DNA of 64,000 nucleotides, taken from positions 62,001 through 126,000 of the forward strand of contig VGNE01000001.1 of the NCBI GenBank assembly GCA_016866215.1, given 5' to 3'. Shown here piece by piece: positions 1-64,000 of this stretch. Under the pieces are notes generated by a model, which was given only the letters and a program-made list of their open reading frames with translations, did no database searches and had not been told where the DNA came from. A program made the position numbers and the translations under genes. This DNA comes from Chloroflexota bacterium (lineage in GTDB: Bacteria > Chloroflexota > Anaerolineae > Anaerolineales > Villigracilaceae). The stretch's first letter is position 1; every line of letters starts with the position of its first letter.

Positions 1-63
1 GTGACGATGTGCATCGGCGGTGGAATGGGCGCCGCGGCGATCTTTGAGAATTTGCAAAATTAA
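1..63 (+). CDS. Thiolase (acetyl-CoA acyltransferase), C-terminal end only
   Basis: Only the last 20 codons lie in the window, ending in TAA at 61-63. The residues CIGGGMGAAAIFE match the conserved C-terminal thiolase signature, in which the Cys is the acid/base residue of the thiolysis reaction. This is the last enzyme of fatty-acid beta-oxidation or, in reverse, acetoacetyl-CoA formation. The SCP2-domain gene that follows on the same strand fits lipid metabolism. The assignment rests on this short C-terminal motif, so the subfamily cannot be given. Confidence 0.75.
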   Translation: MTMCIGGGMGAAAIFENLQN

Positions 64-67
64 AAAC

Positions 68-114
68 GGTCGAAAGTCGAAAGTCAAAGGTCGCCGACTT
101 TTGACTTTCGACCT
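68..114. repeat. Quasi-palindrome made of a repeated GTCGAAAGTC-like word
   Basis: The left arm contains GGTCGAAAGTCGAAAGTC with a further AAAGGTCG, and the right arm is its inverted copy (CGACTTTTGACTTTCGACC). It lies directly after the thiolase stop and could fold as a transcript hairpin. There is no T-run, so it is not a typical terminator. It is one of several elements of this design in the window (see findings). Confidence 0.6.
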
Positions 115-151
115 TCGGCAAAACAACAAAATCTAAACAAGGAAACTAATC

Positions 152-478
152 ATGTCTCTCACAATCGAAACTCTCATGTCCAAAATGCCTGGCGCATTCC
201 TCCCCGAAAAAGCCGCGGGACTCGATGCCACCATCCAATTCAAATTCACAGGCACAGAGCCTGGTGAATGGTACGCGACTGTCAAAGACGGGAAATGCGA
301 AGTTGCAAAAGGGACTCACGCTTCTCCCAAGATGACCCTCACTGCCGATTCAAGCGATTATGTCAAAATCTTCACTGGTGAAATTGACGGAATGCAAGCC
401 TTCATGCAAGGCAAGTTAAAACTCGCGGGTGATCTCAATCTCGCGATGAAACTCACACAGATGTTCAAAATCAAGTAA
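152..478 (+). CDS. SCP2 sterol-binding domain protein
   Basis: A 108-residue protein consisting of a single SCP2-like domain: an N-terminal helix with a MPGAFLPEKAAG segment, the beta-strand segment IQFKFTG, and a C-terminal helix ending LAMKLTQMFKIK. Stand-alone SCP2 domains bind acyl-CoA or other lipids in a hydrophobic tunnel. The short upstream gap carries an AAGGAA ribosome site 8 nt before ATG. It follows a thiolase gene and is closed by a strong hairpin terminator, which suggests a small lipid-metabolism transcript. A second SCP2 protein is at 24458-24865. The ligand cannot be told from sequence. Confidence 0.8.
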   Translation: MSLTIETLMSKMPGAFLPEKAAGLDATIQFKFTGTEPGEWYATVKDGKCEVAKGTHASPKMTLTADSSDYVKIFTGEIDGMQAFMQGKLKLAGDLNLAMKLTQMFKIK

Positions 479-482
479 GAAG

Positions 483-518
483 AAAAACTCGGAAGCCGTT
501 CAAGACTTCCGAGTTTTT
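483..518 (+). terminator. Rho-independent terminator after the SCP2 gene
   Basis: A perfect 13-bp stem AAAAACTCGGAAG / CTTCCGAGTTTTT with a 10-nt loop ends in five T. It starts 4 nt after the SCP2 stop codon and lies before the TerC start, so it separates the two transcripts. Confidence 0.9.
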
Positions 519-555
519 GGTACAATCCGCCTAATCTTTTTTCAGGAGTATCAAA

Positions 556-1383
556 GTGGACTTTAGTTGGATTGCACAACCCCAATCTTGGATCGCACTA
601 CTGACGCTTATCGCGCTTGAACTTGTGCTTGGCGTGGATAACATTGTTTTCATTTCCATTCTTGCAGGCAAATTGCCAAAGATTGACCAGCCGCGTGCAC
701 GTACCACAGGCATAATGCTTGCGGTCATCACACGTATCTTGTTGTTACTTTCCCTTTCATGGGTCATCAGCCTTGAAGAGGCTCTTTTTACATTGCCATA
801 TTTTGACATTGGTATTTCAGGCAGGGATATTATTTTGCTTGTGGGCGGTATCTTCCTGTTGTGGAAAAGCACCACTGAAATCCACGATAAGTTGGAAGGC
901 AAGGAAGGTCATGCCTCGGTAAAGGTTGGCGCGACTTTTGCAAATGTCATTATCCAGATCATGCTTTTGGATATTGTCTTCTCGCTTGATTCTGTGATTA
1001 CTGCCATTGGCATGGTGGATGAACTTGCGATCATGGTTGTTGCCGTCCTTGTGGCGGCTGGTGTGATGATCTTTATTGCAGCGCCCATCGGCGAATTTGT
1101 CGAGAGACATCCCACCATCAAAATCCTCGCTTTGAGTTTTCTGCTCCTGATTGGCTTTACCCTTGTAGTTGAAGGCCTGCATCAGCATATTCCCAAGGGT
1201 TACATTTATTTTGCAATGGGCTTCTCCATTTTTGTGGAGATGATCAACCTGCGCATACGCGGCAAGTCAGAGAAGCCAGTCAGTTTGCGTGTGCCATACA
1301 CCCGGGAAGCGAAGGAGCTTTCTCGTATTCCTGCGCAGGCAGGCACGGAGAAGAAACCCAAACCCAAAGCCAAAAGGAAATAA
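556..1383 (+). CDS. TerC family integral membrane protein (probable metal ion exporter)
   Basis: A 275-residue membrane protein with about seven hydrophobic segments. It carries the TerC hallmarks ELVLGVDNIVFI near residue 22 and LDIVFSLDSVITAIGM near 145, whose buried acidic residues line the ion path. TerC-family proteins (TerC, Alx, YceF/MeeF types) are linked to Mn2+ efflux and to metallation of exported enzymes. The C-terminus is a Lys/Pro-rich tail (KKPKPKAKRK). The start is GTG with AGGAG 7 nt upstream. No yybP-ykoY riboswitch fits in the 37-bp gap from the terminator, so manganese control is not shown here. Confidence 0.88.
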   Translation: MDFSWIAQPQSWIALLTLIALELVLGVDNIVFISILAGKLPKIDQPRARTTGIMLAVITRILLLLSLSWVISLEEALFTLPYFDIGISGRDIILLVGGIFLLWKSTTEIHDKLEGKEGHASVKVGATFANVIIQIMLLDIVFSLDSVITAIGMVDELAIMVVAVLVAAGVMIFIAAPIGEFVERHPTIKILALSFLLLIGFTLVVEGLHQHIPKGYIYFAMGFSIFVEMINLRIRGKSEKPVSLRVPYTREAKELSRIPAQAGTEKKPKPKAKRK

Positions 1384-1423
1384 TCCAGTAACAGCCTGTC
1401 ATTCTTATGGCGGTCTATTTGTT

Positions 1424-2344
1424 CTAAATTCTGAGCACTCCAAATCTGCTTGGTTTTGTAACAAATGATCTTGTTTCAATCCCAAGCTCATTGAAAGCCT
1501 TGTTAATTTCCTTTTTTACTTTTTCAACATTTTCAGGCGGGACAAATACAATAAGGGATGGTCCCGCGCCCGAAAGCGCCGCCGCGCCGAATTGCTTTGC
1601 GACCCTGTACGCTGGCATTCCCCCGGTGATATGCTTCAAACGATAGGGTTGGTGGATTCGATCTTCCATAATTTTTTGCAGGAGTTCAATGTCGCCGTTT
1701 CGCAGCGCATCTATAACAAGCGGCGTGCGTCCAATATTGAATACTGCATCTGTGCGTGAAACGGATTTCGGCAGGACTGCGCGCGCTACTCGCGTTGATA
1801 ATTGCACATTCGGTTTTACGATCACGATAGTTAACTCTGGAATTTCATAACGGCGCGTGATGATCTCGTCGCCGGACATTACCGAAACCACCAGTCCGCC
1901 AAATAACGCGGGGGCAACATTGTCGGGGTGACCTTCCATTTCAGTCGCTAACTTAAGTATTTCATTTTCCTTCAATGGATTGCCAAGTATTTCATTCGCA
2001 CCAAACATACCCGCCATAATTGCCGCCGCGCTTGAACCGAGTCCGCTGCTCATTGGGATTTCATTCTGCGAGTGGATTTTCACGCCCTTCATGTCTTTTC
2101 CACAAACTTCATGTATAAGCGTAAAAGCCTTTGTCAATAAATTCCTCCCTGGCACAGCCTGCCAGGGCAGGTGTGTGCCTTTATTTAATTTCTCTGCCCC
2201 TTCACCTGTGACATGATATGTGAGTTTTTCGGATGGCTCGAATGTGATTCCATTCCAAATATTCAACGCAAGCCCCAGACAGTCAAAGCCGGGACCTAAA
2301 TTTGCAGATGTGGCAGGGACTCGGATTTTTATCATGCGAGACAT
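1424..2344 (-). CDS. thrB: Homoserine kinase
   Basis: A 306-residue GHMP kinase that phosphorylates homoserine with ATP in threonine synthesis. Visible motifs are VPATSANLGPGFDCLG at the N-terminus, the phosphate-binding loop PMSSGLGSSAAA near residue 97, and EGHPDNVAPALFGG near 137. The reading frame stays open further upstream into thrC, but ATG at 2344 with GAGG about 10 nt before it gives the normal family length. An in-frame ATG at 2335 is a weaker alternative. It is divergent from thrC across 33 bp. Odd feature: the segment GTHLPWQAVPGRN is encoded by a perfect 8-bp hairpin at 2147-2167 (see findings). Confidence 0.95.
   Translation of the reverse strand: MSRMIKIRVPATSANLGPGFDCLGLALNIWNGITFEPSEKLTYHVTGEGAEKLNKGTHLPWQAVPGRNLLTKAFTLIHEVCGKDMKGVKIHSQNEIPMSSGLGSSAAAIMAGMFGANEILGNPLKENEILKLATEMEGHPDNVAPALFGGLVVSVMSGDEIITRRYEIPELTIVIVKPNVQLSTRVARAVLPKSVSRTDAVFNIGRTPLVIDALRNGDIELLQKIMEDRIHQPYRLKHITGGMPAYRVAKQFGAAALSGAGPSLIVFVPPENVEKVKKEINKAFNELGIETRSFVTKPSRFGVLRI
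2147..2167. repeat. Hairpin-forming palindrome inside thrB
   Basis: CCCTGGCA and TGCCAGGG form a perfect 8-bp stem with a 5-nt loop, followed by CAGGTGTGTGCC. It lies inside the thrB coding sequence and encodes part of the segment HLPWQAVPGRN. It resembles an intergenic palindrome absorbed into a reading frame. Chance cannot be excluded for one site. Confidence 0.5.
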
Positions 2345-2377
2345 TATAATCGCCTCATTCTTAAAGTTGGAGTTGTC

Positions 2378-3412
2378 ATGACTTATCAAGGTTTGATTCA
2401 TCGCTACGGGCATTTGCTCGACCTGCCCGTCCACAAAAAAAACATTTCCCTGCTCGAAGGGAATACGCCGCTGATCTCCATGCCGCGCTTGAGCAGGGAA
2501 TTTGGCTGTGAATTATTTGTTAAGTTTGAAGGGTTGAATCCCACAGGCTCGTTCAAAGATCGTGGTATGACTGCTGCCATAAGCGAAGCCGTTGGCCGCC
2601 ATGTAGAAACAGTTATCTGCGCCTCCACAGGCAACACAGCCGCATCAGCCGCGGCTTATGCGGCGCGGGCTGGCTTGCGCGCGATGGTATTGATTCCTGA
2701 AGGAAAGGTTGCAGCAGGAAAACTTGCGGGCGCAATGGCTTATGGGGCAGAGGTGATTCAAATCCAGGGTTCATTTGATGATGCGCTAACTTTGGTGGTT
2801 GAGATTGCGGAAAAGACTCCGATAGCGATGGTCAATTCGATCAACCCATTCCGCATCGAAGGACAGAAGACTGCCGCTTTTGAAATCTGCGATGACCTGG
2901 GTTGTGCGCCTGATTGGTTATGCTTACCGGTTGGCAATGCGGGAAATATCACTGCTTATTGGGCTGGTTTTAAGCAATATCAAAAAGGACTGCCGCGTGT
3001 GTTGGGCGTCCAGGCCGCGGGTGCGGCTCCGTTGGTGTTGGGGCATGTCGTTGAAAAACCAGAAACAATCGCAACCGCCATTCGTATAGGCAAACCCGTG
3101 CGGGGTGAGCAGTCACTTGAGGCAGCACGACAGTCCAATGGAAAGATTATTGCGGTTTCAGACGAGGAGATATTATCAGCACAGCGTTTATTGGCTTCGG
3201 AAGGGGTTTGGGTTGAGCCGGCGTCTGCGGCGGGACTGGCTGGTTTGATAGCAGAATCAGGCCAAGGGAAGTTTGAAGCGCGGGATAAAAAAGTTGTGCT
3301 GGTATGCACAGGTCATGGGATGAAAGATCCGTCCATTATCACCGAGTCGTTCCGTTCCCCCAAAATTATTCCAGCGAATTACGAGGCGTTGATCGGCTTG
3401 ATCGAAAAGTAG
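2378..3412 (+). CDS. thrC: Threonine synthase
   Basis: A 344-residue PLP enzyme of fold type II that converts O-phosphohomoserine to threonine and phosphate. The PLP lysine lies in NPTGSFKDRGM (Lys60). The phosphate-binding loop is VGNAGNITAYW near residue 187, and the C-terminal KVVLVCTGHGMKDP is typical of threonine synthase. The length matches the short bacterial class that lacks the long N-terminal domain. It is transcribed away from thrB, so the last two steps of threonine synthesis sit back to back and may share a control region of only 33 bp. The start ATG has a GGAG about 7 nt upstream. Confidence 0.95.
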   Translation: MTYQGLIHRYGHLLDLPVHKKNISLLEGNTPLISMPRLSREFGCELFVKFEGLNPTGSFKDRGMTAAISEAVGRHVETVICASTGNTAASAAAYAARAGLRAMVLIPEGKVAAGKLAGAMAYGAEVIQIQGSFDDALTLVVEIAEKTPIAMVNSINPFRIEGQKTAAFEICDDLGCAPDWLCLPVGNAGNITAYWAGFKQYQKGLPRVLGVQAAGAAPLVLGHVVEKPETIATAIRIGKPVRGEQSLEAARQSNGKIIAVSDEEILSAQRLLASEGVWVEPASAAGLAGLIAESGQGKFEARDKKVVLVCTGHGMKDPSIITESFRSPKIIPANYEALIGLIEK

Positions 3413-3528
3413 TACTCATGTCTCCTATAGGCATGAGGCTGTGTTTTATAACTTACTTCTCTCCGGTACATCTGGAGCTTTTACCGCAGCGAATAATTTA
3501 CTTGAAATTTTATTTTTAGGAGCTTGAT

Positions 3529-3627
3529 GTGTTCTTTCATGAGTGGAATATTCTTGTACTGGATGACGACTCTGGTATGCTGGCTGTGACGCGACTTGCA
3601 CTTTTGAGATTATTTTCCCGCGAGTAA
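3529..3627 (+). pseudogene. Truncated response-regulator receiver domain (first 32 residues)
   Basis: A GTG start with TAGGAG 7 nt upstream opens a frame whose residues include WNILVLDDDSGMLAVTRLAL. This matches the first strand and acidic pocket (DDD) of a CheY-like receiver. The W.IL..DD....VTRLAL pattern recalls the DUF3369 type of two-component regulator. The frame stops after 32 codons, and no continuation is visible in other frames, so this is probably a 5' remnant. The rest of the 3413-3660 gap holds only a weak hairpin after thrC. Confidence 0.4.
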
Positions 3628-3716
3628 TTCGAGAGTGATTTTGTGGTATTTATTCCTTTGCGTTGTATAATAAAGCAGTAATTCCAATTCCATATTCAAA
3701 CATAGGAGAGTGCCAA

Positions 3717-3884
3717 ATGGATAGCAACAAGATCGTACAAATTATTTTATGTTTTTTCATTCCCCCGCTGGCTGTGTATTTGAAACGAGGCAGGATTGAC
3801 GGCGCCTTCTGGGTCAATCTTATTTTGACCTTTTTAGGCGGCGTCCCCGGCATGCTGCACGGTTTGTATGTCGTATTGAGCTAA
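3717..3884 (+). CDS. YqaE/Pmp3 family small membrane protein
   Basis: A 55-residue protein with two hydrophobic helices, IVQIILCFFIPPLAVYLKRG and a second helix from FWVNLILTFLGG, typical of the Pmp3/YqaE family. These are very small membrane proteins often linked to membrane potential or salt stress. The frame is open from 3663, but ATG at 3717 has AGGAG 9 nt upstream and gives the exact family length. A TATAAT at 3666-3671 may be its -10 box. A strong terminator follows, so it is a single-gene transcript. Confidence 0.85.
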   Translation: MDSNKIVQIILCFFIPPLAVYLKRGRIDGAFWVNLILTFLGGVPGMLHGLYVVLS

Positions 3885-3897
3885 ACAGATTGAGTTG

Positions 3898-3940
3898 AAA
3901 AAAATCACCTCGCGAGAACATGGCGGGGTGATTTTTTTAT
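3898..3940 (+). terminator. Terminator after the YqaE/Pmp3 gene
   Basis: The stem AAAAATCACCTCGC / GCGGGGTGATTTTTTT has a short loop and a seven-T tail. It starts about 14 nt after the stop of the YqaE/Pmp3 gene and lies just before the ECF transporter operon. Confidence 0.85.
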
Positions 3941-4003
3941 TTGCGGGATTAAGTGAATATCCTACTTGACAATCCGCTTTTACGAATTGATAATAACAAT
4001 GCC

Positions 4004-5626
4004 ATGACATCTCCAGTGAAGCCCCTTGTAGTTGACAATTTATCCTTTCGCTACCGCGACCGTCAAGGCGCGGCGATCCACAACATTTCATTTGAAGCAA
4101 AACCTGGCGAAATCCTGCTGATTGCAGGCGCAAGCGGATGCGGCAAAACAACGATGATCCGCGCTATTAATGGGTTGATTCCTCGCTCGTATAAAGGGGA
4201 GATGGGCGGGCAGATCTTGGTCTTTGGCGAAGAGGTGAAAAATTGGAAGCTCTCGCAAATTTCGCAAAAGATCGGCACAGTCCTGCAAGACCCTGAACGA
4301 CAGATCCTCGGCACGAAAGTTTTGAACGAAATAGCTTTTGGTTTGGAAAACCTCGCCATGCCGCGGGATGAAATTTTTACGCGTGTTGATGAAGCGCTTA
4401 ATTTCCTGAAAATCTCACATTTGCGAGACCGCGAAACATTCAATTTATCGGGCGGTGAAAAACAAAAGGTGGCCTTGGCGGGCGTGCTTGCCATGCGCCC
4501 GTCCATTTTGCTTCTGGATGAGCCGCTTGCCAGCCTCGACCCGGCCTCTGCGCAGGATACGCTCGATGCCGTCCGCGCTTTGGCAAATCAGGGTATGACC
4601 ATCCTGCTGGTGGAGCATCGCGTGGAGGATGTGCTCCGCATTCACCCGGAGCGGGTGATGTTCATGAGCGAAGGTGAGATCCGTTACCTTGGCGATGTGC
4701 AGGGGTTATCTAAAGTAGTGAACTACCGCGAAGTGAAATTGCCTGAGGAACAAATCGTCACACGCGCGAAGCGGGAGCCTGCTCCGGTGCAGATCAAGAT
4801 TCTGCCTGGTGTGACCAACTCACAGTCGGAAAAAGCAGCGCTGGTCAAATTTCAGGATGTTGCGTTTGGGTATGACGCCGAGCGCGAGGTCTTGCATGGC
4901 ATCAATCTTGAAATAAATCGCGGTGATGTGATCGCAGTGCTGGGGCCCAATGGCGCAGGCAAGACAACTTTTGTAAAACATGCCATTGGTTTGCTCAAGC
5001 CGAAATCGGGTAATGTTTTTGTAAACGGTCGTGACACGCGTGAGGCCAGTGTGGCCGAGATCGCGGGTATGCTCGGGTATGTATTCCAAAGCCCGAGCCA
5101 CATGTTGTTTGCGCCGACAGTCCGTGAAGAGCTGGCATTTGGGCCGACGAACTTGAGGCACCCAAAGGAACAAATTGAACAGGAGGTGAAAGAGGCGCTA
5201 AAGATCGTAAATCTTTCTGATAATGAGAACGACCCGCCGCTGGCGCTTTCGTTTGGCCAGCAGAAGCGCGTGAGCATTGCGGCGATCCTGGCCATGCGTT
5301 CCAAAATTCTTGTGATGGATGAACCGACCGCCGGGCAGGATTATCAGAATTACATGAATTTCATGGATTCGATTTTGCAAATGCCCGTCTTTGAAGCCAT
5401 CCTGTTCATCACGCACGATGTTGACCTCGCGGTAATTTACGCCAATCGCGTGCTGATGGTGAATGATGGAAGACTCGTTGCCGATGGGACTCCGCAGGAT
5501 GTTTTGCGCGACTTCGACCGACTCAAAGCCAACCGCCTCGTTCCGACCTCGCTGCTGGCTCTCAACCTCAAGCGACTCAGCGCGACGGGCAGGTTTATGA
5601 GAGCCGAAGCGTTGGCGCATGTGTAA
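4004..5626 (+). CDS. ECF transporter ATPase, EcfA-EcfA' fusion
   Basis: About 540 residues containing two ABC ATPase domains in tandem. Domain 1 has Walker A GASGCGKTT (residues 42-50), signature LSGGEKQK and Walker B ILLLDEPLASLDP. Domain 2 has Walker A GPNGAGKTT, signature LSFGQQKR and Walker B ILVMDEPTAGQD. Together they form the ATP-hydrolysing pair of an energy-coupling-factor importer, normally two separate proteins. The next genes encode the S and T components, so the transporter is complete. The start is uncertain: ATG at 4004 gives the usual ABC N-terminus, while an in-frame GTG at 3953 would add 17 residues. Neither has a clear ribosome site. Confidence 0.9.
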   Translation: MTSPVKPLVVDNLSFRYRDRQGAAIHNISFEAKPGEILLIAGASGCGKTTMIRAINGLIPRSYKGEMGGQILVFGEEVKNWKLSQISQKIGTVLQDPERQILGTKVLNEIAFGLENLAMPRDEIFTRVDEALNFLKISHLRDRETFNLSGGEKQKVALAGVLAMRPSILLLDEPLASLDPASAQDTLDAVRALANQGMTILLVEHRVEDVLRIHPERVMFMSEGEIRYLGDVQGLSKVVNYREVKLPEEQIVTRAKREPAPVQIKILPGVTNSQSEKAALVKFQDVAFGYDAEREVLHGINLEINRGDVIAVLGPNGAGKTTFVKHAIGLLKPKSGNVFVNGRDTREASVAEIAGMLGYVFQSPSHMLFAPTVREELAFGPTNLRHPKEQIEQEVKEALKIVNLSDNENDPPLALSFGQQKRVSIAAILAMRSKILVMDEPTAGQDYQNYMNFMDSILQMPVFEAILFITHDVDLAVIYANRVLMVNDGRLVADGTPQDVLRDFDRLKANRLVPTSLLALNLKRLSATGRFMRAEALAHV

Positions 5627-5631
5627 CTCTG

Positions 5632-5679
5632 GAGTGCAGGAGCTTGCTCCTGCATCTGCGACAGCAAGCTGTCGCACTC
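5632..5679. repeat. Double hairpin (REP-like cruciform) inside the ECF operon
   Basis: Two perfect 9-bp hairpins stand side by side: TGCAGGAGC-TT-GCTCCTGCA (5635-5654) and TGCGACAGC-AA-GCTGTCGCA (5657-5676). They are enclosed by an outer GAGTGC...GCACTC pairing. The element lies between the ATPase and S-component genes, so in RNA it could stabilise or uncouple the two parts of the message. It has no T-run. Confidence 0.75.
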
Positions 5680-5712
5680 AGAATAAATAAACAAAAAAGG
5701 AGAGAAGTAAAG

Positions 5713-6666
5713 ATGGACAAGAAATTGCAAAACGTTTTGATCTTTTTGATCGTTGTGCTTGCCTTGTTTGGCGTGATGATGTTTGTGCTTGGCGCACAGG
5801 AACCCGCCGAAGGCGCATTATTCAATTTCTCTGTGGATCAATCCAGCGTAGTTTTACGCTTCGTATTCGTCCTGATCGGTCTGGCGATTGCGTTCGTTGC
5901 TTATTACATGACCAAAGAGAACAAAGCCTGGGAAGTAGGCACTCGTGAAGTGGTCTGGATGGCGATTGGCGCGGCCTTGTATGCTGTGTTCTCATGGCTG
6001 TTCAATGGCACTGTCTTCGTTGTACCTTCCTTGAGTCAGGTTTCCCTGCGCCCGGCCATTGCAATCCCGATGTTCTTTGGCTTTGCCTTTGGCCCTGTGG
6101 TCGGTTTCTTCACTGGCGCGGTTGGAAACATGTTTGGCGATGCGCTGACAGGCTTTGGCTTATCTCCCCAGTGGAGCATCGGCAACGGCCTGGTCGGCTT
6201 TATCGCGGGCATGTGGATGTTGTTCCCCGACAAGAAGAAAAGCATGGACACCGTGCTTTATATCAGCGGCGCACTGGCAGTACTGACGGCCTTGTTGTTC
6301 TTCATCAATCGTGGTGAAGCCAATATGTTGTTCTATGATGTGGATAACGGCATCTTTGGCGATCAGCAAATTTCCCTTTTTGCGGGCATCGCCATCCTCG
6401 TCGGCTTTGCGCTGGTCTTTGGCGTGCGTTACTTCTTCAAGAGTAATGAAGATGTGGCAACTGCTGTCACCTGGGGCATGTTGGGCAATATCCTCGGCAT
6501 CCTCTTTGCCGCGCTTTCAGATATCTGGATCAACGGTTTTAGTTTTGCCGCCGCAATAGTGGGTGAGTTCCTGCCCGCCGCCGGTCCGAACCTGATCTTC
6601 GCCGCCATCCTTGTGCCGATGCTGGTTGTGGCCTACGCTTCCACTCGCAGGCAATCGGGTCGCTAA
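5713..6666 (+). CDS. ECF transporter S component (substrate-binding membrane protein)
   Basis: A 317-residue membrane protein with about seven hydrophobic segments. The part from residue 80 on (AIGAALYAVFSWLFNG, SLRPAIAIPMFFGFAFGP, GAVGNMFGDALTGFG) matches the S-component fold that captures a vitamin or similar micronutrient and docks on the T protein. The N-terminal hydrophobic extension is longer than in most S proteins. ATG at 5713 is chosen because AAGGAGAG lies 8 nt upstream; an earlier ATG falls inside the palindrome. No substrate-specific motif is recognised, and no riboswitch is seen that would name the vitamin. Confidence 0.85.
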   Translation: MDKKLQNVLIFLIVVLALFGVMMFVLGAQEPAEGALFNFSVDQSSVVLRFVFVLIGLAIAFVAYYMTKENKAWEVGTREVVWMAIGAALYAVFSWLFNGTVFVVPSLSQVSLRPAIAIPMFFGFAFGPVVGFFTGAVGNMFGDALTGFGLSPQWSIGNGLVGFIAGMWMLFPDKKKSMDTVLYISGALAVLTALLFFINRGEANMLFYDVDNGIFGDQQISLFAGIAILVGFALVFGVRYFFKSNEDVATAVTWGMLGNILGILFAALSDIWINGFSFAAAIVGEFLPAAGPNLIFAAILVPMLVVAYASTRRQSGR

Positions 6667-6670
6667 AAGA

Positions 6671-6762
6671 ATTAAACACAAAGGACACAACGGTCACGAA
6701 GGAAAAACGCATTAAGTTGCGTTCATCACCCCCTTTGTGTACTTCGTGTCCTTTGTGTTTAG
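6671..6762. repeat. Quasi-palindrome of ACACAAAGGACAC-like words between S and T genes
   Basis: The left arm at 6671-6710 (TTAAACACAAAGGACACAAC...) and the right arm at 6719-6762 (...TTCGTGTCCTTTGTGTTTAG) are inverted copies over about 40 nt with mismatches. Within each arm the word ACACAAAGGA/CACGAAGGA recurs. It could form a long imperfect hairpin in the ECF operon message before the T-component start. Confidence 0.7.
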
Positions 6763-6779
6763 AAAGTTTAATCCTTTCT

Positions 6780-7652
6780 ATGTTAGTCGCCTGGCGTTAT
6801 CGAAAACGCAAAAACTCCTTCATTCAATCCTTTGACCCGCGCGCGTGGATCATTTTTTACGCCTGCTTCCTCTTTGCCACGCTTTCATTTTGGGATGTCC
6901 GCTTTTTGCTGCCCTTCTTCGTGATCGCCATATTTACTCTCATTACTTCCGGGGTGAAATGGCATGAAATGCGGCGGGCATTCTTATTTATCGTAGGCTT
7001 TGTTTTTTTCTTTGCGTTTCTTACTTTTCTAACCGGGCGCGGCGGATCGGAAGTCTATAAGGAAGAGCATTTGATCTGGGAGTTCAAGGGCTCCTTTTCG
7101 ATCCTGAGCTGGACTCCCGTTTTGAAAGTGACTGTGGAACGGGCTTTCTTCGCCATCAGCCAGCTTGTGCGTGTGACCAGCATTGCTGTCATGACGATCC
7201 TGATCCCGTACTCGCTCAACCCGGCCTTGTATGGAATCACCTTTAAGGGTATTGGACTTCCCGATAAATTTGCCTATGCCATGGATTTGACCATGCGTTT
7301 CATTCCGACCTTTGGCAGGGATTTCCAACTGACCATGGACGCCCAGCGGGCGCGCGGTTACGAACTAGATAAGATCAGCGGCGGCCTTATTCAGCAGGTA
7401 CGGAAGTTAGGGCCTGTGATCGTACCGGTCACCATCCATGCCATTATTGGAAGTGAAGATATTATTGACGCCATGGATCTGCGCGCCTTCGGTGTCGGTG
7501 CGCGCACATGGACGGATGTGCTGGCATATCAATTCCGAGATCGGTTGTTGATCGCGTTTGGCGTCGTGATATTGCTTGTTTCCATCGTGGTCGGCTTTAT
7601 GGGATATGGAGCGTTCTGGGTTCCAGAAGTATTGGCAAAGATATTCTCGTAA
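6780..7652 (+). CDS. ECF transporter T component (EcfT-like permease)
   Basis: About 290 residues with five or six membrane helices and the two coupling motifs of T components: AQRARGYE near residue 200 and DLRAFG near 238. In the family these Ala-Arg-Gly helices rest on the ATPase dimer and link hydrolysis to toppling of the S component. ATG at 6780 is chosen because upstream in-frame sequence runs through the inverted repeat at 6671-6762. The ribosome site is weak (GAAAG), so translation may depend on the upstream structure. A 16-bp terminator follows, closing the three-gene operon. Confidence 0.88.
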   Translation: MLVAWRYRKRKNSFIQSFDPRAWIIFYACFLFATLSFWDVRFLLPFFVIAIFTLITSGVKWHEMRRAFLFIVGFVFFFAFLTFLTGRGGSEVYKEEHLIWEFKGSFSILSWTPVLKVTVERAFFAISQLVRVTSIAVMTILIPYSLNPALYGITFKGIGLPDKFAYAMDLTMRFIPTFGRDFQLTMDAQRARGYELDKISGGLIQQVRKLGPVIVPVTIHAIIGSEDIIDAMDLRAFGVGARTWTDVLAYQFRDRLLIAFGVVILLVSIVVGFMGYGAFWVPEVLAKIFS

Positions 7653-7687
7653 GAAATGACCATCGCAATAAGCGATGGTCATTTCTT
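7651..7687 (+). terminator. Terminator closing the ECF operon; part of a duplicated segment
   Basis: The perfect 16-bp stem AAGAAATGACCATCGC / GCGATGGTCATTTCTT has a 5-nt loop and starts at the T-component stop codon. A shorter version of the same hairpin occurs at 8499-8527. Confidence 0.8.
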
Positions 7688-7765
7688 AGTATTCGCGGCC
7701 TGGATTATATGCATATATTCACCATTACCGAATCCCAAATTTGTTATAAAATCAGATTAATTTAC
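7672..7765. repeat. Duplicated upstream segment, copy 1 (before dcd)
   Basis: The segment GCGATGGTCATTTCTTAGTAT... to ...AATCAGATTAATTTA resembles 8512-8610. The shared pieces, in the same order, are GATGGTCATTTCTTAGTAT, the CCATT-CGAATC region, then ATTTG-ATAAAATCA and ATTAATTT. It includes the terminator arm and an AT-rich stretch that may carry the dcd promoter. Confidence 0.55.
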
Positions 7766-7803
7766 TTGTGCTATAGTAACCCAAAGATGACCAAGGAGAC
7801 AAA

Positions 7804-8358
7804 ATGGGATTGAAACCTGATCACTGGATTCGCAAGATGGCGCTTGAAAATAAAATGATCGAACCTTTTGTGGATAATCAAGTTCGAGATGGGGTGATTT
7901 CCTACGGAGTTTCCTCGTATGGATATGATGTGCGGGTGGCCGATGAGTTTATGATATTCACCAATGTTCATTCCGCAATTGTAGACCCGAAGAATTTTGA
8001 CAAAAAATCCATGTTTGAGTTTAAAGGGGATGTTTGTGTTATCCCTCCAAATTCCTTTGCGCTCGCGCGCACGATTGAATATTTCCGTATCCCGCGCAAG
8101 GTGTTGACGATCTGTCTTGGAAAATCAACGTATGCGCGTTGTGGGATCATTGTCAACGTCACGCCGTTTGAGCCACAGTGGGAAGGCTTTGTCACACTGG
8201 AAATATCGAACACCACACCCCTGCCTGCCAAGATCTATGCAAACGAGGGATTGGCGCAGGTCTTGTTCTTTGAAGCAGATGAAGAGTGTGATATCTCCTA
8301 TGCGGATAAGAAAGGGAAATATCAAAAACAGCAATCCATTGTTCTGCCCAAATTGTAA
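7804..8358 (+). CDS. dcd: dCTP deaminase
   Basis: A 184-residue trimeric enzyme that deaminates dCTP to dUTP and so feeds dTMP synthesis. Family motifs visible are [14 protein letters not shown] near residue 40, [23 protein letters not shown] near 110-132 (Arg and the catalytic Glu region) and [10 protein letters not shown] near 150. The length is normal. ATG follows CAAGGAGACAA, a good ribosome site. It is monocistronic, between the ECF terminator and a 299-bp gap. Whether the enzyme also hydrolyses dUTP (bifunctional form) cannot be settled by eye. Confidence 0.93.
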
Positions 8359-8657
8359 AAGGAACCATATTTTGTTTCTCAGTAGATCACGTAAACCTCG
8401 CGTAGGCGGCGTTAGAGAACGCCAATTACGCGCTTTCGTGGAGTACTGACTCCCGGATGATTTTGATCAATTCCTGGCGTCAGCCTGCCATTTTTCGTGA
8501 TGACCATCGCTTTTACGATGGTCATTTCTTAGTATCCCAATGGTGGAATCTATACCTATAAATGCCATTGTCGAATCGCATATTTGCAATAAAATCATAA
8601 GATGAAATTAATTTTTATTCGCCTGGATCCTTTTAGATTCGACAAGGAATAACCCAA
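8359..8657. other. Gap after dcd holding a duplicated segment and hairpins
   Basis: No gene is seen. At about 8400-8430 GGCGTTAGAGAACGCC forms a 6-bp hairpin flanked by CGCG(T)A / TTACGCG pairing. At 8499-8527 ATGACCATCGC/GCGATGGTCAT-like arms repeat the terminator found after the ECF operon. From 8512 to 8610 the sequence is a diverged copy of 7672-7765. It ends with a plain AAGGAAT ribosome site for the next gene. Confidence 0.5.
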
Positions 8658-9953
8658 ATGAAACAACCTTCTAACACAAATGTAATTCACGAACAGCTTT
8701 GGGAGATAAGCAATTTAATATCCAGTGCAATTAAGAGCATTGCACAGACCAATCACGGTCACGCCTCCCAAGTCTCGCTTGACCTGACTCAGGTTGCGAG
8801 CACTATTAATCAAGTCAAAAGTTCCGTTTTGAAAGATTATCAGACGCGCGACTCCGAATTTAAAGCCTTGGTGCGCATAGGGAGTACAGTCAATTCCTCC
8901 CTGGGACTTAAGCGGGTCTTGTCCGAGGTCATGGACCTTCTGGTGGAAATAATGCGGGCAGAGCGCGGATTCCTTATGTTGTGTGAACCCGACGGAAGTC
9001 TTAAGGTCAATGTTGCGCGCGGACTCGATCATGTGGACCTTGATAAAGATCATCTTGCTGTCAGTAAGACCGTCGTCAATCGGGTGGTGGAAACAGGCGA
9101 ACTGGTATTAACTACAAACGCTCAGGAAGACCCGCGCTTTGAAGTGCAAGCCAGTGTGGCGTATTACCATTTATTGTCAATTTTATGCGTGCCGCTGAAA
9201 ATAAAGGATAACCTGATCGGCGTAATTTATGTGGACAACCGCTCGCAGACCGGGGTGTTCCAGCAGGAAAATATTGAATTGATCTCTGCCTTTGCCAACC
9301 AGGCGGCGATGGCCATTCACAATGCGCTTTTATTCGATGAATTAAATGAGAGTAAAAAAGAGCTGGAGATTGCTTATCATGCCATACTGGAGGGGTGGGT
9401 GCGTGCATTAGATTTACGGGACAAGGAAACGGAAGGCCATACCAAACGCGTCACTTCCCTGACGGAAAAACTCGCCAGAATAATGGGGCTAAATGATCAG
9501 GCGATCAATGACATCATCAGGGGCGCCCTATTGCATGATATTGGAAAGATGGGTATTCCAGATGGGATATTACTTAAACCAGGACCACTCGATAATGTGG
9601 AGCGGACCGTCATTAATAAACATCCAGTCTACGCCTATGAGATGTTGAGTCCGATTAAATTCCTCAATTCCGCCCTGGATATTCCGTATTGCCATCATGA
9701 AAAATGGGATGGCAGTGGGTATCCGCGTGGTTTGAAAGGAGAGGAGATACCTTTTGCGGCGCGTATTTTTTCCGTTGTTGACGTATGGGATGCGCTCATA
9801 TCCGACCGCCCTTACCGAAAGAGGTTTTTGCCTTCAGACGCATTAAAAAATATTCGCGAATCTTCGGGTTCGTATTTTGAACCCAGGATCGTTGATGCAT
9901 TTCTTTCCCTGGATGATCTATCAAATATCAATCGGAACTCAAGGCAAAATTAG
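8658..9953 (+). CDS. GAF domain HD-GYP phosphodiesterase (c-di-GMP type)
   Basis: A 431-residue protein. An N-terminal helical region (residues 1-75) is followed by a GAF sensor domain (about 85-215, LVEIMRAERGFLMLCEPDG) and an HD-GYP domain (about 235-415). The HD-GYP signature is complete: HTKRVTSLTEKLA, GALLHDIGKMGIPD, HPVYAYEML, IPYCHHEKWDGSGYPRGLKGEEIP and DVWDAL. HD-GYP proteins hydrolyse c-di-GMP with a di- or trinuclear metal centre. There is no receiver or membrane segment, so the GAF domain probably senses a cytosolic ligand. It is related to the larger sensor at 15009-18092. Confidence 0.9.
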   Translation: MKQPSNTNVIHEQLWEISNLISSAIKSIAQTNHGHASQVSLDLTQVASTINQVKSSVLKDYQTRDSEFKALVRIGSTVNSSLGLKRVLSEVMDLLVEIMRAERGFLMLCEPDGSLKVNVARGLDHVDLDKDHLAVSKTVVNRVVETGELVLTTNAQEDPRFEVQASVAYYHLLSILCVPLKIKDNLIGVIYVDNRSQTGVFQQENIELISAFANQAAMAIHNALLFDELNESKKELEIAYHAILEGWVRALDLRDKETEGHTKRVTSLTEKLARIMGLNDQAINDIIRGALLHDIGKMGIPDGILLKPGPLDNVERTVINKHPVYAYEMLSPIKFLNSALDIPYCHHEKWDGSGYPRGLKGEEIPFAARIFSVVDVWDALISDRPYRKRFLPSDALKNIRESSGSYFEPRIVDAFLSLDDLSNINRNSRQN

Positions 9954-9999
9954 GAAAATAAATAATTGGCGTATACCCTCTTGTCAGAGCCGCTAGGGA

Positions 10000-12798
10000 T
10001 TATGTTCCCAGCCATTCACCTGCCATTTTTGCCAATCCAGCCGCCGCCCCTTGCCTGGATGTACATTGTGGCAGCGATTCAAGAAACATTTTTCCATATT
10101 GTTTTGTAAGAATACGCCGATCCATGACAGCGACAATGCCGCGGTCAGAAGCCGTGCGGATCAGTCGCCCGAATCCCTGGCGGAATTTCAGGATGGATTC
10201 GGGCAGGTAATATTCATTGAACGAATCTTCATACAGTTCGGAACGGGCGGCGATGATCGGATCGGAGGGAACGCCAAAGGGAAGTTTGGTGATGACCACC
10301 ATCGAAAGTGAATCGCCGGGTACATCCACGCCTTCCCAGAACGAGCGTGTGCCGAGCAGGACAGCGCGATCGCTGGATTTGAATGATTCGAGCAATGCGT
10401 TTGGAGATGCGCCTTCTCCTTGTTCAAAGACAAATATATCCTCGCGCGCCAGCGGCCCCGTAATGGCCTGGGCTGTCTTCTTGAGCGCGGCATAGGATGT
10501 GAACAGGACGAGCATGCGCCCGCCGATGGTTTTGGCGGCGGCAAGAATGGCTTTGTCCAAAGCTTGTTGGTAGCCGTATGCGTTTGGCTCGGGTATGTCA
10601 TTCGCGACGTACAGCAAGGTGCTTGATTCGTAATCAAATGGTGAGCCAAGCGCAAGGGTCTCCACTTCATCGGCGGAGAGCGTGCTGCGGACGTAGCGAA
10701 AATCGCCGCGGGTGGTCATGGTGGCGGAGGCCATGACGACACAGGCCTTTTCGTGCCACAAATGTTTTTCCACGAGCGGACCGGCGCGCAGCGGCGCGGC
10801 ATTCAGTGACAATCTCTCTCCGCGCGGATTGACCTCCACCCAATAGATCAATTCGTTGGAGGGCTTGTGCATCAACCCGGAAGAGGCCGCTTCTGCTTCG
10901 GTCATGCGGCGCATCAAGGTGCTTAGGCTGCCCATCACATCTTCAACGTTTTCATGACCCGCACTGTATATTTCGCCAAGCGTCTTGTAAATTTCTTCCA
11001 GGGATTTCAAGAGCAGTGACATGGTCTCGCTGGTTTGGCCCCACATGATCTCAACCTCGTCCCAGCCGGGCAATGTGCGTGTGGCGGGTACGATGCGCAT
11101 TTGCCACGAATAATTGTTTTGCAGCTGTCCTTCGCGCTGCAAAGCGATAAATTGACCAAGCACATTGAAAAACTCGTTGGAGAGTTGTTCAAGCCGAAAG
11201 GCCTGGTCGGTGGCGCGTTTTGCTTTTTGCTGGAGCAGGCCAAAGTCAGAAGGGCGAAGCGTATTAAGCGTCTCGGTCAGCAATCTACCGAGCAGGCCGG
11301 CGGATGAACCGCCGAGTTCCTTTAACATGCGCTCAAGGTCATTTTGTGTCATGCGGAAGGATAGCGCGCTGGTGAACGCCGATTCCACGTGGTGGGCTTC
11401 ATCCACGATCAGGTAATCGTATTCGGGCAGGACCTTACTGCCTGTGGAAACATCTGAAAGCAAGAGGGCATGATTGACGATCAGCAGGTGCGCGCTTTGC
11501 GCGGCTTGCTTGGCGCGATGAAAAGGACATGTGCCGCCCATGCGGCCGAGGCAGGTTTCTGTGTTGCAATTATCGTCTTCTGCAGAGAGCCTGCCCCAAA
11601 CCTCGCGCTCGATCGGGCCGGTGAGATTGATCTCATTGCGGTCACCGCTGTGGTTATCGAGTTTCCAGACGATGATCTTTGCCAGCACGCGCATTTCACT
11701 GGAATTGGAGGGCCCATGGGTGCGCATGAATTCCAGCCTGCGCGGGCAAAGATAATTTGCGCGGCCTTTCATGACTGCGGCGCGTACGTCCAGGCTGAGC
11801 GCGGCTTGCAGATCAGGGATGTCTTTTTTGATTAACTGGTCTTGCAGGTTGATGGTGTTGGTGGAGACGACCACGCGCGTATTGTTTTGGACGGCGAACA
11901 TTGCGGCTGGGACGAGATATGCAAAGGATTTACCGACGCCGGTTCCCGCTTCGACCATGAGATGGCTGCCGTTTGAAAGGGATTTTGTGACCGCTTTGAG
12001 CATTTCCACTTGCTCGCCGCGGTGTTCATAGGCTTCAAAATATTGCGAGAACGGTCCGCCGTAATCCAAAATGGAGGCGGCTTCCTCGGGGTCAAGCGGA
12101 GTTGGCGCTTCACAGCGCTGTATGGGCGGAGAATCTTTTCGGGTTGTTGTATCAGGCCTCGGCTGGCGGGGGGAGGCGCGCTGTGTCCGCTTGGGCTTTA
12201 TGCCTTCCTTGGCTACCGCTTGCAGGGCCTGTTCAAAGACCCAGCCGGCGTCCCAATCAACAAAATTGCCAAGTTCCACGATCTCCTGTAATGTCTCAAG
12301 CGGAAGTTCGGCGGCCAGAGCGAGTAGTCGCACATAGCAGGCTTGTGTGACGCGCGCGTCATCCAGGGCGCGATGTGTGGCGGGCAGTGGGATATTAAGT
12401 TGCTGGCCGAGCGAGCCGAGGTTATAGCGGCTTGCGGCTGGCATGAGTACAGAGGCGAGTTCATAGGTATCGAGGGTTTGTTGAAATTGAAACAAGCCAG
12501 CCTTGCGCAGGAAGCCAATGTCAAATTTGACGTTATGCCCCAGGATGGGAGCATCGCCGACGAAGGCGGTCAGGTCAGGCGCAACATCACGCAGGCGCGG
12601 AGCCTCGCGCACCATGGCATCATCAATGCCCGTCAGGCCGGAGATGAAATCGGGGATATGTTTGCCGGGATTAACCAAAGTGGAGAATTCAGCCTGCACG
12701 CGCCGCCCGTTAAATTTAACAGCCGCGACCTCGATAATGGAGTCGCGGCTTTCTTCCAGCCCGGTGGTTTCTATATCCAAAGAAACGATGATGGTCAT
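10000..12798 (-). CDS. dinG: DinG-family helicase with N-terminal DEDDh 3'-5' exonuclease
   Basis: A 932-residue fusion. Residues 1-165 are a DnaQ-like exonuclease (VSLDIETTGLEE, GHNVKFDIGFLRK, HRALDDARV give the DEDDh acidic set). The rest is an XPD/DinG-like superfamily 2 helicase with Walker A EAGTGVGKSFAY near 280, DEAH box VDEAHHVESAF near 465, and the C-terminal motif GTRSFWEGVDVPGD. Cysteines in NYLCPRRLE and in CNTETCLGRMGGTCPF could bind a 4Fe-4S cluster as in DinG. Exonuclease-DinG fusions are known from Firmicutes and relatives, where some lack helicase activity. It probably works in DNA repair or R-loop processing. Confidence 0.92.
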   Translation of the reverse strand: MTIIVSLDIETTGLEESRDSIIEVAAVKFNGRRVQAEFSTLVNPGKHIPDFISGLTGIDDAMVREAPRLRDVAPDLTAFVGDAPILGHNVKFDIGFLRKAGLFQFQQTLDTYELASVLMPAASRYNLGSLGQQLNIPLPATHRALDDARVTQACYVRLLALAAELPLETLQEIVELGNFVDWDAGWVFEQALQAVAKEGIKPKRTQRASPRQPRPDTTTRKDSPPIQRCEAPTPLDPEEAASILDYGGPFSQYFEAYEHRGEQVEMLKAVTKSLSNGSHLMVEAGTGVGKSFAYLVPAAMFAVQNNTRVVVSTNTINLQDQLIKKDIPDLQAALSLDVRAAVMKGRANYLCPRRLEFMRTHGPSNSSEMRVLAKIIVWKLDNHSGDRNEINLTGPIEREVWGRLSAEDDNCNTETCLGRMGGTCPFHRAKQAAQSAHLLIVNHALLLSDVSTGSKVLPEYDYLIVDEAHHVESAFTSALSFRMTQNDLERMLKELGGSSAGLLGRLLTETLNTLRPSDFGLLQQKAKRATDQAFRLEQLSNEFFNVLGQFIALQREGQLQNNYSWQMRIVPATRTLPGWDEVEIMWGQTSETMSLLLKSLEEIYKTLGEIYSAGHENVEDVMGSLSTLMRRMTEAEAASSGLMHKPSNELIYWVEVNPRGERLSLNAAPLRAGPLVEKHLWHEKACVVMASATMTTRGDFRYVRSTLSADEVETLALGSPFDYESSTLLYVANDIPEPNAYGYQQALDKAILAAAKTIGGRMLVLFTSYAALKKTAQAITGPLAREDIFVFEQGEGASPNALLESFKSSDRAVLLGTRSFWEGVDVPGDSLSMVVITKLPFGVPSDPIIAARSELYEDSFNEYYLPESILKFRQGFGRLIRTASDRGIVAVMDRRILTKQYGKMFLESLPQCTSRQGAAAGLAKMAGEWLGT

Positions 12799-13080
12799 AT
12801 TACGGAGTATCTCGTAATTGCTAAATTTAGAATTTGATTTTTACTTGTCATTTTTACTAAACGCTTGATTGTTGGTGATTCCAGAGATAGAACAAGTGTA
12901 CCATTAAAGGCGCGCGCTGAAAAATCAGCAATTCTCTGTAGGAACGCTGAACTTCGCGTGTCTCTCCCGTTACGCCTGAGAAAGTGTGGAAAGCATGAAC
13001 GGCGATTTAGCACGAAGGACTTGGCGAGCAAAAACCGTCAGGTCTTTGATAAACAGGTAAAATTGGCGTGAGGAATTGTA

Positions 13081-13440
13081 ATGTTAAGAATAGCCACCAA
13101 AATCCATCCGGTCGGATTTCCGCCTGTATCCAAAACTCTTCCACAGGCTGTCAAAAAAATCGCCAATGCACTCAAGCCGGAGAAAATCATTCTCTTTGGT
13201 TCCTATGCGTATGGCAATCCCACGCCAGATAGCGATGTAGATTTGCTGGTAGTGATGGAAACCAATGCCACGCAAAAAGACCGCTACCTGGCCGTGTCAC
13301 GATTATTGCGTCCTCGCCAATTTCCCATAGACGTTATCGTCAAGACACCGAAAGAAATAGAAAGGGCATTAAGCAACAAAGGGAATTTTTTCCTGCGAGA
13401 AATCATCGTAAAAGGAAAAGTGCTTTATGAAAGAGTATAA
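13081..13440 (+). CDS. Minimal nucleotidyltransferase (MNT) domain protein
   Basis: A 119-residue pol-beta-like nucleotidyltransferase. The signature is complete: ILFGSYAYGNPTPDSDVDLLVV gives Gly40-Ser41 and the metal-binding Asp52 and Asp54. The C-terminal KGNFFLREIIVKGKVLYER is common in the family. It overlaps the following HEPN gene by 14 nt, the classic MNT/HEPN arrangement. In characterised MntA/HepT systems the MNT protein neutralises the HEPN RNase by adding AMP. Whether this pair is a toxin-antitoxin system is uncertain, because its HEPN partner lacks an evident RNase motif. Confidence 0.88.
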   Translation: MLRIATKIHPVGFPPVSKTLPQAVKKIANALKPEKIILFGSYAYGNPTPDSDVDLLVVMETNATQKDRYLAVSRLLRPRQFPIDVIVKTPKEIERALSNKGNFFLREIIVKGKVLYERV

Positions 13441-13813
13441 CGATTTTGAGGCATGGATAGAGCACGCGGAGGATGATTTCCGCAATTCAGGAAAATTAAT
13501 TCGAGGCAGTAGACCCTCAATTTACGGCACATGCTTCCACGCTCAACAATGTGTTGAAAAATATATGAAGGCCATGCTGGTTCATAAAGAGAAGTCTTTT
13601 CCAATGACACACGATTTAACCTTACTTAATAATCTACTCGAGCAAGTCGGGGTTTTTATGGGCACGACCGAAGATACGCTGGATACATTATCTGCTTATG
13701 CAGTTGCAACGCGTTATCCTGGTGCAAGCCCAACCATTGAAGACGCAAAAGAAGCAATCCAAATAGCAAAAATCATTCGCAAATTTTCCCGCACATTTTT
13801 GGGACTCAAATAA
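13427..13813 (+). CDS. HEPN domain protein paired with the MNT gene
   Basis: A 128-residue all-helical HEPN protein. The typical segments are WIEHAEDDFRNSGKLI, YGTCFHAQQCVEKYMKAMLVHK, FPMTHDLTLLNNLL and ATRYPGASPTIEDAKEAIQIAKII. The canonical RX4-6H ribonuclease motif of HepT toxins is not seen, so this belongs with the HEPN proteins that pair with MNT proteins but may not cut RNA. It shares 14 nt with the upstream MNT gene, so the two are probably translated together. Function beyond this pairing is unknown. Confidence 0.8.
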   Translation: MKEYNDFEAWIEHAEDDFRNSGKLIRGSRPSIYGTCFHAQQCVEKYMKAMLVHKEKSFPMTHDLTLLNNLLEQVGVFMGTTEDTLDTLSAYAVATRYPGASPTIEDAKEAIQIAKIIRKFSRTFLGLK

Positions 13814-13822
13814 CGCCAGATC

Positions 13823-13980
13823 AAATCTTCGTCATTGACCATATCAACCCTGACACCGATTCCATTGCCTCCGCGATGGGCTGCGCTTGACTCCTGCGCG
13901 AACGCGATCTTCGCGCGACACTTGCGCCGTACCTCACATCGTTCAGACTGAGTGTAGCCATTGTGTCGTACCCGCCATTC
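13823..13980 (+). pseudogene. Fragment of a DHH-family manganese-dependent inorganic pyrophosphatase
   Basis: Translation gives IFVIDHINPDTDSIASAMGCA, then a TGA stop at 13888-13890, then LLRERDLRATLAPYLTSF in the same frame. The N-terminal motif HxNPDTDSIASA is the metal-binding start of class II (Mn-dependent) pyrophosphatases, whose homologues read AYAW(L)LRERDG here, so the stop probably replaces a Trp codon. After about 45 codons the similarity is lost. It follows the HEPN gene directly and has no intact partner in the window. Confidence 0.6.
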
Positions 13981-14039
13981 TGATGGGTATGAACTTTGTT
14001 CATTCGTAGCTTCTTTTTGCCAAGCTTGAGGAGCAAAAC

Positions 14040-14174
14040 ATGAAAGCGGATCGTAAAACTACGAAACCGATATTCCGGGGGAAATCGAAAACACAAGAAG
14101 CGCCTCCAACGCATTTCAATTCACGCTTCAGCCACGCTCGTTTTACCCCCCCCTCCCCCGAAAATTTGTTCTAA
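14040..14174 (+). CDS. Short basic reading frame, unrecognised
   Basis: A 44-codon frame beginning MKADRKTTKPIFRGKSK with GAGGAG 8 nt before the ATG. The product is basic, rich in Pro, Ser and Thr and without a hydrophobic segment. Its end runs through the C-tract at 14146-14159, so its present C-terminus may be the result of slippage or deletion. It is not recognised. It may be the intact start of a lost gene rather than a functional peptide. Confidence 0.25.
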   Translation: MKADRKTTKPIFRGKSKTQEAPPTHFNSRFSHARFTPPSPENLF

Positions 14175-14322
14175 TTCTACGCAAGCTCATCATTACCGTG
14201 CTAGACATTAAGGATCGGCTTCGGGATTGTCGTCGCGCCTATTGCCTGCGCCGCCGCTTTAATCATCCTCGGCATTTATTGCCACCTCAATTTGCAAGTT
14301 CGCCCGTCATAAGGAAAGGAAC

Positions 14323-14430
14323 ATGAACATCCAAAAGTCCGTTTCTTCTCTGCTGGTTTTTTTGATCACAGCCTGCACAGCGAATGCTTCACCCACGCCG
14401 CCGCTCACGCCCATGTTCAGTAGTCCCTGA
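14323..14430 (+). CDS. Short lipoprotein-like peptide, probably a truncated gene
   Basis: A 35-residue frame with AAGGAAAGG before the ATG. It starts MNIQKSVSSLLVFLITACTA, a complete lipoprotein signal peptide with an ITAC lipobox, followed by a short Pro/Thr tail and a stop. Such a signal with almost no mature protein suggests a truncated lipoprotein gene. The function of the original is not visible. Confidence 0.35.
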   Translation: MNIQKSVSSLLVFLITACTANASPTPPLTPMFSSP

Positions 14431-14472
14431 TCTTCCTTTCGATTTTTCATTACGGTAAGAGAGGAGACCAAC

Positions 14473-14730
14473 ATGAACCAATTTGTTTCCAAAAACCTTT
14501 CCAATCTCGCTTTCGCGCCGGCAATTCTGATATTGCCCGGCATCATCGCGTTTGCCGCCGACAGCCAGCGCGCTCTCATTCTGGGTAACCATCCCGTCAA
14601 CCGCACTCATCGTCGAGGACGAACTCGGAGAAACTCGGGGTTTGAAGCCTCTTTTGCAGTCTACTATGAATATAATTATAAAGGGCGTCTTGTTGATTTG
14701 TTATTTGCCCACCTGGGATTTTTAGCTTGA
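14473..14730 (+). pseudogene. Truncated frame with one hydrophobic segment; duplicated downstream
   Basis: ATG with AGAGGAG 8 nt upstream. The start MNQFVSKNLSNLAFAPAILI and the following PGIIAFAADSQRALIL form one membrane-like segment, after which the translation turns into Arg-rich sequence unlike a protein. A second, more decayed copy of the same DNA occurs at about 14745-14815 (translating NPAFAL-stop-VLILLGIIAFAALTLQNTTLAL). I do not recognise the ancestral family. Confidence 0.35.
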
Positions 14731-14871
14731 AATAATTGAAGATCGGAAACCGTTCCAATCCCGCCTTCGCGCTGTGAGTTTTGATATTGCTGGGGATCAT
14801 CGCGTTTGCCGCGCTCACCCTGCAAAACACAACTCTCGCGCTCACTAATATTACAGTGCAAGGTTGCCGTT

Positions 14872-14958
14872 ATGTGTCATGCTGAGCGAAGCGAAGCATC
14901 TCTACCACGGTGAAAGAGACCTTCGGTCGCTGAAAACGCTCCCTCAGGGTGACACGGT
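14872..14958. repeat. TGTCATGCTGAGCGAAGCGAAG-type repetitive element
   Basis: It begins GTGTCATGCTGAGCGAAGCG and ends CCCTCAGGGTGACACGG, with the inner segment AGAGACCTTCGGTCGCTG. TGTCATGCTGAG and CTCAGGGTGACA are imperfect inverted ends. Elements with this wording are widespread in unrelated bacterial genomes and behave as short non-autonomous repeats. It lies directly upstream of the large sensor gene, within its 5' region. Confidence 0.65.
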
Positions 14959-15008
14959 CAAGAGTTTTCTGGAACTTTGCGCTGTAATACCAAGAAGGAA
15001 ACTCTTTT

Positions 15009-18000
15009 ATGCGTATCTTCACCAGTATTCGCTTCCGTTTGATCCTGCTCGTCCTGTTGGCCATCCTGCCACTGGCGGGGATGAGTGTCTACCGCATCCA
15101 GGAGGATCGCCGCTCCGCCGGTGAGCAGACCGCCGCCGGGGCGCTGAACCTGGCGCGCCTGGCCGCTAATAACCAGCAGGCTCTCGTTGACCAGGGACAA
15201 CAACTGCTCTTCACCCTGGCCCAACTGGATGTGGTCCGCGCAAGCGACCCTGCCGCCTGCAACGTTCTTCTCGCCCGCCTGCTTCCCAACCACCCCCTTT
15301 ACACCAACATCCTCGTCGTCAACCCGGATGGCCGCCCGAGGTGCAGCGCCATCCCGCTCTCAGGCGCAGTGAACTACGCCGACCGCGATTGGTTCCAGCG
15401 CGCCATGCAAACGCGTGCCTTCACAATTGGCTCATTCGTCATCGGGCGCATTACCGGCAAGCCGTCTCTGCCGATGGCGTATCCCATTCTCGACCCGCAT
15501 GGACAGCCACAAGCGATGGTCGTCATCGCCCTGGATTTGGGATGGGTCAGCGCGATGTCCGCCGAACTCGACCTGCCGCCGGGTTCTACCGTCACCCTGG
15601 TGGATACGCAGGGCAACGTGCTGGGGCGCTACCCGGATCCGGAAAATTGGCTGGGCAAAGACGTGGACGCTGTGCCGCTGATTCAACATCTGCTCGTCCA
15701 CCATTCCGAAGGGACGATCGAAGATGCCGGACTGGATGGCGTGCTGAGGCTGTACGGTTATGTTCCCGTACAGAACGGCGGGCAGATCTGGGGCTATTTG
15801 TTCATCGGCATTCCCTCCCAGGTTGCCTATGCCGCCTCCGACCAGACATGGAATAACAGCCTGATCGCCTTCGGCCTGGTGGCGGCCTTGGCGCTTGCCG
15901 CCGCCTGGGCCTTGGGTGAGTTCTCTATCATCCGCCGGACGCAGGCGCTGGTAAGGACGGCCAAACGTCTGGCGGCCGGCGACCAGAGCGTCCGCACCGG
16001 GATGCGCTACGGAGCGGGCGAAATCAGCCAACTGGGGCGCGCCTTCGACGAAATGGCTGAGACCCTGCAACAGCGCGAAACCGAGCGCAAGCGCGCGGCA
16101 GAGGCGCTGCACGAGAGCGAGTCCTTTGTAAAGACTGTCCTGGATAACCTTCCTATCGGGATTGCGGTCAACTCTGTTGATCCTACGGTGACTTTCGACT
16201 ATATGAATGACAACTTCCCCAAGTTTTACCGGACAAAAAGAGAAAAACTTGCCGACCCGGATGCTTTTTGGAGCGCTGTCTACGAAGAACCAGCTTTTCG
16301 GGAAGAGATGAAAAAGAGGGTGTTGGATGATTTTGCAAGTGGCAATCCGGAACGTATGAGTTGGGTTGACGTTCCGATCACGCGCAAAGGAGAAGAGACG
16401 GCTTTCATCAGCGCGCGAAATATTCCGATTCCCGACAAGCCATTGACGATCTCAACGGTTTGGGATGTCACCGAGCGCAAGCGCGCAGAAGAAGAAATTC
16501 GCCGCCGCGCCGACGAGTTCGCCGTGCTGTACGAAACGAGCACCGCCCTCTCTGCCGAAAATGATCTGAATGTTCTGATGCAACTCATTGTGGAGCGCGC
16601 CACAACGCTGTTACATGCCATCGCCGGAGGCATGTATCTCTACGACCCGGCGAGCGAGGAACTGGAAGTGGTGGTAGCCACTGATCCCTCCATCCCCATC
16701 GGAACCCGCCTGCGCCTTGGCGAGGGCGTGGCTGGGCGCGTCGCGCAGACCCGCCAGCCGTTGCAGGTGGAGGATTATTCCAACTGGGAGGGCCGCTCGC
16801 CGAAATACGAGAGCATCCCCGTCCGCGCCACTATCGAGTTGCCCATGCTCTACCGGGGCAAGTTGATCGGCGTGTTGGTGGTGCATGAGACCGGCGCTTC
16901 CGAGCGTAAATTTACCGAAGCGGATGTTCGCCTCCTTTCCCTGTTTGCTTCCTCAGCCGCCGGCGCGGTCCACAACGCGCGCCTGCTCGAAGAAACCGTG
17001 CGCCAACTGGATCAATTGGAGGCGCTGCACAGCATAGACATCGCCATCAGTGCCAGCATGGATTTGCGCGTGACGCTCAATATCCTATTGCAGCATGTCA
17101 CATCCCAGCTGAAAGTAGACGCCGCTGACGTGCTCCTGTTCAACCCGCACTTGCAAATGCTGGAATACGCCGCCGGATGTGGTTTTCGAGGCCGGGCTGT
17201 CGAGCGCACCCGCTTTCGGATAGGGGAGGGCCGGGCCGGTCTGGCCGCGCTCGAACGCCGCTTGATTCAACACCCGGATTTCGCCGCGAGCGGAATCGTC
17301 TTCGCACAAGCAGAACTTCTGGCGGCGGAAAACGTAGCCGCCTACTTTGCTGTGCCTCTCATCGCCAAAGGCGAAGTCAAAGGCGTGCTGGAGGTCTTTC
17401 ACCGCGCCATTTTTCACCCGGGGTTGGAATGGATCAACTTTCTGGAAACGCTGGCCGGGCAAGCGGCAATTGCCATTGAGAGCGCGCAACTCTTTGAAGA
17501 CTTGCAAAGTTCCAACTCAGATCTGGAGGCCGCCTACGAGGCTACCATCGAAGGCTGGTCGCGCGCACTCGACCTGCGCGACAAGGAAACTGAGGGACAC
17601 TCTCAGCGCGTGACCGAGATCACCCTGCGGCTGGCAAAAGCAATGGGCATCGGCGATGCCGAACTCGTCAACGTGCGGCGCGGCGCGCTCTTGCACGACA
17701 TCGGCAAAATGGGCGTGCCTGACAACATTTTGCTCAAACCAAGTAAACTGACAGACGAAGAGTGTGTTGCGATGCGTAAACACCCCACCTTTGCCTTTGA
17801 ATTACTCTCGCCGATTGCATACTTACGCCCCGCGCTGGACATTCCATACTGTCACCATGAAAAATGGGACGGTACTGGGTATCCACGCGGATTGAAGGGC
17901 GAACAAATTCCGCTGACCGCACGAATTTTTGCGGTGGTGGATGTGTGGGACGCGCTACGCGCGGAGCGTTCATACCGCGCGGCGTGGGATGAAGAAAAGG

Positions 18001-18092
18001 CACGAGAACACATTCAATCACTTGCGGGAACGCATTTCGATCCGAATGTAGTACAGGTATTCCTGCGATTGATGGAGGAGGACTCTCTTTAG
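15009..18092 (+). CDS. Membrane sensor with Cache, HAMP, PAS, two GAF and HD-GYP domains
   Basis: A 1027-residue multidomain sensor. A membrane helix at about 8-24 (LILLVLLAILPLAGMSVY) precedes an extracytoplasmic double-Cache-like region (30-270), a second helix near 285-303, HAMP (about 305-358), PAS (about 365-495), GAF1 (about 510-660), GAF2 (about 675-830) and HD-GYP (about 845-1020; GALLHDIGKMGVPD, CHHEKWDGTGYPRG). It probably links an outside ligand to c-di-GMP breakdown. Start: ATG with AGGAAA 8 nt upstream. Its last 770 nt are closely repeated as a broken copy at 20046-20831. Confidence 0.93.
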   Translation: MRIFTSIRFRLILLVLLAILPLAGMSVYRIQEDRRSAGEQTAAGALNLARLAANNQQALVDQGQQLLFTLAQLDVVRASDPAACNVLLARLLPNHPLYTNILVVNPDGRPRCSAIPLSGAVNYADRDWFQRAMQTRAFTIGSFVIGRITGKPSLPMAYPILDPHGQPQAMVVIALDLGWVSAMSAELDLPPGSTVTLVDTQGNVLGRYPDPENWLGKDVDAVPLIQHLLVHHSEGTIEDAGLDGVLRLYGYVPVQNGGQIWGYLFIGIPSQVAYAASDQTWNNSLIAFGLVAALALAAAWALGEFSIIRRTQALVRTAKRLAAGDQSVRTGMRYGAGEISQLGRAFDEMAETLQQRETERKRAAEALHESESFVKTVLDNLPIGIAVNSVDPTVTFDYMNDNFPKFYRTKREKLADPDAFWSAVYEEPAFREEMKKRVLDDFASGNPERMSWVDVPITRKGEETAFISARNIPIPDKPLTISTVWDVTERKRAEEEIRRRADEFAVLYETSTALSAENDLNVLMQLIVERATTLLHAIAGGMYLYDPASEELEVVVATDPSIPIGTRLRLGEGVAGRVAQTRQPLQVEDYSNWEGRSPKYESIPVRATIELPMLYRGKLIGVLVVHETGASERKFTEADVRLLSLFASSAAGAVHNARLLEETVRQLDQLEALHSIDIAISASMDLRVTLNILLQHVTSQLKVDAADVLLFNPHLQMLEYAAGCGFRGRAVERTRFRIGEGRAGLAALERRLIQHPDFAASGIVFAQAELLAAENVAAYFAVPLIAKGEVKGVLEVFHRAIFHPGLEWINFLETLAGQAAIAIESAQLFEDLQSSNSDLEAAYEATIEGWSRALDLRDKETEGHSQRVTEITLRLAKAMGIGDAELVNVRRGALLHDIGKMGVPDNILLKPSKLTDEECVAMRKHPTFAFELLSPIAYLRPALDIPYCHHEKWDGTGYPRGLKGEQIPLTARIFAVVDVWDALRAERSYRAAWDEEKAREHIQSLAGTHFDPNVVQVFLRLMEEDSL

Positions 18093-18150
18093 CTTGTCAT
18101 TTCGAGCGCAGCGAGAAATCTTCAATGGCAGGCGAGATTTCTCGTCGCAA
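18093..18150. repeat. TGTCATTTCGAGCGCAGCGAGAAATC-type hairpin element
   Basis: The element starts two bases after the sensor stop codon: CTTGTCATTTCGAGCGCAGCG, AGAAATCTT, then GGCGAGATTTCTCGTCGC, so the GCGAGAAATC and GATTTCTCGTCGC arms are inverted. It belongs to the same general class of dispersed short repeats as those at 14872 and 41522, but with different wording. Confidence 0.6.
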
Positions 18151-18200
18151 AAACCGCTCCTACTTAGGTTCAGCGCAGGGAAGGACGGCGCAAGAGCAGC

Positions 18201-18292
18201 CCTTCGCCACATCATCCAGCCCCAACTCAACTAATTTCTCTCGCGAAGGCTTGCCTGTTTCCTTAATCCCATCCGCACGCCTTGTAGTAAAA
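18201..18292 (-). pseudogene. Remnant 3' end of an aldehyde:ferredoxin oxidoreductase gene, copy 1
   Basis: Read on the minus strand it gives FYYKACGWD, then after a one-base insertion ETGKPSREKLVELGLDDVAKG. This matches the last residues of the intact AOR at 22575-24419 (AYYESRGWDLETGKPSKNKLLELGL). Nothing of the preceding 570 residues is present. It lies between the sensor gene and the Phd-type antitoxin gene. A sister remnant is at 19788-19851. Confidence 0.7.
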
Positions 18293-18318
18293 TAACGACA
18301 AGGAATCGGAGGCAGATT

Positions 18319-18648
18319 ATGCTAAAAGATCATACCGTCAGCAAAAGAATCATCACCACCACTGAATTACGGCGAAACTTTAACGTGGTTGTGCGGCGAA
18401 TTCATCAAAAGCATGAACACACAGTCATTGAAAGCAAAGGCGCGCCTGTTGCTGTCATACTATCTGTAGAAGAGTACGAGAAACTCGTGTCCCGTCAAAA
18501 TGCAAAAGCTGCATTTCGTGACATCTCGCGCAATTTGGGAAAAGAAGTGGAGAGACTTGGATTGACAGAAGAAGAATTACTGGCTGATCTTGAAAAGACA
18601 AAGCGAAGAGTATTTGAAGAACAATATGGAAAAATCAGTCAAATTTAA
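18319..18648 (+). CDS. Phd/YefM-family antitoxin-like protein without toxin
   Basis: A 109-residue protein. The N-terminal 55 residues (TTELRRNFNVVVRRI, HTVIESKGAPVAVILSVEEYEKLVSR) form a Phd/YefM DNA-binding fold. The C-terminal part is charged and helical (EVERLGLTEEELLADLEKTKRRVFEEQYG), the usual place for toxin binding, although LTEEEL.. tails also occur in toxin-less regulators. No toxin gene follows: a perfect terminator begins at its own stop codon. It is either an orphan antitoxin or a stand-alone regulator. Ribosome site: GGAGG about 8 nt before ATG. Confidence 0.75.
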   Translation: MLKDHTVSKRIITTTELRRNFNVVVRRIHQKHEHTVIESKGAPVAVILSVEEYEKLVSRQNAKAAFRDISRNLGKEVERLGLTEEELLADLEKTKRRVFEEQYGKISQI

Positions 18649-18685
18649 AAGACCTCCGAGTTTTGCTCGGAGGTCTTTTAAATTT
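18641..18685 (+). terminator. 20-bp perfect terminator overlapping the antitoxin stop codon
   Basis: AAATTTAAAAGACCTCCGAG and CTCGGAGGTCTTTTAAATTT pair without a mismatch around a 5-nt loop. The left arm includes the last codons and TAA of the antitoxin gene. The right arm ends at the stop codon of the convergent zinc-ribbon gene, so the hairpin can serve both strands. Confidence 0.85.
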
Positions 18686-18686
18686 G

Positions 18687-19064
18687 TTAGCGGCGCGACG
18701 TTAGGCGCCAACGCCAGTCTTCAACGGCTAATCCCATGCGGAAGGCAAGCGAGTCAAGAAAGTGGGTAAAATGATGAACGGGAGTACGCCTTGGACGAGG
18801 TTTGCTGTCGGCGGCGAGCGCATAAGTTGTAAAAGTATGGTCAGGACAGAAGGCGTACATTTTTCCCGCATTATCAATATAAAGTTTGGACGCCGAAAAA
18901 ATATGACGCGCGGGCGAGTCTGTATCAGGACAGTAGAAATGGGGAGAGAACGCCCGTTTACAGGTTTGGCAAACCAACGGAGCGTCAAACGTATTGCCAT
19001 TGATTGAAAAAATTATCGTTGATCGGCAATTTGGGCAGGCAATTTGAATATTTTTTGTATTCAT
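18687..19064 (-). CDS. Zinc-ribbon protein of unknown function
   Basis: A 125-residue protein. Residues 10-45 contain two Cys pairs (CPNC and CQTC, about 19 residues apart) that would fold as a zinc ribbon. A third region has C.PDT and FCPDHTF. The C-terminal half is basic (KPRPRRTPVHHF). It overlaps the upstream nucleotidyltransferase gene by 4 nt (ATGA), so the pair is one translational unit. I do not recognise the family. The context suggests a partner protein for the AbiEii-like enzyme. Confidence 0.6.
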   Translation of the reverse strand: MNTKNIQIACPNCRSTIIFSINGNTFDAPLVCQTCKRAFSPHFYCPDTDSPARHIFSASKLYIDNAGKMYAFCPDHTFTTYALAADSKPRPRRTPVHHFTHFLDSLAFRMGLAVEDWRWRLTSRR

Positions 19065-19741
19065 GGCTTTGCCTTTAATAAAGAGCGTACTTTTTCAAGA
19101 GTCGAAAGCACATCACGCATCGAAAGTTTTTCGCCATAATACTCGGACCATGCTTCGCGAAAGTCGCCGCTTTTCAGGGCGGTCTCAAGATTTGCAAGTT
19201 GTGCGGCAATATGACGAGTATTTTCTGTTCGTTCGCAATTTGCCCAAAAAGAGCGGGCGTCAATGTTCGGTACGTCAAGCAAAAGAGCAATTACATCGCT
19301 TAAGTCGCGATCACGCAAAGGCATGAGTTTGAGTATCAACAGGTCTTCGGCGGAAACCGTTGGCGCGATCAGTTCGCCGGCATCGTCAATTGATGATTCA
19401 ACTGACTCGGATGAAAGTGTATAGGTCTGATTGGAAGTCATATCCCAAAGTTTATCAACTGATATGTGGAATTCAACGGCTATGTCGCCAATTTGTTTGC
19501 TTGCCTTCACGCCCTCAAATTGCGACTGATCTTGATAGTCAAATCCCATTTGTTTAAGAAGCGCAATCAGGTTGGGTTTGTCATGACGGCTGATGGCAAG
19601 GTCAATATCGTGCGTAAATCGCTTGCGGCGTGCAAATCCGCGCACAGCCAAACCGCCTATCAGCCGCGGACGAACGTCAAATTCGCGACAGAGTTCCAAA
19701 AATTGAACAAGTGCTTGCTTGAGTTCGCTGTCAATGTCCAT
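19061..19741 (-). CDS. AbiEii-like nucleotidyltransferase
   Basis: A 226-residue protein with the AbiEii/AbiGii-type nucleotidyltransferase core: LIGGLAVRGFARRKRFTHDIDLAI gives the GG and the DID metal-binding pair, followed by IAVEFHISVDKLWD and SAEDLLILKLMPLRDRDLSDV. Such enzymes act as toxins in AbiE systems, or as stand-alone NTases. No AbiEi antitoxin is next to it; instead a zinc-ribbon protein gene overlaps its end. The ATG at 19741 starts the conserved domain normally. Its 5' side abuts a decayed AOR tail, so it sits between two scars. Confidence 0.75.
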   Translation of the reverse strand: MDIDSELKQALVQFLELCREFDVRPRLIGGLAVRGFARRKRFTHDIDLAISRHDKPNLIALLKQMGFDYQDQSQFEGVKASKQIGDIAVEFHISVDKLWDMTSNQTYTLSSESVESSIDDAGELIAPTVSAEDLLILKLMPLRDRDLSDVIALLLDVPNIDARSFWANCERTENTRHIAAQLANLETALKSGDFREAWSEYYGEKLSMRDVLSTLEKVRSLLKAKP

Positions 19742-19787
19742 AAATAAAGTATAAGCGAAAATACGAGAACTTTCATCCCCACAATTT

Positions 19788-19851
19788 CCTTCGCCACATC
19801 ATCCAAACCTAATTCAATCAGTTTTGCCTTTGATGGCTTGCCGCTTTCCAA
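19788..19851 (-). pseudogene. Remnant 3' end of an aldehyde:ferredoxin oxidoreductase gene, copy 2
   Basis: On the minus strand it reads ESGKPSKAKLIELGLDDVAKEI, matching the C-terminus of the AOR at 22575-24419 and, more closely, remnant copy 1 at 18201-18292: both carry the DNA word CTTCGCCACATCATCCA. Only about 22 codons survive. It has the same orientation as copy 1 and the intact gene. Confidence 0.7.
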
Positions 19852-19957
19852 ATTACACTACGCTCAGGTAGCGGCCCGTTTCAACGGGGGAGTCCAAACA
19901 ATTCGGTATAATATGCTCAATGCTTATTCCTGTTGTAACTATGGAAAGGATAATCTC

Positions 19958-20046
19958 ATGCAATTTGTTCCTTATCGAACTTTACGAAACGAACCCTCCG
20001 CTTTGCGAAAGAAATTGGAAAGCGAAGGCGACTTTATCGTCACTGG
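19958..20046 (+). pseudogene. 5' remnant of a Phd-family antitoxin gene
   Basis: ATG with GGAAAGG 9 nt upstream and a TATAAT at 19907-19912. The translation MQFVPYRTLRNEPSALRKKL then ESEGDFIVTGGG matches the first 30 residues of Phd/YefM antitoxins (..PYRELRN....L..VE....VT..GKP). The frame then runs into HD-GYP sequence (GGCGGAAAACGTAGCC) in the wrong frame, so the gene was cut by recombination at about 20046. Confidence 0.6.
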
Positions 20047-20831
20047 CGGCGGAAAACGTAGCCGCCTACTTTGTTGTGCCTCTCATCGCAAAAGGTAAAG
20101 TCAAGGGTGTGTTGGAGGTCTTTCACCGTGCCATTTTCCACCCGGAGTCCGATTGGATCAGCTTTCTGGAAACGCTGGCCGGGCAAACGGCCATTGCCAT
20201 TGACAGCGGTCAACTCTTTGAGAACTTGGAAATCTCCAACACCGAGCTGACATACGCGTACAACACCACCATCGAGGGTTGGTCGCGCGCGCTCGACCTG
20301 CGCGACAAGGAAACCGAAGGGCACTCTCAGCGCGTGACCGAGACTACCTTGTAGCTGGCAAAAGCAATGGGCATAGACGATGAAAAACTCGTCCACGTCC
20401 GCCGCGGCGCGCTCTTGCACGACATTGGCAAGATGGGCGTGCCGGATAGTATCCTGCTCAAATCCGGCAAACTCACCGACGAAGAATGGGTGCTCATGCG
20501 CAAGCATCCGGCCTTGGCATATGAACTCCTCTCACCGATCGCGTATCTGCGCGACGCACTCGACATTCCGTATTGTCATCACGAGAAATGGGACGGCACG
20601 GGCTATCCGCGCGGATTGAAGGGCGAACAAATTCCGCTGGCAGCGCGCCTCTTCGCGATGGTGGACGTGTGGGACGCACTACGCTCGGATCGTCCGTATC
20701 GCAAAGCGTGGGACGAAGGAAAAGTGCGCGAACACATTCAGTCCCTTGCGGGAACGCATTTCGATCCGAATGTAGTGCCAATATTCCTGGAATTGATGGA
20801 GAAGACTTTACGCGATGCGCAACAAAAATAA
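20046..20831 (+). pseudogene. Truncated second copy of the GAF-HD-GYP gene with in-frame stop
   Basis: The reading frame gives AAENVAAYFVVPLIAKGK, DLRDKETEGHSQRVTETTL, a TAG at 20352-20354, then LAKAMGIDDEKLVHVRR, GALLHDIGKMGVPD and the GYP motif CHHEKWDGTGYPRG. It is closely similar to the last 770 nt of the sensor gene at 15009-18092, where the stop position reads CGG. It lacks all sensor domains. An ATG at 20367 could restart translation, but it would miss the first HD-GYP helix and its His. The stop overlaps the start of a GGDEF remnant by 17 nt. Confidence 0.8.
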
Positions 20832-21166
20832 ACCAGAGGAGACCGTCGAGTCGCTTCGCACACTCAAGCGCCGCATCTATTTGTGGGCACTGATTGCCGG
20901 ATTCCCTGCCACCCTCCTCGGCTGGTTACCCAAAGCTTTTGCCGGGTCAACCACCTCCTACGAACAAGTAATCTTTCCAGCCACGGTGGCTCTGTGTCTG
21001 AGCGTGCCGCCCACCCGCTCAAGCATGTCGGACAGCTCACAGCCAGTTTTGGGGTTGCGGAGCATCGTCCGCAAGAATCTCGGCGGAGGCCTGGCTCAAA
21101 CGCGCTGACAAAGCCCTATACGAGGCCAAACAAGCCGGCAGAAATCAAGTGGCGAGCGTGACATGA
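20815..21166 (+). pseudogene. Diguanylate cyclase (GGDEF) gene with internal deletion and frameshift
   Basis: The 5' part encodes MRNKNKPEETVESLRTLKRR followed by a membrane helix (WALIAGFPATLLGWL). The 3' part encodes VGQLTASFGVAEHRPQES and, after a 2-nt frame change, AWLKRADKALYEAKQAGRNQ, the typical C-terminal end of a GGDEF domain. The central part with the GGDEF motif is missing. The start overlaps the HD-GYP remnant, so an HD-GYP/GGDEF gene pair once made and broke c-di-GMP from one operon. Confidence 0.75.
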
Positions 21167-21199
21167 CAAAGGAAGGACGACGCAAGGGGCAACTTGCGA

Positions 21200-22567
21200 C
21201 TACTCGACTACCATTCTCTTGAAAGTGTCAGGTGGCTGGCTCATGAAGAGTCTATTAATCCCAACTGCGCTGAGGCTTATAAGAAGAGGCATGACGGGGA
21301 TTAGAAAACGGAGCTGGCTTTCCACTGCCATATATGCCAGGCTGATTATGACTAAACTGCCCCACAAAGGCCAAGCCCTAAAGAAATTTCCCTTGCGCGC
21401 TCCCATCCATGCAAAAATCATCAAAACAACCTGCATCCCCATGATTACATAATCCCGGCGGGTTGCAAGATAAAGATAACCTTCGGGGATTTGCCAGTTG
21501 AACCAAAGCAGAAAAAAACGATACCCTGACGACAACATGTATTTGAAGGGGTGAGACCGGATTATTTTTATGGCCTCTGCCTTGTAGATTACATCCATCT
21601 GTGCTTCGTTTTCCATGCCGCTCAAGTCCTTTTTTCTTTCAACCAGCAGTTCTTGAACCGCTATCTTTCCATCCACTCCGTCAATAAAGTGGAGATAGTT
21701 ATCTGTCGTAAGCGCGTAGCTTTGACGGAAAATGTTATAACCAACCAGACTTGAACCTAACAGTGGGCGTCCGAGAGAAATTTGATTCCTCACGATCCAG
21801 GGTAACATAATCAGGAAAACCACCCCAAAGAGAATTAGCGAAGGTTTAATGATATCCAAAAGATTTCGGCCTTGACGCCATCTCTCGACGATCAACCCGC
21901 CCATTAGAATCGCGGGGATGGTTAAGATTGCAGAACGGGACAGTGCGCCCAGTCCCAACCCTGCTCCAGCGATGACCCAATCTTTAACACGATTTGTCTT
22001 CCTTGAACGCAGAACAAAAAGCATCCCGAAGGTGACAAAAAACGCGCCCAATAAATCACCAGAGACTTGCGGAATCAGATCAACAGCTGGCAGGTGGATT
22101 GTCCACAAGAATGCTGCGATCAGGGCCGCCCGTCTATTTACCCATTCGAGCGTAAGCAGATAAACGCATATCAGAACAGACAGATATATTAATAGCTCGA
22201 AGGCCGTCGCCGCCCATAAGGATTCATTGCTCAATTTGGCAACCAGGGCAAATAAGAGCACGGGCACCGGTTCGCGCGCGGCCGTGGTTTGGTTACCGAT
22301 CTCACAAAATGGAAAGTATCTGGGAATGCAAAGGCTATATCCCTGCCCGTGAATTAGATTCAAACTAATCACCCACCACGAATCGGTCGAACCAGATTCC
22401 ATGCTGGGCGGATCAGCTAATATTATTGTTGTACTCAGCAGAAGACCGAATAGTACGATCACCCCGAGAATGTGGATTGGATAGCGATTCATGATTTCAC
22501 CGGCTCGAGTCATCCAATACGCCCCGTGTTGTTTTAGAGATTGCCCTATTTGTTTGTATTGCGTCAT
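21200..22567 (-). CDS. Glycosyltransferase family 39-like membrane protein (ArnT/PMT fold)
   Basis: A 455-residue protein with about ten membrane helices. A first helix (ILGVIVLFGLLLSTTII) precedes a large outside loop with DSWW, and further helices follow (LLIYLSVLICVYLL; WVIAGAGLGLGALSRSAIL). The pattern of an acidic residue in the first outer loop and the LSR motif fits GT-C glycosyltransferases that use polyprenyl-phosphate sugars. Acceptor and sugar are unknown. Its start is 7 nt downstream of the AOR stop codon, so it may be cotranscribed with AOR by read-through. Confidence 0.7.
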   Translation of the reverse strand: MTQYKQIGQSLKQHGAYWMTRAGEIMNRYPIHILGVIVLFGLLLSTTIILADPPSMESGSTDSWWVISLNLIHGQGYSLCIPRYFPFCEIGNQTTAAREPVPVLLFALVAKLSNESLWAATAFELLIYLSVLICVYLLTLEWVNRRAALIAAFLWTIHLPAVDLIPQVSGDLLGAFFVTFGMLFVLRSRKTNRVKDWVIAGAGLGLGALSRSAILTIPAILMGGLIVERWRQGRNLLDIIKPSLILFGVVFLIMLPWIVRNQISLGRPLLGSSLVGYNIFRQSYALTTDNYLHFIDGVDGKIAVQELLVERKKDLSGMENEAQMDVIYKAEAIKIIRSHPFKYMLSSGYRFFLLWFNWQIPEGYLYLATRRDYVIMGMQVVLMIFAWMGARKGNFFRAWPLWGSLVIISLAYMAVESQLRFLIPVMPLLISLSAVGINRLFMSQPPDTFKRMVVE

Positions 22568-22574
22568 TATATGT

Positions 22575-24419
22575 TCAAGATCCTGTTTTTGAAGAAGAAT
22601 AATTTACAGCCAAATCACTCGCTATATCTAGCAAGCCCAGTTCAAGCAATTTATTTTTGGACGGCTTACCGGTCTCCAGATCCCATCCGCGCGATTCATA
22701 ATACGCGGACAGCATACTCTTCAAATCAGGGACAAACCCCGCCGAGCCGCCTTCCTGATATGGTGCAAGCAAGGCTTTAGGAAGTTTATCGTTTGCGCGA
22801 GTTAATCCCATGCGATTATTTATCGCGCGTTTCAAATTCCATGCCCGTTCACCTGATCTCATCATATCTTCGAGAGTCCATTCGTAATCACAGGCCGCAT
22901 TGATTAAATTCACCTGTTCATTCGGGTCAATCGTCGCAAAGATGCACATCACGAGCGCGTTGGAAACCGTGCGCCAATCCTGGTGACGCGCCACATTTGC
23001 GGCTTTCTCGGCCTGGGCGTGACGGTCGAAGTAGGTAATGCCAATTCGTTCTTCAATATGACCCAACTCCACCATGAAATAATCGGATTGGTTGTGACAC
23101 GCGCCGCGCGGGCTGGTCGCGTATGATAATGCCATGCCCGAAACGCCGCGCGGATCATGATAGGCGACTTCGAGTCCATTCACTTGCACGGCTTCATCTT
23201 CCGCGTCAAACGCCGCGCCAAATTGACGCGAGCCGCGCGATAACAATTCGCCAATCCCTTCACGGCGCGCAATCATGTGAATGAGCTGCCGCACCGCCAT
23301 GAAGTTTCCCCACGTGAGTTCAAGTCCGCCAGTATCCTGCTTGGTTAATTTACCCAACTCAAAAAGATGAACCGCGAGTCCGATCGTATTGGCAGCGCTG
23401 ATCGTGTCCATGCCATAGCGGTCGCACAACTCGCCCAGGCGGGTAATTTCCGCCAAGTCATCAATCAACAAATTCGGCCCAAACCCCGCAATCGTTTCCC
23501 ATTCAGGTCCCTTGCGTTTCGCGCCATCATCCAACTTCACCACACGTCCACAGGCGATCACGCATCCCTGGCACGCGTAAAAACCAACCAAAATAGACTC
23601 GGCCATTTTTGCGCCGGAGATATTATCCACATTTGGGAAAGCGCCCTGGTGATAATATTTCGACGGCATCGAACCCATGTACTCAAAAAAATTCGCCATT
23701 CCCGCTGTGCCGACATCGTGAAAGTATCTGGTTTCGTTGCTCTGCTTGAGCGTGCGATTCGACTCTGATCGCAAAGCCGCATATCGTTCCTCATGCGCAA
23801 CTATGATTTTCTTCGTCCCATACACCGCAATGGCTTTGAGATTCTTTGATCCCATCACCGCGCCGAGTCCAGTGCGCCCCGCCATGCGTCCGTTGTCGCA
23901 GCAAATGGATGAATACAAAACGCCGCGCTCCCCCGCCTCCCCGATCACTGCGACTCGCGCCCTTTTTACTCCGATTTCCTCTTTGACGATTTCCTGCGTC
24001 TCGTACACATCTTTGCCCCAAACACTCGCCGCATTTCTGACCTCAAGCCTGCCTTCTTCGATCCAAAGAAATACGGGGCTTGGAGATTTTCCTGTGATCC
24101 ACAAGCCATCGTATCCAGCCTTGCGGAGTTCAGGTCCCCAGAACCCGCCGATGTTGGATTCCGCCCATAAATTTGTAGCGGGGCTTTTTCCACAGATCAC
24201 AAACCGACCCGTTGTGGGTCCCGATGTCCCACTGAGCGGCCCATTCAAAAAAAGCAAAGGCGATTCAGGCGAAAACGGGTCAAGTTCCTTCGTGAGAAAC
24301 GGGTAAAGAATCCGCGCCCCCAGCGATGCGCCGCCCAGAAAATCACGCTCCCATTCTTTCGGGATGATAAATTCTTCTGTTGTGCCGGTGGTGAGGTTTA
24401 TTCTGAGGATGGGTTGCAT
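22575..24419 (-). CDS. Aldehyde:ferredoxin oxidoreductase family protein (tungsten enzyme)
   Basis: A 614-residue tungstopterin oxidoreductase. Visible are the N-terminal pterin-binding domain (GGASLGARILYPFL, FLNGPLSGTSGPTTGRF), SICCDNGRMAGRTGLGAVMGSKNLKA, the 4Fe-4S motif FYACQGCVIACG (C-x2-C-x3-C) and a later Cys in VMCIFA. AORs oxidise aldehydes or reduce acids with ferredoxin and point to anaerobic life and tungstate uptake. The upstream gene encodes an SCP2 protein on the same strand. Two decayed AOR 3' ends lie 2.8 and 4.4 kb away, so related AOR genes were probably lost nearby. Confidence 0.92.
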   Translation of the reverse strand: MQPILRINLTTGTTEEFIIPKEWERDFLGGASLGARILYPFLTKELDPFSPESPLLFLNGPLSGTSGPTTGRFVICGKSPATNLWAESNIGGFWGPELRKAGYDGLWITGKSPSPVFLWIEEGRLEVRNAASVWGKDVYETQEIVKEEIGVKRARVAVIGEAGERGVLYSSICCDNGRMAGRTGLGAVMGSKNLKAIAVYGTKKIIVAHEERYAALRSESNRTLKQSNETRYFHDVGTAGMANFFEYMGSMPSKYYHQGAFPNVDNISGAKMAESILVGFYACQGCVIACGRVVKLDDGAKRKGPEWETIAGFGPNLLIDDLAEITRLGELCDRYGMDTISAANTIGLAVHLFELGKLTKQDTGGLELTWGNFMAVRQLIHMIARREGIGELLSRGSRQFGAAFDAEDEAVQVNGLEVAYHDPRGVSGMALSYATSPRGACHNQSDYFMVELGHIEERIGITYFDRHAQAEKAANVARHQDWRTVSNALVMCIFATIDPNEQVNLINAACDYEWTLEDMMRSGERAWNLKRAINNRMGLTRANDKLPKALLAPYQEGGSAGFVPDLKSMLSAYYESRGWDLETGKPSKNKLLELGLLDIASDLAVNYSSSKTGS

Positions 24420-24457
24420 ACGCGTTTCATGTTGAACGTTAAACGTTTAGCATTCAA

Positions 24458-24865
24458 CTACAAGATCTCTTCCGTCGCTTCACCCGCTACGCGGACAAAG
24501 TCCAACACCGTGGGCACGTTTCGCATCATATATCCCATACTGCCGCTGACCTTCAATTTCATCGTCATCATGGCGGTCATGGGATTCAGCTTGCCAGTTA
24601 ATATCGCCGTAATGTTATTGTAGGACGCGGTCAAGGTGAAGGCGGGTTTTGGGTAGGCAGATGCATCGGGCTTGAATTCCACTTTTCGGCACTTCCCATG
24701 CCACAGGTCCAGATAGAACGTAAGGTCTTCTTTAAGATTGCCTTCTGATTCGATATGGAAGAACAAGTCCCCTTCCCAATTCTTTGCGACTTCAGCATAG
24801 CGTTCATCGGAGTTGATTTTTTCTTCGAGTCCATTCAGCCATTCTTTGCTTGGAAAGATCGCCAT
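24458..24865 (-). CDS. SCP2 sterol-binding domain protein
   Basis: A 135-residue SCP2-like protein, a diverged relative of the one at 152-478. It starts MAIFPSKEWLNGLEEKINSD with the typical helix, then LFFHIESEGNLKEDLTFYLDL and the C-terminal GKLNPMTAMMTMKLKVSGS, where Met-rich strands line the lipid tunnel. ATG at 24865 has a strong GGAGG 7 nt upstream. It lies 38 bp upstream of the AOR gene on the same strand, so the two may be cotranscribed. The ligand is unknown. Confidence 0.8.
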   Translation of the reverse strand: MAIFPSKEWLNGLEEKINSDERYAEVAKNWEGDLFFHIESEGNLKEDLTFYLDLWHGKCRKVEFKPDASAYPKPAFTLTASYNNITAILTGKLNPMTAMMTMKLKVSGSMGYMMRNVPTVLDFVRVAGEATEEIL

Positions 24866-24960
24866 CGTATTGCCTCCAGAATATTACAAACGTTTAGTAA
24901 ATTGCACAGCGGCGGTGGATGATGGGGAATTGTACCATCATGAACTAATGACTTTAATCC

Positions 24961-24989
24961 TTGCATAATTGTAAAAAATAGTCTATGCT
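24961..24989 (+). promoter_or_regulatory. Sigma-70-like promoter for the amino-acid ABC operon
   Basis: TTGCAT at 24961-24966 and TATGCT at 24984-24989 are separated by 17 nt, about 75 nt before the start of the solute-binding protein. The match to consensus is good, but no experimental start is known. Confidence 0.55.
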
Positions 24990-25062
24990 TAAGTTGCGGG
25001 ATAACGCCATCCCGTGGCAATTAAAATAATTGCCCACCCGTTATATATTTCTGGAGGAGATA

Positions 25063-25968
25063 ATGAAAAAACTGTTTCTCTTGGGGAGCCTGCTCGTATT
25101 AACATCTCTCGTACTCTCGGCTTGTGGCGGGGGCGCTTCGCAAGCCGGCGACCTGCTTGGTGCGATCAACGAGCGCGGTTATATACTCATTTCCACCGAC
25201 CCGAACTACGAACCTCAGTCCTTTTTGAACACCGAAGGCAAACGCCCCGCAGAGACAAAATGTCCGACTGACGCATTGACCACTGCTGAAATGCAGGGTT
25301 TTGATGTGGATGTAGCGATTGCCGTTGGCGATGCTCTTGGTGTGGAAACATGTTTTGCCACTCCAGGTTGGGACCTGCTCACCGCCGGTAACTGGGCCGA
25401 TAAATGGGATATGAGCGTTGGCTCCATGACCATCACCACCTCGCGCCAGCAAGTGCTCGATTTCAGTGTGCCTTACTACTACACTCCTGCAGTTGTGGCT
25501 GTAGCCGCTGACTCTGGCTTTGACACACTCGAATCGCTTGCCGGCCAGGCATTGTGCGCGGGCGTCGCCACCACTTATGAATACTGGCTGAACAACGATA
25601 TGGAGAATCTTGGCTTACCAGAATCTTCCATCTATGCCAAAGTCCCGGCAGGTGTAACAGTCGTGCCACTGGATTCTGATCAGGAATGCGCACAAGCGAT
25701 TGCATCGGGTCGCACCGATTTTGTCGGTTATGTGACCTCCGATACCGTTGTGGATGCCAACCTCGCCGCAGGAATGCCGGTTGTGAAACTTGAAGGTGCT
25801 GTCTATTCCGAAGACCTCGCCGCCGCATTCGACAAAGCCTCCACCCTGGGCACAGCTTCCCTCATCGCCAAAGTTAACGAAATCTTCACTGCCATGCACA
25901 AAGACGGATCCCTGAGCGCCCTTTCAAACCAATGGTTTGGAATGGACATCACCCAGGCTCCTAAATAA
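25063..25968 (+). CDS. Amino-acid ABC transporter, solute-binding lipoprotein
   Basis: A 301-residue family 3 solute-binding protein. The signal peptide MKKLFLLGSLLVLTSLVLSA ends at a lipobox with Cys21, so it is anchored to the membrane outside. The mature part follows the polar amino-acid pattern: STDPNYEPQSF, GFDVDVAIAVGDALG, WDMSVGSMTITTSRQQVLDFS. An insert with two Cys (near ETKCPTDA and VETCFATPG) may form a disulfide. ATG at 25063 has GGAGGAG 4 nt upstream. It is the first gene of a four-gene operon ending with a dimethylargininase-family enzyme. Confidence 0.92.
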   Translation: MKKLFLLGSLLVLTSLVLSACGGGASQAGDLLGAINERGYILISTDPNYEPQSFLNTEGKRPAETKCPTDALTTAEMQGFDVDVAIAVGDALGVETCFATPGWDLLTAGNWADKWDMSVGSMTITTSRQQVLDFSVPYYYTPAVVAVAADSGFDTLESLAGQALCAGVATTYEYWLNNDMENLGLPESSIYAKVPAGVTVVPLDSDQECAQAIASGRTDFVGYVTSDTVVDANLAAGMPVVKLEGAVYSEDLAAAFDKASTLGTASLIAKVNEIFTAMHKDGSLSALSNQWFGMDITQAPK

Positions 25969-25980
25969 AAGTACCTGCAT

Positions 25981-26020
25981 AAATAAAGGGAAGCGGCTTT
26001 CGGGTCGCTTTCCTTTATTT
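25981..26020 (+). terminator. Attenuating hairpin between binding-protein and permease genes
   Basis: AAATAAAGGGAAGCG and CGCTTTCCTTTATTT form a 15-bp stem with one mismatch and a 10-nt loop, followed by TTTTC. Partial termination here would give more binding protein than permease, as is usual in such operons. Confidence 0.7.
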
Positions 26021-26041
26021 TCTCAACCTGAATGCGAGAAT

Positions 26042-26893
26042 ATGATGAATATCTTCTCAAAAAAACAAGATGTGCCTAAATCACAGGCTGAATTGATCTA
26101 TCAGGCGCAAGCAAACAAAGAGCGTCATTTTCGCACCAATGTGGGTATCTCCTGGTTTATTTTGCTTTTTATTCTTGTTTTCACATTCAGTGGACAGGAC
26201 CTGACCATTGGTTCAAAAACCTTTAGCGGCATTGAAATTGATACAGTGTTCATGGCTAACAACCTGTCTTTTATTGCCGGCGGATTAGCTGAAACCATAA
26301 AAATCTCGATCATGTCCATTGCGCTAGCGATGATGCTGGCATTACTGGCCGCACTCGGAAGGCTTTCAACATTTCCTCCCATTTATGCTCTCAGCACTTT
26401 TTATGTTTCGTTGATTCGCGGAACCCCTCTTTATTTGCAAATCTTCTTTTTCTTTCTGGCTCTGCCGCAATTGGGTATTAGACTTCCCGGGATCATTGCC
26501 GGCGTCCTTGCCCTTGGACTTAATTACGGGGCCTATATGTCTGAAATATTTCGTGCGGCATTAAGTTCAGTGGGGAAAGGTCAACGTGAAGCGGCTATCG
26601 CGATTGGGATGACTCCCGCCCAAACGATGCGGCGCATCGTACTACCGCAGGCTTTACGCTTTGCCATCCCACCCACCGGCAATGAGTTCATCGCGATGAC
26701 CAAAGACTCTGCCCTCGTCTCTGCCACAGGCTTTGTACATGAATTGATGTGGCGTTCGGTAAAAGTTGGGCGCGCACAATTCCATACCCTTGAAGCGCTG
26801 ATCATGGCGGCTATATTCTACTGGGGGATGACCCTGATTCTTAGTTATGTGCAAAACCGCATCGAAGCCCGCCTCTCAAAAGGAGACCGATGA
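26042..26893 (+). CDS. Amino-acid ABC transporter permease (HisM/GlnP type)
   Basis: A 283-residue permease. A first hydrophobic helix ([16 protein letters not shown]) precedes the conserved core with about five helices and the ATPase-coupling EAA loop [20 protein letters not shown], followed by [19 protein letters not shown]. This type forms the channel for polar amino acids as a homodimer when no second permease gene is present, as here. ATG at 26042 or 26045 is the likely start. The longer upstream frame runs through the attenuator hairpin. It ends 1 nt before the ATPase start codon. Confidence 0.92.
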
Positions 26894-26894
26894 T

Positions 26895-27656
26895 ATGGTT
26901 CCCGTGATTAAGATTTCCAATCTTGATAAATATTTTGGCCGCCTGCATGTGCTGAAGGACATCCGGCTTGATGTTATGCCGCGCGAGGTCGTATGTCTGA
27001 TCGGGCGCAGTGGCTCAGGGAAAAGCACTTTATTGCGTTGTATAAATTTTCTGGAAGAACCCTCGCATGGCAGTATTGAAGTGGATGGCATCAAAGTGGA
27101 AGGCGGCGAAAAAGGCAAACTGCATCGTCAGTTGGTGCATGATGTCCGCTTGAAAACAGGCATGGTCTTTCAGGAATTTAATCTATTCCCTCACATGAGC
27201 GTGCTTGAGAACGTGATTGAAGGCCCTGTGATTGTCAAAGGCATGGATAGACAAAAAGCCGTTGAACTAGCCGAGCAAAACCTCGATAACGTGGGCTTGT
27301 TATTTAAAAAAGACGAATATCCCAATCGTCTCTCCGGCGGACAGAAGCAGCGCGTTGCCATTGCTCGTGCGTTGACCATGGAGCCAAAGGTCATGCTCTT
27401 TGATGAACCCACCTCCGCGCTCGACCCTGAGTTGATCGGTGAAGTATTAAACGTAATGAAGAAACTCGCTTATGAAGGTATGACCATGATCGTGGTCACT
27501 CACGAAATGGGATTTGCGCGCGAGGTTGCTGACCGCGTCCTTGTGATGGCGGACGGCGAATTGATCGAAGACTCCAAGCCGGCCGATCTCTTTGGCAGCC
27601 CCAAAGATCCGCGTACCAAAGCATTGATAGAGCGCTACCGCAGCGGGGAACAATAA
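26895..27656 (+). CDS. Amino-acid ABC transporter ATP-binding protein (GlnQ type)
   Basis: A 253-residue ATPase with Walker [10 protein letters not shown] (residues 37-45), Q-loop [14 protein letters not shown], signature LSGGQKQR, Walker [15 protein letters not shown] and the switch His in [16 protein letters not shown]. This is the polar amino-acid class. ATG at 26895 lies 1 nt after the permease stop, with AAAGGAG 9 nt upstream; an upstream in-frame ATG inside the permease is rejected. The dimethylargininase gene starts directly at its stop codon. Confidence 0.95.
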
Positions 27657-28421
27657 ATGACCGCAGCGATTACACGCGAAGTCAGTTCTCGATTCAATGA
27701 ATGCGAGATCACAAATATTGACCGCGCGCCGATCGATGTGAATGCAGCACGTGCAGAACACCATGAATACGTCAAAGCGCTGACACAACTTGGATGTCAG
27801 GTGATCGAACTGCCCGAAGAACGGGACCTGCCCGACTCTGTCTTTGTGGAAGATGCTGCCTTTATCCTGCCGGAAGTTGCGGTCATCACCCGGCCCGGGG
27901 CTGATTCACGCAAACCAGAAACAGAATCCATCGTGCGGGTATTATCTCCCTACCGCTCCCTCGTGCATGTCACTGAACCTGCGACAGTGGACGGCGGCGA
28001 TGTGCTCGTGCTTGGCAGGAATATCTATATTGGTATTTCAACGCGCAGTAACGAAGCATCTGTTCGTCAAATACAAGAATTGCTCGATAAGTATGATTAT
28101 AAAGTGACAGGCGTGGAAATGCACGACTGTCTACACCTAAAGACGGCTGTTACAAAAGTGGATGAAAAGACACTGCTCATCAATCCAAAATGGGTGGACA
28201 CCGTCCACTTCAAAGATTTTGATTGGATTGAAGTGGACCCATCCGAGCCTTTCGCCGCAAATTGCCTTCCCATTGGTGGGGCGATCATTTTTCCCGCTGT
28301 ATTTCCAAAGACCCAGAAAAGACTCGAGCAATTAGGCTTCAAGATCGTCACAGTTGACGTAGCTGAACTGGCCAAAGCCGAAGGGGCGGTCACTTGTTGC
28401 AGTCTGATCATTTCACAGTAA
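27657..28421 (+). CDS. Dimethylargininase-family hydrolase (DDAH type)
   Basis: A 254-residue amidinotransferase-fold enzyme. Motifs of dimethylarginine dimethylaminohydrolase are visible: LPDSVFVEDAAFIL (substrate-binding Asp/Glu), VDGGDVLVLGR near 118, DCLHLKTAV with the catalytic His, and EGAVTCCSLII with the catalytic Cys near the end. DDAH turns methylated arginine into citrulline and amines. Close relatives can use arginine or other guanidino compounds. The ATG follows the stop of the amino-acid ABC ATPase with no gap, so uptake and hydrolysis of the same compound are likely. Confidence 0.88.
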   Translation: MTAAITREVSSRFNECEITNIDRAPIDVNAARAEHHEYVKALTQLGCQVIELPEERDLPDSVFVEDAAFILPEVAVITRPGADSRKPETESIVRVLSPYRSLVHVTEPATVDGGDVLVLGRNIYIGISTRSNEASVRQIQELLDKYDYKVTGVEMHDCLHLKTAVTKVDEKTLLINPKWVDTVHFKDFDWIEVDPSEPFAANCLPIGGAIIFPAVFPKTQKRLEQLGFKIVTVDVAELAKAEGAVTCCSLIISQ

Positions 28422-28468
28422 ACAGGAACAGGCTTGGGTGAAGCACGAAGCGTTCATCCAGAAAACAA

Positions 28469-28494
28469 AAAATCCCCGAATGAACGGGGATTTT
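28469..28494 (-). terminator. Terminator downstream of tRNA-Leu (minus strand)
   Basis: AAAATCCCCG / CGGGGATTTT is a perfect 10-bp stem with a 6-nt loop. On the minus strand it is followed by TTTTTTGTTTT, so it ends the tRNA transcript. It can also stop the ABC operon from the other side, where the tail is shorter. Confidence 0.85.
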
Positions 28495-28502
28495 ACTTCC
28501 AG

Positions 28503-28584
28503 TGCGCTGGAGAGGACTTGAACCTCCACGCCTTACGGCACACGCACCTCAAGCGTGCCTGTCTGCCAATTCCAGCACCAGCGC
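28503..28584 (-). tRNA. tRNA-Leu (anticodon GAG)
   Basis: On the minus strand the acceptor GCGCTGG pairs with CCAGCGC and is followed by the discriminator A. The D-loop region holds GGAATTGGCAGA. The anticodon stem CACGC/GCGTG encloses the loop TTGAGGT with anticodon GAG. A short variable arm (TGCC-GTAA-GGCG) marks a class II tRNA, and the T arm is GGAGG-TTCAAGT-CCTCT. CCA is not encoded. Length is 82 nt. Confidence 0.95.
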
Positions 28585-28642
28585 AAGAACAGGGCGTATT
28601 ATAATCGGCTTGCTTTGCTTGTCAAGCACACCAGGAGAAATT

Positions 28643-29659
28643 ATGGTCCGAATCGTTGTTGATGCGATGGGAAGTGATAATTTTCCCACGCCCGATGTGG
28701 AAGGCGCAGTCATGGCAGCGCGTGAATATGGGGTCGAAATTATATTGGTTGGTGATGAGGCGATCATCAAGCCAGTGCTGGATGGGCAAAATGCAGGGAG
28801 CCTGCCCATTCGAATTGTCAACGCGCCTGAGACGTTGGGCATGGAAGATAAAGGCGAGAACCTTGTCTTGAAAGCGCGCAGTAAAAGCGCGAAAAATTCG
28901 ATGGCAGTCGGTATTGACCTCGTGAAAAGCGGCGAAGCGGATGCCTTCGTTAGCGCAGGCAACACCGGAGCAGGTATGGTGACCGCGTTGTTTAGATTGG
29001 GACGCATACGCGGCGTAGACCGCCCTGCGTTAGCGCCGATCTTTCCCACAGCCACAGGCACATGTGTTGTGCTTGATATTGGAGCAAACCCCGATTGCAA
29101 ACCTGAAAACCTTTTGCAATTTGGAATTTTGGGAAGTATTTACGCCGAAAAAGTACGCGGTGTGAACAATCCAAAAGTGGGATTAATCTCCAATGGTGAA
29201 GAAGAAGGCAAAGGGAATGAACTGGTCAAGGCCGCAACGCCATTGTTCAAAGCCTCCACGTTAAATTATTACGGCAACGTGGAAGGCAAGGAGGTCATTG
29301 GCGGCAAAGTGGATGTGGCAGTCACGGACGGCTTTACGGGTAATGTCTTGCTGAAATCATCTGAAGCAGTTGCCAAATTGATCACAGACAAGCTGCGGGA
29401 AATTATCAAGAATGGCAGTATTCTTACCAAGATCGGCGGTCTGCTGGTCAAGCCTGCACTTGGCGAGATCAAAAAATTACTTAATCCAAGCGAGCAGGGC
29501 GCAGCGCCCATGCTTGGAATAAACGGACTAGTGTTTATCGGTCACGGCCGCTCGGACGCCTTTGCCATCAAAAACGCAGTCCGCGTGGCAAAACATGCAG
29601 TGGATGTAAACGTATTGGATGCAATGAAATCTGCAATAGAAGAGAGTTTAAAGGAATGA
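28643..29659 (+). CDS. plsX: Phosphate acyltransferase PlsX
   Basis: A 338-residue soluble enzyme that makes acyl-phosphate from acyl-ACP at the start of phospholipid synthesis. It starts MVRIVVDAMGSDNFPTPDVE, the PlsX hallmark, and later carries AFVSAGNTGAGMV, LDIGANPDCKPENLLQFG, VTDGFTGNVLLKSSEAV and the C-terminal GHGRSDAFAIKNAV. The frame is open into the tRNA gene, but ATG at 28643 with AGGAG 6 nt upstream gives the family length. The usual neighbours fabH, rpmF and plsY are not here. Confidence 0.95.
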   Translation: MVRIVVDAMGSDNFPTPDVEGAVMAAREYGVEIILVGDEAIIKPVLDGQNAGSLPIRIVNAPETLGMEDKGENLVLKARSKSAKNSMAVGIDLVKSGEADAFVSAGNTGAGMVTALFRLGRIRGVDRPALAPIFPTATGTCVVLDIGANPDCKPENLLQFGILGSIYAEKVRGVNNPKVGLISNGEEEGKGNELVKAATPLFKASTLNYYGNVEGKEVIGGKVDVAVTDGFTGNVLLKSSEAVAKLITDKLREIIKNGSILTKIGGLLVKPALGEIKKLLNPSEQGAAPMLGINGLVFIGHGRSDAFAIKNAVRVAKHAVDVNVLDAMKSAIEESLKE

Positions 29660-29660
29660 T

Positions 29661-30356
29661 ATGAAAACCATAAAAAACGAAAAACTTATCAGACGGAACA
29701 GCATCATCGGTCAATGGACAAGCCTGGGCGCGCTGGCCGTGCTGGGCACGGGCATGTATATCTCATTCACCAAGCCGGACCTTTTCACTTATTCCATCGT
29801 CTGCCTTTTGGTAGGTTTTATTATGACGCAGATTGGCATGTATATGGGCAACCGCTGGGGACGCTCCCCTCGCCCGGACGAGAAAATTGACAGTGGATTA
29901 AAAGGACTTCACAGTGAATTTACCCTCTACCATTATTCATCCCCCGTATCGCACCTGTTGGTAGGACCTTCGGGTATTTGGGTCCTGCTGCTCTACCATC
30001 AGCGCGGCAAAATCGCATTCGAAAAGAATCGCTGGAAAATGAGCGGCGGCGGATTTTTGCAGGGCTACATGCGTATCTTCGGTCAGGAAGGCATTGGACG
30101 CCCGGAAATTGAGGCTGAAAATGAAGTAAAAACGCTAAAGAGATTTTTTGCGAAAAATATGGAAGGTTCGAACATCCCGGAGATCAAACCCATTTTGGTT
30201 TTTACCAACGAAAGCATTGATTTGGATGCCGGCGATTCGCCCATCCCGGCCATGAAGCTTAAACAACTTAAGGAGTTTTTGCGTCAGGGTTCAAAGAACC
30301 GCTTGCTTTCAAGTGGAGAGATCGCAGAAATTACCGAGTTATTCCCCAAAGAATAG
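29661..30356 (+). CDS. Membrane protein with NERD-like nuclease-related domain
   Basis: A 231-residue protein. Two membrane helices (about 18-62: WTSLGALAVLGTGMYIS and YSIVCLLVGFIMTQIGMYMG) precede a cytosolic domain with GLHSEFTLYHYSSPVSHLLVGPSGIWVL, and later EIEAENEVKTLKRFFAKN and IKPILVFTNESIDLD. This resembles NERD domains, which share the restriction-endonuclease fold. Catalytic residues are not certain. It starts 1 nt after plsX, so it is cotranscribed. No specific role can be assigned. Confidence 0.6.
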   Translation: MKTIKNEKLIRRNSIIGQWTSLGALAVLGTGMYISFTKPDLFTYSIVCLLVGFIMTQIGMYMGNRWGRSPRPDEKIDSGLKGLHSEFTLYHYSSPVSHLLVGPSGIWVLLLYHQRGKIAFEKNRWKMSGGGFLQGYMRIFGQEGIGRPEIEAENEVKTLKRFFAKNMEGSNIPEIKPILVFTNESIDLDAGDSPIPAMKLKQLKEFLRQGSKNRLLSSGEIAEITELFPKE

Positions 30357-30368
30357 AACCAAGCTGTC

Positions 30369-31757
30369 ATGTATTTTCAAAGGCAAAACTTGAATATTAG
30401 ACTAATAAGAAATAATTTCATGAATTTTGTTATCTTGCTTATCCTTTCAGCCACTGCATTCCTGCGGGCAAATTGGTACGGAGATTTGCGACTCTCCATA
30501 GGGAACGCTGAAACAGGCAGTTATAGGGATTCATCAAGAGCGCCGCTTCTATCATGGAAAATATTTGCGGGTCAACGTCTCTTTACCACCAACATTATCT
30601 TCAAAATGGCAAACGACCCGCAAAACTGCCCAGTAACGGCGTACAGCGAACCAGCCCGTGGCTTGGAGGGTTTTCGCGCCAACCAACTTTGTTTTGAAAA
30701 AATCGCCTTGCTTCAAAATTTCCTTGCCATTTTTGGGTGGAGTTTTCTGGCTTGGACAACTGCGAAATGGGTGCAAAATCCATTTACAAAGATTATTGCC
30801 GCAACTGTCGTAGTGGTTTTTGGTTTTACGCCACAAATCGCCGAATGGGAAAGTATCCTCAGTCCTGAGTCACTTTCCCTCTCCATGTTTGCGATTACAT
30901 TGGGACTGGCCCAAGAAACCGTGCTTCGTGTATCCGCATCGGCCAACCCCTTCCAGTCAAAGATCGAACGGTCACTGCTGGCGGGCTGGATCATTTTTTT
31001 TCTTTTATGGGTATTCGTTCGAGATGTGCATCTCTATGCCATTCCAATAACTCTCGTCCTGATTGCACTCTTGCTCATCGTGAAAAAATTCAGAAATACA
31101 AAATCTTTGGCAATCCCAATCACCCTGATCATTTTGTTCATTTTTTTTATTATTGGCTTCGTTTCTGCCAGAGACAGCCTGAGGGCGACACGCTATCCTG
31201 TAATCAATGCGCTGGACGAATTTATTTGGCCCCATCCACAGCGGATTGCATATTTTAAAGAATTTGGAATGCCGGAACGTATGTCGCCCTATTATCAGGA
31301 GTGGGCGGACGTCAACGCAACGAAGGCCTACGGTATCTTTCTTCTTTCCCATCCGGGCTTCATAGCCACAACACTTTGGGAATACACAGACCAACTAAAA
31401 TCCGACTTTATTCAACCATATTTCTTCGCGCCAGAAGTAAAAAACAGAAGTACGCTTCTGATCATCGGGGAGATGTTCCACCCGCAAACTTCAGCGGTTT
31501 ACTTGATCAGCCTGCTCTTATTACTCGCACTGGTGTTAAATGCCAGCCAGTTCCGCACACCATCTTTATTGGCATGGGGGTGGCTGGCAGTTTGGGTTTT
31601 TGCGATCGCCGCAGTGACCCTTCTGCTTAGCTTCTTTGGGGATACATGGGGGATACGCCGGCACATCATGCCATCCGTTGAAATGTTCCGTCTCTTCATC
31701 TGGGTTTTCATGATGCCGTTTCTTGATCTATCGCTGAAACAATTCAAATTTAATTAA
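30369..31757 (+). CDS. Multi-pass membrane protein, possibly GT-C glycosyltransferase-like
   Basis: A 462-residue protein with about ten hydrophobic segments. After the first helix (NFVILLILSATAFLRA) comes an outer loop of about 90 residues with GDLRLSIGNAETGSYRD and two Cys (CPVTAY, NQLCFEK). Later helices include IIFFLLWVFVRDVHLYAIPI. The layout (acidic first outer loop, many helices) recalls GT-C enzymes, but I see no diagnostic motif, so the family is not assigned. ATG at 30369 and a later ATG at 30420 are both possible. It lies 12 nt after the NERD-like gene. Confidence 0.55.
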   Translation: MYFQRQNLNIRLIRNNFMNFVILLILSATAFLRANWYGDLRLSIGNAETGSYRDSSRAPLLSWKIFAGQRLFTTNIIFKMANDPQNCPVTAYSEPARGLEGFRANQLCFEKIALLQNFLAIFGWSFLAWTTAKWVQNPFTKIIAATVVVVFGFTPQIAEWESILSPESLSLSMFAITLGLAQETVLRVSASANPFQSKIERSLLAGWIIFFLLWVFVRDVHLYAIPITLVLIALLLIVKKFRNTKSLAIPITLIILFIFFIIGFVSARDSLRATRYPVINALDEFIWPHPQRIAYFKEFGMPERMSPYYQEWADVNATKAYGIFLLSHPGFIATTLWEYTDQLKSDFIQPYFFAPEVKNRSTLLIIGEMFHPQTSAVYLISLLLLLALVLNASQFRTPSLLAWGWLAVWVFAIAAVTLLLSFFGDTWGIRRHIMPSVEMFRLFIWVFMMPFLDLSLKQFKFN

Positions 31758-31854
31758 ACAATAAAATCAAACACTTCTACACATCTCTCATAGCGGTCAC
31801 GGCATTTTCCATAGTGCGTTGCGTTGACAATTCAAGTCCCCTGGTAAAGAGTAT

Positions 31855-32946
31855 CTATCTAATCAGCGTGGTGATCAGCCCAATAATGAATAAGCCAAGA
31901 GTAATGTAACCGGCGATCTGCTCAGCTGTATAGATGGAGAAGTGGGGCGCATCAAAATTTGTCCCGTCCAGCGCTGACGTGGTTGGCGTCTGAATTTTTC
32001 CCAGCAGGGCATCACGGAAATCAAATACGCTCTTGGGGCGGTTATCCGGATGCAGGGACATGGCCCACAAAATGGCTTTTTCCACCTGACTGCTGAGATG
32101 AGGATTAAGCTCCCGAGGCGGCACCAGGCTGCGGGTATCTAGGAAGCGTTTGCGCGCTTCAGCGGGTGGTTCATTCGTCAGCAGGTGATAGAGGGTTGCT
32201 CCGAATGAAAAAATGTCTGCGCGCGGATCAGTATGCGTATCGTCACCGCCGTATTGTTCCAAAGGCGTGTAGTGGGCTGTGCCTTGTCCATGAATGATGG
32301 TGATGGTCACTTCATCCGGCGCCATGATCTTTACCAGACCAAAATCCACAAGTTTTATTAATCCACTTGGCGTGATCTTAAGATTGCTTGGTTTGATATC
32401 ACGGTGAATAATCGGCGGGTTTTGATGGTGAAGGTAACTTAAGGCGTCCGCAATTTGCACGGCCCAGCGCATTACTTCTTTTTCAGATAGGAAGTCTTTC
32501 CTGCGGCGCGCTTCCTGCATACGCTCGCGCAAGTCCTTGCCTGGCACGAAATCCATCACCAGATAATCACGCGGACCCTCGGAGAAGAAATCAGAAACTT
32601 TTGGCAGATTGGGGTGATCGAGGCGCGCAAGTACCGAGGCTTCGCGAAAGAATTGTTCGCGTGCCTGTTTAAAAATATCATCTGGGAGAGCCTGGTTGTG
32701 CTCCACTTCCTTAAGCGCACATAGACGACCTTGCAGGCGGGTATCGTCCGCAAGATAAATACTTCCCGTGCCGCCTTGTCCGATCTGCTCACGGATTTTG
32801 TAGCGGTCACGCAGGGTCTCCCCACTCCTTAACGATTGGGGCAAATCTTCTCCTCGTTGACATCGTACCCAAATGGGTAGTTCTGTGTTCCAGCGGCGTT
32901 TTCGGCGTGTGCCACTGTTCATTTTACGAAGTGCCGCATAAATCAT
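31855..32946 (-). CDS. Serine/threonine protein kinase (Hanks type) with C-terminal membrane anchor
   Basis: A 363-residue kinase. The glycine loop IGQGGTGSIYLADD, the catalytic Lys in CALKEVE, the catalytic loop HRDIKPSNLK, DFGLVKIM and the activation segment up to TAHYTPLEQYGG are all present, so it should be active. The last 20 residues form one membrane helix (GYITLGLFIIGLITTLI), so the kinase domain sits inside the cell. There is no extracellular sensor domain. The N-terminal 48 residues are basic and unusual, and a shorter start is possible. It is divergent from an FHA regulator at 33399. Confidence 0.9.
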   Translation of the reverse strand: MIYAALRKMNSGTRRKRRWNTELPIWVRCQRGEDLPQSLRSGETLRDRYKIREQIGQGGTGSIYLADDTRLQGRLCALKEVEHNQALPDDIFKQAREQFFREASVLARLDHPNLPKVSDFFSEGPRDYLVMDFVPGKDLRERMQEARRRKDFLSEKEVMRWAVQIADALSYLHHQNPPIIHRDIKPSNLKITPSGLIKLVDFGLVKIMAPDEVTITIIHGQGTAHYTPLEQYGGDDTHTDPRADIFSFGATLYHLLTNEPPAEARKRFLDTRSLVPPRELNPHLSSQVEKAILWAMSLHPDNRPKSVFDFRDALLGKIQTPTTSALDGTNFDAPHFSIYTAEQIAGYITLGLFIIGLITTLIR

Positions 32947-33398
32947 TAAACCAGGAATATGGCATCTACTCGTGGTTTTATCAAAACCCTGGTAATTTGT
33001 GCGGCAAGCGGTAAGAATATGAAATCTACAATGTGATCATACACAAAATTCACTTTTCTGCTATATTATAAACGTCTTTGGTGGTATTGAGTGTTGCGCG
33101 GGTTCCGAGTTTCCTGATGTTTCAGACAAACACAAGATCGGGTTTTTGTCCCGGAAATATTTTTTTTAGTTTGCAGTTTAAGAAAAATTAGGTGGTGGCA
33201 CAAAGTAAGTGACGATCCTCAACGCGAATTTCACGAATGAGCGAATGCCGTGAATTTCTTCTCTTTTCATTCGTAAAATTCGCCAATTCGCGCCATTCGT
33301 GTTCCAAGAACGAAGGCCGCGCATCGGCATCACTTACAAATAGACCACTACCAAAAATTAATCTCAAATTAATGAGCAAAATATGATTTGAGGAAACC
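32947..33398. other. Divergent control region between the kinase and the FHA regulator
   Basis: No gene is seen. AT-rich sequence around 33060-33072 (CTATATTATAAA) could be a promoter -10 region. At 33209-33306 lies a quasi-palindrome of ACGAATTC-like words. The 18 nt before the FHA gene start include GAGGAAACC, a good ribosome site. The kinase and the FHA gene read away from this 450-bp segment. Confidence 0.45.
33209..33306. repeat. Quasi-palindrome of CGAATTTCACGAATG-like words
   Basis: Left part: GCGAATTTCACGAATGAGCGAATG, CCGTGAATTTC. Right part: CATTCGTAAAATTCGCCAATTCGCGCCATTCGTG. The word CGAATT/ACGAAT is repeated about every 8-12 nt and inverted across the centre. The design is the same as at 68, 6671, 36309, 40118, 45231 and 46555, with a different word. 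Confidence 0.65.
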
Positions 33399-34058
33399 AT
33401 GGAAGAAAATGAAGAAGAATTCCCCCTTCTAATTGCCCAGGACGGACTACTGAAAGGTCAGCGCTGGGCTTTAAGCCATACTTTGATGATCGGGCGCGAC
33501 CCAACCTGTGAAATCAACGTTCGAGACAGACGAGTCTCGCGTTTTCACGCACGTATCACACCCACTGTCGAAGGTGTCATTATTGAAGACCTTGGCAGTA
33601 AGAATGGCACAAACCATAATGGCGCTGAAATAACCGCGCCGGTTATGTTGCAGGATGGCGACCTGCTCAGCATCGCGCTGGCACAGCAGTTAATCTTCCT
33701 TATGTCCGATGCAACCATGCCGCTTGCAGAAGGCGCATTGCGCCCGGGGCGCCTGATGATGGATCAAAAATCCCGCCAGGTCTGGGTGAATCAACAGCAG
33801 GCAGTGCCGCCATTATCCGCACAGCAATTTAGACTATTATGGCTTCTATATGAAAAACAAGGACAGGTGATCAACCGCCCTGACCTGGTTTCTGTTGTTT
33901 GGGGAGAGGAGCAAATGGCGGGAGTGTCTGATCAGGCGCTGGATGCCCTGATCCGCCGCCTGCGAAATAGGCTTGCTATGATTGACCCAAACCATCAATA
34001 TATCGACACTGTGCGCGGTCATGGGGTGCGGCTCGACAACCCTCCCGTGGGAGAATAG
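33399..34058 (+). CDS. FHA domain and winged-helix DNA-binding regulator
   Basis: A 219-residue protein. The N-terminal FHA domain (about 20-100) has the phosphothreonine-binding pattern GRDPTCEINVRDRRVSRFHARI and NGTNHNG. The C-terminal OmpR/PhoB-type winged helix (about 125-215) has SAQQFRLLWLLYEKQGQVINR, ALDALIRRLRNRL and the wing YIDTVRGHGVRL. The FHA domain takes the place of a receiver domain, so the protein should respond to a Ser/Thr kinase. A Hanks-type kinase gene is divergent from it. This order is the reverse of EmbR, where the FHA domain is C-terminal. The PIG-L gene overlaps its stop by 1 nt. Confidence 0.88.
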   Translation: MEENEEEFPLLIAQDGLLKGQRWALSHTLMIGRDPTCEINVRDRRVSRFHARITPTVEGVIIEDLGSKNGTNHNGAEITAPVMLQDGDLLSIALAQQLIFLMSDATMPLAEGALRPGRLMMDQKSRQVWVNQQQAVPPLSAQQFRLLWLLYEKQGQVINRPDLVSVVWGEEQMAGVSDQALDALIRRLRNRLAMIDPNHQYIDTVRGHGVRLDNPPVGE

Positions 34059-34867
34059 TGAACTCCCTTAAGCTCCTTGCTGTCTTCGCTCACCCTGATG
34101 ACGAATCAATGGGGATGGGCGGCACGCTTGCAAAATATTCCACCGAAGGGGTGGATACTCACCTCGTCTGCGCTTCACGCGGGGAGAGAGGCTGGGCCGG
34201 TCCCGAGGGGCAGAATCCCGGTTTGGAGCGACTCGGCCAAATCCGCACAAAGGAATTACAGAATGCAACCGCTGTTCTCGGGATAAAGAGCCTGTCTTTT
34301 CTAGATTATATTGACGGCGACTTGGACCAGGCAGATCATACCGAAGCCATTGCCAGGATCGTCGCGCACATTCGCAGAATCCAACCGCAAGTGGTGGTGA
34401 CCTTTCCTCCCGATGGAAATTACGGCCATCCCGATCACATTGCCATTGGGCAGTTCACCGCCGCCGCCATCGTTTGCGCCGCTGACTCGGCTTACAAAAC
34501 CTCAAAAAATCTCCCCTCACACCGCGTTTCAAAACTATATTACATGGTGGATGGTGAAATCTTCGTGAATCTGATCTCCCCATTAATGGCCGATATGTCT
34601 TTCCCCGTGGATGACCAACTGCGCGGCGAAAACGCGTGGAAGGAATGGACAATCACCACGCGCATTGACACAACCGAGCATTGCCGCACAGCATGGCGGG
34701 CCATTCAATGCCATAAAAGCCAACTGGCTGCCTTAGGCGCACTGGCTGAAATACACGAAGATGCCGCAGTCGCAATCCTCGCGACGCAGGGGACTTTCTA
34801 CCGCGTATTTAGTTTGGTCAATGGGGGTAGGAAAGTGGAGGCCGATTTGTTTGAGGGGTTGAGGTGA
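34058..34867 (+). CDS. PIG-L (LmbE) family deacetylase
   Basis: A 269-residue zinc-dependent N-deacetylase. It starts with FAHPDDESMGMGGTLAKYS, the metal-binding AHPDDE motif, and has a second motif FPPDGNYGHPDHIAIG with the HPDH zinc ligands. The family removes acetyl groups from GlcNAc-linked small molecules or glycans. The substrate is unknown here, and mycothiol/bacillithiol-type thiol synthesis is only one option. It starts with GTG that overlaps the stop of the FHA regulator (TAGTG), so the two are translationally coupled. Confidence 0.9.
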   Translation: MNSLKLLAVFAHPDDESMGMGGTLAKYSTEGVDTHLVCASRGERGWAGPEGQNPGLERLGQIRTKELQNATAVLGIKSLSFLDYIDGDLDQADHTEAIARIVAHIRRIQPQVVVTFPPDGNYGHPDHIAIGQFTAAAIVCAADSAYKTSKNLPSHRVSKLYYMVDGEIFVNLISPLMADMSFPVDDQLRGENAWKEWTITTRIDTTEHCRTAWRAIQCHKSQLAALGALAEIHEDAAVAILATQGTFYRVFSLVNGGRKVEADLFEGLR

Positions 34868-34914
34868 ATTAAAGTGACAATCGCCTATAGGATGACTGCC
34901 ACTTGGTTTCTTCT

Positions 34915-36270
34915 CTATCCCATGTTCTTCTTCATCGAATACTTCAGAGCAACTTTATATATTTCACTCAATTTCTCTGCCATGGCTTTGGCTTCTGGGT
35001 TGTCTCCTTGAGATTCCATTTGGGCGACCAGCCCACTTAGCGCATCCACAAATTGCTGGTTCACGATTGCGTCGTTTTCGGTGAGCATCTTTTCAATGGC
35101 TGCTTTATCTGGCGCCAGAAGCAGTTGCTCAATGAATGCCACTTCGGGAGGCGGCATGCTGGCAGCTTGCAGTACTTGTACAATCTTTTGCAGTTTGCCC
35201 ATGCGGGTGTAATCATTCTTTTCGGAAGCCCGCCTCAGCAACTGATTGACTACTTCTACAGTATCCTGTGAAAAGCCTTCCAGATTTTCCTGCGTGGCTT
35301 TTTCAATATCTTCCTGTTCAAGTAAAGACTCAACAAATTTTTCTCCCTGTTTGAAACGAGCTTCGAGCTGTTTATCCGCTTCGCTGGTGAAGATCAGCAA
35401 TTTTTCGCGGATGCCTTCCAGTCTGGTTTTTTCTTCAGCAGAAGTTTTCTCGATCTTCTCCGTCAAATTTTGGAAGAAGACATAATCCATGCCTGCGCGT
35501 GCCAGCGAGACATAAGCACGAATGCGCGCATCCGTCTTTGCATCGAGGACGAAATCCAATAATTTTTCGCGGGTTAGTCCCTTCCCCGCCTCTTGCAGGA
35601 TCTTTTGGGCTGCTTCAAGTTCCCCGACAGATTCCTTCAATTGACGCCCGTATTCGGTCTCTTCCAACAACTGGGTTTGGATCTCAATCATGGCGCGGGC
35701 GATTGGTTCCTGTCTGCTTTGCATGGCGTTCTGTGCGATGCGGCTGAAGAGCGCAAAGAACTGTTCGTCAACGATCAATGTGTTTTGTTTGATCAATTCA
35801 GAACGCACATCCTTCGATGTGATCTGCATCAGCTTCTCCATCAACTGGACGCGTTCCTGCTGCCCCTTGAGCATTTCGGGCGTTATGCCATCCTTTCCCA
35901 AAATAGCCTCCATCATTGATTCGTAGGTCAGGTTGGCACGCGGGCTGAGCAAATAACCCTTGCGTTTTTCGGGAGGCAGTCTATCCATCACCTTCTTGAT
36001 CAGCGGACCGATCATTTTTTCCTGCTCATTTAATGGCATGGCTAATTCTGGCGGGAAGAAGGTCAGCAGTAATTCCTTGTCGTTATCGTGATAGATAATA
36101 GGCGTGGCCAGGCGGCCTTCATATCCGCAAAATTGACAACGGGCAAAGTTGGATTGTCCGCTCAACAGGCGTTGTTTGGATGCGGGTTCATGCGTTACGT
36201 CGAATAGTTGTTCGACGTTGGCAGGGATCATTTGTCTACAGCGGGGACATGCGATTGTGGTTTGAGGCAT
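34915..36270 (-). CDS. CpXC domain protein
   Basis: A 451-residue protein. The N-terminal CpXC zinc ribbon is clear: IACPRCRQMIPANVEQ and, about 40 residues on, ARCQFCGYEGRLATPIIYHD, then LLTFFPPELAMPLNEQEK. The remaining 350 residues are strongly helical, with charged heptad-like stretches (LEAAQKILQEAGKGLTREKL, TEKIEKTSAEEKTRLEGIRE) that probably form coiled coils. CpXC proteins are common in Chloroflexota and other phyla but have no proven function. It is monocistronic between two convergent or parallel gaps. Confidence 0.75.
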   Translation of the reverse strand: MPQTTIACPRCRQMIPANVEQLFDVTHEPASKQRLLSGQSNFARCQFCGYEGRLATPIIYHDNDKELLLTFFPPELAMPLNEQEKMIGPLIKKVMDRLPPEKRKGYLLSPRANLTYESMMEAILGKDGITPEMLKGQQERVQLMEKLMQITSKDVRSELIKQNTLIVDEQFFALFSRIAQNAMQSRQEPIARAMIEIQTQLLEETEYGRQLKESVGELEAAQKILQEAGKGLTREKLLDFVLDAKTDARIRAYVSLARAGMDYVFFQNLTEKIEKTSAEEKTRLEGIREKLLIFTSEADKQLEARFKQGEKFVESLLEQEDIEKATQENLEGFSQDTVEVVNQLLRRASEKNDYTRMGKLQKIVQVLQAASMPPPEVAFIEQLLLAPDKAAIEKMLTENDAIVNQQFVDALSGLVAQMESQGDNPEAKAMAEKLSEIYKVALKYSMKKNMG

Positions 36271-36308
36271 TTATAATTTCCGTATGATGCTTCGACTATC
36301 TCAGCACA

Positions 36309-36430
36309 AGTTTTGGATTTACGATTTTAGATTTACGATTGGCGGTTTTTACGGATTACGAATCACGGAATACGTAATTCGTAACCAACTACCTAACTAT
36401 CAAACTACCCAACTACCCAACTACTCAACC
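36309..36430. repeat. Word-repeat region: TTACGATT / GGAATACGTAATTCGTAA and CAACTACC words
   Basis: From 36315 the word TTTACGATT recurs (ATTTACGATTTTAGATTTACGATT), followed by GGATTACGAATCACGGAATACG and its inverted TAATTCGTAACC. Then comes a near-tandem run of AACTACC/AACTATC (about six copies) that runs into the stop codon of the oligoendopeptidase gene. Confidence 0.65.
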
Positions 36431-38229
36431 AACTCTTCCAGCCGATCAATATAACTTTTCATCACAGCGAAGGTTTCTTCAACAGGTTTGGGTGTGGTTA
36501 AATCTACGCCTGCTTTCTTTAGCGCGTCCAGCGGATATGCGGACGAACCCGATTTAAGGAAGCCTAGATAATTTTCAACCGCGTTCGGTTCGCCGCGCAG
36601 GATCTTGCCTGAAAGAGCATGTGCGCCTGAAATACCAGTGGCGTATTGATAGACATAATAGTCCGAAAAGAGATGGCCGAAGGTAGACCAGACCATACCA
36701 ACACGGGGACGATCCACTTTCACCTTGGGACCAAATCCCTCGGTGAAGAGATCAGCCATCAGGTTCTGCATTGAATCGGCGGTCAGCGGTTCGCCGCTTT
36801 CCACGCGCTGGTGAGTCTCCAATTCAAAGCGTGCCAGGATTGGCATTTGGAAAAAATATCTAAAGAAGTTTCCGCCCACGGCTTCTTCGATCAAGGCAAT
36901 CAGGAAGTTCTTGTCGGTGATGGTCTTGAGCAAATGACCGCGCATCATAACTTGATTGAAATTCGATGCCACCTCGGCCACAAAGAGCGAATAACTCGAA
37001 TATGCCAGCGGTTGGTTTTTCCAAGTGAGATGCGAGTGCATGGAATGACCCAGTTCATGGGCCAGCGTACTCATGCTTCCGACTTCGTCGGTATACGACA
37101 TCATGATGAATGGATGTGTGCCCGGGGCGCCGTATGAAAATGCTCCATTGGATTTTCCCTGGTTGGGATAGATATCCACCCAGCGTTCCTGAAGACAACC
37201 CTTGCGAAGCGTATCCACATATTCCCTGCCAAGCGGTGCAAGGCTTTCGGAGATCAGATCAACCGCTTTTTCAAAAGAGATCTTCGGTTTTTTCTTCGTG
37301 ATGGGTGCCCACATATCATAATAGGTGATTTCTTTTAATTTTAAAGCTTTACGCCGTATCTCGAAATACCTGTGCCAGACGGGAAGATTCTTTTTGAAAG
37401 TGTTAATCAGGTTGTGGAACACATCTACGGGGATATTGTTGTTGAATAGAGAGGCTTCCAGCGTGGAATTGTGTTCCCTTGCGCGCATAAAAAAGACATT
37501 ATTCTTGATGGAGGTCGAAAGGTTTGTGGCCAACGTATTCTTAAACTCGATGTGCTTGTCCATATAGCTTTCAAATGCGCTTTGCCTTACTTTGCGGTCG
37601 CTATCTTCCATCAGGGAGTTGTGGAAATTCCCCTGCGTCACTTCAACCTTTTTTCCTTTGCTATCTTTTGCGGGTGCAAACTTGAAATCCGCATTGACCA
37701 GCATACTGGTGCTGTTATCCGCGCCGCCCATTGGGTCTGCCAGCGTGCCGAGCAATTCCTCCACTTCGCTGGAACGGACATGTTCCTGCTGGCGGAAGAG
37801 GTCTCGCATACTTTGACGGTAGATACTCAAATTCTCGTTTTTGATCATCCAGTCATCCAGCGTGGCTTTGCCAATTTGAAGCAGTTCAGGATTGAGGTAT
37901 GAAACCGCCCCCGCCACCTGACCATGCATGCCCTGTGCTTTTCCGAGCATGGCAGTCGCTTTTTGGTCGGTGGTGTCCACGTTATATGAAAACGCTGCAT
38001 ACATATAAACGTGCATCACGCGTTTCATCAGCGCTTCGATGCTTTGCATCGCTTGGAGTAAAGTCTCCGGGGAAGTTCCCAGATTTCCCTGATATTTTTT
38101 TACATTGGGGATGTCTTTCAAAATGCTTTGTAATTCGGCTTCCCATTCCTTGGAGGATTTAAAAACACTTTCAGCATTCCACGTGTATTTCTTTTCTATC
38201 TTATTGCGGGGGAGGATCGTTATAGCCAT
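36421..38229 (-). CDS. pepF: Oligoendopeptidase F (M3B metallopeptidase)
   Basis: A 602-residue cytosolic zinc peptidase that cuts short peptides. The active-site motif is LAHELGHSMHSHL (HExxH) near residue 388, with the third zinc ligand Glu in SLFVAEVASNFNQ about 25 residues later. The N-terminal helical domain and the C-terminal SDYYVYQYATGISGAHALS are typical. The length matches the 600-residue family norm. The start is ATG at 38229 with AAGGATTATCTC upstream. It follows the histidine kinase gene on the same strand across a 139-bp gap containing a hairpin. Confidence 0.93.
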   Translation of the reverse strand: MAITILPRNKIEKKYTWNAESVFKSSKEWEAELQSILKDIPNVKKYQGNLGTSPETLLQAMQSIEALMKRVMHVYMYAAFSYNVDTTDQKATAMLGKAQGMHGQVAGAVSYLNPELLQIGKATLDDWMIKNENLSIYRQSMRDLFRQQEHVRSSEVEELLGTLADPMGGADNSTSMLVNADFKFAPAKDSKGKKVEVTQGNFHNSLMEDSDRKVRQSAFESYMDKHIEFKNTLATNLSTSIKNNVFFMRAREHNSTLEASLFNNNIPVDVFHNLINTFKKNLPVWHRYFEIRRKALKLKEITYYDMWAPITKKKPKISFEKAVDLISESLAPLGREYVDTLRKGCLQERWVDIYPNQGKSNGAFSYGAPGTHPFIMMSYTDEVGSMSTLAHELGHSMHSHLTWKNQPLAYSSYSLFVAEVASNFNQVMMRGHLLKTITDKNFLIALIEEAVGGNFFRYFFQMPILARFELETHQRVESGEPLTADSMQNLMADLFTEGFGPKVKVDRPRVGMVWSTFGHLFSDYYVYQYATGISGAHALSGKILRGEPNAVENYLGFLKSGSSAYPLDALKKAGVDLTTPKPVEETFAVMKSYIDRLEELVE

Positions 38230-38279
38230 GAGATAATCCTTATGTTGGTTTTTAGATTTATTTTACCATTTGGTTATCG

Positions 38280-38306
38280 TAGGGAAACAGCGTCGCTGTT
38301 TCCCTA
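38280..38306. repeat. Hairpin between the histidine kinase and pepF genes
   Basis: TAGGGAAACAGC and GCTGTTTCCCTA form a perfect 12-bp stem with a 3-nt loop. On the plus strand it is followed by ATTTTCT. It could end the kinase transcript on the minus strand only weakly and looks more like a dispersed REP-type palindrome. Confidence 0.6.
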
Positions 38307-38368
38307 ATTTTCTGTGTGTTAAATTTGCCGTATTTTAAAAACGCTGAGCAGAGCTCCGCCTCTACGAG

Positions 38369-39928
38369 TTACCTCGGAAGGGAGAAACAGATCCTCGCGC
38401 CACGACCAGGTTCGCCTTCAGGTTTCGGGTCGGTCCAGATACGCCCGCCGTGGGCTTCCACAATCGCGCGCGCAAGGTACAGTCCAAGTCCCGCACCTTT
38501 TGTCTGCTTCACGGCATTCGTCGAACGGTAGAAACGATCAAATATATGCGGGATATCTTTGGCTTCAATCCCAGGTCCCTGATCGCTTACGCAAATAACC
38601 ACCTGTTCAGTGTGCACCATACCGCTGATTTTTATCTCGCCTTCCGATGCATACTTCAACGCATTTGATACCAGATTTGAAATGACCTGCTCCAAACGAT
38701 TTTCGTCGCCGAGGATGACCGGGAAGTTTGATGGGAAATCAGTGACGAGGCGATGCTTTGGGGATTGAGGCGCAAAACGCTCGGTCACTCTTAACGCCAG
38801 GCTGGGGATGGCGACATCGGCCTGGTTCAAGCTGAGACCTCCTGCCTGCAACCGCGAGGCATCCAGCAGATCATCGATCATTTTGGATAAACGATCTGCT
38901 TCCTCTTCGATCACAGCGAGGGAATCGCTGATGGTGAGCTTATCCCACTTTGCATCGTCGCGCCGAAGTGTGGAGGCGTAGCCTTTGATCAGGGCCACCG
39001 GCGTCCGCAGTTCATGGCTGACAATCGAAATGAAGGTTGCCTTGAGTTCATCTGCCGTCCTAAAGCGTGTAATATCACGCACGCTGACTATGACATTGCG
39101 AAGTTTGCCTTCCTCGGAAAGCAATGGTGCGTAGGTGATGCCAACTGGCAGCGGCGGCGGCAGTGGGCGTTCAAGATCCCCTTCCACATACAGGGTTGCA
39201 TTGGGCGTCAGCGGCCAGCCCTCTGCAACGGATTCCTCCAGCGTTCTGCCTTGCGGCTCCTTCTTCCATTGAACGATCTCGTTATGCAATTTGTCTGTGA
39301 TCTGATGTCGTGTTTGACCGAAGAGAGTCTCAAAGGCTTCATTGCATCGTTCAATATGGAAGGCTGAGTCGAGAATCAAAATGCCGTCAGCGGCAGAATC
39401 GAGCAATGCATCCAGACGTTTCTTTTCGTAGGATACCTGCCCATAAAGCTGGGCGTTGAAGACTGCAATGGCGGCTTGATCCGCAAAGGATTGCAGGAGC
39501 ACACGATCGTTGGGAGTGAACAGGTCAGCATAATTGCGGAAAATGAATATCACGCCGATGACCTGCCCATGTGCGGCAAGCGGCAGACCCGTCCCGTTGA
39601 GCAGGCCTGTGCTGGCTGTGTAGGTCAATTCCTTTAGCATCCGGTTAAGTTCACGCACATCCAGTTCGCGCACAACTTCTTCCGCCAGCAAAGGAGAGAG
39701 ATAACTCAGGAAAGCAGGTGCAATATTATGCGCGGCAGAAACGCGCCAGCCGTCGGGTCGTTTGAGCGCGATCAAGCCTGCCTGCCCTGCCAGCATCTCA
39801 ATCGAGACGAGTAAAATGCGCGCCAGCAATTTCTCAAGGTCCAATTCCTGAGTGAGCATGCGCGAAATTTCGAGTAAATAATCTCGTTGGCGAACGCGGA
39901 AATCGGGGAGTATGTTGGAGGGGAGCAT
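38369..39928 (-). CDS. Sensor histidine kinase with GAF and PAS domains
   Basis: A 519-residue soluble kinase. Domains in order are GAF (about 20-170, ISRMLTQELDLEKLLARILL), PAS (about 178-290, LLDSAADGILILDSAFHIERC), HisKA with the phospho-accepting His in IVSHELRTPVALIKGY (near 303), and HATPase_c with the N box NRLEQVISNLVSNALKYA, G1 DQGPGIEAKDIPHIFDRFYR and G2 GAGLGLYLARAIVEAHGG. No membrane helix is present, so it senses an internal signal. There is no response regulator next to it. The ATG at 39928 has GGAGGGG just upstream. Confidence 0.92.
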   Translation of the reverse strand: MLPSNILPDFRVRQRDYLLEISRMLTQELDLEKLLARILLVSIEMLAGQAGLIALKRPDGWRVSAAHNIAPAFLSYLSPLLAEEVVRELDVRELNRMLKELTYTASTGLLNGTGLPLAAHGQVIGVIFIFRNYADLFTPNDRVLLQSFADQAAIAVFNAQLYGQVSYEKKRLDALLDSAADGILILDSAFHIERCNEAFETLFGQTRHQITDKLHNEIVQWKKEPQGRTLEESVAEGWPLTPNATLYVEGDLERPLPPPLPVGITYAPLLSEEGKLRNVIVSVRDITRFRTADELKATFISIVSHELRTPVALIKGYASTLRRDDAKWDKLTISDSLAVIEEEADRLSKMIDDLLDASRLQAGGLSLNQADVAIPSLALRVTERFAPQSPKHRLVTDFPSNFPVILGDENRLEQVISNLVSNALKYASEGEIKISGMVHTEQVVICVSDQGPGIEAKDIPHIFDRFYRSTNAVKQTKGAGLGLYLARAIVEAHGGRIWTDPKPEGEPGRGARICFSLPR

Positions 39929-40117
39929 AAATTGAACGATGAAGGCGTAAAGCTAGGGGGTTATTTTATCACTTGGGTGAGTGGGTGGGTGAACAATGGT
40001 CGTTTTAGGAGGACCTTCGAGATTTTGCGCGAAGCGTCTAGAAGGTCTTCTCTTTCTTCTTTTCACTTGTCTGTGTTGGAACCGAATTGGAAAAGCGCCC
40101 TATTCTGCTCGACCAAT

Positions 40118-40183
40118 GGATTTCATTTTCTACTAATCACTGCCCACTGATTACCGATCACTAATCACTGTTTACTGATCACT
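40118..40183. repeat. Word-repeat of ATCACTAATCACTG
   Basis: The stretch CTACTAATCACTGCCCACTGATTACCGATCACTAATCACTGTTTACTGATCACTC repeats the word ATCACT/ACTGAT about seven times in direct and inverted form. It runs up to the end of the class-III aminotransferase gene (minus strand), where it may serve as its 3' end. The preceding 39929-40117 stretch shows no gene. Confidence 0.6.
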
Positions 40184-41500
40184 CCCTTCCTTCTCTGCCG
40201 CTGTCAACGCATCCTCAAACAACCTCAAACCCTCATCCATCTCACTCGTGCTCATCGAGAGCGGAGGCGCGATGCGGATCACGCTCTTGCCGCAGGAAAG
40301 CATCAGCAAACCGCGCTCATATCCGAGGGCCACCACGCGATCTGTTAGATCCTTTGCGGGTGCTTTTCTTTCGCGGTCTTTCACGAATTCCACACCGATC
40401 ATTAATCCCTTGCCGCGGACTTCTCCAATGCTGGGGTGGCGTGACTTGATTTCTTCAAGCGCATCCATCGCATACTCACCGACTTCTTTCGCGTTTTGCA
40501 TGAACCCGTTTTCAATTAAGTCTATCGTTGCCAGCGAAGCCGCACATGAGATGGGATTTCCGCCGTAGGTATTGCCGTGTGTGCCGATCTCCCAATCCAT
40601 CACGGATTTACGAGCAATGCACGCGCCGAGAGGCATACCTGAAGCAATGCCTTTAGCCGCAGTGACCATGTCAGGCTCCACCCCGAAATGCTCAATCGCC
40701 CACCACTTGCCTGTGCGTCCCATGCCGCATTGCACTTCATCAAGGATCATTAAGATGCCGTTTTTGTTGCATAATTTTCGCAAGGCCGGGAAAAAACCAT
40801 CAGGCGGGACAATATATCCGCCTTCGCCTTGAATGGTCTCGACCAAAATACCCGCCACATCTTTTGGAGGCAGGATCTGGGTGAGTATCTCATCTTCAAT
40901 ATAACGAACAGTTGCTTCGCCGTAATCCTCGCCTTTGCGTCGTTCCAGCACCGGACGATATGGATTCGGAAATGGCGCGTGAGTGACACCGTTCATCAGC
41001 GGATAAAAACCGCCGTGATACTTTGCCTTGCTCGCTGTAAATGTCACTGCACCCATCGTGCGTCCGTGGAACGCACCCGTGAAGCCGATGAAATTCGTGC
41101 GTTTGGTATGATAACGTGCAAGTTTGATCGCGGTCTCAACAGCCTCAGTCCCTGAATTGGTCATGAACGAAAGCGCATCCTCTTTGAACGGTGCGATCTC
41201 ATCCAATTTTTCAGCAAGTTTGATCCAGTTCTCGTGGTAGAAGTCCGATGAAATGTGGATAAACTTTTCAGCCTGTTCCTGAATCGTCTTCACCACTTTC
41301 GGATGCGAATATCCCGTTGAGACCACCGCAATCCCGCCCATGAAATCTAAAAAGCGATTGCCGTCTACATCCCACACCTCGCTACCTTTTCCGTGATCCA
41401 TCACAAATGGATAACCTCTCTGGTAGGAAGGCGAGATCACTTTTCTATCTCTCTTGATCATTGCCTTGGCTTTTGGCCCGGGTAAATTAGATTTTGCCAT
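40172..41500 (-). CDS. Class-III aminotransferase (acetylornithine/4-aminobutyrate type)
   Basis: A 442-residue PLP-dependent omega-aminotransferase. Family motifs visible are SFMTNSGTEAVETAIKLAR near residue 110, FHGRTMGAVTFT near 143, LILDEVQCGMGRTGKWWA with the cofactor Asp, and the PLP lysine in TAAKGIASGMPLGA. The C-terminal IRIAPPLSMSTSEMDEGL is typical of GABA or acetylornithine aminotransferases. Substrate cannot be fixed from sequence: no arginine genes lie near, and the acetylornithine enzyme is usually shorter (about 400). The start is ATG with AAGGAGC 5 nt upstream. Confidence 0.85.
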   Translation of the reverse strand: MAKSNLPGPKAKAMIKRDRKVISPSYQRGYPFVMDHGKGSEVWDVDGNRFLDFMGGIAVVSTGYSHPKVVKTIQEQAEKFIHISSDFYHENWIKLAEKLDEIAPFKEDALSFMTNSGTEAVETAIKLARYHTKRTNFIGFTGAFHGRTMGAVTFTASKAKYHGGFYPLMNGVTHAPFPNPYRPVLERRKGEDYGEATVRYIEDEILTQILPPKDVAGILVETIQGEGGYIVPPDGFFPALRKLCNKNGILMILDEVQCGMGRTGKWWAIEHFGVEPDMVTAAKGIASGMPLGACIARKSVMDWEIGTHGNTYGGNPISCAASLATIDLIENGFMQNAKEVGEYAMDALEEIKSRHPSIGEVRGKGLMIGVEFVKDRERKAPAKDLTDRVVALGYERGLLMLSCGKSVIRIAPPLSMSTSEMDEGLRLFEDALTAAEKEGSDQ

Positions 41501-41521
41501 ATCTGCTCCTTGTGTATTATG

Positions 41522-41654
41522 TCATTGCGAGGGCGCTCTTGCTCTTTGCCCGAAGCAATCTCCGGCACAATGTAGGAGATTGCTTCCTTCGGCACGGTGA
41601 GCGAAAGTCGAACCGTCAGGACAGGCGTAGGGAAGAACACCCTCCTCGCAATGA
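41522..41654. repeat. MITE-like element with 11-bp inverted ends
   Basis: TCATTGCGAGG at 41522-41532 and CCTCGCAATGA at 41644-41654 are perfect inverted ends. A second inverted pair lies inside (GAAGCAATCTCC and GGAGATTGCTTCC). The middle also carries CTTCGGCACGGTGAGCG and GTCGAACCGTC. It has no coding capacity. It lies between the aminotransferase and the ROK kinase gene, ending 2 nt before the latter's stop codon. Confidence 0.7.
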
Positions 41655-41656
41655 TG

Positions 41657-42595
41657 TTAAACTTTTAACTTCAACTCAGCCAATGCTCGCGCGCCGAGCA
41701 AACCCGCGTCGTCACCCAACTGTGCCTTTGTGATCACCAACCCTTCCAGATAACGCGGATGAAATACATGCTTTTTCAAGCTTATGTGAAAAGAATCAAA
41801 TAATAGATTGCCAACCTGCGAAACGCCTCCGCCGAAGATGACGATGGACGGGTCAAATACGTGCAGAAAAGATGCGACACCAATTCCAAGATACTCTCCC
41901 GCTCGTGAATATGCTTTGATCGCCAATGCATCTCCTTTTTTAGCGGCTTCCGCCACGTCTCGAGCTGTTAGATTTATATCTTGCTTCAAACTGGACTTTG
42001 AACCTGCTTCCAATTCCCCGAGAAAATACTTCACAATGGCAGGACCCGATGAAAAAGATTCAAGGTGACCCTTATATCCACAAGCGCAAAGAGGTCCATT
42101 TGGATCGAGGATGACATGACCCAACTCTGCCGCAAGGCCATGATTTCCTAGTAATAATCTATCCTCAATAATGACACCAGCCCCAATCCCGGTGCTGACT
42201 GTGATGTACAACACATTATGGTGTCCCTTGCCGGCTCCGAAACGATACTCTGCCAATCCCGCAAGGTTGGCATCATTATTTAGGTATGTTTTCACACCAA
42301 AATGCTCGGCAACCTTCGGTGCAAGCGGAAAATTATGCCATTCAGGGTTATTTGGCGGGGATAGTAAATACCCGGTATGCGGGTCGAGTGGGCCCGGCGA
42401 TCCCAGTCCAATTGCATCAACGCAGCCATCTTTAGGCCAAATCTCTTCAATGATATTTACAAGACGTTCAAACCCCCCTGGCTCTGAGGCATGGGTGGGA
42501 ATTTTTTTCTGTTTGATGGGTTTGAGTTTGTCTGGCGCATAAGAAGCGGCACGCATATGAGTGCCGCCAATGTCAACTGCAATAATTGTTCGCAT
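41657..42595 (-). CDS. ROK family sugar kinase (glucokinase-like)
   Basis: A 312-residue kinase. It starts with IIAVDIGGTHMRAASY, the ATP-phosphate motif, and has GLGSPGPLDPHTG, LNNDANLAGLAEYRFGAGKG, GTGIGAGVIIEDRL and CACGYKGHLESFSSG. The last is the ROK zinc site C-x-C-G-x2-G-C in which the third Cys is replaced by His here. The normal reaction is phosphorylation of glucose or a related hexose or N-acetyl sugar. ATG at 42595 is chosen since the upstream frame is not conserved. It stands back to back with the yvcK-like gene, next to gap-pgk-tpiA, which supports a role in glycolysis. Confidence 0.88.
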   Translation of the reverse strand: MRTIIAVDIGGTHMRAASYAPDKLKPIKQKKIPTHASEPGGFERLVNIIEEIWPKDGCVDAIGLGSPGPLDPHTGYLLSPPNNPEWHNFPLAPKVAEHFGVKTYLNNDANLAGLAEYRFGAGKGHHNVLYITVSTGIGAGVIIEDRLLLGNHGLAAELGHVILDPNGPLCACGYKGHLESFSSGPAIVKYFLGELEAGSKSSLKQDINLTARDVAEAAKKGDALAIKAYSRAGEYLGIGVASFLHVFDPSIVIFGGGVSQVGNLLFDSFHISLKKHVFHPRYLEGLVITKAQLGDDAGLLGARALAELKLKV

Positions 42596-42676
42596 AATTA
42601 TTATTATAACCGTAAGGTCATTTTTCCGAGTATCTGCGATTTGACTCCACCTCTCAATCCTGCTATCATCTTTTTT

Positions 42677-43999
42677 ATGCAAAAAAATATCCCTTCGCAG
42701 ATATGGTTATTTTTACGTAACCTCCCGCGTTGGTTTCGTCCCGGATTGGGCATCAAACGCTGGTTTGTTTATGTCATGATTGGGATCACTTTGCTCGGGC
42801 TGGGATTTGCGGTCATCCTGATTGACTTATATCGTACCGAGTCAACCAACCCGACCTTGCTCACATTTCTTTCCTATGCATCCTTACGTTTCATCCCGCG
42901 TCTTTGGCGCGCCATCATCTTTGGTGGTTTAGGGATCGGACTCGTCGCCTACGGAATTTTGCAACTCAACCGCTCCCTGCTTAGACCGTTCATCCGGCCG
43001 GGTTTCGATTTATTCGACCAGTTGACAGGCTTTCACCGCCGCGAACGCGGACCTCGCATTGTCACCATCGGCGGCGGTCATGGACTTTCGACTCTCCTGC
43101 GCGGGTTGAAAGCCCACACAGGCAACCTTACAGCTGTGGTAACCGTCGCGGATGATGGCGGCTCATCAGGCCGATTGCGTGAAAGTCACGGCATCCTTCC
43201 TCCAGGCGATATTCGCAATTGCCTCGCTGCGCTTTCCAATGATGAGGCCATGCTGACGCAGCTATTCCAGTATCGTTTCAGCGGTTCGCCAGACCTTGAA
43301 GGACACTCGTTTGGTAATCTTTTCATTACTGCCCTGGCTGATATTACTGGTAGTTTTGAAAATGCCATAGTTGAATCTGGGCGTGTGCTTTCGGTAAATG
43401 GACGTGTGCTTCCCTCCACTTTGCACAACGTGAAGTTGGTCGCCAGCATGGAATTGCCGCACACCCGCAATGAAGTACTCGTAGTGGGGGAGAGCAAGAT
43501 CCCGAATATGGCGGGACGCGTGCGGCGCGTATGGCTGGAACCGGATGATGCCCCTGCTTTCCCTCCTGTTATAAAAGAACTTTTGAACGCCGATGTCATC
43601 GTGGTTGGACCTGGCAGTCTTTATACAAGTATCCTGCCGAACCTGCTGGTGCATGATCTGCTCGCCGGTATTCATTCCAGCCGAGCCATTAAAATCTATG
43701 TTTGCAATATTGCCACGCAAGCAGGTGAAACCGACGCTTTTACCTGTTATGACCACGTCCGCGCATTGGAAGGGCATGTGGGCCATGATCTGTTCGATAT
43801 TATTCTGTGTAATGATAATTATGAAGGGGATGCGGGCACCGCCTCGCGTTGGGTGGTTGCAGATGAAAAGACCTTGTCTGATTCACGCACTCATTGTGCC
43901 GACTTGAAAGACAATGACCATCCCTGGCGGCATGATGCTGTCAAACTTGCGCGGGTAATTGCGGATATTTTCTACGAACGAACTGGCCCGCTCGCATAG
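42677..43999 (+). CDS. YvcK-family (CofD-like) gluconeogenesis factor with membrane anchor
   Basis: A 440-residue protein. Two membrane helices at about 28-50 (WFVYVMIGITLLGLGFAVIL) and 66-85 (WRAIIFGGLGIGLVAYGIL) precede a YvcK/CofD fold: IVTIGGGHGLSTLLRGLK, VTVADDGGSSGRLRESHGIL, PPGDIRNCLAALS, DVIVVGPGSLYTSILPNLLV. YvcK proteins bind UDP-GlcNAc and are needed for cell-wall growth on gluconeogenic carbon. The membrane-anchored form is longer than the 320-residue Bacillus type. ATG at 42677 is used because upstream in-frame sequence covers the ROK promoter region. Confidence 0.9.
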   Translation: MQKNIPSQIWLFLRNLPRWFRPGLGIKRWFVYVMIGITLLGLGFAVILIDLYRTESTNPTLLTFLSYASLRFIPRLWRAIIFGGLGIGLVAYGILQLNRSLLRPFIRPGFDLFDQLTGFHRRERGPRIVTIGGGHGLSTLLRGLKAHTGNLTAVVTVADDGGSSGRLRESHGILPPGDIRNCLAALSNDEAMLTQLFQYRFSGSPDLEGHSFGNLFITALADITGSFENAIVESGRVLSVNGRVLPSTLHNVKLVASMELPHTRNEVLVVGESKIPNMAGRVRRVWLEPDDAPAFPPVIKELLNADVIVVGPGSLYTSILPNLLVHDLLAGIHSSRAIKIYVCNIATQAGETDAFTCYDHVRALEGHVGHDLFDIILCNDNYEGDAGTASRWVVADEKTLSDSRTHCADLKDNDHPWRHDAVKLARVIADIFYERTGPLA

Positions 44000-44211
44000 T
44001 CAAACCCAAAGCAAAAAAATGCCCAATCATCAGAATCAAGCTTACGTTGAGTCTGAAGCGGGCTGTTTATCCTGACATTTATCATGTAAAAATCAGTCAG
44101 TAATAAAATTCACAAATCTCCATTATCGAAGTAAAATCAAATCATGAATAAACCGTAAAGTTCTATAAGACCTTTCGGGTTTCTATGTAAAAATAATCGG
44201 AGGATTTTCCC

Positions 44212-45222
44212 ATGGCAATAAAAATTGGTATTAATGGATTTGGCCGCATCGGCCGTTTGGTGTTTCGGACGATCAAACAGCGTTACCCGAATGACCTTGA
44301 GGCGGTGGCTGTGAATGACTTGTTCGACCCAGCGACTAATGCTCATCTGTTGAAATATGATTCGATCTATGGTCCATTCGACAGCAAAGTTGAAGTGAAA
44401 GACGGCAACATTTTGGTGGACGGGAAGACGGTGACGGTCAGCGCTGAAAAAGACCCAGGCGCGATCAAGTGGAAGGAAATGGGTGTGGACATTGTGATTG
44501 AGGCCACCGGCTTCTTTTCTGATGCCACCAAGTCGAAGGCGCACATTGAATCGGGCGGCGCGAAGAAGGTGATTATTTCTGCGCCTGGCAAGAATGAAGA
44601 TATCACCATTGTGCTTGGTGTGAATGACGAAAAGTATGACCCGAAAAAACATCATATCGTTTCAAATGCATCCTGCACAACCAATGGCCTTGCCCCGGTT
44701 GCTAAAGTTCTAAATGATAAATTTGGAATTGAAAAAGGGATGTTGACCACTGTCCATGCGTATACCAATTCGCAGAAATTGCAGGATGTCGGCGCGAAGG
44801 ATTTGCGCGATGCCCGCGCTGCTGCGCAAAACATTGTTCCTTCTGAAACCGGCGCCGCCAAAGCAGTTGGGTTGGTGATCCCCGAACTCAAAGGAAAATT
44901 TGGCGGCATGGCATTCCGCGTTCCCACGCCCACCGTTTCGGTTGTGGATTTCACCGCCATTCTCAACAAGGAGGCTGCAAAGGAAGATGTCCGCGCCGCG
45001 ATGCTTGAATATGCAAACGGTCCTATGAAGGGCATCCTCGATGTGACGGATGAACCGCTGGTCTCCACCGATCTGCGCGGCACAACTTTCTCATCCGTGT
45101 TTAGTTCGATGGATACGCTCGTGATCGGCAACATGGTAAAAGTGGTGGCATGGTACGACAATGAATGGGGTTACGCCTGCCGCACCGCTGACCTCACGGC
45201 GTTGATGGCGAAGAGCCTCTAG
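44212..45222 (+). CDS. gap: Glyceraldehyde-3-phosphate dehydrogenase, type I
   Basis: A 336-residue glycolytic dehydrogenase. The N-terminal NAD-binding motif is [14 protein letters not shown]; the active-site Cys is in [17 protein letters not shown] near 153; [15 protein letters not shown] and [15 protein letters not shown] complete the set. It oxidises GAP with phosphate and NAD to 1,3-bisphosphoglycerate. It starts with a strong GGAGGATTTTCCC ribosome site 10 nt before ATG. pgk and tpiA follow on the same strand, although the gap and pgk genes are separated by a repeat element. Confidence 0.97.
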
Positions 45223-45230
45223 TGTAATGT

Positions 45231-45318
45231 AAACAGGTACACAGGTAGACACGTAAACACGTAAACACGTAAACACGTGCATGCTTGTGTACCTGTTTAC
45301 CTGTATACTTGTGTACAT
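45231..45318. repeat. Word-repeat quasi-palindrome of ACACGTAA between gap and pgk
   Basis: GTAAACAGGTACACAGGTAGACAC is followed by four units of GTAAACAC in tandem, then inverted GTGTACCTGTTTACCTGTATAC and TTGTGTACAT. The word GTAAACACGT / GGTACACAGGTA alternates and is inverted across the centre at the GCATGC sequence. It lies in the transcribed gap before pgk. Confidence 0.75.
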
Positions 45319-45325
45319 ATCGCCC

Positions 45326-46522
45326 ATGAATAAAAAAACCGTAAAAGACATTGACCTCAAAAACAAACACGTCCTCATGCGTGTGGACTTTAACGTGCCG
45401 ATGGCGGATGGCAAAGTCACCGACGACAAACGCATCAAAGCCGCACTTCCGACTATTCAATATGTGTTGGATCAGAGCGCATCGTTAATTTTGATGAGTC
45501 ACCTTGGAAGACCAAAATCCGCCCTTCGACAAGCTCAGGACACCGCCTCAGACTCAGCCTTCAGCCTGCGTGCCGCTTCGGAAGTTTTATCCACGCTGTT
45601 GAATCGACCCGTGCAAATGGCGCCCGATTGCATCGGCGCGGAAGTGGAGAAGATGGCAAAGGCGTTGAAGCCCGGCGAAGTATTGATGCTCGAGAACACA
45701 CGTTTCCATGCTGGCGAAGAAAAGAATGATCTTGAATTTGCCAGGCAATTGGCATCGCTTGGCGATGTATACGTCAATGATGCCTTTGGTTCTGCTCACC
45801 GCGCGCATGCCTCCACCGAAGGCGTGGCGCGATTCCTGCCTGCTGTCTCCGGCTTTTTGATGGAACAGGAACTCGAATATCTCGGAAGGGCCGTGGCCAA
45901 TCCCGTACATCCATACATTGCGATTCTCGGAGGCGCAAAGGTCAGTGATAAGATTCTGGTGGTTGAATCTTTGCTTTCCAAGTGCGATAAAATGATCATC
46001 GGTGGGGGGATGGCAAATACCTTCCTCGCCGCGCAGGGGCTCAATATGCAGGATAGCCTTGTTGAAGCTGAGTCAATGGAATTGGCTAAATCCATTATGG
46101 CGAAGTCGAGTGACAAATTAATTCTTCCCATAGATGCGGTCATCGCTGATAAGTTCGACGCTGAAGCCAACACGAAGACTGTGCCCATTGACAAAATCCC
46201 CACTGGCTGGCGCATGTTGGATGTAGGACCGAAAACCCTGGAGCTATATCAAATCACGTTGAAGGGAGTCAAGCTTGTCGTTTGGAACGGACCCGTGGGC
46301 GTCTTCGAAATGCCGAAATTTGCCGAAGGGACATTCGCACTGGCGCGCATGTTAGCCGAATCCGGCGCGATCACTGTCATCGGCGGCGGTGATTCGGCGA
46401 GTGCCGTCAAAAAAGCGGGTGTTGCCCAAAAAATGACTCACGTTTCCACAGGCGGTGGAGCATCGCTTGAATTCCTTGAAGGAAAAATATTACCCGGCGT
46501 GGCAGCGTTGCTGGATGGATAA
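45326..46522 (+). CDS. pgk: Phosphoglycerate kinase
   Basis: A 398-residue two-domain glycolytic kinase. Motifs are [16 protein letters not shown] at the N-terminus, LMSHLGRPK near 65, [52 protein letters not shown] and [11 protein letters not shown]. An unusual insert follows SHLGRPKS: the coding DNA at 45521-45562 (CCCTTCGACAAGCTCAGGAC and onwards) looks like an intergenic repeat rather than pgk sequence and adds about 10 residues. ATG at 45326 fits the family start; the ribosome site is weak, so coupling to gap is possible. Confidence 0.96.
45521..45562. repeat. Intergenic-type repeat absorbed into pgk
   Basis: CGCCCTTCGACAAGCTCAGG then ACACCGCCTCAGACTCAGCC encodes [15 protein letters not shown] in an outer loop after the conserved SHLGRPK. 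CCTTCGACAAGCTCAGGACA is a sequence seen widely as a dispersed intergenic repeat, and pgk proteins do not normally carry these residues. The insertion keeps the frame. Confidence 0.6.
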
Positions 46523-46554
46523 AACCGCTTATTAATTTATATTCATTTGACTTT

Positions 46555-46735
46555 ACTGCAAAAACATAAAACCTTAATGCAAAGACGCCAGGACGCAAAG
46601 TAAAGTAATTTTTTAAAAATCTTGGCGACTTTGCGCCTTCGCCTGTCTGCGTGCATCTGTCTGCGTGTGTACCCGCACAGGCAGGCACTCGCACAAGCAG
46701 GCCTTGAAAATTTGACTTTTTGCAGTGGACTCACA
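46555..46735. repeat. Word-repeat quasi-palindrome of GCAAAGACGCCAGGACG before tpiA
   Basis: Left: TTAATGCAAAGACGCCAGGACGCAAAG. Right: CTTGGCGACTTTGCGCCTTCG, then GCCTGTCTGCGTGCATCTGTCTGCG and CACAGGCAGGCACTCGCACAAGC. The outer words GACTTTACTGCAAAAAC and GACTTTTTGCAGTGG are inverted copies. It fills most of the 287-bp gap between pgk and tpiA, so cotranscription of the two is uncertain. Confidence 0.65.
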
Positions 46736-46809
46736 TTTGCACAGCCAATATTAACAACACTCAGCTATAATCGGGAAAATTACGAACGAAAACAGGCAAA
46801 GGATCCTTC

Positions 46810-47568
46810 ATGCGTAAACCATTTATTGCCGGTAATTGGAAGATGAATAAAACCATCGCGGAAACCCGCGATTTGATATTAAAGATGAGCGCAACATTGC
46901 GCGAAATTAAAACAGTTGAGAAGGTCTTATGCCCGCCGTTCATGTCCTTGATGTCCGCCTCCGCACTGCTCGAAGATTCAGGCATTGGGCTCGGTGCTCA
47001 AAACATGCACTGGGAGGAGAAGGGCGCGTTTACGGGTGAAATTTCGCCGGTAATGGTGAAGGAATTATGCGACTATGTGATTCTGGGTCATTCGGAGCGC
47101 CGCGCTTTTTTCGGTGAAACCGATGAAATTGTGAATCGGAAGTTGATCGCTGCCCAAACTTTTGACTTGACCCCCATTGTCTGTGTCGGTGAAACCTTGG
47201 AACAATACGAATCAAAACAGACCCGTGAAGTTGTTTCGCGCCAAACCAGCAACGGGTTGAGGAATATCTCACCCGAATTCGCAGCGCACATCGTCGTCGC
47301 CTATGAACCGGTTTGGGCAATTGGAACTGGCAAGGCTTCCACAGGTGAAGCGGCCAATGTTGTCATCAAGGATTTTATCCGCCCGGCAATCGCGGGGTCG
47401 TATGGCGAACAGACCGCACAGGCCATCCGTGTACTGTACGGCGGTTCAGTGACCGGCTCCAACGCGGCGGAGTTCTTTGCCCAGCCAGATATTGATGGCG
47501 CCCTGGTGGGTGGCGCTAGTTTGAAAGTGGACGATTTCGTTGCCATAATACGGTCTGCGGTGAAATAA
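46810..47568 (+). CDS. tpiA: Triose-phosphate isomerase
   Basis: A 252-residue TIM-barrel enzyme that interconverts dihydroxyacetone phosphate and GAP. It starts with RKPFIAGNWKMNKT (Asn and Lys of the active site). The electrophile His is in ILGHSERRAFFGE, the catalytic Glu in VAYEPVWAIGTGKAST, and the phosphate-binding end is LYGGSVTGSNAAEFF and DGALVGGASLK. The length is normal. A GGATCC sits before ATG as a weak ribosome site. A HELSH membrane protein gene starts 3 nt after its stop. Confidence 0.97.
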   Translation: MRKPFIAGNWKMNKTIAETRDLILKMSATLREIKTVEKVLCPPFMSLMSASALLEDSGIGLGAQNMHWEEKGAFTGEISPVMVKELCDYVILGHSERRAFFGETDEIVNRKLIAAQTFDLTPIVCVGETLEQYESKQTREVVSRQTSNGLRNISPEFAAHIVVAYEPVWAIGTGKASTGEAANVVIKDFIRPAIAGSYGEQTAQAIRVLYGGSVTGSNAAEFFAQPDIDGALVGGASLKVDDFVAIIRSAVK

Positions 47569-47571
47569 ACC

Positions 47572-48324
47572 GTGCAGTTCGCTGGATTTCTCTGGTTTAT
47601 CTTTATGCTCCTGCCGTTGGTATTTCTCCAGCGGCTTTTGCATCGTGAGATTCAAGCCGTGTTTATGATCATCACACGTAATTCGCAGTTGACGACCGGC
47701 CTCTTCTCTGTATTATTTTTCCCCGGTGTTTTCCTGCATGAACTCAGTCATTTTTTGATGGCTAAAATTTTACGAGTCCACACGCGTGGATTTTCATTGT
47801 TTCCCCATTCATTATCCGATGGACGTTTGCAAATGGGATATGTGGAAACAGAACATACAGATGTTTTCCGCGATTCGTTAATCGGCTTGTCTCCATTAAT
47901 TGCAGGCACATTGTTTGTGTCCTACGCGGGAATTGAACACATGCAAGTGCACACCTTGTGGGATGTTCTGCGGAATGGACAAATGGAACTATTTTGGATG
48001 GGTCTTGGTCTGCTGCCTTTTGTGCAAGATTTTTATTTGTGGTTTTATCTCACATTTGTAATATCCAGCGCAATGATGCCTTCTGAATCTGACCGACACG
48101 CCTGGTTTCCGCTTGGTTTGTGGACGGCTATTCTGCTCGCCCTGGCGCTCCTTGCGGGGACAGGCTCCTGGATGCTTGAAAATCTTGCGCCGCTTTTGAA
48201 TGATTTCTTTAATTCGGTGGCCTTGCTTTTGGGGTTAAGTAATGCTTTGCATGTCGTGCTGTTAATTCCGTTTTTTTTCCTCCACCGCGCGCTTGTCTAT
48301 ATGATGAAAGTGGATGTGGAATGA
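47572..48324 (+). CDS. Membrane protein with HELSH motif (site-2-protease-like)
   Basis: A 250-residue protein with about six hydrophobic segments. Helix 1 (FLWFIFMLLPLVFLQRLL) is followed by a helix holding FFPGVFLHELSHFLMAKIL; HELSH fits the HExxH zinc motif of membrane-embedded peptidases of the M50 type. No clear second metal motif (NPDG) is visible, but an acidic DFYLWFYL segment near 155 may contribute. It starts with GTG 3 nt after tpiA. A proteolytic role is inferred from the motif only. Confidence 0.6.
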   Translation: MQFAGFLWFIFMLLPLVFLQRLLHREIQAVFMIITRNSQLTTGLFSVLFFPGVFLHELSHFLMAKILRVHTRGFSLFPHSLSDGRLQMGYVETEHTDVFRDSLIGLSPLIAGTLFVSYAGIEHMQVHTLWDVLRNGQMELFWMGLGLLPFVQDFYLWFYLTFVISSAMMPSESDRHAWFPLGLWTAILLALALLAGTGSWMLENLAPLLNDFFNSVALLLGLSNALHVVLLIPFFFLHRALVYMMKVDVE

Positions 48325-48386
48325 TCCTTCGATTCAAGAATTCATTAATCAAGCTCGCCTTCAATTGGATTGGGCATGAGTCATAA

Positions 48387-49274
48387 TTATTTTTTTCGTC
48401 CGACAGCCAGCATTTTGTTCCTGATTGGAAACAAGGTTAATATGACATGCACTACAGGTAAGATTAGTTTTACGATTAAATCCGACTTGAACATTTTTTT
48501 CAGGTAAAAATTGTATGGGAAGGATAGCTCATGAAATTTTCGCAATTCCATGAGTTCCAATCCGACTGCTTCAAGCATTTCTCTCATCTCGGAAAGGGAT
48601 AAGATTTGTTTATGCCCGAACATGTGTGAAGAATACATGGTATTTAAGAAAGTGGGATACCGCCCTCGTGAAAGCCAGTATGTGAATTCACCCATGCGAT
48701 GATAGAACCCATCCCTGCAAGGCGTGTCAATCAGCAAAATACCGCCGCTTTTGAGCATATTTGCCGCAGACTGCAAAGTGGAAAACGGAAAATTGACATG
48801 CTCGATCACATCCCACAAGGTGACAATATCAAAACTTCCATGATATTCTTGCCAATAATCAGCTTCAATGGGCCGTTTGACGATATCCAGTCCGTGTTTG
48901 GTTTTGGCGTAGTGCGCTCTGGTGTCGCTAAGTTCAATACCGGTGGTAACTGCGCCGTCTTGATTCAATTTCGACAGGAACAGACCTCCTCCGCAGCCAA
49001 TATCCAAAACCTTTTTATTTTTTACCAAAGTGTGTTTTTTTACCGTATTGACTTGGTTTTCAAGTCGCTCAGGGTTGGATTGCAGGGATTTCTCAATGTA
49101 TACAATTTCTTCGTTAGTCAATCGGCTGCCGTCTATTTGCGGCGAAATTGCCTGCTGGGGGTCAAGATGATCTATAAAATGATACCCGCCCGGGGAAACA
49201 AAAACATTTGCATTCGATAATCTGTATTTTGGTAAGCCGCTCGTGGAGCGCTTTAACTCGTCAATATTTTCCAT
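48387..49274 (-). CDS. Class I SAM-dependent methyltransferase
   Basis: A 295-residue protein. The SAM-binding motif I is KVLDIGCGGGLFLSKLNQDG near residue 90, the acidic motif II is TTGIELSD, and DIVTLWDVIEHVNFPFSTL and GGILLIDTPCRD complete the fold. The N-terminal 85 residues contain a segment like those of methyltransferases acting on sugars or lipids (ANVFVSPGGYHFIDHLDPQ). The C-terminus has a hydrophobic helix (LIVKLILPVVHVILTLF) that may bind the membrane. Substrate unknown. Two GC-rich hairpins lie upstream at about 49303-49347. Confidence 0.82.
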   Translation of the reverse strand: MENIDELKRSTSGLPKYRLSNANVFVSPGGYHFIDHLDPQQAISPQIDGSRLTNEEIVYIEKSLQSNPERLENQVNTVKKHTLVKNKKVLDIGCGGGLFLSKLNQDGAVTTGIELSDTRAHYAKTKHGLDIVKRPIEADYWQEYHGSFDIVTLWDVIEHVNFPFSTLQSAANMLKSGGILLIDTPCRDGFYHRMGEFTYWLSRGRYPTFLNTMYSSHMFGHKQILSLSEMREMLEAVGLELMELRKFHELSFPYNFYLKKMFKSDLIVKLILPVVHVILTLFPIRNKMLAVGRKK

Positions 49275-49371
49275 CTATTTAACCTCTTCGATTGCTCCTT
49301 ACGCCGTCCCCGGCGCAAGATTTGCGCTGAAAACGCCGCCGAGGACGGCGGCTTGAGCCTGCATTAACCTG

Positions 49372-49968
49372 CTAACCAATTCGTTTGATCTTATCAAGAA
49401 TGATAGGGAGGCTGTCGGTGAATTCAATATCATCCCGCGAGACGTTTAACTTAATGATTCTTGTATCAGGGATGGTTTCGAGCCACTCATTGACATATCC
49501 TTCCAGCAATTCCGCATCTTCACTGGAAGCAATGTTGATCCTGTTTCGGGAAGCCAATCTGCGGCTGACGGTTTGCGCATCCGCCCTCAGGGCGATGATC
49601 AAATCTGGAGACGGGAGCAGGCTGCGGGTCAGGGTATAGAAGCGGCTGCACAGCTCAAATTCCGGGTCGTTAAGGAATCTTTTTTTATGAAACAGGCGTG
49701 TGAATCCATGAAAGTCCAAATCCAAGCCGCCATCCATTAATGCGGGCAGGTCACTTTTGCGGAGTTCGCGTTCCTGCTCGGCGCGGTAGAGCAGGTAATC
49801 CATTTGATTTGCAAACGCATATTTTGCATCCTGTTTGAAGAGCGCCTGAAATGGTCTTTCGTTATGCTGTTCGTACGCAATGGAGAATTTTCCCTTTTTA
49901 GATAATACGCGCGCCAGCGTGGTTTTGCCAACCCCACTCGCACCGACAATGATGATTAATTTATTCAC
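49372..49968 (-). CDS. Deoxynucleoside kinase-like P-loop kinase
   Basis: About 198 residues. The P-loop is IIIVGASGVGKTTLARVL, followed by FSIAYEQHNERPFQALF, DGGLDLDFHGFTRLFH (the ERS/DRS-like region of deoxynucleoside kinases is degenerate here), and DLIIALRADAQTVSRRLASRNR with the LID arginines. It resembles the dGK/dCK or NadR-type kinases of salvage pathways. GTG at 49968 with AAAGGTG 7 nt upstream is preferred; an ATG at 50004 would add 12 residues of low-complexity sequence and overlap a short upstream frame. Confidence 0.7.
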   Translation of the reverse strand: MNKLIIIVGASGVGKTTLARVLSKKGKFSIAYEQHNERPFQALFKQDAKYAFANQMDYLLYRAEQERELRKSDLPALMDGGLDLDFHGFTRLFHKKRFLNDPEFELCSRFYTLTRSLLPSPDLIIALRADAQTVSRRLASRNRINIASSEDAELLEGYVNEWLETIPDTRIIKLNVSRDDIEFTDSLPIILDKIKRIG

Positions 49969-49982
49969 CGTCACCTTTATTA

Positions 49983-50090
49983 TTATTGATACTGCTTGAG
50001 CCACCAGGCTTTGCCCGGTAAATTGCTTTCCTTAACGATCTTCAGCAGCGCATCTGTATCAAAATGAATTAAGATTCCCTTTTTCGGCAT
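49983..50090 (-). CDS. Short reading frame upstream of the kinase gene
   Basis: A 35-residue frame MPKKGILIHFDTDALLKIVK then ESNLPGKAWWLKQYQ. It ends 15 nt before the preferred kinase start. The composition is protein-like, with the pattern IHFDTDALL recalling a folded domain start. It has no strong ribosome site and is not recognised. It may be a leader peptide or a remnant. Confidence 0.25.
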   Translation of the reverse strand: MPKKGILIHFDTDALLKIVKESNLPGKAWWLKQYQ

Positions 50091-50209
50091 CACTGTACAC
50101 AAGACGGAAGAATAATTATGTGATCACTTTAATCACTGACAGATCCTGGAATTGCATTTTCTGGGTCTCGAAGTGGATGCGGGCTGTCAGGGGGCAGACA
50201 GGGGCCTTG

Positions 50210-50695
50210 CTAATCTTGGAGGAATCCTTCACGCACACGCCTATACGTATCCTCCAAGGCCTCTGGCAGGACGCGCGTCGCGCCCAGCGTGGACATAAAA
50301 TTCGTATCCCCAGCCCAGCGTGGCACGATATGTATGTGGACATGACCCAGGATGCCTGCCCCCGCGGCTTCGCCGATATTCGCGCCCATGTTGAACGCCT
50401 GCGGATTGTATATCTTTCGCAAGACTGTCATACATTGAGATGTGAGTTCCATCATCTCAGCGCGTGTGGACGAGTCCAACTCCTCAAGGTTGGGCTTATG
50501 CTCTATTGACACGACCATCAGATGTCCGCTTGTGTAGGGGTAGAGATTGAGGATGACGTAGGCGCGCTCCCCGCGAAAGGCGATCAGGTTTGCCACACTG
50601 TCCTCTTGGGCTTGTGCCATACAAAACACACAGCCTTCTTCTTTTTCATGTTTCTCGATATATTTCATACGCCAGGGTGACCAGATGTGTTTCAT
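50210..50695 (-). CDS. HIT family hydrolase (Ap4A-type)
   Basis: A 161-residue histidine-triad protein. The HIT motif is GHVHIHIVPRWAGDTNFM near residue 110 and is complete (HxHxH). A CVFC pair near residue 22 and the N-terminal HIWSPWRMKYIE are typical of the bacterial diadenosine polyphosphate hydrolase/phosphorylase-like HIT branch. These enzymes break mixed nucleoside phosphates. It is divergent from xseA and single. The 50091-50209 stretch beyond it has no gene. Confidence 0.88.
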   Translation of the reverse strand: MKHIWSPWRMKYIEKHEKEEGCVFCMAQAQEDSVANLIAFRGERAYVILNLYPYTSGHLMVVSIEHKPNLEELDSSTRAEMMELTSQCMTVLRKIYNPQAFNMGANIGEAAGAGILGHVHIHIVPRWAGDTNFMSTLGATRVLPEALEDTYRRVREGFLQD

Positions 50696-50812
50696 AGGAT
50701 GGTATGATTTTAGCAGAAAATCAATCCTTTCCTCTTTTGAGATTTATTCCCATGCGTACCGGTCCCTATTCACTATTCACTATTCGCCGCTTTTCGATTA
50801 TCCTCGCCTTTA

Positions 50813-52039
50813 ATGCAGCCCACTTTATTCTCTTCCATTCACCTCACTGTTTCCCAACTGACTCTTCACATCCGCAAGCAATTGGAGAACGACCCAACCT
50901 TGCAGGATGTCTGGGTGGAGGGGGAGATTTCCAATCTTTCGCGGCCTGCTTCAGGGCATGTCTATTTCACGCTCAAAGATAAGAACGCCTCCCTGCGCTG
51001 TATGATGTGGAAGCCCGACGCGGCGCGTTTGCGTGTCAACTTGCAGGACGGCATGGCAATCGAGGCGCATGGCAGGATCACCGTCTATGAGCCGCAGGGA
51101 ACTTATCAACTCGCGGTCAACCTTATTCAGCCCAAAGGCGAAGGCGCGTTGTACCAGGAGTTCCTGCGCCTGAAAGCCATGCTTGAATCCGAAGGTCTTT
51201 TTGCGCCAGAACGCAAACGTCCCATTCATCAACTCCCAAACAAAATCGGAATTGTCACTTCGCAAACTGGCGCGGCTTTGCGTGACATGCTCAACACACT
51301 TCGCCGTCGCCTGCCTCTCGCGCAAGTCATCCTCGCGCCTTCACCCGTCCAGGGAGTGGAAGCGCCTCCCGCGCTTGTCAAGGGAATCCAATTGCTCAAT
51401 TACCAATTACCCGATGTCATTATCATCGCTCGCGGCGGCGGTTCGATTGAAGACTTGTGGGCTTTCAACGACGAACGGGTCGTGCGGGCCGTTGCTGAAT
51501 CAAAGGCGCCTGTCATTTGCGGTGTTGGTCATGAAACCGATTTCACCCTCTGCGATTTTGCGGCCGATTTGCGCGCCCCGACTCCCACCGCCGCTGCGGA
51601 ACTCGCCACTCCGATCACGATCCTCGACCTGAGCAGTGACCTGCTAAGTGCGCGCACCCGCCTCACTTCTTTGACTTTGAACCTGCTCGCTGAACAAAAA
51701 GCAGTGATATCATCTTTTATATCCCGCTTGAAATATATCTCACCCGAACGGCGCATCCAGTCTGCATATCAACATCTCGACGAACTCTCCCGCCGCGCAT
51801 TTTCCGCGCTGACCCATGGGATCCAAATACAGATTTCAAACGTTAATGGAATCTCAAAACGCTTGTTGTCGTTAAACCCCGAAGGCATATTGTCCCGCGG
51901 ATATGCTATCATCACCCGAAAAGATGACCACATGGTCGTCTCAAAAGTTTCCCAAGCCTTCGGAAAGATGAAAGTCCGCGTGAGTGATGGTGAGTTTGAA
52001 GTGAATCGTGGTCTCGATACGGCGGCGGTGATTGAGTAG
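50813..52039 (+). CDS. xseA: Exodeoxyribonuclease VII large subunit
   Basis: A 408-residue nuclease subunit. The N-terminal OB fold (VWVEGEISNLSRPASGHVYFTLKD) binds DNA. The conserved catalytic core has IGIVTSQTGAALRDMLNTLRRR, DVIIIARGGGSIEDLWAFNDE and VGHETDFTLCDFAADLRAPTPTAAAE. The C-terminal half is coiled coil. With XseB it degrades single-stranded DNA in both directions. xseB follows 75 nt after its stop, across AAATCGTA repeats. ATG at 50813 has only a weak ribosome site. Confidence 0.95.
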   Translation: MQPTLFSSIHLTVSQLTLHIRKQLENDPTLQDVWVEGEISNLSRPASGHVYFTLKDKNASLRCMMWKPDAARLRVNLQDGMAIEAHGRITVYEPQGTYQLAVNLIQPKGEGALYQEFLRLKAMLESEGLFAPERKRPIHQLPNKIGIVTSQTGAALRDMLNTLRRRLPLAQVILAPSPVQGVEAPPALVKGIQLLNYQLPDVIIIARGGGSIEDLWAFNDERVVRAVAESKAPVICGVGHETDFTLCDFAADLRAPTPTAAAELATPITILDLSSDLLSARTRLTSLTLNLLAEQKAVISSFISRLKYISPERRIQSAYQHLDELSRRAFSALTHGIQIQISNVNGISKRLLSLNPEGILSRGYAIITRKDDHMVVSKVSQAFGKMKVRVSDGEFEVNRGLDTAAVIE

Positions 52040-52082
52040 GCCGATAAGCCGTATTGAAATCCGCCGCCTACTCGACCACCAA

Positions 52083-52104
52083 AATCGTAAATCGTAAATC
52101 GTAT
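52083..52104 (+). repeat. Short tandem AAATCGT repeats between xseA and xseB
   Basis: Three copies of AAATCGT stand in a row (AAATCGTAAATCGTAAATCGT), just before the xseB ribosome site. The word matches the TTACGATT word repeated at 36309-36430. Confidence 0.7.
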
Positions 52105-52113
52105 GGAGTTATT

Positions 52114-52365
52114 ATGCCAAAAGCATCTGCAAAAAAATCAGCGAAACCTGTTGAAGAATTATCATACGAGGAAGCTCTCACCGAACTCGAAGGTCTTGTC
52201 GCATCTTTGGAAGACGAGCAAAATCCTCTCGAAGATTCGATGAGGCTTTTTGAAAGGGGACAAGCCTTGGTGGCGCATTGCAGCGCTCTGCTTGAGTCTG
52301 CCCAACTCAAGGTCCAAAAACTCTCGGGCGAGTCGCTGATCCCCTTTGAAGAAGAGTCCGAATGA
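52114..52365 (+). CDS. xseB: Exodeoxyribonuclease VII small subunit
   Basis: An 83-residue helical protein that binds the XseA coiled coil in several copies per complex. The conserved core is LSYEEALTELEGLVASLEDE, then PLEDSMRLFERGQALVAHC. ATG at 52114 has ATGGAG 8 nt upstream and is preferred over the earlier in-frame ATG inside the repeat. Its stop overlaps the start of the next gene (ATGA), so the downstream YuiD-like protein is translationally coupled. Confidence 0.95.
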   Translation: MPKASAKKSAKPVEELSYEEALTELEGLVASLEDEQNPLEDSMRLFERGQALVAHCSALLESAQLKVQKLSGESLIPFEEESE

Positions 52366-52814
52366 TCATTGAACAATTGATCCAAAATAAAGTTTTATTC
52401 GCAGTGCTGTCCGGCTGGCTGATCGCACAGGCGTTGAAAATCCCTTTCGAGTATTTTCGCTCGCGTCGTTGGATGTGGGCGATGTTGTTTGCCCCAGGCG
52501 GCATGCCCTCTTCACATTCTGCCTTGATGGTTGCAGGGACTCTGGCTGTGGGTTTATATCATGGTTTTAACAACCCGATCTTTGCGATCGCTGTTGGCAT
52601 TACCATGATCGTCGTCCATGATGCCTCCGGCGTGCGCAGGCAGGCAGGTATGCATGCAGAGCGCATCAACCTGCTTTTTGAAGAATTATTAAAAGGCCAC
52701 CTGTGGGATGAAAACGAACTAAAGGAAGTGATCGGCCACACCCCGCTGGAAGTGATCGGCGGAATCATTTTGGGTTTACTGGTTGCGATCGTGCAGTGGC
52801 TGGTCTGGCCGTAG
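52362..52814 (+). CDS. YuiD/DUF212 family membrane protein (divergent PAP2 fold)
   Basis: A 150-residue membrane protein with about four helices. The family signature is GGMPSSHSALMVAGTLAVGL near residue 48 and MIVVHDASGVRRQAGMHAERIN near 87, then ELKEVIGHTPLEVIGGIILG. The SSHSA and Asp/Arg residues recall the active site of PAP2 phosphatases. Activity of the family is unknown, although a role on undecaprenyl or other lipid phosphates is plausible. It overlaps xseB by 4 nt and is convergent with murJ 6 bp further on. Confidence 0.85.
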   Translation: MIIEQLIQNKVLFAVLSGWLIAQALKIPFEYFRSRRWMWAMLFAPGGMPSSHSALMVAGTLAVGLYHGFNNPIFAIAVGITMIVVHDASGVRRQAGMHAERINLLFEELLKGHLWDENELKEVIGHTPLEVIGGIILGLLVAIVQWLVWP

Positions 52815-52820
52815 TGACAC

Positions 52821-54395
52821 TTAACTCCGTTTCAACCTTCTCAAAACCCCATTCGCAATATACGTCAATTCAGGCACTCGCAAAACATACAGCGCCGCGA
52901 GATAAACTCCGCTGCCAATGACGACGCCCACAAATGCAAGAATCCATGCACTGAGGTTATTTCCAAAATGCAGCCAGCCGAATAACGAAAGTCCCATGCC
53001 GAAGGCAGCGATCATGGATGGAATTACACCGCGCAAAATGTGACCGCCTTCGATGCCATTTAATCTCTTGCGCATAACAATAAATAATGCTGCGGCTTCG
53101 ACCGCGGTCGCAAATGAATTTGCTAGGGCGAGCCCGCCGTGCGGCATCCAGCCGATGGACGCAAATAATCTGGAGAAGGTAATGCTGAGCATGACGTTCA
53201 AACCCATCGCAATCGTGCCGATGATGACGGGGGTCTTTGTATCGTGTTGCGCATAAAAAGCGCGGGTCAATATCTCCATCACGGAATGTCCCACGATGCC
53301 CGCCGCGAACCAGAGCAATGCCCAGGCTGTTAGTTGAACATCCTGTTCGTCAAACTTACCTCGCTGAAATAAAAAGGAAACCAACGGCTCGCGTAAGAGA
53401 ATCAAGCCAACACTGGCAGGGATCGCCATTAACAATATCCCTCGCAATGAGGCGGCCAGCGACGCGCGCATTCCATCCTTCTGCCCCAGCGCATGTTGCG
53501 CCGAAAATGTGGGCATCGCCGCAATTGCAACGGATTGGGCTATCGCCGCCTGTGCCATGATCATCAACGAAAAACCATAGGAGAGGCTTGCCACACTGCC
53601 TGCGATCATTTGCGAAGCCAGCCGTATGTTCACCCAAAAATTTAGCTGCACCACTGCCACACCCAACAGGCGCGGTCCCATTAAGAAGATCACTTTACGG
53701 ACATGGGGATCATCCAGCCCAAAAGTAAAACTGTATGCGCCTCGTTGTTTGATCAATGTTGGAATTTGTAAAAGCAAATACAACGCCGCGCCGATCACCA
53801 CACCCCATGCCAGTCCGTAAATTCCCGTCGAAGGCGCGAGCATCACTGCGCCAAAAATGATCCCCAACTGATACATGGCGGGTGTCAATGCGGGCACAAG
53901 AAAAAATTTATGCGCGTTGAGAATGCCGACGATCAGCCCTCCCAGGCCAAACAAGACGGCTGAGATCAACTGAATGCGCAGCAGTGAAACCGTCAATGCG
54001 AAGAGTTCGGGCTTTTCAGAGAAACCTGGCGCAAGCGCGTAGCGCACCACTTGCGGGGCGAAAAATGCAAACATCAGTGCAAGCAGGCTGAGGCTCAGTG
54101 TGACCGCATTCGCCAATGCAGAAGCCAGCCGCCAGGCAGAGTCCCTTTCGTTTTTGGCAAGCAATCCGGTGAACGTCGGAATAAAAGCGGAGCCGAGCGC
54201 GCCGCCCGCCACCAGAAGAAAAAGGGTTTCACTGACGCGGTTCGCTGCCGTGAATGCATCCAACTCAGGCGAAGCGCCAAACGCGCCCGCCACAATGATA
54301 CTGCGCGCCAGGCCGGTAATTTGCCCAAGCACAATGGCGATCATCACCGTACCAGCCGCGCGCGCGATCTGTTGATTTGCATTTGATTCAGTCAT
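52821..54395 (-). CDS. murJ: Lipid II flippase MurJ (MviN)
   Basis: A 524-residue protein with about fourteen membrane helices. It starts IARAAGTVMIAIVLGQITGLARSI, a typical MurJ first helix, with FGASPELDAFTAANRVSETLF following. ALGSAFIPTFTGLLAK, then FFAPQVVRYALAPGF, LASSLRGIL and RAFYAQHDTKTPVIIG complete the family pattern. MurJ flips the peptidoglycan precursor lipid II across the membrane. It is monocistronic, convergent with the YuiD-like gene and divergent from a phospholipase D gene. Confidence 0.93.
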   Translation of the reverse strand: MTESNANQQIARAAGTVMIAIVLGQITGLARSIIVAGAFGASPELDAFTAANRVSETLFLLVAGGALGSAFIPTFTGLLAKNERDSAWRLASALANAVTLSLSLLALMFAFFAPQVVRYALAPGFSEKPELFALTVSLLRIQLISAVLFGLGGLIVGILNAHKFFLVPALTPAMYQLGIIFGAVMLAPSTGIYGLAWGVVIGAALYLLLQIPTLIKQRGAYSFTFGLDDPHVRKVIFLMGPRLLGVAVVQLNFWVNIRLASQMIAGSVASLSYGFSLMIMAQAAIAQSVAIAAMPTFSAQHALGQKDGMRASLAASLRGILLMAIPASVGLILLREPLVSFLFQRGKFDEQDVQLTAWALLWFAAGIVGHSVMEILTRAFYAQHDTKTPVIIGTIAMGLNVMLSITFSRLFASIGWMPHGGLALANSFATAVEAAALFIVMRKRLNGIEGGHILRGVIPSMIAAFGMGLSLFGWLHFGNNLSAWILAFVGVVIGSGVYLAALYVLRVPELTYIANGVLRRLKRS

Positions 54396-54431
54396 AGGGT
54401 TGCGCGATTATAATCCTTTCGGGAGATTTCC

Positions 54432-55544
54432 ATGAAAAAAATTTTAGCTCTGCTTTTTGTGATTTTGATTTTATTAAGCGCATGTAACTTAACGACCGCA
54501 ACGCCTCCAATCTCGCCGGCAGTTGACTCTGTTACCGAGGATCCTTCCGCCACGCTGATAGATATTCCCCTGGCCGCAGGTTACGGCGTGGATGGCGGCT
54601 GGTTTGAATTGTATTTTACGAATCCATCCAGCCCGCTTGCTTCACAAGAGACTGGCGGCATTGATGGCCCGCTTGTAGAAGCAATTGACTCCGCGCGGTT
54701 AAGCGTAGACGTTGCGATTTACAGCCTCAGTTTGAACAGTATCCGCGATGCCTTATTGCGTGCACAGGATCGCGGTGTGCAAGTCCGCATGGTGATGGAA
54801 AGCGATAATTTGGATCGCACCGACCCCCAAAAATTAGAAGAAGCAGGCATTCCCATTTTGGGTGACCGCCGCGAAGGACTGATGCACAACAAGTTTGTTG
54901 TGATTGATAATTCCGAAGTGTGGACAGGCTCGACGAACTTCACTGATTCAGGCGCGTATGAGGATAACAATAATATGATCCGCATCCGCTCGGTGAAGGT
55001 TGCTGAGAATTTCACCAAAGAATTCGAGGAGATGTTTGTTGACGATAATTTTGGAGACAAAATTGTTTCCGATACCCCAAATCCGCGCGTGACGATGGAC
55101 GGCACACCCGTTGACGTGTATTTCGCGCCAGACGACAACGTGCAAGCCAGACTAGTGGATATTATCAACAACGCGCAGGAGAGTATTTACTTTATGGCAT
55201 TTTCGTTCACGGCCGACCCGCTCGGACGGGCCATCCGCGCCCGAGCAGAAGATGGCGTAACTGTGGCAGGCGTGATGGATACCGAGCAGGTCAATTCCAA
55301 TATTGGCACTGAATTTGATCCATTTCGTCAGGCTGGGCTGGATGTATTCCGTGACGGAATCGAAGGCCAAATGCATCACAAGGTCATGGCCATTGATGAA
55401 AGTATTGTCATTTTTGGTTCTTACAATTTCACCAACAGTGCCGAAACTCGGAACGATGAGACTGTGCTTGTTATCTATAATAAAGATATTGCCGCACAAT
55501 TTATTGGTGAATTCCAGAGAATGTACACGCAAACACAGCGATGA
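54432..55544 (+). CDS. Phospholipase D-like lipoprotein (two HKD motifs)
   Basis: A 370-residue exported protein. The signal peptide MKKILALLFVILILLSAC has a lipobox with Cys18. Two HKD motifs are present: HNKFVVIDNSEVWTGSTNFTDSG near 155 and HHKVMAIDESIVIFGSYNFTNSAE near 312, which together make one active site. PLD-superfamily members act on phospholipids or nucleic acids. The lipoprotein anchor suggests a cell-surface role, for example as a nuclease. ATG at 54432 has GGGAGATTTCC 4 nt upstream. Confidence 0.9.
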   Translation: MKKILALLFVILILLSACNLTTATPPISPAVDSVTEDPSATLIDIPLAAGYGVDGGWFELYFTNPSSPLASQETGGIDGPLVEAIDSARLSVDVAIYSLSLNSIRDALLRAQDRGVQVRMVMESDNLDRTDPQKLEEAGIPILGDRREGLMHNKFVVIDNSEVWTGSTNFTDSGAYEDNNNMIRIRSVKVAENFTKEFEEMFVDDNFGDKIVSDTPNPRVTMDGTPVDVYFAPDDNVQARLVDIINNAQESIYFMAFSFTADPLGRAIRARAEDGVTVAGVMDTEQVNSNIGTEFDPFRQAGLDVFRDGIEGQMHHKVMAIDESIVIFGSYNFTNSAETRNDETVLVIYNKDIAAQFIGEFQRMYTQTQR

Positions 55545-55686
55545 AACAGGTTGCACTTTGGAATAAAATACAGTAAATTTACCCCTAGCGGACTTGCCCA
55601 AGCGTATGAACTTTCAGGCGCGGCGGACAATCCGCATTCATGTTCATCTCCTCCCCGACAGATTTAACAGGTAAAATACAGACACT

Positions 55687-55978
55687 ATGGCTACCGCAAC
55701 CTATCCTTTCAGTGTGCCTCAATTAATTAATATCTGCCGCCAAAATGACGTTTCCATGATTGGCATTTTTGGTTCCATGGCTCGCGGGGAAGCAAAGAAA
55801 AAAAGTGATGCTTGTACGTTTCTCAAAGCGAAAAAGTTTATTGGCAATGGTGCGGCTGGAACGCGAACTCAGCGAGGCTTTAGGCCGCAAAGTGGATTTA
55901 CTCACTGAGGCGTCGGTCAGTCCTTACATGCGCGAGAGGATTTTGAAGGAAATGAAGGTGATCTATGGCTCGCGATGA
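55687..55978 (+). pseudogene. Frameshifted MNT nucleotidyltransferase (MntA type)
   Basis: The first frame from 55687 gives VSMIGIFGSMARGEAKKKSD, the G-S motif of an MNT protein. The second frame continues with LVRFSKRKSLLAMVRLEREL, SEALGRKVDLLTEASVSPYM and RERILKEMKVIYGSR. The usual VDL between SD and LVRF is missing, so a small deletion near 55808 removed the catalytic Asp pair and shifted the frame. A short remnant of a HepT-like gene begins inside its end at 55965, with the same 14-nt overlap seen at 13427-13440. Confidence 0.75.
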
Positions 55979-56027
55979 GTTGATCTATTTTTTCATCTTG
56001 CACATCCCCCCAAATCGATTACATTAA
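55965..56027 (+). pseudogene. 5' remnant of a HepT-like (DUF86) gene
   Basis: ATG at 55965 overlaps the MNT pseudogene by 14 nt and reads MARDELIYFFILHIPPNRLH before a stop. Typical HepT proteins begin MSRDE..Y..HILDAI, so the first seven residues fit and then the match is lost. The pair was an MntA/HepT system that is now dead. Confidence 0.5.
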
Positions 56028-56066
56028 CCTCCACTAGCACGTACGTTCTAATTCAGGAGAGAACTC

Positions 56067-58649
56067 ATGGCAGACAAAAATTTTTATCTCGGACGTTTGG
56101 TGAATGCAAAAACCGCGAAGCCCATAACCAACCCCGTTCTATATGACCCCGCTGATTTAACCACTCATGCAGTCGTTACCGGTATGACAGGCTCAGGCAA
56201 AACAGGTCTATGCATCGCGTTGCTCGAAGAGGCTGCGTTGCAAGGTGTGCCTGCTATCATCATTGATCCCAAAGGTGACCTGACCAATTTGCTTTTACAT
56301 TTCCCCGATCTGCTCCCACAGGATTTTCAACCGTGGATAGACCCTGAAATGGCGCGCCGCGCTGGCAAATCTTTGGAAGATGCCGCAGATGAAGCCTCCT
56401 CTGCATGGCGTAATGGATTAAAGGAATGGGAAATTAACAAAGAGCGTTTGCTTGCTTTACAAAACGCCGCGAAATTTGCGATCTATACTCCCGGTTCAGA
56501 TGCAGGCATTCCCGTCAGTGTGCTTTCTTCACTCGCTGCGCCAAAATTAGATTGGGAGAGCAACCGCGAAGTTTTGCGCGAACGCATTTCCAGCACCGTG
56601 ACAGCCTTGCTTGGACTGGTCGGCATGAATGACATTGACCCGATCCGCTCGCGTGAACATATTTTGCTTTCCAATATTTTTGAAACCCACTGGAGCGAAG
56701 GCAACGATCTTGACCTGACCGAGTTAATTCTGCAAACGCAAACTCCGCCCTTCCAAAATCTCGGCGCGTTTTCTGTGGATACATTCTTCCCGCCCAAAGA
56801 CCGCATGGAACTCGCGATGGTCTTGAACAACATCCTTGCCGCGCCCGCCTTCGAAGCCTGGCGTGAAGGCGAGTCGCTCGATATTCAATCCCTGCTCTTC
56901 ACGGCAGATGGCAAACCGCGTCACAGCATTTTCTATCTCGCGCATCTATCCGATGGCGAGCGCATGTTCTTTGTCACGCTTTTACTTTCCGCCGTCGAAA
57001 CATGGATGCGCACCCAAACAGGTTCCACCTCCCTGCGCGCCCTGCTCTACATGGACGAAATTTACGGCTACCTTCCTCCCACTGCCGTCCCGCCGTCAAA
57101 GGGTCCGCTTTTGCGAATGCTAAAACAAGCGCGCGCATTTGGCTTGGGTCTTTTACTCGCCACACAAAATCCAGTGGACATGGATTACAAAGCCCTCTCC
57201 AACACAGGCACATGGTTCATCGGCAAATTGCAAACGGAGCGTGATAAGAATCGCTTGCTCGATGGTCTCGAAAGCGCGGCAGGCGGCATCCCCCGTGCCG
57301 CAATGGACAAATTAATTTCATCCCTCGGCAAGCGAGTGTTTGTCATGCACAACGTCCACGAAAAAATGCCAGTCTTAATTCAAACCCGCTGGACGATGAA
57401 TTTTCTAGCAGGACCGATGACCCGAGCGCAGATCCCTGCCCTCAATCAATTGGTGGACGCCGCGCTTCGCACCGCGCCCGCACCTGCTCCGGTTTCGAGA
57501 AAAGAATCCAAGCCTCAGCCTTCCATCGAAGACCTGCAACCCGTTTCGATTCCAACAGCCTCACAACCCGTAATTCGTGACCTGAAGGGGCAATCCGTAA
57601 CGCCACAGCCCGAATCACGAATTACGCAATCCGCATCACGTACTGCTGACGGAATTTTGACCAAGCCGACTCTCCCCGCTGGCATTCGCGAATACTTCCT
57701 CCCGCAGAATTACAGTCTGCCCGAAGCGTTTCAATCTGCACAGCGCGCCATGCCTCCGCAAGCCATGATCCAGGGCATTGTATATCGTCCATCACTTCTC
57801 GCCGCCGCCCAAGTGAGATTGCTTGACCGCAAATACGGCGTGGACTCAGAACTCACCCGCGCTGCACTCGTTGACTCATTGGATCGCCGTGGCATTGTCC
57901 GCTGGGACGAGTTTGCATACAGCGGACCTTCGCTCGATAAGGTGGAAACCATGCCCGCCGCTTCTGCTCGTTTCGGCATCATTGATGCTCCTTTGGATGA
58001 CTCAAAATTAATGAGCGCTCTGCAAAAAGATTTCACCGATTGGATCTTCCGTAATTCCGAAGTGACCGCGCGTGCGAACCTCGCCTTGAAAGTGTTCGGC
58101 GGACCAGACGTCAGCCAGGCAGAATTTATGACGGCATGTTCCGAGCAGGCTCGGATGGCGCGCGATGCGGAAATATCCAAGAAGACATCAGTCATCGAAA
58201 AGAAGATCAAGACTCTCGAAGATAAATTAGGTCGTGAAGAACGCGAACTGCGCGAGGATCAATCTGATCTGCAAAATCGTAATATAGAATCAGGCGCGAA
58301 CCTGCTTGAATTAGGCGCAGGCTTGGTGGGCTTTGGACGCAAGAAGAGTGTTACCACTCAGTTTACAAAACACCGCCTCGCTCAAAACGCCAAAGCAGAT
58401 GTGGAAGAATCAGTTGAAGCCATTGATCAATACAAAAAAGATCTAACGGCTTTGCTGCGTGAACGCGATGAAATGACTGCTGAGATCAACAATCGTTGGG
58501 GTAGTGTGGTTAACGAGATCAGTGAAGTCAGCATCAAACCCAAGAAGACCGATATTTACGTCAACCTCTTTGGTGTGGCATGGAAACCGTTTTATATTGT
58601 GCAGTCGGGCAGTGAAACAATCGAGTTGTCCGCTTTCGGCGCGGAGTAG
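56067..58649 (+). CDS. HerA-like ATPase (DUF87 type)
   Basis: An 860-residue protein. An N-terminal HAS-barrel-like start (MADKNFYLGRLVNAKTAKPI) precedes Walker A VTGMTGSGKTGLCIALLEE (near residue 40), IIDPKGDLTNLLLHFP, Walker B LRALLYMDEIYGYLPP and LLATQNPVDMDYKALSNTGT, typical of HerA/FtsK-like motors that act on DNA or proteins. A Pro/Ser/Gln-rich linker (about 470-535) follows, then a C-terminal domain and a coiled coil (about 705-830, EKKIKTLEDKLGREERELRE). The linker DNA resembles an intergenic word repeat. No nuclease partner gene is adjacent. Ribosome site: AGGAGAG 7 nt before ATG. Confidence 0.85.
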   Translation: MADKNFYLGRLVNAKTAKPITNPVLYDPADLTTHAVVTGMTGSGKTGLCIALLEEAALQGVPAIIIDPKGDLTNLLLHFPDLLPQDFQPWIDPEMARRAGKSLEDAADEASSAWRNGLKEWEINKERLLALQNAAKFAIYTPGSDAGIPVSVLSSLAAPKLDWESNREVLRERISSTVTALLGLVGMNDIDPIRSREHILLSNIFETHWSEGNDLDLTELILQTQTPPFQNLGAFSVDTFFPPKDRMELAMVLNNILAAPAFEAWREGESLDIQSLLFTADGKPRHSIFYLAHLSDGERMFFVTLLLSAVETWMRTQTGSTSLRALLYMDEIYGYLPPTAVPPSKGPLLRMLKQARAFGLGLLLATQNPVDMDYKALSNTGTWFIGKLQTERDKNRLLDGLESAAGGIPRAAMDKLISSLGKRVFVMHNVHEKMPVLIQTRWTMNFLAGPMTRAQIPALNQLVDAALRTAPAPAPVSRKESKPQPSIEDLQPVSIPTASQPVIRDLKGQSVTPQPESRITQSASRTADGILTKPTLPAGIREYFLPQNYSLPEAFQSAQRAMPPQAMIQGIVYRPSLLAAAQVRLLDRKYGVDSELTRAALVDSLDRRGIVRWDEFAYSGPSLDKVETMPAASARFGIIDAPLDDSKLMSALQKDFTDWIFRNSEVTARANLALKVFGGPDVSQAEFMTACSEQARMARDAEISKKTSVIEKKIKTLEDKLGREERELREDQSDLQNRNIESGANLLELGAGLVGFGRKKSVTTQFTKHRLAQNAKADVEESVEAIDQYKKDLTALLRERDEMTAEINNRWGSVVNEISEVSIKPKKTDIYVNLFGVAWKPFYIVQSGSETIELSAFGAE
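57565..57650. repeat. Word-repeat TAATTCGTGA/ATCCGTAACG inside the HerA-like gene
   Basis: The coding strand holds CCCGTAATTCGTGACCTGAA, GGGGCAATCCGTAACGCC, CCCGAATCACGAATTACGCAATCCGCATCACGTA. The words GTAATTCGTGA and its inverse TCACGAATTAC recur as in the intergenic element at 36340-36385. The encoded residues are the Pro/Ser-rich linker (PVIRDLKGQSV, PESRITQSASR) with no conserved fold. Confidence 0.6.
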
Positions 58650-59101
58650 CATGGCCTGCCGACTTCACATTCCGCTGATCATATTGAGCAGTGTACTCAA
58701 TGCATTGATGATGAGACGCTCGTCATTCAAGGCTTTGATCTCGGTGACGGAAGCGTGAACGTAAATATTTCTTTGCAGGATGTGTAGCCCATTTTGAAAC
58801 AAAAGAGAGTCAATGCTACTAAAGTATCGGTTCTTTTTGTATTTCAACTTCCACCCATCTTCTTACGGAATTAACCAAAAATACTTTTGAACATTTTGAC
58901 AATTCATCTTTGTGAATGGCTTGCTCCTTGATTTGATTTGTTTCAAGTAATTGAGCTCTAAATGTTCCGGCCAGCAATCCGCAGGACTGAGGAGGTGCGA
59001 AGAATTCACTATCCATATTAACGGCGAGATTGCCGGTGGTGAATTCAGTAAATATATTCCAATTACTGATATTATCTAAAAAATAAGGATTTGATATTAA
59101 A
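58650..59101. other. Gap with a pabC remnant and unrecognised sequence
   Basis: Between the HerA-like gene and the sulfotransferase, 58819-59060 holds the pabC remnant on the minus strand. Nearer the HerA gene, 58665-58847 on the minus strand is open and reads SVTEIKALNDERLIINALS, which I cannot place. The sequence is AT-rich and has no ribosome site before this frame. Confidence 0.45.
58819..59060 (-). pseudogene. 3' remnant of an aminodeoxychorismate lyase (PabC-like) gene
   Basis: On the minus strand the sequence reads NWNIFTEFTTGNLAVNMDSE, FFAPPQSCGLLAGTFRAQLL, then ETNQIKEQAIHKDELSKCSK and VFLVNSVRRWVEVEIQ. This is the C-terminal third of class IV aminotransferase-fold lyases (..PPLSCGLLPGT.R..LL..G.I.E.. 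and ..NSVRGW..V), as in PabC or PabBC fusions. The Lys-bearing first part is missing and the start is degenerate. No other folate gene is nearby. Confidence 0.7.
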
Positions 59102-59698
59102 ATGAATGACAAAAATGATACTGTTTACGTCGTTTCAGGCTTGCCTAGATCAGGAACGTCCATGATGATCCAAATACTCGAAGCAGGAGGGCTGCAAATA
59201 GTAACAGATAATATTCGCACATCGGATGATGATAATTTGCAAGGATATTATGAATTTGAACGGGTCAAGCAATTAAGGGATGGAGATGTGGAGTGGGTGG
59301 AACAGGCTAATGGAAAAGTTGTGAAAGTGATCTCCGCCCTCCTGAAATATTTGCCCGAAGATTATCGATATAAGATTATTTTTATGGAACGCGAGATGGC
59401 GGAAATCTTGTCGTCGCAGAAAAAAATGCTGGAACGAAGAGGAAAACCGGGCAAGCCTGATGAAGATGAGAAGTTTGCTGATCTTTATAAAAAACATCTA
59501 GACAAGGTGAAGAATTGGCTTTCACAGCAACCGAATATGGATGTCCTGTACGTTAAGTATAATGACCTGATGAAACACCCACAAACATACACTGTCAAAG
59601 TGGCTGAATTCCTCCAGGTCTCCCTGAATGTGCAAGCCATGGCCGATGTTCCGCAGGAACGTTTTTACCGTCAACGTAGCTCTGCTGTGCAGACCTAA
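59102..59698 (+). CDS. Sulfotransferase family protein
   Basis: A 198-residue P-loop protein. The PAPS 5'-phosphosulfate loop is VVSGLPRSGTSMMIQILEAG, followed by DDDNLQGYYEFERVKQLRDG, and the 3'-phosphate-binding region KIIFMEREMAEILSSQKKML with the conserved Arg/Ser. The C-terminal MDVLYVKYNDLMKHPQTYTV is typical. It is short compared with carbohydrate sulfotransferases (about 250-300), so it may be a small subfamily. The acceptor is unknown. ATG at 59102 has no clear ribosome site. Two alkaline-phosphatase-superfamily genes lie on the other strand nearby. Confidence 0.8.
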   Translation: MNDKNDTVYVVSGLPRSGTSMMIQILEAGGLQIVTDNIRTSDDDNLQGYYEFERVKQLRDGDVEWVEQANGKVVKVISALLKYLPEDYRYKIIFMEREMAEILSSQKKMLERRGKPGKPDEDEKFADLYKKHLDKVKNWLSQQPNMDVLYVKYNDLMKHPQTYTVKVAEFLQVSLNVQAMADVPQERFYRQRSSAVQT

Positions 59699-59948
59699 GG
59701 AATTTAATGCCTAAAAATTTTGTTACTACTCAGCCATGTGTCAGAAGGCCCTATATCTGGGGCTGATGCGTCTAATAATGCGAATTTCGCCATATATGGT
59801 TGCGCTATATCTGACCATTTCTACGGAAATCAGGCTGCCAACGCCACATATGCCGGTTTTCAGCGAAATAGGCTGAGTAGTTACAAAATTTTCTTGAATA
59901 ACCCTTAGCGGTTGTCATTATTCATGTCGATATAGGACAAGTACAATT
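59699..59948. other. Gap between the sulfotransferase and the Tat-secreted phosphatase gene
   Basis: AT-rich sequence without a recognisable gene. One 62-codon frame (59720-59908) reads ISGADASNNANFAIYGCAIS, with Asn/Ala-rich composition; it has no ribosome site and no family match that I can see. No terminator hairpin is evident for either convergent neighbour. Confidence 0.35.
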
Positions 59949-61484
59949 TTACAAATAAGGTTCGTCGGATTCTTTTAGTCTTGTTTTTATCACGTTTAAC
60001 AACTCTGATGCAGTTTCTTTTTTAGAAAGGGAAAGATCGATTAACTCTTCTGGATCTGTTTGAATGTTGAACAATTGGGTGCGTTCATTGTTTAAGTCAA
60101 GTTCTTCGTAGCCTCGATAGTAAACCAGTTTGTAGTTATCTTCCACAAGCATCACTGTGGCTCTCACCAGAGGCGCTGCTGGGTCGTTATATCTTGCCTC
60201 AACGGCGTAGATGCCCTTCTTGCCGAGAGGGGTGATCAAGGGTGCATAGGGAGGCAGGATGGAGCCTTCCGTCCATTCGGGGATATCATGACCGGTTACG
60301 TGCAGGAGTGTGGGCATCAAATCAATAGCGCTGGTTGGAGTATAAATACTTTGTCCTGATTGCTGCCCTGGCCCAAAGATCAGGAGGGGAACCCGAATGA
60401 CAGGTTGGTAGAAAGTAGGGGTTTCATGAGCCCATATACCGCGTTCGAACATTTCGCCATGGTCAGATGTGAAAACTACCCAGGTATTGTCCAGTATACC
60501 TGACGATTCCAATAAGTTAAATAACCGCCCAAATTCGCTATCTACATTGAGGATAAATTCATCGTAAAAAGCGCGCTGCTTGTGCAAAAATTCCTTTGAT
60601 TTGTCGTCAGTAAAGAGATCGTCTGGTTTGATTAATGACTTCCATGAATCATTGGCAAATTGCCCGGCATAATCACGATGTGGTTTATAGGGCCAATGGG
60701 GAGGTAAATAGTGAAAGTATCCAAAAAAGGGATGTGTAATATTTTTAAGACGATCCCCCGTCCAATCTATACCCTGTTGGAGGTTAAAATAATTGTCACC
60801 GTAGCTCTCCGGGAGTCCATATGGAAAAAACTCTAGAATGTCAGCCACCTTGTACTCACGGTATTTTTCGTATAAATGAGTTAGGAATAATGAGTAGGAA
60901 TATCCATCTTCTTTGTGCTTCATAATGCGAGTCCATGCAATGCTGGCAATATCTTCGTCCTTGCTGAAGAGATCTCGGATCAGGCTGTCACTAAATAGAT
61001 ATAGTTTTTCTTGAGGGACGTATTCATTGATGTCCTCCAGGAATTGTTTTAACAGTATATTAACCAATGGATTGTGTGAGTATGCAATGCGATGGTAGTC
61101 GGTGAAAGCATTGAATATATTTTTATTCGAAAAAGAGGTTTTTACTTTTCCATTGATTCGTATTGCGCGATGTGTCCAGGGAAGCATTCCTGTTAGTAGT
61201 GAGGCAGTGCCGGGAGTGGTGAAACTGCCGCTCGCAAAATGGTTATGATAAACCGTCGCTCTTTTTGCCAATCTGGTTAGGTTTGGCGTGGTCTCACGGG
61301 AGTATCCATACAGGGAAATGTTATAAGCCGAAAGAGCATCGAAGATAACTATGAGCACATTTTGTCTTTTACCTTGCAATATCCCTGGTATTCCAAGATA
61401 TTGAACAGACGGTGGGATTGCGATGCCAAGGGACATCAGACTGGCTAGTTTCAGAAAATCACGGCGACTCAATCCTTGATTCAT
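59949..61484 (-). CDS. Sulfatase/phosphotransferase-type alkaline phosphatase superfamily enzyme with Tat signal
   Basis: A 511-residue exported protein. A perfect Tat motif SRRDFLKLASLMSLGI starts it. The metal-binding start is IVIFDALSAYNISLYGY with the Asp ligand. The nucleophile region reads SGSFTTPGTASLLTGMLP, so a Thr stands where sulfatases have Cys/Ser (CxPSR). FTSDHGEMFERGIWAHE gives the metal-binding DH pair. With Thr it may be a phosphodiesterase or a phosphoethanolamine/phosphoglycerol transferase-like enzyme rather than a true sulfatase. It lies 2 nt after the upstream gene's stop in a minus-strand operon. Confidence 0.8.
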   Translation of the reverse strand: MNQGLSRRDFLKLASLMSLGIAIPPSVQYLGIPGILQGKRQNVLIVIFDALSAYNISLYGYSRETTPNLTRLAKRATVYHNHFASGSFTTPGTASLLTGMLPWTHRAIRINGKVKTSFSNKNIFNAFTDYHRIAYSHNPLVNILLKQFLEDINEYVPQEKLYLFSDSLIRDLFSKDEDIASIAWTRIMKHKEDGYSYSLFLTHLYEKYREYKVADILEFFPYGLPESYGDNYFNLQQGIDWTGDRLKNITHPFFGYFHYLPPHWPYKPHRDYAGQFANDSWKSLIKPDDLFTDDKSKEFLHKQRAFYDEFILNVDSEFGRLFNLLESSGILDNTWVVFTSDHGEMFERGIWAHETPTFYQPVIRVPLLIFGPGQQSGQSIYTPTSAIDLMPTLLHVTGHDIPEWTEGSILPPYAPLITPLGKKGIYAVEARYNDPAAPLVRATVMLVEDNYKLVYYRGYEELDLNNERTQLFNIQTDPEELIDLSLSKKETASELLNVIKTRLKESDEPYL

Positions 61485-61486
61485 GG

Positions 61487-62077
61487 TTAACCTCGAATAT
61501 TACGTATAAGGATAACGATCAGGGCGGCAAAATCGAAAAACAAATAGAGAGTCATGAGTAGGGAAAACTGATCCAGCCCATCTTTTATGAATTGATATGG
61601 TTTCTTTAATTGCAATATCAGATATGATGGGATAAGAAACGTCGAAGCTAGAAGGGAAAAAGTAATCGCATATATAGATCTTAATGGATGTGTAAACCCG
61701 ATAATAATATTGATTACCTGTGGTGGCGGAGATACTTCCATGAGGAAATACAAATGCGAAACCATCGCCCAGATAGATAAGATAATTATAAAAAGACTTA
61801 ACAGGGTAATCCGTCTATTTTCTTCCCATTTTTTTGAGACCAAAAATCCAAGAATCACAATGATAATAAAGACAACAATACTCTCTATCAGGGCGTAAAT
61901 CAGACCATAGGATAGGACCCCAATCGAATCCCAGGAATTTGTTCGGTCAGAGACCCAGGAAAAATCACGGAAAGCAAGGACGAAAGTCCAGATGTGAAAC
62001 GGTAACGCACACATCAAGAACAGTGACTTTAATCCCTGCCCGGAATAAAACCTGGCGTGTACGTTAGAGGTAGCCAA
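61487..62077 (-). CDS. Small membrane protein of unknown function
   Basis: A 196-residue protein with about five hydrophobic segments: LFLMCALPFHIWTFVLAF, ALIESIVVFIIIVILGFLV, ITLLSLFIIILSIWAMV, ITFSLLASTFLIPSYLIL and LLMTLYLFFDFAALIVIL. It has no recognisable motif. It overlaps the alkaline-phosphatase-family gene upstream by 14 nt and is followed after 2 nt by the second one, so it is probably made with them and acts in the same membrane process. Function unknown. Confidence 0.6.
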   Translation of the reverse strand: MATSNVHARFYSGQGLKSLFLMCALPFHIWTFVLAFRDFSWVSDRTNSWDSIGVLSYGLIYALIESIVVFIIIVILGFLVSKKWEENRRITLLSLFIIILSIWAMVSHLYFLMEVSPPPQVINIIIGFTHPLRSIYAITFSLLASTFLIPSYLILQLKKPYQFIKDGLDQFSLLMTLYLFFDFAALIVILIRNIRG

Positions 62078-63884
62078 GATCCTTCAACCGTTTCTCAACA
62101 TCTTTTTGATCTTCGTCACTGTATGAGGGTGGCGGAAGGGAGTATTGGGATTTCAAATCTTTGCCTAATGTGATAGCGGGTATATTCAGATAGGAGGGCA
62201 TTGGCCAGTTGGTGAGTCCGTCCGTTGAAAAAATCACACCGGGCACTGCGTTGGAGTTAAAACAATGATCGGCCCCCCAATGTTCCCGGTTGCTTTGGAT
62301 TGCTTCATTCTTCCACTGACCTAGTCCCGTTTCCGCCGAACCGCGGTAAGGCGGTTGATAACCGATAAATAAATCGGGGCCATGTTCCGCGAGCGGTCCC
62401 TGGAATACTTCGGATCGAATCAAAATTTTTTGAACGACTTGTCCACCGTCAGGACCTTTCCATCGAAGTAGTTCTTCTTTTAATTTGTTTGGAAGGTTGA
62501 TGCTTTGGTCTTCAGAAACCTGACCTTTGCCTTCTCTCCCGACGATATTCAGATAAAGACTATTCAAGCCCAAAGCGTATGCATGGGTCTTTGACCAGTC
62601 AACATTTTTGAGATCGCCTGAGTCGGATGCGTTATCTGTTGACATATAGCCGTGGTCGATCAGCCAGCGATTTAGATGCACCTTGTAATCAAACCTGCCA
62701 AAGCCGTGATCGGATAGAATGAGTACTTTGGTATTGTTCCTTCTAGATGTCTTTTCAAGAATTCGCCCGATCAATCGGTCGAGTTTGATATACCATGCCT
62801 CAAGCACATCCTCTCTGCCTTTCCAGAACATGTGTTGCACTCGATCCAGGCTGTCGAAGACACAAGCAAGCAGACCTTCATCGAAGGTATTCAAAGAGCG
62901 AGTTAGCACGCGTTCTCGTTCATCATCGATCATTTCACATAATCTCAAGAATTGATTATCATTGATGAAATCCTCGTTGAGGGCGGTGGTATCCTGAGGC
63001 CAGCCAAGTGTAAGGAATGGGCCGCTTGATTTCCACTGATCTTGAATGAATCTCTTCGGTGTGCTATAGGGCCATGGTGAGGAAAGCGGATGGAGTTGAA
63101 GCGGTAGAAAATACAACCCTACTGGGTCCAAACAAGTTAGGATGGCGCGGCTTATCGCCTTGACGGTCATTCCAAAGCCGACAGAGAATGGCAATTCAAA
63201 GATTTCACTCCATTCGCCGTGGATTAGTTTGATCCTTTGTTTTCCAATACGCAATGTTGCAGACTGTTTAACATCAATTTCTAGCTCGAAACTGATGTTA
63301 ACATTTCCTTCCTTATTAGCCGGGCCTTCCAACATGCCTGAATATTGGGATGCGCTTTTCTTTGCCAAAAGACGGATTGGGGTTTTTCGATCTAAATTTA
63401 TAGATTGTTGTTCGGGCGAAAAATAGACACCTACACCAAGACGACCAAGAATATCAGGTGTGCCAAGTCCTGGGATCGTCTCAACTGGTGATGCGTGGCG
63501 GGCTGGAAAGGTTGCGGGCCACCAAAGGGATGTTGCAGGGTAGCCGTCGTTAACCACCTCGTCAAAGATCGTCCGGGCGTTGTAAGGAGGAATAAATTTG
63601 GTACCAAGCAAGTTTTTTTGGGTTGGTAGCAGGGAAACCTGCAGACTGTAATTGGAAGGGTTGCGATGCACAAAATCAAACAGCCCGTGGACTCCCGGGT
63701 TCATGCCGGTTGCGATACTGGTCCAGGATACTTCGCTTTGCGGAGGATCGGCTACTTGGAAGCGAGAATAGCCCCCTGACTGAACAAGTTTGCTCAGGTT
63801 TGGGGTTTTGCCTTTTGAGTGAAGTTGTTCAAAAAAGAGTGGATCAAATGCATCCAGACCAATAATAAGGGTACGCATAAACAT
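62064..63884 (-). CDS. Type I phosphodiesterase/nucleotide pyrophosphatase family protein
   Basis: A 606-residue alkaline phosphatase superfamily enzyme. It begins TLIIGLDAFDPLFFEQLHSKG with the first metal Asp, and has the nucleophile region SEVSWTSIATGMNPGVHGLF (Thr or Ser), then KVLILSDHGFGRFDYKVHLN (second metal site, DHGFG) and GADHCFNSNAVPGVIF. The length and order fit the 'predicted AP superfamily' phosphodiesterase group often found in polysaccharide loci. No signal peptide is visible, so it may work in the cytoplasm. The start may be the ATG 6 nt downstream. It lies 12 nt after the partial gene's stop. Confidence 0.85.
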   Translation of the reverse strand: MFMRTLIIGLDAFDPLFFEQLHSKGKTPNLSKLVQSGGYSRFQVADPPQSEVSWTSIATGMNPGVHGLFDFVHRNPSNYSLQVSLLPTQKNLLGTKFIPPYNARTIFDEVVNDGYPATSLWWPATFPARHASPVETIPGLGTPDILGRLGVGVYFSPEQQSINLDRKTPIRLLAKKSASQYSGMLEGPANKEGNVNISFELEIDVKQSATLRIGKQRIKLIHGEWSEIFELPFSVGFGMTVKAISRAILTCLDPVGLYFLPLQLHPLSSPWPYSTPKRFIQDQWKSSGPFLTLGWPQDTTALNEDFINDNQFLRLCEMIDDERERVLTRSLNTFDEGLLACVFDSLDRVQHMFWKGREDVLEAWYIKLDRLIGRILEKTSRRNNTKVLILSDHGFGRFDYKVHLNRWLIDHGYMSTDNASDSGDLKNVDWSKTHAYALGLNSLYLNIVGREGKGQVSEDQSINLPNKLKEELLRWKGPDGGQVVQKILIRSEVFQGPLAEHGPDLFIGYQPPYRGSAETGLGQWKNEAIQSNREHWGADHCFNSNAVPGVIFSTDGLTNWPMPSYLNIPAITLGKDLKSQYSLPPPSYSDEDQKDVEKRLKDLGYL

Positions 63885-63896
63885 TCAAAATAAAGG

Positions 63897-64000
63897 TTAT
63901 TGATCAGATTCAGATTGCTTTTCTGACGTTTTGATTTCCTCATTCTTTTTTCGCAAGGTTCGGCGTAGTTTTGCGATGCCCATCTTAATCCTACTGGAAA
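63897..64000 (-). CDS. C-terminal end of an unknown protein (cut by the window)
   Basis: The minus strand from the window end reads SSRIKMGIAKLRRTLRKKNE then EIKTSEKQSESDQ and stops at TAA (63897-63899). It is a charged, probably helical C-terminus. The gap to the phosphodiesterase gene is 12 nt, so this is the next gene upstream in the same operon. The product cannot be identified. Confidence 0.6.
   Translation of the reverse strand, partial: SSRIKMGIAKLRRTLRKKNEEIKTSEKQSESDQ

Follow-up and report, generated by a model that had tools for sequence, protein, structure and literature searches.

Membrane and catalytic parts are fused in the EptA/MCR phosphoethanolamine transferases, and in choline-sulfatase, PehA and the phosphonate monoester hydrolases a Cys or Ser is converted to the formylglycine that serves as nucleophile. 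LtaS-type enzymes consist of five helices followed by an extracellular domain with a Thr nucleophile, the full-length enzyme being required in vivo according to the sections of the source available to us (PMC4192460); for YejM, activity reportedly depends on the 5TM domain, as stated in the accessible text of PMC7576196. In both LtaS and YejM the membrane and catalytic parts lie on one chain, and the contribution of the membrane part is still open in the same portions of these papers (PMC4192460, PMC7576196).

The locus considered here lies at the end of the window, i.e., the whole stretch of 64,000 nucleotides that was analysed, and includes a gene remnant outside the proposed mechanism (table 1). 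The sequence-only reading of this DNA had described ST beside a minus-strand run of PDE, TM and ALKT, and the coordinates bear out these four open reading frames as well as the position of ST on the opposite strand. In the source genome the TM and PDE frames overlap by 14 bp, and a gap of 2 bp separates TM from ALKT. The same gene order recurs in loci L005 and L006, with identities of 75% for PDE, 52-54% for TM, 59-61% for ALKT and 62-65% for ST; hence the gene set is not a chance assembly. Comparison of the sequences reveals SMALL-PDE and TM-ALKT as two tightly linked gene pairs, with ST following PDE in its distribution over the genomes and, in most cases, in its location. The locus is a self-contained, conserved five-gene module.

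Table 1. Features of the locus, in positions of the window
Feature	Description	Position	Strand	Basis
ST	198-aa P-loop sulfotransferase	59102..59698	+	Sulfotransfer_3/Sulfotransfer_1 scores, conserved residues
ALKT	sulfatase-fold enzyme, Tat-like start, Thr89 at nucleophile position	59949..61484	-	PF00884, alignment
TM	five-helix membrane protein, TTG start	61487..62077	-	hydrophobic stretches, K/R distribution, ALKT adjacency
PDE	alkaline-phosphatase-superfamily phosphodiesterase, Ser50 at nucleophile position	62064..63884	-	PF01663, alignment
SMALL	62-aa single-helix protein, MYIDPNSGG...	63897..64000 within window (3' part), start about 64085 (L003:7898-8086)	-	
pabC-type remnant	3'-end remnant, 69 aa, outside mechanism	58846..59052	-	tblastn, 72% identical to intact pabBC upstream of module

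The sulfatase-fold enzyme and its five-helix neighbour

ALKT passes the Pfam cut-off for Sulfatase (PF00884, 143.4 bits) and in overall sequence is closest to choline-sulfatase, PehA and phosphonate monoester hydrolases, from which it differs in having Thr89 instead of a formylglycine nucleophile and a five-helix partner gene. Its NCBIfam scores for choline-sulfatase (122.5 bits, cut-off 433.45) and PehA hydrolase (101.3) are both below the cut-offs, and those for the curated models of LtaS (31.2 bits vs 970, a low similarity), EptA (35.1 vs 660) and YejM (39.7 vs 825) are far below them. Residues R7, R8, D49, T89, H258, H263, D315, D341, H342 and H353 are invariant in all 30 aligned rows. In the sulfatase motif C-x-P-S-R, Thr89 takes the place of the Cys, so that the Cys or Ser of S1-type formylglycine sulfatases is missing, and the Arg position of the motif holds Thr in 29 rows and Val in one. 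The Thr previously read at the nucleophile position is thereby confirmed, and the evidence to the contrary that had been named, a formylglycine motif with Cys or Ser at another site of ALKT, was not found, the motif position being occupied by Thr. Since Thr is invariant where the source genome's other full-length PF00884 proteins, four in number, have Cys, the alignment favours phospho-chemistry over formylglycine-type sulfate hydrolysis for ALKT, in line with the phospho-transfer that had been proposed. ALKT is likely to be an exported phosphodiesterase or phosphotransferase, with D49, T89, D341 and H342 as candidate metal and nucleophile residues. The export by Tat claimed in the sequence-only reading stands as to the Tat-like start, SRRDFLK, the twin Arg of which is conserved in 30/30 rows, but the NCBIfam Tat model scores 14.7, under its cut-off of 16.7.

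By alignment, the Thr nucleophile and Asp-His metal ligands of ALKT (T89, D341, H342 and D49, 30/30) correspond to those of LtaS, EptA and YejM, and the alkaline-phosphatase-superfamily fold is shared with EptA/MCR and YejM/PbgA. TM and ALKT taken together resemble the LtaS/LtaP lipoteichoic acid synthases and primases in the number of membrane helices (five), the sulfatase-like catalytic domain on the outside, the Thr nucleophile and the Asp-His metal ligands. LtaS/LtaP, however, form one fused polypeptide in the available part of PMC4192460, whereas TM and ALKT are separate genes, the latter with its Tat-like start; the first metal ligand is Glu255 in LtaS (PMC7576196) and is probably Asp49 in ALKT. 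The structure predicted for ALKT from a three-row alignment (mean pLDDT 32) was too poor for use.

The five-helix membrane protein expected in the minus-strand run was recovered in TM, which has five hydrophobic stretches and an invariant Glu65. Summed over 11 homologues, K and R number 35 in the N-terminus, 33 in loop 2 and 33 in loop 4, and 13 in each of loops 1 and 3; an N-in/C-out orientation is predicted from sequence, although the basic five-residue C-terminus (K+R 13, D+E 0 over 11 homologues) disfavours C-out. TM of the source genome has no match in Pfam, and the scattered weak matches of 11 TM proteins (commonest Pox_A14, 2/11, best E 0.00075) were treated as chance, as was the only match of the TM profile among solved structures, a TRAP permease (E 0.034); no LtaS, EptA or YejM membrane domain appeared in that comparison. 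For the sulfatase-fold proteins of L041 that carry a fused membrane part, homology of that part with TM was considered and found unsupported (hhalign probability 0.2, two proteins), and the structure predicted for TM from a three-row alignment (mean pLDDT 47) was again too poor for use.

The five-helix domain that is fused N-terminally in LtaS, EptA and YejM, and reported as necessary for YejM activity in the accessible text on that protein (PMC7576196), is here a neighbouring gene. The TM and ALKT searches, limited to at most 7 and 8 scored candidates per genome, had four genomes in common; in these, TM lies directly upstream of ALKT (12-30 bp) in all 11 listed TM copies, and 11 of the 13 listed ALKT copies have an adjoining TM. 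Among the loci compared, TM is within 200 bp of the ALKT frame in 24/30; L198 is a 25th TM-ALKT locus, with frames overlapping beyond the limit set. No frame matched both TM and ALKT among the module loci compared, the two being separate throughout.

The phosphodiesterase, its small partner and the sulfotransferase

PDE belongs to the Phosphodiest family (PF01663, 102.6 bits vs a cut-off of 23) and combines the nucleophile and two-metal ligands of type I phosphodiesterases: in 28 aligned rows position 50 is Ser in 14, Thr in 13 and a gap in one, and D344, D347, H351, D392, H393 and H540 are invariant (28/28). These are the features shared with NPP-type phosphodiesterases, even if the best match to NPP1 chains is weak (E 0.00041). 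Unlike them, PDE has no hydrophobic signal and is preceded by a small single-helix gene, SMALL, found directly upstream in 27/28 loci, with a contig end cutting off the remaining one. SMALL scores 24.0 bits against LapA_dom of Pfam, below the cut-off of 28. In L007 and L008 an 'AYIGPGAG' helix and a basic stretch precede the PDE domain, but fusion of SMALL to PDE in other bacteria is suggestive at most because the SMALL profile gives just 7.7 bits in L008 (E 0.52). PDE and ALKT seem to reside on opposite sides of the membrane.

ST exceeds the cut-offs of Sulfotransfer_3 (44.6 bits vs 27) and Sulfotransfer_1 (42.5 vs 22) and has the loop PRSGTS, with R16, S17, G18, T19, S20, R97 and S105 invariant in 25/25 rows. 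R97 and S105 are presumably the Arg and Ser of the 3'-phosphate site, and with its family scores and P-loop ST has the make-up of a PAPS-dependent sulfotransferase. PAPS could be supplied in the source genome, which encodes one APS kinase domain, and relatives of ST adjoin a fused ATP-sulfurylase/APS-kinase in L096 (by Pfam) and in L100, L104 and L108 (by eye). The module occurs without ST at the locus in three class-level relatives (L035, L036 and L039), and the available part of one study describes two Chloroflexi MAGs without sulfotransferase (PMC9723792).

Genomic surroundings and inheritance

In the genus (57 genomes, some just 53-90% complete), 24 genomes have both PDE and ST, two have ST alone, 31 have neither and none has PDE alone; of the 32 genomes with a completeness of 90% or more and a contamination of 5% or less, 13 have PDE and 14 have ST. 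It is improbable that ST is an independent gene lying beside the PDE/ALKT run by chance, even if it is on the opposite strand here, has varying neighbours elsewhere and is found in 63 of the 199 genomes of the class sample, against only 16 for PDE (E<=1e-40). Every PDE-bearing genome of the genus carries ST (24/24) and 31 of the 33 PDE-less ones lack it, counts that are not independent since the genomes are related, and 10 of the 28 loci have ST on the same strand as PDE, its frame being within 91 bp of the PDE frame or slightly overlapping it. The functional link between ST and the phosphatase-fold genes that had been suggested is thus supported.

The second pabC tail beyond ST suggested that the module could be a mobile insert at pabBC, an idea that was rejected. 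The PDE, ALKT and ST trees show groups much as in the pabBC tree, with weak forks, and no separate pabC tail was found beyond ST at the other pabBC-linked module loci compared; hence inheritance with losses and moves appears to fit better. In L197, pabBC is split over two frames.

The sequence-only reading had placed these genes at the edge of a possible surface-polymer locus, which the surroundings contradict. Beyond 64000 there are SMALL, pabBC, a VanZ-like gene, scpA, moaC, moaE, fabF, murI and others, and neither glycosyltransferase nor flippase was recognised, mostly by eye, in the roughly 13 kb that remain of the contig. In the other direction, a stretch of 10 kb has MurJ (52821-54395), a flippase of peptidoglycan type, and a PAP2-like gene (52362-52814) as the only recognised genes of envelope type. 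The nearest confirmed glycosyltransferase, PMT_2 at 21200-22567, is 37 kb away. MurJ apart, the glycosyltransferase, flippase or exporter genes expected around a surface-polysaccharide locus were not recognised in these stretches, but they do occur at some relatives' loci. Neighbours unrelated to polymers, named beforehand as grounds against the polymer idea, are largely what is found here, judging from the genes beyond 64000 and in the 10 kb on the other side; but neighbours were read for 21 loci with all or part of the module, and Pfam-confirmed glycan genes occur near 5 of them. Near the module or PDE plus ST, these are ABC2_membrane, Wzt_C and GT4 in L039, Bac_transf and Wzy_C in L208, GT4, WecG and Wzy_C in L209, GT4 and Epimerase_2 in L041, and in L206 only PMT_2, a common family.

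A possible split transferase and competing readings

The explanation that we prefer, with belief and doubt about equally balanced, is a five-gene module for envelope modification, in which TM and ALKT would form a split exported phosphotransferase like LtaS, EptA or YejM, with PDE and ST sharing its envelope target, a glycan or lipid. SMALL, having one helix, a short outer N-terminus and a basic inner C-terminus, would tether PDE to the inner membrane face, where PDE may work as a two-metal phosphodiesterase, and on this inner side ST, with PAPS as donor, would add sulfate to the precursor of a glycan or lipid. Outside, TM (five helices, N-in/C-out) and exported ALKT would act jointly, with Thr89 attacking a phosphodiester, e.g., a phospholipid head group, to form a phospho-Thr intermediate; the phospho-group would then end up on a glycan or lipid of the cell surface, or be released. 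An envelope polymer or lipid is likely as the target, in keeping with the extracellular polymer originally envisaged. More tentatively, the two-gene split transferase, made of exported catalytic and five-helix subunits, nearly confined to one Chloroflexota family among the genomes sampled and present in up to five pairs per genome, might produce a surface polymer or glycolipid with phospho- and sulfo-modifications together with a membrane-tethered cytoplasmic PDE and a PAPS-dependent ST. A search of open-licence papers, as far as the retrieved excerpts go, found no description of such a module of split transferase, phosphodiesterase and sulfotransferase.

ALKT could instead be secreted and hydrolyse phosphoesters or phosphonate esters in the manner of PehA and the phosphonate monoester hydrolases, scavenging or trimming phosphate with TM as a mere anchor and no transfer. 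This is conceivable but rather unlikely: ALKT is closer overall to choline sulfatase and those hydrolases than to LtaS/EptA, but their formylglycine derives from Cys or Ser where ALKT has Thr in 30/30 rows, and the five-helix TM is kept across paralogous pairs, seemingly beyond an anchor's needs. The published dispute over YejM/PbgA being an enzyme, as presented in the accessible part of PMC7576196, recalls a further scheme, in which TM-ALKT serves for sensing or regulation, as some authors argue for PbgA/YejM, the catalysis of ALKT being lost or changed; we judge it improbable, with D49, T89, D341, H342, H258, H263 and H353 all invariant (30/30), unlike a decaying active site. Least credible is a formylglycine sulfatase that, with ST, would cycle sulfate on and off a polymer. 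Sulfatase is indeed the best family of ALKT, choline-sulfatase its top NCBIfam score and ST its neighbour, but the aligned motif already contradicts this scheme, with Thr for Cys/Ser throughout and its Arg replaced, while the four remaining full-length sulfatase-fold proteins of the genome keep Cys and the choline-sulfatase score is far under the cut-off.

If the split phosphotransferase is real, it would be a natural separation of the membrane and catalytic parts, allowing each to be studied on its own. To our knowledge, the envelope chemistry of this Chloroflexota lineage is poorly known, and the module would then provide a candidate gene set for the decoration of its cell surface with both phosphate and sulfate.

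The gene set and its surroundings

The window covers positions 62001-126000 of contig C1, in a genome of 3.74 Mb and 128 contigs. The open reading frames described in the sequence-only reading, namely a sulfotransferase (ST), a sulfatase-fold enzyme with a Tat-like start (ALKT), a five-helix membrane protein (TM) and a type I phosphodiesterase-family protein (PDE), are all present, and we extend the set by a fifth gene, SMALL.

Module genes and nearby features in the window
Feature	Position	Strand	Assignment
ST	59102-59698	+	Sulfotransfer_3/1 (Pfam, above cut-offs)
ALKT	59949-61484	-	Sulfatase (Pfam, above cut-off)
TM	61487-62077	-	without Pfam match
PDE	62064-63884	-	Phosphodiest (Pfam, above cut-off)
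SMALL	start just past 64000		62 aa, MYIDPNSGGMLFQ..., one hydrophobic helix
pabC-type remnant	58846-59052	-	69 aa, end of gene
Lipoprotein-like protein	54432-55544	+	PLD-like domains
PMT_2 glycosyltransferase	21200-22567		PMT_2

Beyond SMALL lie a pabB-pabC fusion (pabBC) and a VanZ-like gene (Pfam), followed, as read by eye, by scpA, moaC, moaE, a GNAT-type gene, fabF, rplS, a glutamine-amidotransferase-type gene, murI and others. Neither a glycosyltransferase nor a flippase was recognised among these genes by eye and by Pfam on chosen frames; therefore the check proposed earlier for the edge of a possible surface-polymer locus, to look at the sequence past 64000, fails for this genome. The other flank holds a HerA-like ATPase, a PLD-domain lipoprotein, MurJ and a PAP2-like gene, and the rest of the window has one PMT_2 glycosyltransferase, 37 kb off (by eye, Pfam on chosen frames). 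In L005 and L006, two loci of Chloroflexi MAGs, relatives of the lipoprotein-like protein at 34-35% identity lie no more than about 4 kb from ST. The pabC-type remnant shares 72% identity with the intact pabBC that lies upstream of the module, and no separate pabC tail was found beyond ST at the other pabBC-linked module loci fetched, which suggests a local duplication or rearrangement.

Active sites of the three enzymes

In ALKT, residues D49, T89, H258, H263, D315, D341, H342 and H353, together with the twin Arg 7-8, are identical in 30/30 rows. T89 aligns with the Cys of the sulfatase motif, the Arg of which is replaced by Thr in 29 rows and by Val in one. The window's genome contains nine stretches matching PF00884 (Pfam Sulfatase): two in ALKT, three partial (L139-L141) and four in other full-length matches, all of the latter with Cys at the T89 position (L135 by eye). 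Given this Cys in the four other sulfatases and Thr in every row of ALKT, the enzyme is unlikely to be a formylglycine sulfatase; the phospho-chemistry earlier read from its Thr nucleophile is thus likely.

The nucleophile of PDE is Ser in 14 and Thr in 13 of 28 rows, one row being cut at the N-terminus, and the two-metal ligand set is present (28 rows). Its sequence has no hydrophobic stretch, and the protein is expected to lie on the cytoplasmic side. As for ST, the PRSGTS loop, R97 and S105 are kept in 25/25 rows, its relatives in the class adjoin a fused ATP-sulfurylase/APS-kinase at 4 of the 29 loci read (L096 by Pfam; L100, L104 and L108 by eye), and one APS kinase domain occurs in the window's genome. 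At L094, an ST relative adjoins a gene of the inositol-monophosphatase family, possibly a PAP phosphatase. These features make a real PAPS enzyme well supported at the sequence level.

The TM-ALKT pair

In the four genomes common to the ALKT search and the wide TM search (G000, G061, G089, G148), all 11 TM among the matches listed lie 12-30 bp upstream of ALKT, while 2 of the 13 ALKT listed are without their own TM. The pair is multiplied in some relatives: among the same matches, G089 has five TM-ALKT pairs and five ALKT copies, and G148 has six ALKT copies; several of the copies in these two genomes belong to pairs far from PDE (L038 and other loci). At fetched loci, TM lies within 200 bp of 24 of 30 ALKT frames. 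Of the other six frames, one has a TM whose stop-to-stop frame overlaps that of ALKT beyond the counting limit (L198), another is separated from TM by an ALKT fragment (L213), and the rest are additional copies of ALKT (one each in L199 and L206, two in L038).

TM has five hydrophobic stretches; Glu65, which lies in helix 2, and Trp84 are invariant in 11 homologues. Summed over these homologues, K+R residues number 35 at the N-terminus, 33 in loop 2 and 33 in loop 4, against 13 each in loops 1 and 3, a distribution that predicts an N-in/C-out topology; however, the last five residues, with 13 K+R and no D+E, are basic and so speak against C-out.

In LtaS-type enzymes, an extracellular domain with a Thr nucleophile comes after five helices, and the full-length protein is needed in vivo (PMC4192460); the five-helix domain of YejM is reported necessary for activity (PMC7576196). 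TM and ALKT show the like arrangement, spread over two genes, and would form a split exported phosphotransferase or phosphodiesterase. Against this reading, TM has no detectable homology to known membrane domains, ALKT is overall more similar to choline sulfatase and PehA, and structure prediction of TM and ALKT gave no usable model. Both the TM-ALKT and SMALL-PDE pairings and the Thr of ALKT are read from sequence, the topology from charge counts; a TM-ALKT complex, its reaction direction and its substrate are what we infer. SMALL would hold PDE at the inner face of the membrane, and ST would sulfate the same product.

Distribution and possible role of the module

L005 and L006, the closest relatives in the public collection of genomes, retain the SMALL-PDE-TM-ALKT order with convergent ST; since they are judged to lie in same-genus genomes (G219, G205), profiles A1-A4 are genus-level. 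Among 57 genus genomes, some incomplete, PDE occurs in 24 (E<=1e-40) and ST in 26 (E<=1e-20): 24 have both, 2 ST only and 31 neither, so that ST accompanies PDE in 24/24 cases (Fisher p 4e-14, relatedness ignored). Where completeness is 90% or more and contamination 5% or less, PDE is in 13 and ST in 14 of 32 genomes. A class sample of 199 genomes yielded PDE in 16, TM in 4, ALKT in 7 (E<=1e-60) and ST in 63. When 400 genomes from across the phylum were sampled with a wider TM profile, TM occurred in 10, and each of these belongs to the window's own family; the class sample contributes three more from outside that family, G145, G167 and G181. Copy numbers outside the genus are lower bounds, because in some searches only a part of each genome's first-look candidates was scored.

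SMALL directly precedes PDE at 27 of 28 loci with strong PDE (>=600 bits), the remaining one being interrupted by a contig end. ST is local at 24 of the 28: in 12 it lies past ALKT on the opposite strand, and in the other 12 it shares the strand (10 within 91 bp of PDE or slightly overlapping it, 2 about 2 kb away); the other four genomes carry it elsewhere (G181, G145, G167 and G203, in which the contig stops soon after TM). Trees of PDE, ALKT and ST resolve much the same groups as that of pabBC, which has only 10 rows, with several weak forks; from this likeness the module seems to have been passed on mainly with the chromosome, with losses in many lines.

Read by eye, genus loci L205, L206, L207, L208, L210 and L212 have a phosphoglycerate-mutase-like gene near PDE/ST or TM/ALKT, and mutS or a FAD-linked oxidase gene as a frequent flank. 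In two other MAGs (L007; L008, Phycisphaerales), an 'AYIGPGAG' helix and a basic stretch precede the PDE domain in one frame, resembling SMALL with a profile score that is not significant. L069:12970-13456, with regularly spaced copies of a repeat, resembles a section of a CRISPR array when read by eye.

At 21 loci with all or part of the module, the neighbours were read by eye and 17 chosen neighbour proteins tested by Pfam, which confirmed glycan genes at five loci. L039 has, after PDE-TM-ALKT, an ABC-2 permease, a Wzt_C-bearing ATPase, glycosyltransferases and a further sulfotransferase and PDE; L208 has Bac_transf and Wzy_C, L209 GT4, WecG and Wzy_C, L206 PMT_2, and L041 GT4 and UDP-GlcNAc 2-epimerase. 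The PDE at L041 is a more distant one, accompanied by ST but by no TM match. The glycosyltransferase-like L208:2245-3780 had no Pfam match, and no glycan gene set was recognised at the remaining loci (by eye; Pfam on chosen neighbours). The 5/21 count is supporting, not decisive, for a polymer link.

The earlier interpretation is borne out in part: a polymer locus at this place is unlikely, but the module, built from enzymes of known kinds, is likely to carry out phospho-chemistry and envelope modification.
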